A stretch of 43,235 nt of DNA, taken from contig JAUSMG010000348.1 in the NCBI GenBank assembly GCA_030645295.1, forward strand, positions 1-43,235. Direction: 5' to 3'. The stretch is from Saprospiraceae bacterium (GTDB taxonomy: Bacteria; Bacteroidota; Bacteroidia; Chitinophagales; Saprospiraceae). Below, in pieces: positions 1 to 43,235 of this stretch (its first letter is position 1; the number at the start of each line of letters is the position of its first letter). The translations under genes were made by a program, and so were the position numbers. The notes beneath the pieces were generated by a model. That model was given only the letters and a program-made list of their open reading frames with translations, searched no databases and was not told the DNA's origin.

Positions 1-3000
1 CCCGGGGCATTCGACGCTGGCACATCGACTATTAATATTGAAGGATATGGTAACAGTTCACAATTCCCATCCTCCATTATTTCGACCAATTTGACATATC
101 ACAAAGTACGGTTTGTCAATACTGGCCATGTTAATACAAATAATAGTTTTTTTCATGAAGTAGAGTTTACGCAAGATGGTAAAATTAGTGGTAACAATAC
201 CTTTGAAATTTTGTTTTTATCCCCTGGGATATCCTGTGAACTTTCTAGGAACTCCACCCAAACCATTTCCCCCCTCGGTAACTTCATCGCCGAAGGCTTT
301 GGCGGCTTCCCCATCGAAATAAAATCCAACCAACTCGGCACCCAAGCCACGCTACACAAAGACGGTGATCCCGTCTGTCTCGATTTCCTCTACATGACTG
401 ACATCGCTGCCACCGGTACCGGCTTCAGCTACGCAGGGGCCAACTCTGACGATGTGTTCAACAATTCCGGCTGGCTATTTCAAGCCTGTCCGCCCTGCTT
501 CTATGAACCGCCGCTTCCCGCGCCCATCCTCGACCCGGCAAGCATCACTACCGTATTGTGCAGTGGACAGGCAAGCCTTATCCTGGCCGACCTACCCTCA
601 GGGTATGAAGCCGTTTGGTTCGATGCCAACCAAATGAATGAACTATACGCCTCAACGGCAAACCTCTTTGAGCCTTTGGTGAATCAATCCACTATACTTT
701 TCGGAGCGTTTCGGGATTTGTCTACGGGCTGTGTAAGCGATTTATTGGAAGTGCAGGTGATCGTGGTGAATGATCCCCCTATAGCCTTGTGTCAGGACAT
801 TACCATTACCCTGGGTTCCGGAGAATGTGATACGCCCATCGTTCCCTCCGATATTGACGCTGGCTCCAGTGATGATTGTGGCATCGCCGATCTTGAAATT
901 AACCCCATGGTTTGCCCCATCGGTCAGACCATCGTCACGCTAACCGTAACGGATAATATCGGACAGACCAGTATCTGCACGGCGACTGTAACAGTACTGG
1001 AATTCCCGAACCCGATAACTTCTTTGGTGTGTAATGATCTGGTAATCATTTCAGTAGACAACAACTGCGCTGGTTGTCTCAATCCAGAGGACGCGCTCGA
1101 AGGAGGACCATACCACTGCTTTGATGATTACATTATAGAAATTGATAAAACCCTTCCTTATGGCAACGGCCCTTGGGTACCTGCATGTGTAGGTTCTATG
1201 GACATTGGTAAAACCTATCAGTACCGTGTAACAGACCCGGACACGGGCAACAAATGCTGGGGCAATGTAAAGATCGACGACAATATAAAACCAGTTTGTC
1301 AGCCCCCCGCCAGTGTAACGCTTTCATGTGAGGGCTTCGATCCAAGTTTAATGGCATACCCTGCTGTGGTCAGCGACAACTGCTGCCTCGATGCAACAAG
1401 AGAATACCAAGGGAAAGTTGGTCTGAGCCATGTTGCAAACTATAGTCAATTTGATACGGTCTGTAACAAGGGGACCCTCAACCGTACTTTCACGGCCTAC
1501 GACTGTACCGGAAATACCAGTTCCTGCACGCAGCGTATCATAGTAAATTACCAACAGGACTATTTTGTTCACTTCCCCAATGATGTGATTGTAACGGCAT
1601 GTGATGGTACTGGGCTTTTTGGAGAACCAAGTTTCTTCGGTTTGAACTGCGAACTCATGGGCGTAAGTTATGAGGACGTAGTTTTCATCGATGTTCCCGA
1701 TGTGTGTTACGAGATAGAGCGTACCTGGACCATTCTTAACTGGTGCACCTACAACCCGAATCTCGACTGCATCAATGTTCCAAACCCCACGCCTAATGCA
1801 ATTCCGAACCACCCCTCTAATTTACCTGGCCCAATTGTGTCTGCTTGTGGCACTTCTGGCTCCTGGGCGCCAACGGTGGTTAAAATAAATCCGTCAGACC
1901 CTACACCCACCAACTACTGTTCGTTTTGGCAATTAAATGCCAATTGCTATAAATACAAGCAAATCATCAAGATCGATGACCAGCAAGCGCCCGTTGTAAA
2001 CTGCCCTTCTACCATCGAAATCAATCTGGAAGGTATAGGAAGGGATACACTTGCTCTGGCGGACATCAATTTTACTTATTCAGATAATTGTTCGCCGAAT
2101 GATTTGTTCGTATTGCCGTTCCAGACCTTGTATTTTGACTGTGACGACCAAGGTACCTCCCTCGAAGTAGAGATCTCAGTGCGAGATATTTGTGACAATG
2201 TGGGTACTTGTACGATTGAGGTGGTAGTACTTACAACCCAAAATTGTGGCGCTGTTTCAATTTCTGATCCCTGCGGATGCAAAAACAACGCGACCACGCT
2301 GACCAATGGTCAATTTGAGGAAACCATTAAGATCATCTCCTCTCCTGGTAAGACCTGGACCCTCATTGCAAATACCGGGTTGTACAGCACAGGTAGCCCG
2401 GCGCCACCGGCTGCACCCATCCTGATTCCATTGGGCGCCACTTTTACAGAAATCCCAAATCAAAGTGGCGAATATTACCTCACAGGCATTCATGTGGATG
2501 CGCAGGGATATTCCATCATTGCGGAGAGTGAAACAGGGGAAATCCTGACCATCGGCAACCAATGCGAATATCCAAACCCTGAAATCAGCTCCGATCTTTC
2601 AGGCGTATATTGTGTATTCTCCGATCCAGTTGACCTGACGGGTATTCCCGGAGACAATAATATTATTACTGAGTTTTTTACGGTTAACGGGGGACAATCC
2701 TCCCAATTTGATCCATCACAAGGACCCGGCACCTATGAAATTGTTTACATAGTGGATGGTGGTACAGCCAAAGCTTTTGGTCCCGATGATCCAGGTTGTG
2801 TTAGCACAATCTCGGTGAATGTGGTAGTCAACCCTATTCCAACAATAATCTGCCCGGATGATGTTACTGTAAACGCAGATCCCGGGCTTTGCTCTACTCT
2901 TGTCAATGATCTTGAACCTGTTATAAATGAATACGGTTGTCCAGTGATGCTCACATATCATATTGATGGAATATTTGGTACATTTAATGGCGATGCATCA

Positions 3001-6000
3001 GGTAGAGACTTTAATGTTGGATCGAATTCTGTGAGTTACTATTTAACTGGAAATGGACAATATGTTGCAAGTTGTGGCTTCTATATAACTGTTCTTGATA
3101 TTGAGGCTCCTGATTTACAATGTGTATCACGTACTTTAGAGAATGATCCAGGTATGTGTTCGCGTCTGATAGCCGATAATAGTCAGGACGCCACCGCGAC
3201 AGACAATTGTCCCGGCCCCATTACCCTGACCCACAACTACCCTCCTGCGCCCAACAACAATACACTCGCAGGAGCCACCTTCCCGGTCGGGACTACCCAG
3301 GTGATCTGGACGGCAACCGACGCGTCGGGCAATCAAAGCACTTGTTTGCAGGAAGTCACCATCGAGGACACCGAAGACCCGGTTTTCCTCGATTGCCCCG
3401 CGCAAATGATCATGGTAGGCAACGACCCTGATCAATGTTCTGCGAAAATAAACTGGTCGCCACCCGCAGCCGTTGACAATTGTGGCATCCCTGTAGTAAT
3501 GCAGGTGGGCGGTCCGCCTTCAGGATCGGTGATCCAGGTCGTTTGTCCGCCTATGCCAACCTTGATCACTTATCTGGCGACGGATGGAAGCGCGAATACC
3601 ACCATTTGCAGCTTCGAGATCATGGTTATAGACTCAGAACGCCCCGAATTTGATGCCGACATCATCATGCCAAATGACACCACGGTGAATTGTCATCAGG
3701 TGCCGGCTAACTGCGTTTACCACGGCCCCTTGATCTGTACTCCCTTGACCAGCAACGATGTACACGACAACTGCACGTCGCCAGCGGATTTGGAGGTGGA
3801 TTATAATGAAGCCAGTACAAAGAATCCTGATCCGTCCGTTTGCGGTCATTACGACTACGATCTGACCCGCACATGGACGGTCACAGATTGCGCCAATAAC
3901 GCACTGGTTCATGTCCAGGAAATTGAAGTACAGGACACGACCAAATCAGTAGCGATTTGCAGAAACGATACCATCACCTTGAACGACTTTGGTACGTTTA
4001 CCATCCTGCCACGCGATTTGGACAGAGGCTCCTGGGATAATTGTGCGGCCAATGCAAATTTGACTTTTACCGCTAGTCAAACGGTTTTCTCCTGTGCAGA
4101 TTTGCCCAACAGCCCCGTGCCGGTTACCTTAACGGTAACAGACCCCTGCGGCAATTTCTCTACCTGTACCGCTTTTGTTACCATTTGGGAGGGCAATGGC
4201 AAGTGTATCCCTGAATATGATTTTGATGGTTCTGATCCTTGTGCTTGTCTCGACAATGCTACCACGCTCGACAACGGACAGTTCTCCGAACTAATTCAAA
4301 TTCAATCCCTTGCGGGTCAGACCTGGACCATCGTAAGCAGCAGTGGACTTTACCTGGTGTCAAGCCCGGCCCCACCCGCTGCCCCGATTCCCGTTGCCAA
4401 CGGCACCATAATGACGAACGGCCAGTTTGATGGCTACGATAACGATGGCGATTTGGTCATCGACGAACTGGATGAGCGTGTTTACTATACCTTCAGAGGA
4501 CGCCATGTGGACGGGCAGGGATATTTTGCCCTGTTGCGCAGCAACCTGAATCAGGAGATCACACTGGAAAACAAATGCTATTACCCGACGCCTTACTTTA
4601 TTGATTTCGTGCTGAATGATCCGCTTTGCATCGGCACGCCACCCTTCACCATTGCGGTGGGCGAATTCAACAACGCGACGGGTATGATCGTACCAGGTTC
4701 CGTAATGGTGAACGGGGTGGTAACCACCGTTTTTGATGCGGGCGCACTGGGCGTTGGCAACCATACCGTGATGGCCACTTTTGATGCCTTCGATGCGCAA
4801 CCCTTTACCAAAGTGAATGGCGTGATGGTTGCAGGAAGCGAGCAAGCAGCACAAAACGACCCCGGCTGCAAGCAGAAGATCACGAAGATCGTCAATGTGG
4901 TGGCGACGCCTACTACCTTGATCTGTAATGATCTGGTTCATGTTTCGATGGACGCGGACTGTCAGGTGACGACCCTGGTAGACGATGTGCTGGAAGGTAC
5001 TTACTTCTGCTACGACGATTATACGGTGGAAGTAGACAAAACACCGCCTTATGGCAATGGCCCATGGATCCCGGCTACATTTAACTCCTCCGATATTGGC
5101 AAAACCTATCAGTATCGAGTGGTACACACCAGCGGTGGCAATAACATTTGCTGGGGCGAGATCAAAATTGAAGACAAACTTGCGCCGGCACTCGATTGCC
5201 CGGCAGATATCACCATTGCCTGCAGCGAACCAACCGATATTTCTCATACCGGAAACGTGGTCATTTCTGACTGCAGCAGCACCACGACCGTGCTGGCCAA
5301 TGTGGTGGTAGACCATGGGGAGTGTGGAGATCCGCGGCAAATCATTACCCGAAAATTCATTGTCACAGATGCCTGGGGGAATCAATCCATCTGCGATCAA
5401 ACGATCACAGTCAGACCCTTTGATCTTGCTGATCTAGTGATGCCTGCGGACATCACCATTGATTGTGAATCAGCCTATTTGAATCCATTGGCGACACAAC
5501 CTGCCATTACAGGCCAGCCCAGTATTAACGGTGCGCCCATTGGTACCAACTTGTGTTCTGCGACTTTTGGTTTCACAGATGTTGTCCTGAACGGTTGCAG
5601 CGGCAGTACTGAAATACTGAGAACCTGGACGGTTAAAAATTCGTGTTTGCCCCTGAGCAGCACGAACCCGGCTACGCACACGCAAGTGATACGCGTGAAG
5701 GATTTCAGCGGCCCGGCATTTGTCTGTCCTCCGGCGGTAACGGTTTCAAACGATCCGTTCTCCTGCTGCGCCACGGCGGCACTGCCAGGGATGATCGTTT
5801 CAGAAGGCTGTTCCAATATCAGCAATCTGGAAGCCTTGGTAACGGGTACAAACCCGAACAACGGCAATATCATCACCTTTACCGTGGGCGGCCATCTGAC
5901 GGATTTCCCTGGCAACAACTGGTGGAACCCGGATACCCTGGCTGTGTTTGATTACACGCAATGCCTGCCTTTAGGGGTTTATCAGGTGACTTATTCGGCG

Positions 6001-9000
6001 GCAGATGCTTGTGGTAATCTCTCAAATTGCAACTTTGAACTGACCGTAGCCGACTTAGTGCCGCCTGCAGTAGCCTGCGACCAGTTGACCCAAGTGGCGC
6101 TGACGGCAGACGGCATGGCCGTCGTTAATGCTTCGACCTTCGATGACGGCACGACCGATAACTGTTGCCTGGAGGATTTCGAAGTGCGCCGGATGAATGC
6201 TAACCCTTGCGAAGGCAATTCGTTTGGGCCAAGCGTCTCATTCTGCTGCTCTGACCTTGGCGATACCATTCTGGTGGTCTTCCGGGCCAATGACTGCCAT
6301 GGCAATTCGAATGATTGTATGGTGTCCGTTTTGGTGGAAGACAAGATCAAACCTACTTGCCAGGCCCCTGCGCAGATGTTGGTGAATTGCGAAAATTTTG
6401 ATCCGAGCCTCTGGGCCTATGGGTTTGCATTCGCCGACGATAACTGCTGCCTAGATACCATTACCACGACCACGAATTACGCACTGTTCGACACCGTTTG
6501 TAACAAAGGCACCATCACCCGCACTTTCCGCGCCTTTGACTGCGCCAACAACTCCAGCCAGTGCACGCAGCGGGTCATTGTGAACTACCTGCAGGACTAC
6601 TTCGTCAAATTCCCGAACGATGCCATCGTGACGGTTTGCGACGGAACCGGCTTGTATGGCGAGCCAGTTTTCTTCGGCGAGGATTGCGAACTGCTGGGCG
6701 TTACTTACGCTGATGAGATCTTCACGGTGGTACCGGATGCCTGCTTCAAGATCGAGCGAACCTGGAGCATCATCAACTGGTGTACGTTCAATCCGAACCT
6801 TCCGTTCATTGATGTTCCAAACCCGAATCCGAACGCTACGACGAACCATCCGTCGAATCTTCCCGGACCGACCGTATCCGCTTGCGGCACATTGGCCCCC
6901 TGGGCGCCAACGGTGGTAAAGATCAATCCGACGGATCCGACAGCGACAAATTTCTGCACGTTCTGGGACGCAAATGCCAACGGATACCGTTACAAACAGA
7001 TCATCAAGATCATTGATGGTCAAGCGCCGACGGGAACTTATGTAACCCCGACCTGCGACAATCAGAACTGGTTGACCGCGAACCATTCAGGATTATGGAA
7101 TGAGTCGGAATGGTGGAACAATGGCTTCCAAACCCACGACCTGTGCGAGGAGCCAACAGATCTTTGCATCACTGGAACCGACGCTTGCTCGGGTTCGAAT
7201 GTGAACATCGAGTACCTGTTGTTCCTCGATATGGATGGGGACGGTGTGATGGAAACGGTGATCAATTCCGTGAATACCGGCATCGCTGGTCTTGGCTGGA
7301 ACAACGTTTTGTTCAACAACCTGAATACGCCAAACTTTGCTGGCGGTACCCCACGCAACTTTGACGAGCGTCCGGTACCCGCCAACCAGAAGTACGGTTT
7401 TGCGATCCAGGAGACCGTAGTGGGCAACAATAAAACGGCCTGTGTGCGCTGGAACACCCAACAGGCGCAGAACACATTTGTGGCGCCTGAAATGCCACAC
7501 GGTACGCACAAGATCAAGTGGTTGATCTCGGATGGTTGCGGCAACAACCAGGAGTACGAGTATACCTTTACCGTGAAGGATTGCAAAGCTCCGACCGTGG
7601 TGTGTCTCAACGGTTTGAGTGTGAACACCATGCCAACGGCAATGATCCAATTGTGGGCAACAGACTTCCTACAGTATACGGAAGACAACTGTACCCCAGC
7701 GGGTCAGATACAACTTGGTATCCGCAAATGCGGCCAAGGCACCGGTTTTCCATTAGACGCGAACGGCAACCAGATCACGAACGTAACCTTCGATTGCACA
7801 GAACTCGGCACGCAGTGTGTTGAACTCTGGTCCATCGATGCAGCCGGAAACGCCGACTACTGCGAGACCTACGTGATCGTACAGGACAACCTCGGCAACT
7901 GCCCGTCAGCAGACCATATCAATGTAGCGGGTGCGTTGAAAACCGAGATTATGGAAGGCGTGGAAGAAGGCTCCGTGCACATCGACGGTACCAGCACTTT
8001 TGCGCCACCGTATTCTTACTTCGATCTTTCAGACACGCTGGGTACATATGCTGTAATTAATTCAGTGCCTTTGGCCTCTACCTTCGTGATCGCTCCGGAG
8101 AAGGACGACAACCCGCTCAATGGTGTAACCACCTATGACCTGGTGTTGATCTCCAAGCACATCCTCGGCATTGAGCCCTTGAACACGCCGTACAAAATGA
8201 TCGCAGCGGATGCGAACAAATCCGGTTCGATCACGACGTTTGACATCGTGGAGCTCCGCAAGTTGATCCTGGGTATTTACACAGAGCTGCCGAACAATAC
8301 TTCCTGGCGTTTTGTAGACAAAGCCTTTCAATTCCCGAACCTGAATAACCCATTCCAGACCCTGTTCCCAGAAACCATTTCGGTGGCAGATGCCATGGCG
8401 ACGCAGGCAGCCAAAGACTTCGTGGGCGTGAAAGTAGGCGATGTGAACAACACGTCAGTCGCCAACGCTACGATGCAGGCTGAGGATCGGACCTCCGCCA
8501 CGGCACTCTTTGACATTGAAGATCAGGATGTTAGCGCGGGCGAGGAGTTCGAGGTTACGTTCAGATCTGCACAGCAGTTGAAAGGCTTCCAGTTTACGAT
8601 GCTCCTTAACGGCCTCGAAGCAGTAGGCGCAGTAGAATCAGACAACGTAACGGCTTCGAACTTCGGTATGGTGTTCGAAAATGCGATGACGGTCTCAATC
8701 GATGGCGCCCAGGAGTTTACGCTTCGATTTCGGGCTTTGAAGTCTGGCAAGTTGAGAGAAATGCTCGGAGTTTCGGGTTCGATCACACGAGCCGAGGCAT
8801 ACACCGCCAATGACGCAATGACCAATGACGCAATGACCCGCCTCGGCATCGCTTTCCGTTTCGACGGCAAGACAATTGCAGGCGTTGGTTTCGAATTGTA
8901 CCAAAATCAGCCTAACCCATTCGTTAACCGTACGTTCATCGGTTTCTTCCTTCCAGAAGCCGATGAAGCAACGTTGTCGGTGTACGATGAAACAGGCCGT

Positions 9001-9147
9001 TTAGTGTACCAGCAGAAAGGTCAGTTTGCCAAAGGGGATAACACGATCGCATTGGATCGCGCGCTCTTGAACAGCACTGGCATGTTGTTCTACAAACTGG
9101 AAACTTCTACTGACTCTGCTACGAAGAAGATGATCCAGGCGAAGTAG
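1..9147 (+). CDS. Giant secreted multidomain protein (HYR-type repeats, dockerin type I-like pair, cohesin-like segment, T9SS type A sorting domain); 5' truncated by the window
   Basis: Frame is open from base 1 (PGAFDAGTSTINIEGYGNSSQFPSSIISTNLTYHKV...), so the listed start at 91 is not the true start. Repeated HYR-like motifs (DNCG..., C.ATVTV). Dockerin-like 'NPLNGVTTYDLVLISKHILG...ADANKSGSITTFDIVELRKLILG'. C-terminal 'FELYQNQPNPFVNRTFIGFFLPEADEATLSVYDETGRLVYQQKG...KKMIQAK' typical of T9SS type A. Confidence 0.9.
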   Translation, partial: PGAFDAGTSTINIEGYGNSSQFPSSIISTNLTYHKVRFVNTGHVNTNNSFFHEVEFTQDGKISGNNTFEILFLSPGISCELSRNSTQTISPLGNFIAEGFGGFPIEIKSNQLGTQATLHKDGDPVCLDFLYMTDIAATGTGFSYAGANSDDVFNNSGWLFQACPPCFYEPPLPAPILDPASITTVLCSGQASLILADLPSGYEAVWFDANQMNELYASTANLFEPLVNQSTILFGAFRDLSTGCVSDLLEVQVIVVNDPPIALCQDITITLGSGECDTPIVPSDIDAGSSDDCGIADLEINPMVCPIGQTIVTLTVTDNIGQTSICTATVTVLEFPNPITSLVCNDLVIISVDNNCAGCLNPEDALEGGPYHCFDDYIIEIDKTLPYGNGPWVPACVGSMDIGKTYQYRVTDPDTGNKCWGNVKIDDNIKPVCQPPASVTLSCEGFDPSLMAYPAVVSDNCCLDATREYQGKVGLSHVANYSQFDTVCNKGTLNRTFTAYDCTGNTSSCTQRIIVNYQQDYFVHFPNDVIVTACDGTGLFGEPSFFGLNCELMGVSYEDVVFIDVPDVCYEIERTWTILNWCTYNPNLDCINVPNPTPNAIPNHPSNLPGPIVSACGTSGSWAPTVVKINPSDPTPTNYCSFWQLNANCYKYKQIIKIDDQQAPVVNCPSTIEINLEGIGRDTLALADINFTYSDNCSPNDLFVLPFQTLYFDCDDQGTSLEVEISVRDICDNVGTCTIEVVVLTTQNCGAVSISDPCGCKNNATTLTNGQFEETIKIISSPGKTWTLIANTGLYSTGSPAPPAAPILIPLGATFTEIPNQSGEYYLTGIHVDAQGYSIIAESETGEILTIGNQCEYPNPEISSDLSGVYCVFSDPVDLTGIPGDNNIITEFFTVNGGQSSQFDPSQGPGTYEIVYIVDGGTAKAFGPDDPGCVSTISVNVVVNPIPTIICPDDVTVNADPGLCSTLVNDLEPVINEYGCPVMLTYHIDGIFGTFNGDASGRDFNVGSNSVSYYLTGNGQYVASCGFYITVLDIEAPDLQCVSRTLENDPGMCSRLIADNSQDATATDNCPGPITLTHNYPPAPNNNTLAGATFPVGTTQVIWTATDASGNQSTCLQEVTIEDTEDPVFLDCPAQMIMVGNDPDQCSAKINWSPPAAVDNCGIPVVMQVGGPPSGSVIQVVCPPMPTLITYLATDGSANTTICSFEIMVIDSERPEFDADIIMPNDTTVNCHQVPANCVYHGPLICTPLTSNDVHDNCTSPADLEVDYNEASTKNPDPSVCGHYDYDLTRTWTVTDCANNALVHVQEIEVQDTTKSVAICRNDTITLNDFGTFTILPRDLDRGSWDNCAANANLTFTASQTVFSCADLPNSPVPVTLTVTDPCGNFSTCTAFVTIWEGNGKCIPEYDFDGSDPCACLDNATTLDNGQFSELIQIQSLAGQTWTIVSSSGLYLVSSPAPPAAPIPVANGTIMTNGQFDGYDNDGDLVIDELDERVYYTFRGRHVDGQGYFALLRSNLNQEITLENKCYYPTPYFIDFVLNDPLCIGTPPFTIAVGEFNNATGMIVPGSVMVNGVVTTVFDAGALGVGNHTVMATFDAFDAQPFTKVNGVMVAGSEQAAQNDPGCKQKITKIVNVVATPTTLICNDLVHVSMDADCQVTTLVDDVLEGTYFCYDDYTVEVDKTPPYGNGPWIPATFNSSDIGKTYQYRVVHTSGGNNICWGEIKIEDKLAPALDCPADITIACSEPTDISHTGNVVISDCSSTTTVLANVVVDHGECGDPRQIITRKFIVTDAWGNQSICDQTITVRPFDLADLVMPADITIDCESAYLNPLATQPAITGQPSINGAPIGTNLCSATFGFTDVVLNGCSGSTEILRTWTVKNSCLPLSSTNPATHTQVIRVKDFSGPAFVCPPAVTVSNDPFSCCATAALPGMIVSEGCSNISNLEALVTGTNPNNGNIITFTVGGHLTDFPGNNWWNPDTLAVFDYTQCLPLGVYQVTYSAADACGNLSNCNFELTVADLVPPAVACDQLTQVALTADGMAVVNASTFDDGTTDNCCLEDFEVRRMNANPCEGNSFGPSVSFCCSDLGDTILVVFRANDCHGNSNDCMVSVLVEDKIKPTCQAPAQMLVNCENFDPSLWAYGFAFADDNCCLDTITTTTNYALFDTVCNKGTITRTFRAFDCANNSSQCTQRVIVNYLQDYFVKFPNDAIVTVCDGTGLYGEPVFFGEDCELLGVTYADEIFTVVPDACFKIERTWSIINWCTFNPNLPFIDVPNPNPNATTNHPSNLPGPTVSACGTLAPWAPTVVKINPTDPTATNFCTFWDANANGYRYKQIIKIIDGQAPTGTYVTPTCDNQNWLTANHSGLWNESEWWNNGFQTHDLCEEPTDLCITGTDACSGSNVNIEYLLFLDMDGDGVMETVINSVNTGIAGLGWNNVLFNNLNTPNFAGGTPRNFDERPVPANQKYGFAIQETVVGNNKTACVRWNTQQAQNTFVAPEMPHGTHKIKWLISDGCGNNQEYEYTFTVKDCKAPTVVCLNGLSVNTMPTAMIQLWATDFLQYTEDNCTPAGQIQLGIRKCGQGTGFPLDANGNQITNVTFDCTELGTQCVELWSIDAAGNADYCETYVIVQDNLGNCPSADHINVAGALKTEIMEGVEEGSVHIDGTSTFAPPYSYFDLSDTLGTYAVINSVPLASTFVIAPEKDDNPLNGVTTYDLVLISKHILGIEPLNTPYKMIAADANKSGSITTFDIVELRKLILGIYTELPNNTSWRFVDKAFQFPNLNNPFQTLFPETISVADAMATQAAKDFVGVKVGDVNNTSVANATMQAEDRTSATALFDIEDQDVSAGEEFEVTFRSAQQLKGFQFTMLLNGLEAVGAVESDNVTASNFGMVFENAMTVSIDGAQEFTLRFRALKSGKLREMLGVSGSITRAEAYTANDAMTNDAMTRLGIAFRFDGKTIAGVGFELYQNQPNPFVNRTFIGFFLPEADEATLSVYDETGRLVYQQKGQFAKGDNTIALDRALLNSTGMLFYKLETSTDSATKKMIQAK

Positions 9148-9224
9148 GGCGCGGGGCTTGTCTCCGCCCCATTCCCGGGGATGAATGACCCGCGAAACGC
9201 AAAATAATTTTTGAAAGTTTACCT

Positions 9225-9263
9225 GAACCACCCCAAGCAATTGAGGTGGTTCGCTTTTTATTT
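9225..9263 (+). terminator. Rho-independent terminator
   Basis: GAACCACC (9225-9232) pairs with GGTGGTTC (9245-9252), followed by GCTTTTTATTT. Lies between the giant gene and the methyltransferase. Confidence 0.75.
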
Positions 9264-9324
9264 GGAGGATCAAATTGGCAGAGTCTTACTTTCGCAGGAT
9301 TTCAAGATAAATGCCTCTGCCACC

Positions 9325-10953
9325 ATGTCGCTAATCAAACCTGACAAGGCCGCCCTGCGCGCCACCATTTTCCGCCACCTCGACGGCATTGCCACGGCGC
9401 CGACCGCATACGCCCTGCTGGAAAAAGGCGTGCTCGAACAGCTCCTGAAAAGCGGGGAAGCCGACGTTACCGAATTGGCCACAAATTTCCGAGCCAACGA
9501 GGGTTATCTGAACGTGGCGTTGCGTGTCCTCTGCGCTCAAGGCTGGCTGGAATGTATTGTTGACAATGCCAATAATCGCGTCCGATACCGCACCAACGCC
9601 AATAGTGCTACCGCCTTTGACCTTTGTCGTCTGTACAAGGATGTGGTTGAACTGCTGCGTTTCTCCGGACGTTTTCACAAAAGGAAATTTGAGCGGGCGC
9701 CCTTTGCAGTTCTGGAAAAAATTTTCAGGAAATACCAGGATCATTTCGGCATTGAATTATCGGATAAACCTGAAATACGTAGTATTCAAGATCAGGTGCT
9801 CAAACACATTGAAGGCATTGCTATTGGGCCAACCATCGTGGCACTCGGCATGGGCGGTATGTTCCACAAGTACTTCATGGAAGCCTCGTTCAAGCCCGAA
9901 GAGTTTCACGAAGACGTAGAAAGTTTTGACAAAATCCTCAATTTTTTTGCCTTTCTTGGCTGGTTTGAGAAAAAAGGCCACACGTACCGATTCACTGAAA
10001 CGGGGCTGTTTTTTGCCCGCAAGGCCAGTGCTTACGGAGTCACAGTGTCGTACATCCCCACGTTCAGAAATTTGGACGAACTCATCTTCGGCAATCCTGA
10101 AATCCTGTGGAACACCCCGCCGGGTACGCCCGAATTGCACGTGGACCGGGAGATGAATGTGTGGGGCAGCGGCGGGGCGCACACCACCTATTTTAAAAAA
10201 ATAGACGAGGTGGTCATTGAGCTGTTCAACCGCCCTTTGGAAGAGCAACCGAAGGGCATCGTGGACATGGGTTGCGGCAACGGCGCTTTTCTTCAACACA
10301 TCTTTGACGTGATTGCCCAACGCACCCTGCGCGGCCAAATGTTAGACGAGCACCCGCTTTTCCTGGTTGGCGCTGATTTCAATGAAGTAGCGCTGCGCGT
10401 AAGCCGTGCCAACCTTACCAAGGCCGATATCTGGGCCAAGGTGATTTGGGGCGATATCGGACGGCCCGATCTACTGGCCCGCGACCTGCGCGAAGACTAC
10501 GGTATCGCCCTTGAAGACCTGCTTAACGTGCGCACTTTTCTCGACCACAACCGCCCTTGGGAATCGCCCAAACAACCATTGATCGGCCGCATCAGCAGCT
10601 CCACTGGAGCCTATGCTTACCGGGGTAAACGCATCAGCAACAACGACGTCGAAGCTAGCCTGCTCCAACATCTGAGCCGCTGGTCGCCCTATGTGCAAAG
10701 GTTTGGCCTGTTGGTCATCGAACTGCATACCGTTCCACCAGAGCGCACCGCTACAAATCTCGGGCACACCGCGGCCACTGCCTATGATGCCACCCATGGC
10801 TACTCAGACCAGTACATTCTTGAAGTTGATATCTTTAACCAGATCGCCGTCGAGGCTGGCCTGTGCCCCGACCCGGAAAACTTCAGCAAATTCCCGGACT
10901 CGGATTTGGCGACGGTGAGTGTTAATTTGTTGAGAGGCCATTCAAAATTCTAA
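9325..10953 (+). CDS. Class I SAM-dependent methyltransferase, AprA-like, with two N-terminal winged-helix-like segments
   Basis: SAM motif 'GIVDMGCGNGAFLQHI'; 'NVRTFLDHNRPW'; N-terminal pair 'RHLDGIATAPTAYALLEKGVLE' and 'KHIEGIAIGPTIVALGMGGMF'. ATG at 9325 preferred because the ORF start at 9211 lies before the terminator. Confidence 0.7.
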   Translation: MSLIKPDKAALRATIFRHLDGIATAPTAYALLEKGVLEQLLKSGEADVTELATNFRANEGYLNVALRVLCAQGWLECIVDNANNRVRYRTNANSATAFDLCRLYKDVVELLRFSGRFHKRKFERAPFAVLEKIFRKYQDHFGIELSDKPEIRSIQDQVLKHIEGIAIGPTIVALGMGGMFHKYFMEASFKPEEFHEDVESFDKILNFFAFLGWFEKKGHTYRFTETGLFFARKASAYGVTVSYIPTFRNLDELIFGNPEILWNTPPGTPELHVDREMNVWGSGGAHTTYFKKIDEVVIELFNRPLEEQPKGIVDMGCGNGAFLQHIFDVIAQRTLRGQMLDEHPLFLVGADFNEVALRVSRANLTKADIWAKVIWGDIGRPDLLARDLREDYGIALEDLLNVRTFLDHNRPWESPKQPLIGRISSSTGAYAYRGKRISNNDVEASLLQHLSRWSPYVQRFGLLVIELHTVPPERTATNLGHTAATAYDATHGYSDQYILEVDIFNQIAVEAGLCPDPENFSKFPDSDLATVSVNLLRGHSKF

Positions 10954-10968
10954 TTCCACTAAAAGCCG

Positions 10969-10976
10969 TAATTTTG
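10969..10976 (+). promoter_or_regulatory. Possible Bacteroidota -7 element (TAATTTTG) upstream of leuS
   Basis: TAATTTTG matches TAnnTTTG 30 nt before the probable GTG start; no convincing -33 TTG seen. Confidence 0.3.
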
Positions 10977-11006
10977 CCGCTCAGCAAAATAAAAATCTTC
11001 TTGATC

Positions 11007-14000
11007 GTGGAATACAGACCGAGCGAAATTGAGCCTACATGGCGAAAGTGGTGGATAGAAAACAGCACTTATAAGGTTGAAAATCAGGGAGGTAAACCCA
11101 AGTATTACATCCTGGACATGTTTCCTTACCCCAGCGGGGCAGGCTTGCACGTCGGTCATCCTCTGGGCTATATTGCTTCCGACATCCTCGCGCGCTACAA
11201 GCGACTGCGGGGTTTCAACGTGCTGCATCCCATGGGTTTTGATTCATTCGGATTGCCTGCCGAGCAGTACGCCATTCAAACAGGGCAGCACCCCGCAATT
11301 ACCACAGAAGAAAATTTGGCCCGCTACCGCGAACAGCTGGGCAATTTGGGCTTTTCCTTCGACTGGAGCCGTGAGGTGCAAACCTCTTCGCCCGCTTTTT
11401 ACAAATGGACCCAATGGATTTTTATCCGACTTTTTAACCACTATTACGACCTCAACGCGGACAAAGCCTTGCCCATTAGCGAACTGGAACACCGTTTCGC
11501 ACAAACCGGTAATGCGGGCATTCGCGCAGTTTGCGACGACGATACGCCAGCCCTTTCGGCGGAACAATGGAATGCATGGAGCAAGCAAGACCAACAGATT
11601 TTTCTCCTCAAATACCGCATCACATTCCCGGGTGAAGAATATGTGAACTGGTGCGCTGCACTTGGTTCCGTGCTATCCAACGACGAAGTAAAAGACGGCG
11701 TAAGCGAGCGCGGCGGGCACCCTGTGGAACGCAAACTCATGAAACAATGGGTGATGCGCATCACGGCCTACGCCGATCGGCTGCTGGATGGCCTGAACCA
11801 AATTGATTGGCCGGAATCCATCAAGGAACAACAGCGTAACTGGATCGGCAAATCAGTGGGCGCATCGGTCAAATTTACTATAGACGCTCCAGACCCTCTG
11901 GGGGAGGGGCAGGGGATGGGGTTTATGGAGGTTTTTACTACACGGGTAGATACGATTTACGGCGCAACCTTTATGGTCATTGCACCCGAGCTAGACCTGG
12001 TCAAAACCCTTACCACAGATGAGCAGCGCAACGAGGTGGAAGGCTATATCAAATGGACCTCCGGGCGGACTGAAATAGAACGAATGTCGGATACCCGTAA
12101 AGCCACAGGCGTTTTCACAGGATCCTATGCCATTAACCCGGCCAATGGAGAACGTGTGCCGATCTGGATCGGCGATTATGTACTGGCTGGATATGGCACG
12201 GGTGCGGTCATGGCCGTTCCTTCGGGCGATCAGCGGGACTGGAATTTTGCCATGGAATTCAATCTTCCCATCGTGCCCATCATGGACAGCCAAAGGGATT
12301 TGGACCAAGCTGCTGATCCCAGCAAAGAAGGCCGCTATATCAATTCCGGGCTGATCAATGGCATGACCTATGCCGAAGCAGTGCCTACGCTCATACAATG
12401 GCTGGAAGAAAAAGGCCTTGGGCGCGGGAAAACGCAATACAAACTCCGCAACGCAGTGTTTAGCCGCCAACGCTATTGGGGCGAACCTGTGCCCGCGCTT
12501 TGGGAAGACGAGGTTCCGTATATGATCGACGAAGGGGAATTGCCGCTGGTACTGCCTGCAGTGGACAAATACCTGCCCACCGAATCGGGCGAACCACCGC
12601 TTGCCCGCGCCAAAGGCTGGAAATATGAGCTGTCTACCATGCCGGGTTGGGCGGGTTCCTCCTGGTACTTTTACCGCTACATGGACCCGCACAATGACCA
12701 GGAATTTTGCTCCAAAAAAGCCATGAACTATTGGCAAAAAGTGGATTTCTACATTGGCGGTTCAGAACATGCCGTGGGGCACTTGTTGTACAGCCGTTTT
12801 TGGAATCACTTTTTGTACGATCTGGGTCTTGTGCCGCACCGGGAATTCGCCCAGAAGCTGGTGAACCAGGGGATGATTCAAGGCCGTTCTAATTTTGTTT
12901 ACAGAGCGAAAGAGCGCTTTTTTGAAGAATACTTGATGCTAAAAGTGCTAAAACCGTACTTTGAAGCAGTAGGGCCCATTGAGATTTCCGGGCAAGATTT
13001 TGAAGAGGAGATCAAGTATGATTTTGCATTTGAAACCAACAACCTTGTCATAGAAGTCACCTCCATCAAGCAGGTGGAGAAAATTGAGCGCATACGAAAA
13101 ATGGCTCTGGAAGATGGCAAGCGACTCATGGTGCTGTACACGGAAGAATTGATCGACAACATCAATGAACCGGAGGTATTCGTGGAAAAAGTACGCAAGG
13201 CCTTGGCGAGTCAGGAGGATTTTATAGATACCCGGGAGCGGCCAAAAGGCAAACAACTCTTTGTCTCGCACAACTTGTTGTATAAATACAGCCCGGACTC
13301 CGTGACCAAATTGCATGTGGATGTGAATATCGTGGAAGATGATGTGTTGGTGCTGGAAAAATCCCGCGCAAACCCACAGTTTGCCAAATCAAATTTTAAG
13401 CTGGATGCAGAAGGGAAATACAGATGCTCCTGGGAGGTGGAGAAAATGTCGAAATCCAAATTCAATGTAGTCAATCCTGACGACATCATCACCGAACACG
13501 GAACCGATTGCTTTCGGATGTTCGAGATGTTTTTGGGCCCGATCACCGACGCAAAGCCTTGGAATACAAAGGGTATTTCGGGGGTGAGCGGTTTTTTGCG
13601 CAAATTCTGGAGCATGTTTTTCGAGGGGGAAAACTTCCGCGTTACGGACGAGGCGCCTACCCGCGACGAACTTCGCGTCCTGCACACCTGCATCAAAAAA
13701 GTGACCGACGACATTGAGCGAATGAGCATGAACACCTGTGTCAGCCACTTCATGATCGCCACAAACGATCTCCGCAGTCTTAAATGCGCCAAACGCGCGG
13801 TGCTGGAGCCATTGGTCATCCTGATCGCACCCTTTGGTCCGCACATCGCCGAAGAACTTTGGCATAGGCTGGGGCATGACGACACCGTTTGTGATGCGGC
13901 ATGGCCGATTCATGACGAAGAAAATCTCAAAACCGACACCGTCAATTATCCGATCCAGATCAATGGAAAACTTCGGGCCAACATTGAGCTTCCAGCAGGC

Positions 14001-14123
14001 ATCACGGCATCTGAAGCAGAAAAGGCTACGTTGGAATTGGAGCTCGTTCAAAAATGGCTGGACGGCAACACACCCAAAAAGGTCGTCTTTGTGCCGGGCA
14101 GAATGATCAATTTGGTGGTGTGA
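11007..14123 (+). CDS. leuS: Leucyl-tRNA synthetase with an extra domain inserted before the KMSKS loop
   Basis: 'YPSGAGLHVGHPLGY' (HIGH motif), 'TTRVDTIYGATF', 'GTGAVMAVPSGDQRDW' (editing domain), 'GWAGSSWYFYRYMDPHN', 'VEKMSKSKFN'. Probable start GTG at 11007 (VEYRPSEIEPTWRKWW). Confidence 0.97.
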   Translation: MEYRPSEIEPTWRKWWIENSTYKVENQGGKPKYYILDMFPYPSGAGLHVGHPLGYIASDILARYKRLRGFNVLHPMGFDSFGLPAEQYAIQTGQHPAITTEENLARYREQLGNLGFSFDWSREVQTSSPAFYKWTQWIFIRLFNHYYDLNADKALPISELEHRFAQTGNAGIRAVCDDDTPALSAEQWNAWSKQDQQIFLLKYRITFPGEEYVNWCAALGSVLSNDEVKDGVSERGGHPVERKLMKQWVMRITAYADRLLDGLNQIDWPESIKEQQRNWIGKSVGASVKFTIDAPDPLGEGQGMGFMEVFTTRVDTIYGATFMVIAPELDLVKTLTTDEQRNEVEGYIKWTSGRTEIERMSDTRKATGVFTGSYAINPANGERVPIWIGDYVLAGYGTGAVMAVPSGDQRDWNFAMEFNLPIVPIMDSQRDLDQAADPSKEGRYINSGLINGMTYAEAVPTLIQWLEEKGLGRGKTQYKLRNAVFSRQRYWGEPVPALWEDEVPYMIDEGELPLVLPAVDKYLPTESGEPPLARAKGWKYELSTMPGWAGSSWYFYRYMDPHNDQEFCSKKAMNYWQKVDFYIGGSEHAVGHLLYSRFWNHFLYDLGLVPHREFAQKLVNQGMIQGRSNFVYRAKERFFEEYLMLKVLKPYFEAVGPIEISGQDFEEEIKYDFAFETNNLVIEVTSIKQVEKIERIRKMALEDGKRLMVLYTEELIDNINEPEVFVEKVRKALASQEDFIDTRERPKGKQLFVSHNLLYKYSPDSVTKLHVDVNIVEDDVLVLEKSRANPQFAKSNFKLDAEGKYRCSWEVEKMSKSKFNVVNPDDIITEHGTDCFRMFEMFLGPITDAKPWNTKGISGVSGFLRKFWSMFFEGENFRVTDEAPTRDELRVLHTCIKKVTDDIERMSMNTCVSHFMIATNDLRSLKCAKRAVLEPLVILIAPFGPHIAEELWHRLGHDDTVCDAAWPIHDEENLKTDTVNYPIQINGKLRANIELPAGITASEAEKATLELELVQKWLDGNTPKKVVFVPGRMINLVV
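11900..11921 (+). other. G-quadruplex-forming motif in the leuS coding strand
   Basis: GGGGGAGGGGCAGGGGATGGGG: four G-tracts of at least 4 with loops of 1, 2 and 2 nt. Confidence 0.8.
12906..13245 (+). other. In-frame DUF559/Vsr-like endonuclease-fold insert within leuS
   Basis: Typical LeuRS sequence 'NQGMIQGRSNFVYR' is interrupted by 'AKERFFEEYLMLKVLKPYFEAVGPIEISGQDFEEEIKYDFAFETNNLVIEVTSIKQVEKIERIRKMALEDGKRLMVLYTEELIDNINEPEVFVEKVRKALASQEDF...' before 'KGKQLFVSHNLL...VDVNIVEDDVL'. 'YDFAFETNNLVIEV' resembles the DUF559 'VDFYCPELKLVIEV' pattern. Confidence 0.65.
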
Positions 14124-14203
14124 GTGATTGGGGATTTGTTAATATGGTTATTTGGGAATTTGTTTTTCCAGCGCCTGAGATCCCAGCCTGCGCTTGACTC
14201 ATA

Positions 14204-15343
14204 TTACAAAACAAAACTTGAATAATTTTCACGGTTGATGCACTGAAATGTCGCCTCAGGGTAAGTTTCTATCCAGGATTGAGGCGCCTTGGCGGTTTTA
14301 GTCCCCCATTTGAACTCATATCCCAGGAGCTGACCGCCGTTCTCTTCCAAATAATCAAGTTCCGCACCCGTATAAGTGCGCCAAAAGTACCGATTCGTGA
14401 AAATACGGTGATAGGAGGTGTATTTTAGTCGCTCAGCGACGAGGAAGTTTTCCCACATTTGACTAATGTCGTTTCGAGCGTTGAGGGCATTGAAATTATC
14501 AATCACGGCATTGCGTACCCCAAGGTCGTAGAAATACACCTTATCCATTTTTACCACTTCTTTGCGCAGATTCCTACTGTAACCTGGTAACCGGAACACA
14601 ACAAAGGATTTTTCCAGCAAATCAATATACCGTGCGACGGTCTCTTTACTCATTTCCAACTGCCGACCCAGTTCATTGAGGGACACAGTGGAGCCAATTT
14701 GGTAGGCTAACAAACGCAATAAATCATGTATTTTACGGGAGTGTCGCACATCGGCAAGTTCAAGGATGTCTTTGTAGAGGTATGCTCCCGTTAATTCTTT
14801 TAAGAACGCGACTTTGTCCGTAAAACCCGGATAGGAAAAAACCTCCGGGTACATACCAAACAATAAGAATTCTTCCAGACGTTGGTCCAGCTCGAACAGG
14901 TTATTATTGGCATTCAACTCACCCAGCGAAATTGGGTACAGCGTGAATGTCCAGGTGCGGCCAGTAAGCGGTTCACGAACAATGTTGGCCAACTCGAAAG
15001 AGGAAGACCCCGTAGCGATAACTTTTACCTCGGGAATTTGATCGTGGATAATTTTAAGGTTGATACCAATGTCAGTAATCCGTTGAGCCTCATCAATGAA
15101 AACCAAATCATATCCGGATACTAAGCGACGAAGCTTCCCACTGTCACGGCTGGAAAGCACTTCCGCGTATTCCCGGTTATCCGCATTGATATAAAGGGTT
15201 TTATAGGCTAGCTTATTAAGCAGTCCTTTCATTAAGGTCGTCTTACCTACCTGACGACTCCCATATATCAAGACAATTTTTGAAGATTGCTGGATTCGCT
15301 CTAATATCTGATTTTCCAAAAATCTGGCTATCATATTCTCCAA
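14204..15343 (-). CDS. AAA_14 / DUF4143 family ATPase
   Basis: Walker A 'LIYGSRQVGKTTLM', Walker B-like 'YDLVFIDEAQRI', 'VIATGSSSFEL', and the DUF4143-like C-terminal part 'YFYDLGVRNAVIDNFNALNARNDISQMWENFLVAERLK'. Confidence 0.88.
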   Translation of the reverse strand: MENMIARFLENQILERIQQSSKIVLIYGSRQVGKTTLMKGLLNKLAYKTLYINADNREYAEVLSSRDSGKLRRLVSGYDLVFIDEAQRITDIGINLKIIHDQIPEVKVIATGSSSFELANIVREPLTGRTWTFTLYPISLGELNANNNLFELDQRLEEFLLFGMYPEVFSYPGFTDKVAFLKELTGAYLYKDILELADVRHSRKIHDLLRLLAYQIGSTVSLNELGRQLEMSKETVARYIDLLEKSFVVFRLPGYSRNLRKEVVKMDKVYFYDLGVRNAVIDNFNALNARNDISQMWENFLVAERLKYTSYHRIFTNRYFWRTYTGAELDYLEENGGQLLGYEFKWGTKTAKAPQSWIETYPEATFQCINRENYSSFVL

Positions 15344-15593
15344 TTTAGCGCAAATTTAGCGAAAATATATTATTGCTTTGGTTTTCAACCTCTTTTTTCT
15401 AATGTTTTTAACAACGCCTTTCTAAAAAAATCGCCCCAATGTGCTGTGTTTTTTGAATTTTTGCGCCCTCAAAGGTTAGGTATTCCCTCGGTCTAAATAT
15501 ACACAACCCTTAAATTTTGGCAGGCAGGACATCTGACGTTCTACACGTTAAAATACCCTGTCCGCCCAAATTTGAAGGTTTACGAACCAGTCA

Positions 15594-16337
15594 ATGTACA
15601 AAAACAAGAAAGTAGTCGTAGTGCTTCCGGCCTACAATGCCGCCCTTACGCTCGAAAAAACATACCGTGAAATCCCCTTTGACCTGGTAGACGAGGTCAT
15701 ACTCTGCGACGACCATAGCAAAGACAATACTGCTGCACTCGCCCATTCGCTGGGGATACAGCACGTGATCGTGCACGAGAAGAACACAGGCTACGGCGGC
15801 AACCAAAAGTCACTCTACAACAAGGCGCTCGAAATTGGTGCAGACATTGTCATCATGCTCCACCCGGATTATCAGTACACGCCGAAACTTATCCCTAGTA
15901 TGGTCAATATCATTGGGGAAGATCTTTACCCGGTGGTACTGGGTTCCCGCATCCTGGGCATGGGTGCGCGCAAAGGGGGTATGCCGATGTACAAATACAT
16001 CGCCAACCGCTTTCTCACTTTTGCGCAGAATACCTTGATCCACTACAAGTTATCAGAATATCACACGGGCTATCGGGCATTCAACCGTGAGGTATTGCTG
16101 GGCATCAAATTCAACCAAAATTCGGACGATTTTGTATTCGACAACGAGATGCTTTCCCAGATCGTTTATGCGGGTTTCGACATTGGCGAGGTCACTTGTC
16201 CCACCAAATATTTCGCGGAAGCCTCAAGTATCAACTTCCGCCGGAGCATGAAATATGGTTTTGGCGTTTTGCGCGTGTCCTTCTGCCACTGGCTTCAGCG
16301 GATGGGGCTGGCCAAGTTTGCGATGTATCGGAAGTAG
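15594..16337 (+). CDS. Glycosyltransferase family 2 (polyprenyl-phosphate sugar transferase-like)
   Basis: 'KVVVVLPAYNAALTLEKTYREIP...VDEVILCDDHSKDNT', 'MLHPDYQYTPKLIP'. Confidence 0.88.
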   Translation: MYKNKKVVVVLPAYNAALTLEKTYREIPFDLVDEVILCDDHSKDNTAALAHSLGIQHVIVHEKNTGYGGNQKSLYNKALEIGADIVIMLHPDYQYTPKLIPSMVNIIGEDLYPVVLGSRILGMGARKGGMPMYKYIANRFLTFAQNTLIHYKLSEYHTGYRAFNREVLLGIKFNQNSDDFVFDNEMLSQIVYAGFDIGEVTCPTKYFAEASSINFRRSMKYGFGVLRVSFCHWLQRMGLAKFAMYRK

Positions 16338-16457
16338 TTTCAAGTTTCAAGTTACAAGAGGTCTTCGCGCTTGGTACTTGAAACCTTCAACTTGCCACTT
16401 TTAACTTGCTACTTTCAACTTGCTACTTTCAACTTGAAACTTTCAACTTGAAACTTG
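16337..16457. repeat. Word array/inverted repeat C: five 14-bp units plus inverted left arm
   Basis: Units at 16388, 16402, 16416, 16430 and 16444: CAACTTGCCACTTT, TAACTTGCTACTTT, CAACTTGCTACTTT, CAACTTGAAACTTT, CAACTTGAAACTTG. Left arm TTTCAAGTTTCAAGTTACAAG is an imperfect reverse complement. The array runs from the GT2 stop into the DUF2721 stop. Confidence 0.9.
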
Positions 16458-16853
16458 CTTATTCTTCTCTTCCAGATCCTTCAGCAGCACCCGCAAAGCC
16501 CCGGCAGACAGCGCGATTTCCAGCAAGGTGATCACCAGCGAGGTCATCATTAAAAGCAGGCTTATAGCAAACAAAATCTTGGCCCAAACCTGCCAGCCCT
16601 CGTAGATGAAATACATGGTGATCACACAAACCAGGATGCTCGTAACACCAGTTACTTGCATCCATCTTATTAGCATAAGCCTTCTGCGCAGGCTGCTTAT
16701 TTGCTTTAAAAGTTCATGTTTTTGTTTCTCCTCATAATCGGATACGAGTTTGCGGATCAGGCTGGCGATCGCCAGAAACTTGTTGGTGTACGCAATCAAC
16801 AATAGCGACACCGCTGGAAAAAGCAGGGCGGGGGTTTGGATGTTTAATTCCAT
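16443..16853 (-). CDS. DUF2721 family membrane protein
   Basis: 'NIQTPALLFPAVSLLLIAYTNKFLAIASLIRKL', then 'LLKQISSLRRRLMLIRWMQVTGVTSILVCVITMYFIY' and further TM segments; matches DUF2721 layout. Confidence 0.7.
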   Translation of the reverse strand: MELNIQTPALLFPAVSLLLIAYTNKFLAIASLIRKLVSDYEEKQKHELLKQISSLRRRLMLIRWMQVTGVTSILVCVITMYFIYEGWQVWAKILFAISLLLMMTSLVITLLEIALSAGALRVLLKDLEEKNKQVSS

Positions 16854-16865
16854 AAAATTCAGCGT

Positions 16866-17498
16866 TTACTTTTTTTCTTCCTGCAAAAGCACTTCAATGT
16901 CCTTCATGAACCGATCCACGTCTTTTGCGTCCGTGCCATCGCAGAAGGAACGAACATGTCGGTTTTTGTCCACCAATATCAGTCTTCCGGAATGATCGAA
17001 GCCGCCCGGGGCGGAAGGGTCTTCGGTGGCTACGCTGAAATAATTGTCGGCGATGGCATAAATGGCATCGTGATCACCGGTGACGAGGCGCCATTTTTTG
17101 GCATCGATACCGAGTTTTTCGGCGTGGTGTTTTAGCGCAGCCACCGTATCGTTGCGCATGTCGATGGAGTGCGATAGCAGGAGCAAACGATCGTCGTTTT
17201 TAAATTTCTCGTACACCCGCAAACCGTTTGCTTTCACCTTTGGGCAAATGGTAGGACAATGGATAAAAAAGAAATCTACGACATAGGCTTTGCCTGCAAA
17301 AGTGGCATTGTTTACCCATTGACTGTCCTGATCAACAAATTGAAAATCAGGGATTTGGGGATAAATAGTGTCGCCAGAAGGCGTCACATCGCGCTCGCCC
17401 AGGATGGGGAGTTTGCGCGGTTTTTCATCTAAAAGACACCCTGTGGCCAGGGCAAAAAACGCAAGAAAAAAGAGCGGGGAGATACGTTGCAGTAGCAT
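16866..17498 (-). CDS. SCO1/SenC-like cytochrome oxidase assembly / thioredoxin-fold lipoprotein
   Basis: 'VVDFFFIHCPTICPKVKANGLRVYEKF' (CxxxC) and 'FDHSGRLILVDKNRHVR'; lipobox-like 'FFALATGC'. Start at MLLQRISP preferred (17498). Confidence 0.85.
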   Translation of the reverse strand: MLLQRISPLFFLAFFALATGCLLDEKPRKLPILGERDVTPSGDTIYPQIPDFQFVDQDSQWVNNATFAGKAYVVDFFFIHCPTICPKVKANGLRVYEKFKNDDRLLLLSHSIDMRNDTVAALKHHAEKLGIDAKKWRLVTGDHDAIYAIADNYFSVATEDPSAPGGFDHSGRLILVDKNRHVRSFCDGTDAKDVDRFMKDIEVLLQEEKK

Positions 17499-17582
17499 AG
17501 AAAAATAAGTATGTGTGATTTGGGAGGGCAAAGGTAGTGGTCTGAGAAGTGATATGGACAAAGGTATTCTGGAGCTGGCACG

Positions 17583-17615
17583 AACTTCCCGAAAGTTTTA
17601 AACTTTCGGGAAGTT
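17583..17615. repeat. Dispersed palindrome P, copy 1
   Basis: AACTTCCCGAAAGTTT-T-AAACTTTCGGGAAGTT: perfect 16-bp arms, 1-nt centre. Confidence 0.9.
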
Positions 17616-17717
17616 GAATTCCCACGATCTGCAAGCCGGTCAGAAATCTCATTCTGACGTACATTCGCGCATTCAACCGCCGAAGCGTTCTGCGAATAAG
17701 GTTCAATCAAACAGCAC

Positions 17718-19892
17718 ATGAAAAAACTACTGCTCTTACTACTCATCCTTAGCATCATTGAAAGCGTTTCTGCCCAGGGAATGTGGCTACCCTCCTTGCT
17801 GGAAAAACAGAATGAAAAAGAAATGAAATCGCTCGGCCTCAAACTTTCTGCCGACGATATTTACTCCCCCGCCAACCCCAGCATTAAGGATGCTATCTGC
17901 CAGTTTGCCGGTATCTGCACCGGAGAAATGATTTCTCCGGAAGGCCTGCTCCTGACCAATCACCACTGCGGATTTGGCGCCATCCAGCAACTCAGCACAC
18001 TCGAAAGCAATCTCCTCGAAAGTGGCCACTGGGCCAAAGACCGGGCTTCCGAACTGCCTGCAGAAGGCGTGACCGCGATGTTCGTGACCCGAATGGAAGA
18101 TGTGACCATTGTGGCTCTCCAAGGGGTGACGGAAAATATGGGCGAGCGTGACCGCCAATCACAGATCGACAAAAACATCGCCAGCCTGAGGTCCACGACC
18201 AAAAAAGAGAAATGGGAAGACGTGGAAGTTCGTCCGTTCTACAACGGCAACCAATATTATCTTTTCTTAACGCAAACCTTTAAGGATGTGCGTTTTGTGG
18301 GCGCACCGCCCAGCAGCATCGGTAAATTTGGCGCAGATACCGACAACTGGGTTTGGCCGCGGCACACCGGCGATTTTTCCATGTTCCGGGTGTATGCCGA
18401 CAAAGACAATCATCCCGCGCCCTATTCAAAAGACAATGTGCCTTACCGCCCGCGGCACTTTCTACCGATTTCCCTGGACGGCGCAGAGGAGGGCGATTTC
18501 ACGATGGTTTACGGATTTCCGGGTGCAACCAATGAATACCTGACCGAGGAAGGCGTGCGCCTGACGGGCGAGGTGCTCGACCCTGCCAGAGTTGCCATCC
18601 GCGATCGTTCGCTTAAGATCATGGACGGTTTTATGCGCAAGGATCCGGCTGTAAAAATCGCTTATGTGAGCCGTTACGCCAGCATCGCCAATGCCTGGAA
18701 AAAATGGCTGGGAGAAATGCAAGGTTTAAAAACCTACAAGGCCCTCGAGAAAAAGCGCGCATACGAAGCCGAATTTACCCGCCGCCTCGAGCAAAATCCT
18801 GCATGGTACACCCGGTGGAAAAACCTGCTGCCCCGTCTCCGGCAGCTGCATAAAGATATTGAGCCGTATGCCCTGGCACGCGATTATTATTCTGAAACCT
18901 GTCTTCGCAACAATGAAATTCTGGCAACGGCTGCGAACCTAAACAATTGGATAAGCTCCTACGATCCTAAGAACGAAACCGTATTTACCAGCAAACTCAT
19001 GAATGTTAGGGCGGCGATGGAGGATTTTTTCAAAGACTACCGTCCCGAAGTAGATGAGGCAGTGCTGGCTGCCATGCTTGAAATGTTTGGAGAGAACACC
19101 AAGCCCGAATGGGGCGCGAAGGATGTGCAGGGCATGGCTGAACAAGCAGGCGGTTATCCGGCATTGGCAAAGCAGATCATTGGGAACAGCACCATCGCCA
19201 ATCGCGACAAATTCAGGGCGCTTGTAAGCAGCAAAACGCCTGCTGAGATCTATGAGACGCTAAAAAATGACCCGGCCTACAAACTTTGGGATCAATTGCA
19301 GGGCTATTATGCAGCACAGGTACAGCCAAAAATTCAGGAAATTCAACCACAGATCAACTTGCTTCAGCGCCAGTACATGGCAGCACAGATGGAGGTTTTT
19401 AAAGAAACACGCTTTTTCCCGGACGCGAACAGCACGCTGCGCCTCACTTACGGCAAAGTGCGCGGCTTCTCGCCCCGCGATGCCTTGCAATACGAGTACC
19501 AGACCGATCTGGATGGGGTAATGGAAAAATACATTCCCGGCGACTACGAGTTTGATGTGCCACAAAAACTCATAGACCTTTGGAAAGCAAAAGATTATGG
19601 CCAGTATGCTACTGCGGATGGGCGTTTGCCCGTAGCCTGCATTGGCACGAACCATACCACCGGCGGCAACTCCGGTTCACCGGCACTGGATGCAAATGGC
19701 AACCTTATTGGACTTAATTTTGACCGGGTTTGGGAAGGCACCATGAGCGACCTTAATTATGATCCGGCCATTTGCCGCAACATTATGGTGGACGCGCGAT
19801 ACGTGCTTTTCCTGGTGGATAAATTTGGTGGAGCGGGGTATTTGCTGAACGAGATGAAGCTGGTAAAAGGGAAGAAAAAGCGAAAAAAGTGA
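17718..19892 (+). CDS. S46 family serine peptidase (DPP7/DPP11-like)
   Basis: 'GEMISPEGLLLTNHHCGFGAIQ' (His region), 'IGTNHTTGGNSGSPALDANGNLIGLNFDRVWEGTMSDLNYDP' (Ser region), signal peptide. Confidence 0.95.
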   Translation: MKKLLLLLLILSIIESVSAQGMWLPSLLEKQNEKEMKSLGLKLSADDIYSPANPSIKDAICQFAGICTGEMISPEGLLLTNHHCGFGAIQQLSTLESNLLESGHWAKDRASELPAEGVTAMFVTRMEDVTIVALQGVTENMGERDRQSQIDKNIASLRSTTKKEKWEDVEVRPFYNGNQYYLFLTQTFKDVRFVGAPPSSIGKFGADTDNWVWPRHTGDFSMFRVYADKDNHPAPYSKDNVPYRPRHFLPISLDGAEEGDFTMVYGFPGATNEYLTEEGVRLTGEVLDPARVAIRDRSLKIMDGFMRKDPAVKIAYVSRYASIANAWKKWLGEMQGLKTYKALEKKRAYEAEFTRRLEQNPAWYTRWKNLLPRLRQLHKDIEPYALARDYYSETCLRNNEILATAANLNNWISSYDPKNETVFTSKLMNVRAAMEDFFKDYRPEVDEAVLAAMLEMFGENTKPEWGAKDVQGMAEQAGGYPALAKQIIGNSTIANRDKFRALVSSKTPAEIYETLKNDPAYKLWDQLQGYYAAQVQPKIQEIQPQINLLQRQYMAAQMEVFKETRFFPDANSTLRLTYGKVRGFSPRDALQYEYQTDLDGVMEKYIPGDYEFDVPQKLIDLWKAKDYGQYATADGRLPVACIGTNHTTGGNSGSPALDANGNLIGLNFDRVWEGTMSDLNYDPAICRNIMVDARYVLFLVDKFGGAGYLLNEMKLVKGKKKRKK

Positions 19893-19974
19893 ACTATGAA
19901 CTATGAACTATGAACTATGAACTATGAACTATGAACGTGTAGATTCCTTGAAAGCAGGTTCATAGTTCATGAAC
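19891..19974. repeat. Word array D: GAACTAT heptamer x6.6 with inverted arm
   Basis: Six perfect GAACTAT units plus GAAC at 19891-19936, 21-nt spacer, then GTTCATAGTTCAT (19958-19970). The array begins inside the S46 TGA stop codon. Confidence 0.92.
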
Positions 19975-20023
19975 AACATAGGCCACATCTCTACCCGTCA
20001 AAGCCTTAGCGGAGTCGGGATTA

Positions 20024-20095
20024 CATTTTCACATTGGCCACATTTTACACATTGACCACATTGACCACATTTTACTAATTGACCACATTTTAAAA
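20024..20095. repeat. Word array E: eight 9-bp units
   Basis: CATTTTCAC/ATTGGCCAC/ATTTTACAC/ATTGACCAC/ATTGACCAC/ATTTTACTA/ATTGACCAC/ATTTTAAAA, ending 1 nt before the GTG start of the next gene. Confidence 0.88.
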
Positions 20096-20096
20096 A

Positions 20097-20873
20097 GTGA
20101 ACCGACCAACCCTCCCAATCTTTACGAACATCTCGTTCAATCCGAACTACATTGAGGAATACATCCCAATGCAGCCTTTGCATACGATGGTGTTTGACCG
20201 GTTTTGTGAGGATGGATGGACGTATTGGTCGGATCAGATTTTCCGAAGAAATTACTGGGAATGGCGGGGGAGGCCTTGTCGGGTGGTATTGCTGCGCATT
20301 GATTTGCGGAATTTTGAGTTCAGCAAGAGCCAGCGTAAGTGCCTTCGGCGCAATGATGATCTGGTGGTTTTGCGTCGCCCGATCCGCATAGAGCCGATGC
20401 ACGAGATTTTGTTTGAGCGGCACGCAAAAAGGTTCAGGCACAATCGCCCGGAAAGCATCTATGGCTTTTTCAGTGCTTTCAGCAGTTTGATGCCTTGTTA
20501 TGGCATTCAATTCGATGTGTTTAGCGGGGAGCGGCTGGTGGCCACGAGTTATTTCCACATGGGGCGCAAGAGTATGGCAGCGAATTACTGCATTCACGAA
20601 CCTGAAGAATGGAAGCGCGGCCTCGGTACCTTTACGATGTTGAAGGAGATTGAGTTTGCAATAGAGCACAAGCGCCCGTATTACTACCCCGGATTTGTGT
20701 ACGACGTACCGAGCGAGTTTGATTACAAATTGAATTTCAACAATCTTGAATATTTCGATTGGTGGGGCAACTGGTACCCGCTGGGGCGTATGCCGGTGCG
20801 CAACTGGCGCAGTGAATACGAGGTGGCGCCGCCGCTGACGGAGGAGGAAATATCCCAATATCCCAATTTCTAA
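20097..20873 (+). CDS. Arginyl/leucyl-tRNA-protein transferase C-terminal (ATE_C)-like GNAT-fold protein
   Basis: 'SKSQRKCLRRNDDLVV', 'PMHEILFERHAKRFRH', 'GLGTFTMLKEIEFAIEHKRPYYYPGFVYDVPSEFDYKLNF' match the ATE_C pattern; no N-terminal Cys cluster. Confidence 0.65.
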   Translation: MNRPTLPIFTNISFNPNYIEEYIPMQPLHTMVFDRFCEDGWTYWSDQIFRRNYWEWRGRPCRVVLLRIDLRNFEFSKSQRKCLRRNDDLVVLRRPIRIEPMHEILFERHAKRFRHNRPESIYGFFSAFSSLMPCYGIQFDVFSGERLVATSYFHMGRKSMAANYCIHEPEEWKRGLGTFTMLKEIEFAIEHKRPYYYPGFVYDVPSEFDYKLNFNNLEYFDWWGNWYPLGRMPVRNWRSEYEVAPPLTEEEISQYPNF

Positions 20874-20992
20874 ATCTGTCGCCTATCCTCCATTCCCACG
20901 AAATAATGTATAATAAAATAGGAATCCACCGAGGAATTGTATTTTTCGCCCTTTATTTTTCATTCAACACCACCTTTCTTGTTCTATTGCCT

Positions 20993-23900
20993 ATGAAAAA
21001 GCAACTTTTACTCCTTATGTTTGTCATGATGGGTTGGACTTCGGCGTACGCACAAATCCCCGATGGGAGCACTGCACCTGATTTTACGGCCACGGACCTT
21101 AACGGAGGTTCCCATCATCTTTACAGCTTATTGGATTCGGGTTATACCGTCTTTTTGGATGTGTCGGCCACCTGGTGCGGCCCCTGCTGGAATTACCACA
21201 ACTCCGGGGCACTGGAGCAACTTTATGACGATTATGGCCCCAATGGCACCAATGAGGTCAGGGTGTTTTTTGCTGAAGGCGACGCTTCAACCAACTTGGC
21301 CTGTCTTTATGGCCCAGCGGGTTGTGTAGGAGGTACTCAAGGGAACTGGGTAGCAGGCACACCTTACCCCATTCTACATGCCCAAGGCCCAAGCATTGGA
21401 AATTCTTACCAGATATCTTATTATCCCACCATTTTTGCCATTTGTCCCTGGGACAAAAAAGTGTACGAGGCAGGGCAATTGCCAACTTCCGGACTATATG
21501 ACTTCCATTTATCCCATTGCGGGCCACCGGTATTGCTGATCGAATCCACCAGTGTTACCAAAATAAAATGCCATGGTACCAACACGGGAGCGATTGACAT
21601 CACGCCCAGTGGTGGCGTACCGCCCTATACTTACAATTGGAGCAATGGCGCTACCACGCAGGACATAAGCAATGTTGCTGCAGGCACCTATACCGTCACA
21701 GTCTCAGGGCGAATTGGCACTGTTGGTATTTCTGATCCTATCGAAGTAGAAGGCCCGGCTGCGCCACTTTCACTGACGCTAGAAAGCACTACTCCTGTTG
21801 GCTGCAATGGCATCCTGGGCACTGCTACTGTGGCAGCTGCCGGGGGATGGAGTGACAACTATACTTACAATTGGCAGAACGGCCAATTTGGAGAGACCGC
21901 CATCAACCTTAATGCAGGGAATCACATCGTCAGCGTAACGGACGACAACAATTGCAAAGTGAGCATTACCGTAAACATGGCACCTGCCGTGTATCCCACG
22001 GCCTCTGTTGCAACGCCAGGTACCATTACCTGTAGTCAACCCGCAATACAACTCAATGGGACAGGTTCCAGTTCCGGACCTGATATTTCTTATCAATGGT
22101 TTGCTGGTGGCGGAGGCAATATTGTCTCGGGTGCGACTAGCACCACACCGATTGTGGATGCCGCTGGAACCTATACCCTGCAAGTCACGAATATCATAAC
22201 CACTTGTGCCGCTTTCGCCAGCAAAGCCGTGAGCGCCGATCTCGATCCGCCGACCGCTAATGCTGGGCCTTCTCAAAACATCTCCTGTACTGTGCCGGAA
22301 GCCACGCTGCAAGGAACGGGCTCATCGGGCTCAAACTTTAGCTATCTTTGGACGGCTGCCAATGGTGGCAATATCGTTAGCGGCAGCACGACACTCAATC
22401 CAGTGGTAAACGGGGTTGGTGATTACACCCTGAAAATAACCAATAGCACCAATGGTTGCACACAAACCTCTACCACCAATGTGACCGGCACCCCTAAACC
22501 CAGCTTAACCACCACCAGCGGGACACTCAATTGTGTGGTGTCCGCTATTAATCTTACCACCACAACCAATGCCGCCAGCCCCACTTTTGCCTGGACCGGC
22601 CCCAACGGTTATTCCTCCTCTCTGCAGAGCCCAACGGTGAACGTTTCTGGTACATACAATGTCGTCGTTACAGACAGCATCACCACCTGCACCAGCACGG
22701 CTACAGCCAATGTGACGTCCAACACCAATGCACCTGGTGCATCGGCCATGGGCAATACCTTGACTTGTGTCGTCAACAGCGTGGTCATCATGGGTTCAAC
22801 ACCCGATACGACCGCATCTTTTGCCTGGACAGGCCCTAATAATTTCAGTTCCAGTCTACAAAACCCAACGGTGGGTGAGGCTGGCAACTACAATCTGGTG
22901 GTCACAGATACCATAAACGGATGCACTTCTACGGCTTCGGCAGCGGTTGTGCTGAACATAACACCGCCTGTTGCATCGGCGATCGCAGCCGGCAATTTGA
23001 ATTGCAACACGTCCCAGATACAACTCAACGGCACGGGCTCATCACAAGGCGCGAACATCACTTACGCATGGACAGCCAACAATGGCGGTCACATCGTTTC
23101 CGGTGCAAACACCCAAACCCCGCTCGTGGATTCAATAGGCACGTACTCCATTTTGGTTTCAAACGTGGATAATGGTTGCACCCAAACGGCTTCAGCCAAT
23201 GTAATGCAAAGTCCAACGGTTTCTTCAGCCATAGCCGCGCAGTCCAATGTGCGCTGCAATGGCGCGGCCAATGGCCAGGCTACTGCAGCTGGTGGAGGTG
23301 GCAATGGTAATTACACCTATGTCTGGAGCAACGGCAGTAGTACGGCTACCATTTCCGGCCTCGGGGCAGGCAATTACATAGTAGTAGTGACCGATGGCGA
23401 AAATTGCTCGGCCACAACTTCTGTCGCGATCACTCAACCCAATATTTTGTCTGCCAACGCCAATGCTACCGCACAATCGGCTTTTGGCCAAAATGATGGA
23501 ACGGCTACTGTCAACCCAAGCGGTGGTACCGCAGGGTACACCTATGTTTGGGACAATGGCGGTATCGCACAAACCATTACAGACCTGGCTCCTGGAAATT
23601 ACAGCGTAGTAGTGACGGATGCCAATGGCTGCACTGCGGTGCAAACGGTGACGGTCAATGCTTTCAACTGTATTCTTTCCGCCAACATTTCAGGGGTCAA
23701 TGTGGTTTGCAACGGCGCCAGCAATGGCTCGGCAGAAGTGCTGGTCACCGCCGGAGCAGATCCCACCACGTTTATCTGGAGCAATGGCGCAACCACCGCT
23801 TCAGTGGGTAATCTCACCGCGGGACTTTATACAGTCAATGTCACCGACGGCAACAATTGTCCGGCATCCCTGAGCATCAGCATTACGGAGCCAGCGCTGT

Positions 23901-25567
23901 TGGATGCCAACATAAGTTCCACCGCTGAATCGGCCCTGGGCGCAAACGATGGTACCGCTTCTGCCAATCCGACGGGCGGAACTGGAGCATACGCCTACGC
24001 CTGGAGCAATGGCGGGTTTACACAAACCATCACAGGGCTAAGTCCCGGAACCTATACAGTGGTCGTTACGGATGAAAAAGGCTGTACTTCCGAGCAAACG
24101 GTGGAAGTATCCTCCTTCCTCTGCGCCATTTCTTCACAGAATACCATTTTGAACGTGACCTGTGCGGGGGCTGCCAACGGTTCAGTTACCGTGTCCCTCA
24201 CGGGTGGCACCGCGCCGTTTAGTTACGCCTGGAGCAATGGAGGAACCTCCGCCACCATTGCTAACCTTTCTGGCGGTATCTACACGGTAAATGTATCGGA
24301 TGCGAATGGCTGCGATTTCAGTACCGAAGCTTCCGTCGCTGAGCCGGCTCCTTACTCGCCCTGGGATATTCAAACGGTCAACCCACTTTGTCCCAATGAT
24401 GCAACGGGTTCAGCTACCGCTTCTATTACCGGTGGCACCGAGCCATACAGCTTCCTTTGGAGCAATGGCGCTACAGGCAATTCGCTTGCCAACGTACCGT
24501 CAGGCAATTACAATGTGGAGGTCACCGATGCAAACGGATGTAAATCCAGCACCTCGGTATCGCTTACTTCCTCCGATAATGAAGCGCCAACGATTACGGC
24601 TCAAAACGCAACCCTGGCCCTCAGCAATAATGGTACGGTGCAAGTGACGCTCGCTGCTTTAAATACCCAATTCAGCGACAACTGCGGTATTTCCAGTACG
24701 AGTATCAGCCCGCAAAATTTTAATTGTCAGCAACTTGGCGGACAAACCGTAACCTTGATCGTGACGGATCTTTCGGGCAATACGTCCACTGCAACAGCGC
24801 TGGTAACCGTGATAGATAACATAGTTCCAGTGCTGACGTGCCCGGCGAATATGGTGGTCTGCTCTTACAATAACGTGGTGAACTACGGATCGCCGGTGGC
24901 AGAAGACAACTGTTTGCTCGCCGGTAACGGCCACTGGGATATTGATGGCCCATCGAGTGGCTCAATGTTCCCTGAAGGCGTAACTAAGGTGACCTATACC
25001 TACACGGACGCCAGTGGCAACGCAGGTACCTGCTCTTTTGATGTTACGGTGACCAGCGCAGTGCTTTTCACCGATATAAATGTGAACAACGACGTCAACG
25101 GTCAGCAAGTAGGCTCCATTGATATCACGGTAGATGGCGGCGCAGGCCCTTATCTCTTTGAATGGATCGACGAGAACGGCAATATCGTAGGCAATACAGA
25201 AGATGTGGAAGGCCTTGGTGAAGGCAGTTATCGCGTTCAGATCACCGACGCAAATGGTTGCGTTTATACTGAAACGGACATCAAATTGCAGAATACCAGC
25301 AGTGTAAAAGAACCAACCTGGCTTACCGGGGTCAGCCTCCAGCCCAACCCAACCAATGGCATTACAAATGTCATATTCAGTCTTCCGGTGGCTTCCACTT
25401 TGGAGATCACGGTGATTGACGCGACGGGCCGTATTCTATTTACCGACATCAGCGAACAGGAAAGTATGGTCAGAATTGACTGCACTAATCTGCCTGGCGG
25501 GGTATATACACTTCGCTTCCGCACTGGATATGAAGTGGGTGTTCGGAAGTTGGTGGTGAACAAGTAA
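20993..25567 (+). CDS. Secreted thioredoxin-like domain fused to SprB-type/Ig-like repeats, HYR and T9SS sorting domain
   Basis: Signal peptide 'MKKQLLLLMFVMMGWTSAYAQ', 'FLDVSATWCGPCWNYH' (WCGPC), repeated 'YTYxWSNGxTTxxIxxLxxGxYxVxVTDxNGC' (SprB-like), C-terminal 'SLQPNPTNGITNVIFSLPVASTLEITVIDATGRILF...RKLVVNK'. Confidence 0.9.
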   Translation: MKKQLLLLMFVMMGWTSAYAQIPDGSTAPDFTATDLNGGSHHLYSLLDSGYTVFLDVSATWCGPCWNYHNSGALEQLYDDYGPNGTNEVRVFFAEGDASTNLACLYGPAGCVGGTQGNWVAGTPYPILHAQGPSIGNSYQISYYPTIFAICPWDKKVYEAGQLPTSGLYDFHLSHCGPPVLLIESTSVTKIKCHGTNTGAIDITPSGGVPPYTYNWSNGATTQDISNVAAGTYTVTVSGRIGTVGISDPIEVEGPAAPLSLTLESTTPVGCNGILGTATVAAAGGWSDNYTYNWQNGQFGETAINLNAGNHIVSVTDDNNCKVSITVNMAPAVYPTASVATPGTITCSQPAIQLNGTGSSSGPDISYQWFAGGGGNIVSGATSTTPIVDAAGTYTLQVTNIITTCAAFASKAVSADLDPPTANAGPSQNISCTVPEATLQGTGSSGSNFSYLWTAANGGNIVSGSTTLNPVVNGVGDYTLKITNSTNGCTQTSTTNVTGTPKPSLTTTSGTLNCVVSAINLTTTTNAASPTFAWTGPNGYSSSLQSPTVNVSGTYNVVVTDSITTCTSTATANVTSNTNAPGASAMGNTLTCVVNSVVIMGSTPDTTASFAWTGPNNFSSSLQNPTVGEAGNYNLVVTDTINGCTSTASAAVVLNITPPVASAIAAGNLNCNTSQIQLNGTGSSQGANITYAWTANNGGHIVSGANTQTPLVDSIGTYSILVSNVDNGCTQTASANVMQSPTVSSAIAAQSNVRCNGAANGQATAAGGGGNGNYTYVWSNGSSTATISGLGAGNYIVVVTDGENCSATTSVAITQPNILSANANATAQSAFGQNDGTATVNPSGGTAGYTYVWDNGGIAQTITDLAPGNYSVVVTDANGCTAVQTVTVNAFNCILSANISGVNVVCNGASNGSAEVLVTAGADPTTFIWSNGATTASVGNLTAGLYTVNVTDGNNCPASLSISITEPALLDANISSTAESALGANDGTASANPTGGTGAYAYAWSNGGFTQTITGLSPGTYTVVVTDEKGCTSEQTVEVSSFLCAISSQNTILNVTCAGAANGSVTVSLTGGTAPFSYAWSNGGTSATIANLSGGIYTVNVSDANGCDFSTEASVAEPAPYSPWDIQTVNPLCPNDATGSATASITGGTEPYSFLWSNGATGNSLANVPSGNYNVEVTDANGCKSSTSVSLTSSDNEAPTITAQNATLALSNNGTVQVTLAALNTQFSDNCGISSTSISPQNFNCQQLGGQTVTLIVTDLSGNTSTATALVTVIDNIVPVLTCPANMVVCSYNNVVNYGSPVAEDNCLLAGNGHWDIDGPSSGSMFPEGVTKVTYTYTDASGNAGTCSFDVTVTSAVLFTDINVNNDVNGQQVGSIDITVDGGAGPYLFEWIDENGNIVGNTEDVEGLGEGSYRVQITDANGCVYTETDIKLQNTSSVKEPTWLTGVSLQPNPTNGITNVIFSLPVASTLEITVIDATGRILFTDISEQESMVRIDCTNLPGGVYTLRFRTGYEVGVRKLVVNK

Positions 25568-25592
25568 CAAGTTGAAAGTTACAAGTGACAAG
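25559..25592. repeat. Word array G: heptamers related to array C
   Basis: AACAAGT-AACAAGT-TGAAAGT-TACAAGT-GACAAG, overlapping the TAA stop of the T9SS gene; same words as array C in reverse complement. Confidence 0.75.
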
Positions 25593-25593
25593 C

Positions 25594-25620
25594 GCCCGCT
25601 CAGAGTGAATCTGAGCGGGC
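25594..25620. terminator. Strong hairpin, probable bidirectional terminator between convergent genes
   Basis: GCCCGCTCAGA-GTGAA-TCTGAGCGGGC with 11-bp perfect stem, followed by ACTTTGCTTT. Confidence 0.75.
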
Positions 25621-25628
25621 ACTTTGCT

Positions 25629-26339
25629 TTATTCGAGGCAATAAACCGCGAGCTCCGACTTCAAGGGACTATGGAGAATGTACTCGGCTATCTTTTCAAA
25701 CTCGGCATTATCGTGAACCCGAAAATCAAAAGTCTGTTCGTGCCAGAATTTCCCTTCCATTTTCACGGTTCCATTATGACTATGTTTTTGAAATGTATTA
25801 GGGTCAATGTGCTCTCCTAATTGTTGCAATGCCTTTTTTAAAGGTGCTTCCGTGGCATTTTGAATTTTCCAGACAATATCGCGCAAAGGTTGGTACCGAT
25901 AGCTTTCGAGATCATCCAAGGTTGGCGCTTCGGAAAGTGTTCTGTGCAAATCGAACAGCAAATGGACGTGGTTGGGAAGGATGGAATAACTCAACAGTGT
26001 ATAATCCAAACCATCGCGACTAAGTATTTCATCCGCAACAATTTTGGCCAAAGCAGGTTCGCGAAGATGGTCGTGTCCATATTTTTCCAAATCCAACGCA
26101 TTGTCGAAGCGGGCGAAAAGGCGTTTGCGGGCTTGCCGCAATTGCGCTGTTTGATCAGGCTGTTGGGCGAATTTGACCTGTATGCTGTAGTATTGAAGTG
26201 CAAGGTTTAGTCCAAAGCTCTTTGGCAGTGCATCCCGCATCCGCAGGGTTACAAAGAAAACGCCATCAAACGAGGTGGGTAATGAATGGGTAGTACACTT
26301 GGAGGAATACATTTGGTGTGGGCATGGTTTTGTATTCAA
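25629..26339 (-). mobile_element. Y1 (HUH) transposase, REP-associated tyrosine transposase (RAYT)-like
   Basis: 'VFFVTLRMRDALPKSF', HUH motif in 'YSILPNHVHLLFDL', C-terminal 'FEKIAEYILHSPLKSELAV' matching the RAYT 'YI..NPVKAGL' region; apparently full length. Confidence 0.85.
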
Positions 26340-26461
26340 AAATAAGGGAAAAGTGGGAGATTTCTATCTTAGTTTTCAACCATAACTTGGCTGCAAAAAA
26401 TGCTTGGCAAGTGAGCGAAATCGCAGCGTCACAAAAAGCGAATAAATTTACTTTTTTTGCC

Positions 26462-26469
26462 TAATTTTG
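26462..26469 (+). promoter_or_regulatory. Possible -7 element (TAATTTTG) upstream of the DUF433 gene
   Basis: TAATTTTG 20 nt before ATG at 26490; -33 not evident. Confidence 0.3.
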
Positions 26470-26489
26470 TTTTCACAATTCTGAAGCTA

Positions 26490-26738
26490 ATGAGCGATTT
26501 TAGGAATATTATTACCATCGAACCGGGCAGGCGCAGCGGACAACCTTGCATTCGGGGGATGCGCATTACGGTCTATGACGTGCTTAGTTATCTGGCTGCC
26601 GGCATGAGCATCTCGGAGATTTTGGACGATTTCCCCAAACTGACCGAGGCAGACATTATCGCTGTGCTGGCTTACGCAGCAGAGGCTGAAAAGACCAAAC
26701 TAGTGGTGCCTCAAGCTGTTGCTGCCTTAAAAAGTTGA
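26490..26738 (+). CDS. DUF433 domain protein (VapB-like antitoxin family)
   Basis: 'ITIEPGRRSGQPCIRGMRITVYDVLSYLAAGMSISEILDDFPKLTEADIIAVLAYAAE' is a classic DUF433 pattern. Confidence 0.88.
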   Translation: MSDFRNIITIEPGRRSGQPCIRGMRITVYDVLSYLAAGMSISEILDDFPKLTEADIIAVLAYAAEAEKTKLVVPQAVAALKS

Positions 26739-26770
26739 CAAATCTCATGCTTTAAACTTGCAACTCTAAA

Positions 26771-27034
26771 CTACTCCCCACTCTTCTTCCACTTTTCCAT
26801 CTGCTCCCGCGCCCCCTCCGAAAGCACCGCCGGATCATATTCCAGCCTGGAAAGAATATCCAGCAGTGTGTTGATCCGGGCTTCTATATCAAAAAATTTG
26901 TTGACCACGGCCACCCGGCGGCTTTCCACGAGGCAGTAGCCGCTCTGGAAGCTGCCCTTCTCGTAGCGGACTGTGTAGTCGAGCTCGTCGAAGACGTCTT
27001 CAATTTTTTTGAGGGTTGTTTGCGTATAGCGCAT
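26771..27034 (-). CDS. Conserved hypothetical protein (short)
   Basis: 'MRYTQTTLKKIEDVFDELDYTVRYEKGSFQSGYCLVESRRVAVVNKFFDIEARINTLLDIL' reads as a plausible folded protein; internal Met preferred over the ORF start at 27130. Confidence 0.65.
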   Translation of the reverse strand: MRYTQTTLKKIEDVFDELDYTVRYEKGSFQSGYCLVESRRVAVVNKFFDIEARINTLLDILSRLEYDPAVLSEGAREQMEKWKKSGE

Positions 27035-27091
27035 ATTGTCTCGGGTTTTCGCAGCAATTTTGTGGGGCAAAAATACCACGGGCAAAGTCCA

Positions 27092-27124
27092 AACTTCCCG
27101 AAAGTTTTGAACTTTCGGATGTTC
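27092..27124. repeat. Dispersed palindrome P, copy 2 (imperfect)
   Basis: AACTTCCCGAAAGTTTTGAACTTTCGGATGTTC; left arm identical to copy 1, right arm diverged. Confidence 0.8.
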
Positions 27125-27181
27125 GAACAAACCTATGCGGTTTTTGAAACCTCATAGGTTTTTAAACACCATAACTACATC

Positions 27182-27817
27182 ATGCAAAAAGCACTTCTTT
27201 TCCTCCTACTTGCATTCTTTCCCCTCCTCATTGCGGCACAGCCCCGGTTTAAGGCTGGAGTCGTGGCGGGCCTCACCGCATCGCAGATCGATGGCGACCT
27301 TTCGGCGGGCTACAACAAACTTGGCTTTCAAGGCGGACTTCGCGTCATTGCACGGCTCAAAGAGCGCACGGAGGCCAGCATGGAATTTCTTTTTTCGCAG
27401 CGCGGTTGCCAAAACGAACTTATCCCCAGGGATTTTGACCCTAACCCATTTGCCTTGACGCTCAATTACGTCGAAGTGCCGATTCAATGGCATTTTAAGG
27501 ATTGGTTCATGGAATACGATGACTCCAAGTACAACTATTACAAGGTTGCGTTCAATATCGGTCTGTCCTACGCACGCTTGATCAGCTCGAAGGTGGACGA
27601 TGATTTTAACTGGCTCAATGGTGTGGCGCCCGACTACCTGAAAAAAAACGACCTGGGTATCGTTTTGGGGGCCAATTTTTTTGCCAACCGGCACCTTGGC
27701 TTCACCGTCCGCTGGAATCGATCCTTGTTACTGATATACGATTCCCGCACATCGCCACGGGGTGGAAAAAGCTGGAACAGCCACTGTTTGAATTTCCAGA
27801 CGGTGTATCTGTTCTGA
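27182..27817 (+). CDS. Outer membrane beta-barrel protein (PorT-like family)
   Basis: Signal peptide and 'PRFKAGVVAGLTASQIDGDLSAGYNKLGFQGGLRV', alternating beta-strand pattern. Confidence 0.75.
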   Translation: MQKALLFLLLAFFPLLIAAQPRFKAGVVAGLTASQIDGDLSAGYNKLGFQGGLRVIARLKERTEASMEFLFSQRGCQNELIPRDFDPNPFALTLNYVEVPIQWHFKDWFMEYDDSKYNYYKVAFNIGLSYARLISSKVDDDFNWLNGVAPDYLKKNDLGIVLGANFFANRHLGFTVRWNRSLLLIYDSRTSPRGGKSWNSHCLNFQTVYLF

Positions 27818-27859
27818 GTCCTTACTTTCGCCCCCGAAATTTCACCCGTACATCTTTTT

Positions 27860-28657
27860 ATGAGAAAACTACTTCTACCCGCTCTGGCGATTTTTTGCGC
27901 TGTTGCGCTCCTTTTTTGTAAATCAAAAGACACGCCCCCCCCAGTGGCCAGTGCAATGAAAGCCGAGAGCAGCCAATTCTCCAAACGGCATTGTGTGGAT
28001 GAAGCCAATGGGCAGTGCGCCGAGCTCAACATTTCTTACCCTGTTTTTTCGGGCGGTGATACCGCAATAGTAGCGGCCTTGAATAAATCGGTGCAAAACT
28101 ATGTCCTCAGTGCAGTGGGCGGAAACGGGCAATCGAACTTTGCCCAGGCCCTTGATTCGGCGGGATTGCAGTTTGTTCAAATGTATATGGAGGTCCTCAA
28201 AGATAATCCGGATTTTGTGATGGGCTATTCCACTGAAATTACGGACACCATTTCGTTTCTGAATGCAAAAGTGGCCACAATTCAAATGGATGGCTACTCC
28301 TACACCGGCGGTGCGCACCCAAATCCTTTTGGTTTGCTGGTTTCTTATGACCTCTCGAAAGGGGCAAAGCCCTTGGAGATCACTGATTTAGTCCTTGATA
28401 CCAATGCGGTCCGCCCGGCACTTGAAAAGGCGTACAAATTATCAAAAGGCCTGAAAGAGACGGATCCGCTGGGCGAAATGGTCTACGGCGAAATGCAACA
28501 ACTGCCCATGCCCGCCAATGTCGGCGTAGCAGCAGAAGGCATTCGCTTTTTCTACAACGCCTACGAAGTGGCGCCTTACGCCGTCGGCGCAACCGATGTG
28601 CTGCTGACCTGGGAACAACTGGGAGCCTTGGCGGATAGGAAAAGGTGGGTGGAGTAA
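27860..28657 (+). CDS. DUF3298/DUF4163 (PdaC/RsiV-like) lipoprotein
   Basis: 'NAKVATIQMDGYSYTGGAHPNPFGLLVSYDL', 'GIRFFYNAYEVAPYAVGATDVLLTWEQL'; 'FCAVALLFCKS' lipobox-like. Confidence 0.8.
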   Translation: MRKLLLPALAIFCAVALLFCKSKDTPPPVASAMKAESSQFSKRHCVDEANGQCAELNISYPVFSGGDTAIVAALNKSVQNYVLSAVGGNGQSNFAQALDSAGLQFVQMYMEVLKDNPDFVMGYSTEITDTISFLNAKVATIQMDGYSYTGGAHPNPFGLLVSYDLSKGAKPLEITDLVLDTNAVRPALEKAYKLSKGLKETDPLGEMVYGEMQQLPMPANVGVAAEGIRFFYNAYEVAPYAVGATDVLLTWEQLGALADRKRWVE

Positions 28658-28662
28658 ATTTG

Positions 28663-28706
28663 ATTTTATATTTTCCTGTTCTCCGGTTTTCCTGTTTTGC
28701 GGTTTA
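28663..28706. repeat. Word array F: octamers related to inverted repeat A
   Basis: TTTTCCTG-TTCTCCGG-TTTTCCTG-TTTTGCGG at 28671-28702, preceded by ATTTTATA as in A. Confidence 0.8.
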
Positions 28707-28719
28707 AAATCATTATCTT

Positions 28720-29235
28720 ATGCTTATCCGATACACAATTCCGACCCCCATTGGCCGTATGGAAATAACGGGCAACGAGCTCGGTGTCCGGACAGCCCAA
28801 CTCAGTGAGGGACGGGAGAGTTCTGCGGACGCCTCTGCGCAGGAGGTGGCGGAAATGCTTGAAACCCATCCGGTGGCGGAGTGTGCCCGACAAATTGCGG
28901 AATACTTTGCAGGAGCGAGGCAGGACTTTGAGCTGAAACTCGATTGGGGCGGCGCGCCCGATTTTCACCGCCAGGTCTGGACCGAATTGCTGAAAATCCC
29001 GTTCGGGAAAACCACCTCTTATTCCGCCATAGCCGAACGGCTAGGCAACCCAGAAGCCTCACGCGCTGTGGGCATGGCCAACCGCAGTAATCCCATCGCC
29101 ATCGTGGTTCCATGCCATCGGGTGATCGGAAAGGCGGGTGAATTGCGGGGGTATTTTTATGGACTTGATACAAAAATGCTGCTTTTGCGGCATGAGAATC
29201 CGGTTCGGTTTGCAGAACAGGGGGAGTTGTTTTGA
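28720..29235 (+). CDS. Methylated-DNA-[protein]-cysteine S-methyltransferase
   Basis: 'FHRQVWTELLKIPFGKTTSYSAIAERLGNPEASRAVGMANRSNPIAIVVPCHRVIGKAGELRGY' with PCHRV active site. Confidence 0.95.
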   Translation: MLIRYTIPTPIGRMEITGNELGVRTAQLSEGRESSADASAQEVAEMLETHPVAECARQIAEYFAGARQDFELKLDWGGAPDFHRQVWTELLKIPFGKTTSYSAIAERLGNPEASRAVGMANRSNPIAIVVPCHRVIGKAGELRGYFYGLDTKMLLLRHENPVRFAEQGELF

Positions 29236-29572
29236 GCAATTTATTTGCCATATCAAAACAAAGTTTTACAGAATGTATATACGCGACAAAACTGCATCTT
29301 TTGAAAGTTAAACCTTTCCCTAAAAAGAGAAAATTGCTGTATCCTTGCCAAAAATTTTCAACTATTTTTAACGGTCGTTTTTTCAACTATTTTTTCTTTA
29401 AATATTGAAAATCAATTGTTTGTCAAAACAGATTGAGATCTTCTGAAATAGTATATACGGCCTGAATCTTGTTTGAGTTAAATCTGGCCTTTTATTTGCT
29501 GAGGCCGTTTTTTGGCCTTTCCTGAATAATCCAAATCCTTAGACCAATAACCGAAAACAGCCCAACCGCTCC

Positions 29573-31237
29573 ATGGCATCTTCATACGGACCGAGGCAGT
29601 CGCTCTCTCAAAAATTACAGCAAAAGCTTTCTCCCCAGCAGATTCAATTGATGAAACTGCTGCAAATCCCGACGGCTACCCTCGAACAACGGATTGAAGA
29701 AGAGCTGGAGGCTAACCCTGCGCTGGAAGAAGGAGATGAAACCGCCGACCTTTCCGAAGGCCTCAGCGATATGGATCTTTCTGATGCCGACCTGAGTTAT
29801 TACGAGCGGGAGCAAAAAGTCGAGAGCGGTCAAACAGACGATGACTTGGGGGGGGAGATTAGCACCGGAAGTGAAGAAGTATTTGAGGAGATCGAACGGG
29901 AAACCGCTGATGAATACGCGGAGGAAGAAGCCACCGCAATCCGCGACGATGACGGTCCTGACCTTGACGATTACCTCATTGATTTTATAGAAGACGACCC
30001 CTCCACCTACAAAACCCGCGACGATAGCCGGGGCGGCGACCAGGAGGACAAACAAGTTCCACTCGCCTTCGAAAGTACTTTCCACGAATATCTGGAGCAA
30101 CAACTGGGCATGCTCAAACTTGACGATGAGCGCGAACACGCCATTGCGCTTCAGGTCATCGGCTCCATTGACGACGATGGTTACCTCCGTCGGGAACCTT
30201 CGGCCATGGTGGACGATCTGCTTTTCAGCCAAAACATCAGCACGCACGAAAAGGAGATCAGGCAAATACTACAAAAAATACAACGTTTCGATCCCCCGGG
30301 CATCGGCGCACGCGACCTGCGGGAATGTCTGATCCTTCAGCTCCAGCACCGGCTTCGCCAGGACGATGATTCGCTCTCGCACGAAGAAAAGATCGTTGTC
30401 CAGATAGCCCTGCGTATCATTGACCAGTATTTTGACGAATTTACCAAAAAGCACTACCCCAAACTCTGCCGCCAACTTGGCATCGAAGAAGAAGACCTGC
30501 GGGATGCCATCAACGAGATCCTCAAACTCAACCCCAAACCCGCCAGTGGATTTGCTTCCAAAGGCGACCGCGCACACAATTATGTGGTGCCTGACTATAT
30601 CGTGAGCAACCGCGACGGCGAACTGGAACTCACGCTCAACGCCCGAAATGCGCCCGACCTCCGCATCAACGACCAATACCGCGACATGCTCAAGGCCTTC
30701 CACGATGGCCGGCACGGGCGACGCGCCAACAAAAAAGAAAAGGAGGCTGTCCTCTTCATCAAGCAGAAAATAGACTCGGCCAAGTGGTTCATTGATGCCA
30801 TCAAACAGCGCCAGCAAACCATGATGCTTACTATGGGCGCCATCCTCAAACATCAGGAAGAGTACTTCCTTACCGGCGACCAAAAGAAGATCAGGCCCAT
30901 GATCCTCAAGGACATCGCCGATGTGACAAGCCTTGATATCTCGACCGTGAGCCGTGTGGCGAACTCCAAATATGTGCAGACTGAATTTGGCACCAAGCGT
31001 CTTAAGGAGTTTTTCTCCGAGAGTCTCAGTACCCAGGATGGCGAAGAAGTGTCGACTTTAGAAGTGAAAAAGATCCTCTCAGAAGTCATTGCCGAGGAGC
31101 ACAAGCGTCGTCCACTATCGGACGAAAAACTCAAAACCATTTTATTGAAAAAGGGCTACAACATTGCGCGGCGTACCGTGGCGAAGTATCGGGAGCAGTT
31201 GAATATCCCGGTGGCACGGTTAAGGAAAGGGCTGTAG
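29573..31237 (+). CDS. rpoN: RNA polymerase sigma-54 factor
   Basis: N-terminal 'SLSQKLQQKLSPQQIQLMKLLQIPTATLEQRIEEELEANPALEE', 'LKDIADVTSLDISTVSRVANSKYVQTEFG', RpoN box 'ARRTVAKYREQLNIPVARLRK'. Confidence 0.97.
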   Translation: MASSYGPRQSLSQKLQQKLSPQQIQLMKLLQIPTATLEQRIEEELEANPALEEGDETADLSEGLSDMDLSDADLSYYEREQKVESGQTDDDLGGEISTGSEEVFEEIERETADEYAEEEATAIRDDDGPDLDDYLIDFIEDDPSTYKTRDDSRGGDQEDKQVPLAFESTFHEYLEQQLGMLKLDDEREHAIALQVIGSIDDDGYLRREPSAMVDDLLFSQNISTHEKEIRQILQKIQRFDPPGIGARDLRECLILQLQHRLRQDDDSLSHEEKIVVQIALRIIDQYFDEFTKKHYPKLCRQLGIEEEDLRDAINEILKLNPKPASGFASKGDRAHNYVVPDYIVSNRDGELELTLNARNAPDLRINDQYRDMLKAFHDGRHGRRANKKEKEAVLFIKQKIDSAKWFIDAIKQRQQTMMLTMGAILKHQEEYFLTGDQKKIRPMILKDIADVTSLDISTVSRVANSKYVQTEFGTKRLKEFFSESLSTQDGEEVSTLEVKKILSEVIAEEHKRRPLSDEKLKTILLKKGYNIARRTVAKYREQLNIPVARLRKGL

Positions 31238-31294
31238 GGCGGGTCGAAACCTTGTCCGTCGTCCTCTACAACGATCTTTCAAACACAACGATCA

Positions 31295-33193
31295 ATGAAA
31301 AAATCTACCCTCTTCACTTTCGTTTTTGCCTCTCTGCTCGCAGCGGTAACGCATGCCCAGGGCTTCATACAGCTCGGAACTACACAAATAGTAGATGAGG
31401 GCCATCGCATGATAGCCACCTCCGATGGCGGCTACATCACAGCAGGTTCAGCGGGGACCAAGGCAGTACTTTACAAGACGGATTGTCTGGGCAATCTTGT
31501 GGCCCAGATCGAAAAATCATTCATTCCAGGTCCTGCCCGTTTTTGGGATGTTACAGAGCTTCCCGATGGCAGTATCGTGGCCGTGGGTGGGGCGAGCATT
31601 GCGACCTTTACCGACACTGGAGGCCATGTAATACTACTCAGAACTATGGCAAATCTTTCCGAAACAGCCTCTTCCAGTTTTAAAATACTCAACAAGGAAG
31701 CCCAGGGGAAATCCATCGCCAAAACTCCTACCGGTCAGCTTTTGGTGTGGGGCGAAGTGACTGGTTTTTCGGTCGACTTCACTGATGCGTTCCTCCAGCG
31801 CGTCAGCCCGGTAACCTTGCTGCCTACTGCTGACCCCGTGATCGTCAACAATGGCGTGGACCTGGCCAGTCGAATCATTCCCACAGCCGATGGCAATTAT
31901 TTATTGACGGGCTCCAGTTTTGTGGGCAATATCTTCAATCCAGATGCGCCCATTAACAACCACCTGCGGGCATACAAGGTGGACGAAAACGGTGGGCTCA
32001 TCTGGCAAATCAGTGTGCAGCAGACTTTTTTGGCCAAATATGGCGTGGGAAGGGTCTGTGGTGCAGCGCAGAACGAGGGTTCTGGCAATTTTATGCTGGG
32101 TGGAACGCTCTATGGTGGCACGGACGCCAGGGCACAGGATGCATTTTTTGCCCTGATCAGCCCGGATGGAACCGTGTTGGATACTTCCTATGCAGCGGCC
32201 TTGGGTCAGCAAAAAACACATTCAATCGTTGCCCACCACGACCTCCACGGCTTATTCTCTATGGCTGGCGAAAGCGATGGCTCTCCATTTGGCGTGCCCG
32301 CGGTTGCTCTGGCACAGGCATACGAAATTGGCAACCTTATCGTGGTTTCCGGGATAAGCCTGGACCTGAGCACACCCGTTTCCATTCGCGATCTGGTGGA
32401 AATAGACCCGGGCCGTTTTGCCTTTATGGGCACCATTCCCGACAACCTGGTAGCCTTGGGTGCAACCGATATCATCGTAAGCACGCCAGAGGCGACCGTA
32501 GATATAGTGTACCAGAATTGTGCGCTTGCAGCCACTTATAGTGTTCCTGCGGCGACTTTTCAATGGATTTATGAGGGTCAAATTATACCCGGCGCCAACC
32601 AGGGCGCCTATTTCCCTACCCAGCCAGGGCTTTATCAGGTTCAAATACTGGATGACAAGGGCTGTTTTGGTATGTCCGACACATTCAGGGTAGAGGGTCC
32701 GGTGGCTGATTTTACGTTTTCTTCCGATGGCTTGACGGTTACTGTTACCAATGCCTCGCAGGGCGCTACTTCCTATTTGTGGGACTTTTGTGACGGGAAT
32801 TTAAGTACTTTACCCAATCCTGTGCACACCTACGCCGCACCTGGGGTGTACTGTTTGACCCTCTATGCAATAGACAATTGTGGCCTCGTGGACACGATTG
32901 TCTATCCAATTGGAGTTACACCAACAAATGAACCTTCCTGGCTGAATCATTTGAGCCTTGCGCCCAACCCAACCAGCGGCATTTTCAGTCTTGAGATGAG
33001 TGGTACGCCACAAGGAAAAGTGGAATTTGCGCTATTCAATACCGTCGGTCAATTGATCAGTCAGGAGGAGCTGAATTTCCAAAATGGCTACTTGCAAAAA
33101 AACTTCGATCTGGGAGCATTTCCGGGGGGTGTTTATTCCCTTCAGATCAGATCGGGCATGGAGTTAAAAATTGTGCGAGTGGTAAAGCGGTAG
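31295..33193 (+). CDS. Secreted PKD-domain protein with T9SS sorting domain
   Basis: Signal peptide; PKD-like 'SYLWDFCDGNLSTLPNPVHTYAAPGVYCLTLYAIDNCG'; C-terminal 'LSLAPNPTSGIFSLEM...GGVYSLQIRSGMELKIVRVVKR'. Confidence 0.88.
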   Translation: MKKSTLFTFVFASLLAAVTHAQGFIQLGTTQIVDEGHRMIATSDGGYITAGSAGTKAVLYKTDCLGNLVAQIEKSFIPGPARFWDVTELPDGSIVAVGGASIATFTDTGGHVILLRTMANLSETASSSFKILNKEAQGKSIAKTPTGQLLVWGEVTGFSVDFTDAFLQRVSPVTLLPTADPVIVNNGVDLASRIIPTADGNYLLTGSSFVGNIFNPDAPINNHLRAYKVDENGGLIWQISVQQTFLAKYGVGRVCGAAQNEGSGNFMLGGTLYGGTDARAQDAFFALISPDGTVLDTSYAAALGQQKTHSIVAHHDLHGLFSMAGESDGSPFGVPAVALAQAYEIGNLIVVSGISLDLSTPVSIRDLVEIDPGRFAFMGTIPDNLVALGATDIIVSTPEATVDIVYQNCALAATYSVPAATFQWIYEGQIIPGANQGAYFPTQPGLYQVQILDDKGCFGMSDTFRVEGPVADFTFSSDGLTVTVTNASQGATSYLWDFCDGNLSTLPNPVHTYAAPGVYCLTLYAIDNCGLVDTIVYPIGVTPTNEPSWLNHLSLAPNPTSGIFSLEMSGTPQGKVEFALFNTVGQLISQEELNFQNGYLQKNFDLGAFPGGVYSLQIRSGMELKIVRVVKR

Positions 33194-33218
33194 GATATAA
33201 AACAGGCACATGAATTAA

Positions 33219-33359
33219 ACAGGAAAACCGCAAAACAGGAGAACAGGAAAATATAAAACCGCACATAATGATCCGAAGAGGGCTAAAATCTTCCCTTTTC
33301 GAGATCAAGGTATTCGCGGTTTTATATTTTCCTGTTCTCCTGTTTTGCGGTTTTCCTGT
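33219..33359. repeat. Inverted repeat A: 44-bp perfect arms, 53-nt loop
   Basis: 33219-33262 ACAGGAAAACCGCAAAACAGGAGAACAGGAAAATATAAAACCGC is the exact reverse complement of 33316-33359. Confidence 0.95.
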
Positions 33360-33481
33360 ATAATTTTCCTTTATAATTTTTGCGAAAAATGGCAAAAGCT
33401 CAATTTTGGCGGGCAGCCTAATGGATAAATTTGTACTCTTGTACCGTCTGCTATAAACCACGAACCGCTTCCGAAGGAATT

Positions 33482-36217
33482 ATGAAACAAAAACTACTGC
33501 TTCCGCTCCTCGTTTTTTTGGCTGCGCCCATCGCGCTTTTTGCCACGCACAACCGCGCCGGGGAGATTCACATTGAGCAAATCGGTCCGCTCACCATACG
33601 CGCTACCGTCATCACCTGGACAAAAACAAGCAGTGTGAATGCTGACCGTGATACCCTGGAGATCAACTGGGGGGATGGCCAAATTCAAAAGGTGCGCCGC
33701 TCCAATGGTTTCGGCAATCCTCCACAGGGCGTCCCGCTGGCCAACGACATTAAGTACAATATCTATGTTGCCGAACATATGTACGCCGGAGCGGATAGTT
33801 TCGTCATCTCCATGACGGACCAGAATCGTATTGGAGGTATTATCAACGTGAACCCGCCTGCCTCAGACAATATTCCATTTCATATCCAGACTACCTACAT
33901 TTTTCAGGATTCGCAATTTGGAGGCTCCAATACCACCCCTTTACTATTGCAGCCGCCCATCGATAATGCTTGTATTGGCAAGCCTTTCAAACACAATCCG
34001 AATGCTTCTGATCCTGATGGCGACAGTCTTTCGTACGCACTCATCGTGCCGATGCAGGGGCCTGGCGTAGAAGTCCCCAATTATTCATTCCCCAACGAGA
34101 TCATGCCGGGGCTTAACAACGCGTTTCAACTGGACCCGGTCTCTGGCGATATATTATGGCTATCGCCACAAGTTGCGGGCATTTACAATATTGCGTTCAC
34201 CATTATTTCCTGGCGAAAAGGCAGGCTCATTGACATCACCATTCGGGACATGCAGATATTCGTTTCCGCATGCGAAAACAACCCGCCGATAGTAGAAACG
34301 ATCGATAAAATATGCGTGGTGGCTGGTAACACGGTAGATTTTGAAGTTACCGCCACAGATGTCGACAGCACGGATGAGATATTGCTAACTGCCTTGGGCG
34401 CCCCGCTCACATCGCCCTTCAGCCCGGCCACTTTCGATGCACCCACTAGTTGGGGTGAGGCGCCTGTGTCTGGTACATTCAATTGGCTTACCGCCTGCGA
34501 ACACATTTCCAATCAGTCTTACTCCGTAGTTTTCAAGGCTACAGATTCGCTCACAACCCCGCAACTGGCTGATTTGCACACCGTAACCATCAAGGTAGTC
34601 GGTCCTTCACCGGAAGGATTGCTGGCCAATGCCGAACCGGACTTCATCGAGCTCAGTTGGGATAAACCATACAGCTGTGAGGGCGCTGCCAACAATTATT
34701 TCCTCGGGTTTTCCGTGTGGCGACGCGAGGGCAGCAATCCATTTGTGATCGACACCTGCACCCCCGGATTGGCGGGAAAGGGCTACACCCAGTTGATCTC
34801 GGTTACCAAAGCGGTGAAAGACGGGCGATATTATTTTAAGGACAACGAAGTGGAGCCGGGATTCACCTATTGTTACCGGGTTTTGGCAAAATTTGCCCGG
34901 GTTTCAGCGGGCGGTTATCCGTACAATATCGTGGAAAGTCTGGCTTCTGCAGAGGTTTGTGCCCAGCTTCCACGAGACCTGCCGCTCATCACCAATGTAT
35001 CCGTGGAAGCAACGGATGCCTCGGCGGGTAAGATCCGGGTAGCCTGGTCCAAACCCGTTGGAGGCGATCTGGATACGGTAATCAATCACGGCCCATACCG
35101 CTATCAGCTGCTTCGTGCGCCAGGGTTTACGGGCGGGGTGTATACAGCACTGCCCGGCGCATCCTTTGTTTCCAATACTTTTTGGGAGGCCAACGACACC
35201 ATTTATGAATTTGACGAAGGCCTCAATACCGTAGCCGGGCCTTACCATTACAAAGTTGATTTTTATGTGAAAGGGAATGTTTTACACGGCGCTACCCGGG
35301 ACGCTTCTTCGGTCTTTTTGAATGTGGCTTCGACCGACAAAACCAATATTCTTTCCTGGGAGGCCAATGTGCCCTGGACCAACTACGCCTTCAAAATTTT
35401 CCGAAAAAACGACCAGACGGGATTGTTCGCTCCCATCGGGACTTCCGCCACTGACGGCTACGAAGACCGTGGTCTGATCAATGGAAAGGAATACTGTTAC
35501 TATGTGGAAAGTGAAGGGACTTATAGCGTCGGGGGGCTTTTGAACCCATTGTTCAACAAATCTCAGGAGACCTGTGGAACACCCATTGATACGGTGCCGC
35601 CTTGTCCGCCGGTGCTGGCAGTGAGCAACTTATGCGACGATCCAGCGGCCAGTCCCGGGCCACCTTTTCTCAATAACCTTTCCTGGACAAACCCCAACGT
35701 GGCTTGTGGAGGAACCGACGATGCGGTTGGGTACAAAATTTGGTACACCCCGGTTGCAGGCGAACCACTGATGTTGTTGGCCGACCAAGCCGGGGCTACC
35801 AACACAATTTTCGAACATACGCTCGAAAACCAGCTCGCAGGCTGCTATGCTGTTTCTGCCATTGACTCGGTGGGCAACGAAAGTCTGCTCAGCAATCTTT
35901 TTTGTGTGGACAATTGCCCAAACTATGAACTTCCCAACGCCTTTACACCTAACGGCGATGGTGCAAACGACCTTTATACGCCCTTCCCTGGCTGGCGCTT
36001 TATACAAAGCATTGACATGCAGATCTTTAACCGCTGGGGAAACCTCGTTTTCCAGACCACTGATCCAAACATCAGCTGGAATGGCACCAACGAAGGCGGG
36101 AAAGAACTGTCAGAGGGTACTTATTTCTATGTGTGCAAGGTATATGAGAGCCGCGTAGGCGGTGTGGTGTTGAGGCCGGGAGTGTTGAGTGGGTATATTG
36201 AGTTGGTAAGAGGGTAG
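33482..36217 (+). CDS. Large secreted protein with gliding motility-associated (T9SS type B) C-terminal domain
   Basis: Signal peptide 'MKQKLLLPLLVFLAAPIALFA'; C-terminal 'LPNAFTPNGDGANDLYTPFPGWRFIQSIDMQIFNRWGNLVFQTTD...SGYIELVRG'. Confidence 0.92.
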   Translation: MKQKLLLPLLVFLAAPIALFATHNRAGEIHIEQIGPLTIRATVITWTKTSSVNADRDTLEINWGDGQIQKVRRSNGFGNPPQGVPLANDIKYNIYVAEHMYAGADSFVISMTDQNRIGGIINVNPPASDNIPFHIQTTYIFQDSQFGGSNTTPLLLQPPIDNACIGKPFKHNPNASDPDGDSLSYALIVPMQGPGVEVPNYSFPNEIMPGLNNAFQLDPVSGDILWLSPQVAGIYNIAFTIISWRKGRLIDITIRDMQIFVSACENNPPIVETIDKICVVAGNTVDFEVTATDVDSTDEILLTALGAPLTSPFSPATFDAPTSWGEAPVSGTFNWLTACEHISNQSYSVVFKATDSLTTPQLADLHTVTIKVVGPSPEGLLANAEPDFIELSWDKPYSCEGAANNYFLGFSVWRREGSNPFVIDTCTPGLAGKGYTQLISVTKAVKDGRYYFKDNEVEPGFTYCYRVLAKFARVSAGGYPYNIVESLASAEVCAQLPRDLPLITNVSVEATDASAGKIRVAWSKPVGGDLDTVINHGPYRYQLLRAPGFTGGVYTALPGASFVSNTFWEANDTIYEFDEGLNTVAGPYHYKVDFYVKGNVLHGATRDASSVFLNVASTDKTNILSWEANVPWTNYAFKIFRKNDQTGLFAPIGTSATDGYEDRGLINGKEYCYYVESEGTYSVGGLLNPLFNKSQETCGTPIDTVPPCPPVLAVSNLCDDPAASPGPPFLNNLSWTNPNVACGGTDDAVGYKIWYTPVAGEPLMLLADQAGATNTIFEHTLENQLAGCYAVSAIDSVGNESLLSNLFCVDNCPNYELPNAFTPNGDGANDLYTPFPGWRFIQSIDMQIFNRWGNLVFQTTDPNISWNGTNEGGKELSEGTYFYVCKVYESRVGGVVLRPGVLSGYIELVRG

Positions 36218-36218
36218 G

Positions 36219-36385
36219 GATTTACGATTTACGATTTTGGATTTACGATTTACGATTTACGATTTTGGATTTACGATTTTGGATTTACGATTTACGATTA
36301 TTTTGATCCGAAAAAGGCATAATTCATCCTTTCTTCCAATCAAAATAATCGTAAATCGTAAATCCAAAATCGTAAATCGTAAATC
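36219..36385. repeat. Inverted repeat B: heptamer array (GATTTAC/GATTTTG) with ~40-bp perfect arms
   Basis: Eleven perfect heptamers at 36219-36295. Right arm 36339-36385 is the reverse complement (GTAAATC, GTAAATC, CAAAATC, GTAAATC, GTAAATC). Fills nearly the whole gap between two convergent stop codons. Confidence 0.96.
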
Positions 36386-36387
36386 GA

Positions 36388-38313
36388 TTACCGCTGTACG
36401 ATCAATTTCCGCGTTTTAGCGATCTCTCCGTTGCGTACTTGTACGAAGTACACGCCGTTTGGAAGGCTGCTAACATCAAAAGTGAATTGATTTTCGCCTT
36501 TGGTGAGCGTATTCTGTTGTGTAAGGGCCATTTTACCCGATGGATCAATGATGGTAACGCTAACATTGCCTTCTGCCTCCAGAGGGACTTCCACGGTCAA
36601 TTGCTCCATAGCGGGGTTGGGGAAGAGACCAAAGCCGACGTTCTCAAACACGACATCCAGTGAAATTTCTTCCACCGCACCATCCGTAGAGCCATCAGTA
36701 CGCCATGCGCTCGAGCTTCTGCTGGCTTTGAAGGTGTAGCACTGCGTATTGCTCCATGCGCCATTGTAACCGTACACATATGCCTTGTAATCAGTACCAA
36801 CAGTAGCATTGTTCAGGATGATCAGTTCGTCGGCAGTACCGCCATTTTGTGAGGTCTTTTTCAGCGAGGTGCCCTTATAAAGTTTCAAGTCGTAGTCAAA
36901 AGGCAAAGTGGTCAATTCCACCTTGATATTTTTTTGGCTGCTGGTATTGCCAAACAAGTAATAGTCCTTGTCGGTCGTTGAAGCAATTTGTGCTGTAAAG
37001 GCGGTATTGATCGGGACAGATTTAGCCGTGCTGTTGGTATTGTTAGTCTCGTATTGGTCGGCACAGTTGGATGCGGTAGTGAATTGTGCTGAACCATAGC
37101 TACTCTCCTGGCCATTGCAAATTGCTTTCACCCGATAGTCATAAAGTGTTCCGGTCGTTAAACCATTCAAATTATGCGTAGTGGCGGTGAGGTTGGGCAC
37201 AACAGTATAGTTTAGGTCCGAATTTTTCTTCCATTCAAAAGTATAGGTCGTAGCCCCGCCTACTGCATTCCAATTGCAGGTTGCACTGGTTTGGGTAATG
37301 TTGGTGGCCGTAAGACCAGATGGTGTGCCACAGCCGGAGGGCTCCTGGCAACCCGGTGAGCTGGCCAATGCTATCCGTGCTCCACCAGAGGAGAACAACG
37401 ATTGCATCCGCGTTTTTTGACCTGCCGAGAAAACATTCATGCAGGCATCGTCGGTGTAGTCCATGTAATTCATGAACATATCGCCATTGGGGCCATTGCT
37501 GCAACTGATTTGTGGGAAAGATGGGCAGCCATAGTTTTCGTCGGCCTGGTTTGGCGTATCGCTTGATCCATCTGAACCGGTACATGCACTTCCGTCATCT
37601 CCCCAAATGTGGTAACAGTTGAGCCAGTGGCCCACCTCGTGCGTGGCCGTACGGCCTTTGTCAAAAGGAGGGGTTGCGCCAATGGTGCCGAAATAGGCAT
37701 AGTCGCAAACCACACCATCGGTAGCAGCTGGGCCGCCGGGGAATTGTGCGTAGCCAAGCAAGCCGCCTGAGAGATTGCACACCCAGATGTTGAGGTACTT
37801 GTTGCGGTCCCAGATATCAAGACCACCTGAGGAGTAATACTTTACGTTGTCGTTGGTGCCAAAACCGTTGACCGTAGTTTGGCGGCGTTGGATGCCATTG
37901 GTAGCAGCGCCGTTGGGGTCTTGCGTCGCTATGCAAAAGTTGATCTCGCAGTCCGCCGCAATGCCTTGAAAAGCAGCGGGGGTGTTGCCCTTATCGGCAT
38001 TGGTGCGGCGGAAATCGGCGTTCAAAACATCCAGCTGCGATATGAGCTTCGCATCCGAGAGGTTCTGGGTACTGTTGTAATACACCACATGGAACACGAC
38101 CGGGATGGTGATCACGGCGCGGTCAATGGCCCCGCCGGATTGCGCAAATTGGCGGGTGTGCTCTTCGATGCGTTGGATTTCCTGGAGCATTGCCGGGTTG
38201 TCCAGCAATTGTTGGGCAAGCACTTCTTCTGCAGCGCAGGTTCGGTGCTGGGCAGACGCGTTGAACGCGAGCAGCAAAAATGCAGCAATCGGGGAAAGGA
38301 ATTTTTTAAACAT
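36388..38313 (-). CDS. M43 family zinc metalloprotease (cytophagalysin-like) with FnIII, PPC-like and T9SS domains
   Basis: 'TATHEVGHWLNCYHIWGDD' (HExxHxxxxxH), 'FMNYMDYTDDACMNVFSAGQKTRM', FnIII-like 'TSATCNWNAVGGATTYTFEWK', C-terminal 'GLFPNPAMEQLTVEVPL...KTRKLIVQR'. Confidence 0.93.
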   Translation of the reverse strand: MFKKFLSPIAAFLLLAFNASAQHRTCAAEEVLAQQLLDNPAMLQEIQRIEEHTRQFAQSGGAIDRAVITIPVVFHVVYYNSTQNLSDAKLISQLDVLNADFRRTNADKGNTPAAFQGIAADCEINFCIATQDPNGAATNGIQRRQTTVNGFGTNDNVKYYSSGGLDIWDRNKYLNIWVCNLSGGLLGYAQFPGGPAATDGVVCDYAYFGTIGATPPFDKGRTATHEVGHWLNCYHIWGDDGSACTGSDGSSDTPNQADENYGCPSFPQISCSNGPNGDMFMNYMDYTDDACMNVFSAGQKTRMQSLFSSGGARIALASSPGCQEPSGCGTPSGLTATNITQTSATCNWNAVGGATTYTFEWKKNSDLNYTVVPNLTATTHNLNGLTTGTLYDYRVKAICNGQESSYGSAQFTTASNCADQYETNNTNSTAKSVPINTAFTAQIASTTDKDYYLFGNTSSQKNIKVELTTLPFDYDLKLYKGTSLKKTSQNGGTADELIILNNATVGTDYKAYVYGYNGAWSNTQCYTFKASRSSSAWRTDGSTDGAVEEISLDVVFENVGFGLFPNPAMEQLTVEVPLEAEGNVSVTIIDPSGKMALTQQNTLTKGENQFTFDVSSLPNGVYFVQVRNGEIAKTRKLIVQR

Positions 38314-38676
38314 GTAATGAAATTAGGTTAAAAAATGAACAGTTTGAGATTGTACGTACGAAGAGTTGTAGGCAGAATGCGAATGGGCCCTATCAAAGGA
38401 TTTTGCTCGATTTGATTTGGCCCAGCGAATTTTCGTGCAGCAAATATATTTTTTTGAAATCCGAGAAAGCGGATAATTTTTGTCAGGGACTGGACAGAAG
38501 TTCAACCGATTTAATCTGAAGTGTTTTGAATTTGCGAATTTAATTCTGCAATGAATTGTCATTTAGTTCTTCCATTGGCTTATTGGTCTTTTTTAACCCC
38601 ATTACCAAATATCATTTGTTGTGTCAAGCGGCATATTCTCCCGTAATTCGCCCTGAATTTTTCAAATACGACCATT

Positions 38677-40590
38677 ATGCTCCGCCAATCACTCGCGATA
38701 CTTGCCTTTTTCGCTGCGGCCAACGCCATGTTGGCCCAAACTTCACTCTTTGTGCCGCGCAATTACCTAAAGTCCTACGAACAAGGCACGCGCAGCTGGG
38801 ACGGGAAGCCCGGCCCTAATTATTGGCAAAACAGATCCGCCTACAATATCAGCGCCAGTATAGACCCTAAAACCCGCAGACTCTCCGGTGAGGAAACCAT
38901 CACTTATTTCAACAACAGCCCCGATACACTAAAAATCGTCCGGTTCAAACTTCAGCACGACCGCTACCGCAAGGGAGTCCAGCGTTCATTTGACGTTGCT
39001 GCAAGTGATGTGAGCGACGAAGGGACCCGCATCGAAAGTCTGACCTTCAACGGCAGGGTAGTGGATGCTAATGACCAAAACCGATCCGCTACTTTTCTCG
39101 ATGTTTCGATCAAAGACACCCCTTTGAAGCCCAGATCTTCGGCAACTTTTTCGGTGCGCTGGTCGTACACTTTACCTGCTGCCAAAGGCTCTGCGCGGGA
39201 ATGCGTATGCGACAGCACCACTTTTTTTGTGCCGTACTGGTATCCGCAAATTGCGGTATACGACGACCTGAATGGCTGGGCCAGTCACCCCTACACCGGG
39301 CAGCAGGAATTCTACCACGACTTTGCCGATTACGATGTGACGATCAAAATGCCCGCAGGATTTCAGGTCTGGGCCACCGGTGAATGGCAGAATGCAAGGG
39401 ATATTCTGAACCCTGAATATTTGTCTCGCTGGGAAAAAGCGCATTCGAGCGCAGCAGTAATTTCGGTTTTTTCGGAAAAGGAATTGAAAGCGGGTTGGGT
39501 TTATCGCAATCCAAAACTTCCCGAAAGTGCCAAGCTTTCGGGAAGTTCAGCTCCTGTCTCCTTCCGCTTCAAAGCCTCCGATGTCCCGGATTTCGCCTTC
39601 GCCGCCAGCGACCATTATAACTGGGATGCAAATTCAGTGGTCGTAGACGACAAAACGGGCCGACGCACCTTTGTCAGCGCGGCCTATAACACGACATCTA
39701 CGGACTACCCACAAGTCGCCAAAATCGCTGCCGATGGAATCCGTTTAATGAGTACCTGGTTGCCAGGTTATCCCTTTCCATATCCTGTTATGACCGTGTT
39801 TAATGGCGACGACGGCATGGAATATCCCATGATGTGCAACGACGTGAGTACAGCCCCACGCTCTCCCATGACGCTTACTATTCATGAAATAAGTCACACT
39901 TATTTCCCCTTTATGATGGGCATCAATGAGCAGGATCACGCCTGGATGGACGAGGGTTGGGCGGCCTTTTTCGATTACCTGCTCTCCGATTCACTTTCCA
40001 ATCACACCGAAGGCGGCGTGCGCGACTACTCCGCCATCGCAGGGACCGAAAATGACGTGCCGCCCATGGTGAAATCGCGCAACCTGACTACGGCGTACCG
40101 CAATGCTTCGTATCAGCGGCCTTCCCAGGCGTATTTTACCTTGCTGGATCTGTTGGGGTACGAAAAATTTCACGCTTGCATGACCGAATACATGAACCGC
40201 TGGAAAGGAAAGCACCCGGCGCCCTTCGATTTTTTCCAGACCTGGAACAACGCTTCCGGACAAAACCTCGACTGGTTCTGGAAACCCTGGTTTTTTGATT
40301 GGGGCTACCCTGACCTTGGTATTCAGGGCGTTATACGCGATGAAGCAGCGAACTGTCAGGTCATTTTGGTGGAACGCAAGGGCAATATCCCGGTGCCCAT
40401 TCATTTGGAAGTAGAGTATGCGGATGGCTCAAAAGAGACTTTCCACCAGACGGCTGCGGTGTGGCGCGATGGTAAGCAGAATGTCCGGGTGGCCTGTACG
40501 GAGGGGAAAACTGTGAAAACTGTCCTGTTGGGGAAAACGACGATTCCGGATGTGGATAGAGGGGATAATAAGTGGGGGAAAAAAGGTTAA
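38677..40590 (+). CDS. M1 family metallopeptidase
   Basis: 'TIHEISHTYFPFMMGINEQDHAWMDEGWAAFFDYL' (HExxH...E), 'GDDGMEYPMM'. Confidence 0.92.
   Translation: MLRQSLAILAFFAAANAMLAQTSLFVPRNYLKSYEQGTRSWDGKPGPNYWQNRSAYNISASIDPKTRRLSGEETITYFNNSPDTLKIVRFKLQHDRYRKGVQRSFDVAASDVSDEGTRIESLTFNGRVVDANDQNRSATFLDVSIKDTPLKPRSSATFSVRWSYTLPAAKGSARECVCDSTTFFVPYWYPQIAVYDDLNGWASHPYTGQQEFYHDFADYDVTIKMPAGFQVWATGEWQNARDILNPEYLSRWEKAHSSAAVISVFSEKELKAGWVYRNPKLPESAKLSGSSAPVSFRFKASDVPDFAFAASDHYNWDANSVVVDDKTGRRTFVSAAYNTTSTDYPQVAKIAADGIRLMSTWLPGYPFPYPVMTVFNGDDGMEYPMMCNDVSTAPRSPMTLTIHEISHTYFPFMMGINEQDHAWMDEGWAAFFDYLLSDSLSNHTEGGVRDYSAIAGTENDVPPMVKSRNLTTAYRNASYQRPSQAYFTLLDLLGYEKFHACMTEYMNRWKGKHPAPFDFFQTWNNASGQNLDWFWKPWFFDWGYPDLGIQGVIRDEAANCQVILVERKGNIPVPIHLEVEYADGSKETFHQTAAVWRDGKQNVRVACTEGKTVKTVLLGKTTIPDVDRGDNKWGKKG
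39515..39547. repeat. Dispersed palindrome P, copy 3, inside the M1 peptidase CDS
   Basis: AACTTCCCGAAAG-TGCCAAG-CTTTCGGGAAGTT: 13-bp perfect arms, encoding KLPESAKLSGSS in frame. Confidence 0.88.
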
Positions 40591-42923
40591 AATTCTATTT
40601 TGTAACTCAGATTTGGAATCAATATAGAGGCCAGATCCTTCTCGATGCTATTATTTTTCAGGTTGTACCGGTAACCCTTAAAGTCAGGTTGTCCTGTAAC
40701 ATTCAATATTTTTAAGGCAATTTCACGGGAGCTTTTCTTTTTATTTACTTTGTAACTGGCCGTGAAATGTACATTCAAAGCGGGATCCGCTTGCATTGCA
40801 TAGGCGTTTGTTTCATCATAAACAATATCCTTCGCAATATGCGATGCGGCCTCGTTTACTGGTGAATACCGGTTGCCACCCTGGTATGTAAACCGGGTAT
40901 TCAAACTTAAGGTATTCTGATTGCTTTTGCCCAATTGCCATTCTTTGCCAATTAAAAAGTTGAACACATAATTCCGGTCGAATCTGGTACTTCGCCAAAC
41001 ATGGTCCCCGCCTTTAAACTCCGAATTGAACAACGATGCAGTAAATAAATAGTAGTACCCTTTGGAAATATACTTTTCAAGGGTAAGGTCAAGTCCGAAA
41101 TTTCTGCCTTCCCCCGTGTTTTGTAGCTGCTCGCCAAAAAACAGATCGTTTTGCAGATTAATAAAAGAGAAAGAACTGTCGGCAATTACAGGCACGGAGA
41201 ACAACTGCTGAAAATAGGGTTCGATCTTAAAATGGATCAAGTCGGTGATATTCTGATCATAACTCAGTACAAGGTGATGAGATTTTGTAAAATCAAGGTC
41301 TTTGTTTACGGCAGTTTCCCCGCTTGAAAGCGAATTGTTGAAATAGTAATTCAACTTTTCTAAGCGGCTATGCAATCCATAAGCCAGGCCAATGGATTGA
41401 TTTTTACTTAATTGTTGACGAAACCCAAGTCTAGGTTCAATGGTGTAATGATTGTTTAAAGTGAATAGCTGGCTGTTAATTCCAATATTCATCAATAGTT
41501 TATTGGTCAGGTTAATAGACGAACTGCTATAACCTGAAATTACAGTACTGAATCCACTTGCATTTACAATTTCCTGTGGCGGACTGCCCAATGTCGGGGA
41601 ATTATTTAGCTGTATATCATACATCATACCGGTAAGCAGTATGCCCGTTTTATTCGTGTGCCGGGCACTGAATTTCTTATTGATAAAGGAGGATAAAACA
41701 AAATTCCAGTTTGAATTTGCGATCTGGCTTTGCGGCTGCAGTGATAATTCCTGATTAAGCTTTTCAGTGGTCCAATCTGTACTGGTGGCTGTTGTAGCTA
41801 AGGTCGTTTTCAGATATGCATTATCCTTGAAAAAATACTTGTGGCTAATGCCTGCTACGCCCATATTCTGCTTGATATCATTGTGCTCAATATCGTCAGC
41901 GTACTCCCATTTCGTGATGTCGGTTTCGGCCTTTGCGGCAGCCCCATCTGTCATTCCCATGCCCCATAAAGAGAAGATGCCTGCTTTTTTGGTGGGAAAA
42001 TTCATCTTGAAAGAAAGGTCCTGGTATTTAATGCTGCCTGCATCTTTCGGTAATAAGGGCGCCAATAAAGCAAACGTAGAATAACGGTAATTAAACAGGT
42101 AAGATGATCTGCCTTCTTTTTTGAAAGGGCCTTCCGAGGAGGCATCAATGCCAAGAAGACCAACCTGAAAGGTATGTTCCCGCTTTTGATTATTGCCCGA
42201 TCTCATGGCGATATCAAAAACGCCCGACAATGCATTGTTGAATTCTGCTGGAAATGCCCCGGTAAAGAAATCGGAGTTCGCCAGCATTTGACTGCTTAAC
42301 GCTGTAACGGTGCCCCCTCCCAATGAATTTAAGTCTCCAAAATGACTTGGATTTGGAATTTCTATTCCTTCCATTTTCCATTGCAGAAATTTAGGGGCAT
42401 TGCCCCGTACAATGATTCCGTTTTCCGCGGTATTACTGGCCACACCGGCGAATGAAGACGCTAAGCGGGCAGGGTCGTCAAATCCGCCTGCATAGCGTGT
42501 TGCCTCTTCCACACTCAACATTCTGCTGCTTACAGTGGCCATCGTATTAAGGGCTTGTTCTTTGTTTACACGGGGTTTTACCACAACTTCACCCAGCAAA
42601 GCAGCATTTTCTTTAAGCTGGATGGTCAAAAATGTTTGTTTTGCGGAACTAACGGTTATTTCACGAATAACGGCAGGCTCATAACCGATAAATTTAACCT
42701 GCAGGTCATACCTCCCGACCGGCACATTTGGGATCGAGAAATTTCCTGTAGTGTCGGTTGTTGCGCCAAGAAACGGAGCTGTATTGAGCAAACCTACAGT
42801 GGCGAATGCTACCGGAGCATTGGAAGCATCATCGATAACCGTTCCGCGGATGGTTTGGGTAGGTTGGGCGATCACATGTATCGTAATGAATACAAGGATG
42901 AAAGCAAAAGCAAATCGTATCAT
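40587..42923 (-). CDS. TonB-dependent receptor with N-terminal carboxypeptidase-regulatory-like domain
   Basis: 'IRGTVIDDASNAPVAFATVGLLNTAPFLGATTDTTGNFSIPNVPVGRYDLQVKFIGYEP' then plug-like 'GIIVRGNAPKFLQWKMEGIEIPNPSHFG' and beta-barrel sequence. Confidence 0.92.
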   Translation of the reverse strand: MIRFAFAFILVFITIHVIAQPTQTIRGTVIDDASNAPVAFATVGLLNTAPFLGATTDTTGNFSIPNVPVGRYDLQVKFIGYEPAVIREITVSSAKQTFLTIQLKENAALLGEVVVKPRVNKEQALNTMATVSSRMLSVEEATRYAGGFDDPARLASSFAGVASNTAENGIIVRGNAPKFLQWKMEGIEIPNPSHFGDLNSLGGGTVTALSSQMLANSDFFTGAFPAEFNNALSGVFDIAMRSGNNQKREHTFQVGLLGIDASSEGPFKKEGRSSYLFNYRYSTFALLAPLLPKDAGSIKYQDLSFKMNFPTKKAGIFSLWGMGMTDGAAAKAETDITKWEYADDIEHNDIKQNMGVAGISHKYFFKDNAYLKTTLATTATSTDWTTEKLNQELSLQPQSQIANSNWNFVLSSFINKKFSARHTNKTGILLTGMMYDIQLNNSPTLGSPPQEIVNASGFSTVISGYSSSSINLTNKLLMNIGINSQLFTLNNHYTIEPRLGFRQQLSKNQSIGLAYGLHSRLEKLNYYFNNSLSSGETAVNKDLDFTKSHHLVLSYDQNITDLIHFKIEPYFQQLFSVPVIADSSFSFINLQNDLFFGEQLQNTGEGRNFGLDLTLEKYISKGYYYLFTASLFNSEFKGGDHVWRSTRFDRNYVFNFLIGKEWQLGKSNQNTLSLNTRFTYQGGNRYSPVNEAASHIAKDIVYDETNAYAMQADPALNVHFTASYKVNKKKSSREIALKILNVTGQPDFKGYRYNLKNNSIEKDLASILIPNLSYKIEF

Positions 42924-42980
42924 GATTTTAATTTAGAAATTAGAAAGCACAAAAGTCTTTCCAGCTCTAAATGTGTACAA

Positions 42981-42996
42981 TACTGATTTATCAGTA
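42981..42996. promoter_or_regulatory. Short palindrome upstream of the TonB-dependent receptor (possible operator)
   Basis: TACTGAT-TT-ATCAGTA, perfect 7-bp arms, ~58 bp upstream of the receptor start. Confidence 0.35.
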
Positions 42997-43065
42997 CGCT
43001 CCCATCACGCAGCACAGGTTCCAAAAGATGCGTTTTCAGCCCGGTGAGCATTTTTCAGACACACT

Positions 43066-43235
43066 CTAATCCAAAAGCCCAAATTTTGAAGCAAACATGA
43101 TTGCTTCAAATGAATTATTAGCCCCCAACTTTTCTAAAAATCTTTGCCGGTGCGTGTTTACAGTATGCAGACTGATCGATAATCTATTGGAAATTTCCTT
43201 GCTCAATAAACCGTCTTTTACCAGTCTCAGAATTT
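43066..43235 (-). CDS. LuxR-type HTH regulator, C-terminal part only (gene continues past window end)
   Basis: Reverse strand translates as 'ILRLVKDGLLSKEISNRLSISLHTVNTHRQRFLEKLGANNSFEAIMFASKFGLLD*'. Not in the ORF track because no start codon lies in the window. Confidence 0.9.
   Translation of the reverse strand, partial: ILRLVKDGLLSKEISNRLSISLHTVNTHRQRFLEKLGANNSFEAIMFASKFGLLD

Follow-up and report, generated by a model that had tools for sequence, protein, structure and literature searches.

Two hairpins with unrelated word arms in a Saprospiraceae genome are copies of one dispersed repeat family, a candidate stand-in for intrinsic terminators

Two long hairpins lie behind neighbouring genes on contig JAUSMG010000348.1 of a Saprospiraceae bacterium (GCA_030645295.1). 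The whole stretch analysed here, i.e., the window, comprises 43,235 nucleotides. The hairpin stems are built of different short words, and a similar sequence stands at the centre of both. The locus thus raises two questions, i.e., what kind of element carries one core on different arms, and what it does between genes. Both hairpins belong to one family of dispersed, non-coding hairpin repeats. A typical copy is 110-150 bp long; its tip is a quasi-palindromic core of 39 bp that is conserved between copies, and its long stem consists of 7-9 bp words arrayed in inverted orientation. With a probability of about 0.55, this family would be an interspersed, terminator-like 3'-end hairpin repeat that stands in for intrinsic terminators behind stop codons.

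Cores and arms of the two hairpins

The cores of elements A and B were found where the first-pass annotation had placed them (Table 1). Their ungapped identity was counted as 27/39, one less than the 28/39 given there, and the reported identity of bases 1-9 was correct. When both core sequences were shuffled 100,000 times, the best identity was 23 and the mean was 10.2. No 39-mer of the window, on either strand, reached 24/39 to core A, other than A and B themselves and B read on its reverse strand. The core had also been described as a small imperfect hairpin, and this structure is seen in core A.

Table 1. Features of the two hairpins, their neighbouring genes and a solo arm in the window
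Feature	Position	Strand	Description
Solo half-element	28664..28707	-	single octamer arm, no core or partner arm; just past the stop of gene 27860-28657
Gene upstream of element A	31295..33193	+	tandem context
Element A, left arm	33213..33262	+	octamers AAACAGGA AAACCGCA AAACAGGA GAACAGGA AAATATAA AACCGC
Core A	33269..33307	+	TGATCCGAAGAGGGCTAAAATCTTCCCTTTTCGAGATCA; imperfect hairpin at the tip; 62.9 bits to the covariance model
Element A, right arm	33316..33365	+	octamer arm as reverse complement
Gene between elements A and B	33431..36217	+	stop abuts B
Element B, left arm	36219..36299	+	about 11.6 heptamers GATTTAC/GATTTTG, from the stop codon of gene 33431-36217
Core B	36304..36342	+	TGATCCGAAAAAGGCATAATTCATCCTTTCTTCCAATCA; 64.6 bits to the covariance model
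Element B, right arm	36347..36386	+	5.7 reverse-complement heptamers, up to the stop of convergent gene 36388-38313
Convergent gene	36388..38313	-	stop abuts the right arm of B

The arms belong to different word families as claimed, i.e., 8-mers in A and 7-mers in B, with truly distinct vocabularies. The arms of A (33213-33262/33316-33365) pair without gaps and are 95% complementary across 55 nt. In B, the pairing (36260-36320/36326-36386) is 89% across 61 nt, and more GATTTAC words extend back to 36219. Because the stop of the convergent gene abuts its right arm, element B fills the 170 bp junction. Compared with shuffled sequences, both elements fold strongly, i.e., -64.3 kcal/mol for A as DNA (z -18.1) and -67.2 kcal/mol for B as RNA (z -15.9).

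The core family and its arm vocabularies

Further cores were searched in the genome of origin (G000; 4.96 Mb, 491 contigs), as the first reading of the locus had proposed. The pattern TGATCCGAA-N15-35-ATCA gave 13 + 9 matches on the two strands, and the reversed-pattern control gave 0; a few of these 22 matches are plainly unrelated coding sequence (e.g., loci L016, L017, and L023). A covariance model built from 18 cores, each with six flanking bases per side, gave approximately 35 sites at E<1, with E-values to be read as rough. Given the near symmetry of the core, several sites were matched twice, once per strand. Covariation in the core is modest.

Matches at E<1e-5 were obtained in 4/42 genomes of the genus, i.e., G000, G010, G026, and G034. 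The covariance model found no core in the remaining 38 genomes, bar one weak match in G014, and none in 24 genomes of other families. In GTDB r220, the perfect-palindrome pattern was confined to three MAGs, whose labels read Saprospiraceae or Lewinellaceae bacterium. A viral origin was considered and set aside, as the perfect-core pattern is absent in IMG/VR. The genomes compared are mostly fragmented MAGs, in which copies near contig ends are under-described. In the MAG of origin, contigs are broken inside or beside palindromes at L012 (end of C51), L022 (end of C341), L080, and L085. Copy numbers are lower bounds because of such breaks. If the reading given above is right, the word-array palindromes of this family would account for assembly breaks in these genomes, as several contigs end inside them.

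The first-pass annotation had suggested a composite element, i.e., a conserved core around which different word arms are built. At least four arm vocabularies were found on the one core: octamers (AAACCGCA, AAACAGGA, GAACAGGA, and AAATATAA), GATTTAC/GATTTTG/GAATTAC heptamers, GATTCGATT, and ACGGTTT/ACGGTGT. Arms were scored beyond the span of the covariance model, i.e., the core and 6 nt on each side. In the four genomes, 71 of the 75 copies with enough flank had inverted arms pairing better than 99% of random positions, so the arms expected around further cores are present. The weakest-paired copies were the short-armed ones, mostly of G026. Octamer arms also flank a related second core (TTTTGATTGCGAAT...GGGCAAGACATTGACC), and in some cases the centre between them is unrelated.

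The history of the arms was followed on a core tree, which is built on just 39 columns and is poorly resolved. Arm type changed 7 times on this tree against a shuffled mean of 25.5, and genome of origin changed 21 times, with copies from different genomes intermixed. Core subtypes and arm types are thus largely inherited together, and arm exchange is rare though real. The arm subfamilies appear to predate the species. Word mirror concordance between the two arms was 80 against a shuffle mean of 68.1 (sd 3.7), so that strict copying of words from one arm to the other is only moderately supported.

These data bear on neutral growth in place, in which units of 7-9 bp slip and template switching mirrors them at a pre-existing hairpin, the core being the ancestral hairpin. 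Word-arm hairpins with other, unrelated centres are common in every genus member sampled, solo and one-sided arrays occur, and word arms flank a canonical terminator in G014, all of which would fit such growth. However, unrelated loci cannot have acquired one 39-bp core independently, and core subtypes track arm types, so units were copied as wholes. Growth in place is therefore an improbable account of the family.

An unrelated core, CGTAGAGT...ACTCTACG, forms a second family in another branch of the genus. The copies numbered 73 in G035, 70 in G028, 36 in G006, 13 in G031, 12 in G016, and 1 in G007, with 0 in the control. The first core is absent in all six genomes. The stem of the second core shows paired changes (GTGTACC/GGTACAC, ACACC/GGTGT, and TTGACC/GGTCAA), and its arms are of several word families, i.e., GTGAGAG, CGAAGTC, CGCAGAA, and GTTCGTT-type. 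Because this core is built alike, the design of one core with different word arms recurs; the design is real, and the composite proposal is borne out. Loci L194 and L265-L280, in G035 and relatives, belong to this second-core family and carry several word vocabularies.

The second family also weighs on a possible role as a DNA site. The core palindrome TGATCCGAA...TTCGGATCA may be bound by a dimeric protein, i.e., a nucleoid, gyrase-like, or uptake factor, at convergent gene ends. In the outer stem of the core, the letters themselves are conserved in addition to the pairing, and a DNA role at convergent junctions fits the positions. Against this, relatives have a second family that behaves alike with another core, and no candidate binding protein was identified. 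A protein site is considered very unlikely.

Gene ends and exchange with intrinsic terminators

The position relative to genes was assessed for 80 copies. Genes were called by a simple heuristic coding-potential caller, and the copies of C51 and C341 in this set are probably a single site split between contigs (at least one such pair). Convergent gaps held 30 copies, tandem gaps 32, and divergent gaps 3; the remainder of the 80 lie near contig ends or inside doubtful gene calls. The comparison gaps of at least 100 bp, taken from sampled parts of G000 and G026, were 25 convergent, 76 tandem, and 35 divergent. Of 146 gene ends beside copies, 104 were stop codons, at a median of 39 bp from the core, and 42 were starts, at a median of 115.5 bp. 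Copies placed behind stop codons, mostly in convergent and tandem gaps, could provide a 3'-end hairpin for genes entering from either side.

The element persists vertically at orthologous sites. Four such sites are common to G000 and G034; the flanks are 74-84% identical and the arm family is kept, whereas the words and loop letters differ.

At an orthologous junction, the element replaces a canonical terminator. The convergent junction of the transketolase and citrate synthase genes holds a canonical bidirectional terminator in G021, G029, G017, and G063, and in G026 a canonical terminator follows right after the transketolase stop. In G000 and G034, the element alone spans the junction from stop to stop, i.e., 123-125 bp. 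In G006, G031, G035, and G028, the transketolase gene has another neighbour and is followed by second-core elements.

The site behind prs, which like the transketolase gene was surveyed across the genus, also varies. The element lies directly behind the prs stop in G010 and G034 and is absent there in G000, G026, and others. The same spot is occupied by word hairpins of other vocabularies in G022, G023, G016, and G035; G031 has a one-sided word array, G014 has GCCGTTA words around a canonical terminator, and G001 and G064 have bare canonical terminators. Several genomes of the prs survey have no hairpin directly after the stop. A conserved CCTACTGC...GCAGTAGG-T8 hairpin lies farther downstream of prs in many genomes, with the element present or not.

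At convergent junctions with the element, a canonical terminator was detected in just 2/27, both outside the core. In a small and partly post hoc comparison that pools all long hairpins, canonical terminators were rarer where a long hairpin was present, i.e., 3/35 against 9/26 without (Fisher p=0.02). A scan for canonical intrinsic terminators gave no match in A or B. The core has few G-C pairs and its U tract is buried in the stem. Because the core itself is not a canonical terminator, we infer termination. The positions and the swap with terminators suggest that the hairpin either does the job of a terminator or makes it dispensable.

The element would most likely act at the RNA level. A transcript of either strand is predicted to form a very stable hairpin, which may help to end transcription, cap the 3' end of the mRNA and so guard it against exonucleases and read-through, or both. 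The word arrays may have arisen by slippage, and template copying between the arms may have contributed.

One further difference between orthologous regions was observed. In G034 (L134), a whole gene and its downstream element are present, and both are missing in G000 (L079), like a cassette. An integron attC site was considered for this single case and rejected, as the element is dispersed and is conserved at the centre rather than at the ends.

Comparison with known repeats

The nearest analogue in working is the pneumococcal SPRITE, and the terminator-forming uptake sequences of Neisseria are another. SPRITE hairpins are interspersed repeats that concentrate at 3' ends and in convergent gaps, and their co-option as terminators has been proposed (PMC3049150). 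BOX, RUP, and IS elements of S. pneumoniae are over-represented in convergent gaps, and the terminator-resembling SPRITE most of all (PMC3049150); neutral or selfish repeats can therefore be placed much like the present copies. The present family likewise consists of homologous hairpins scattered over gene 3' ends, mostly in convergent and tandem gaps. However, SPRITE has an 18-bp stem and a U-rich tract (PMC3049150), whereas the element described here has stems of 7-9 bp word arrays, several vocabularies per core, and no U-rich tract after the duplex in the core and arm listings or the terminator scans. DNA uptake sequences of Neisseria are short repeated words whose inverted pairs behind genes form terminators, but they are a single 10-mer pair, have no long arrays or central core, and are linked to transformation (PMC2397512).

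Other repeats share parts of the design. BOX of S. pneumoniae and S. suis is a modular, intergenic, RNA-folding composite of fixed modules and a tandem module of variable number (PMC3049150). In BOX, fixed A and C flank tandem boxB, whereas the present element has its fixed module in the middle, between two arms of tandem words. Heptamer arrays such as TAACTGA, found in Beggiatoaceae, Cyanobacteria, and Bacteroidetes, are intergenic and have related variant words, but they are direct, lie mostly before start codons, and are not inverted around a conserved core (PMC4679880). A search for heptamer words, palindromes, and Saprospiraceae in a limited open-access library found no description of this design. 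Eight Rfam matches were all sub-threshold; the best, to a long-hairpin miRNA model, scored 55 bits, whereas the gathering score is 135.

Mobile palindromes were weighed as well. REP/BIME with RAYT are many-copy extragenic palindromes behind genes, but the element has no GTAG tag, no adjacent RAYT, and far longer stems. In the core alignment, the base of the palindrome carries neither GTAG nor CGTC as a tag, and the RAYT loci inspected carry their own REPs and not this core. RAYT-type Y1 transposase genes occur across the genus (L116-L132), most amid their own GTAG-tagged REP family. A MITE was rejected, as there are no conserved terminal inverted repeats; the outer ends consist of variable words, and conservation across arm types is limited to the centre. 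Direct repeats at the element ends equalled the control, i.e., no signal of target-site duplication. No linked transposase was found for the core family.

A purely selfish, non-autonomous palindrome of MITE- or REP-like kind, moved by a transposase in trans, could still survive preferentially at harmless 3' ends. The patchy distribution in the genus with dozens of copies per genome, the identical cores 1 kb apart on contig C295, and the intermixing of genomes on the core tree are consistent with it, and neutral repeats typically show a 3'-end bias. It is nevertheless rather unlikely here, because the duplication signal, the central conservation, and the company kept by the Y1 genes all speak against it, and canonical terminators are missing where copies sit.

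The preferred reading, a hairpin repeat that stands in for terminators, would mean that a bacterial lineage swapped single-locus terminators for a dispersed, copyable hairpin module at least two times with unrelated cores. It would offer a natural test of which features a terminator requires, i.e., stem stability, loop, or U tract, and of how word-array palindromes grow and spread with no evident transposase. A broader reading can be put forward only tentatively. One Saprospiraceae genus may possess a modular class of 3'-end elements, in which lineage-specific mobile cores, at least two of them unrelated, and exchangeable word-array stems progressively replace intrinsic terminators. If so, these genomes would be moving from ordinary transcription stop signals to signals carried by repeats, which would have a mechanism of their own for spreading and arm swapping.

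Other word arrays were observed in the window. A word-arm hairpin of AGTTTCA / ACTTGAAACTTTCA with a different centre lies at a convergent junction (16336-16456). At 19890-19974, TGAACTA heptamers run from the TGA stop of gene 17718-19892; a centre of 21 nt and a short arm in inverted orientation follow. A one-sided array of CACATTGAC/CACATTTTA words was found at 20023-20089, upstream of a plus-strand gene.
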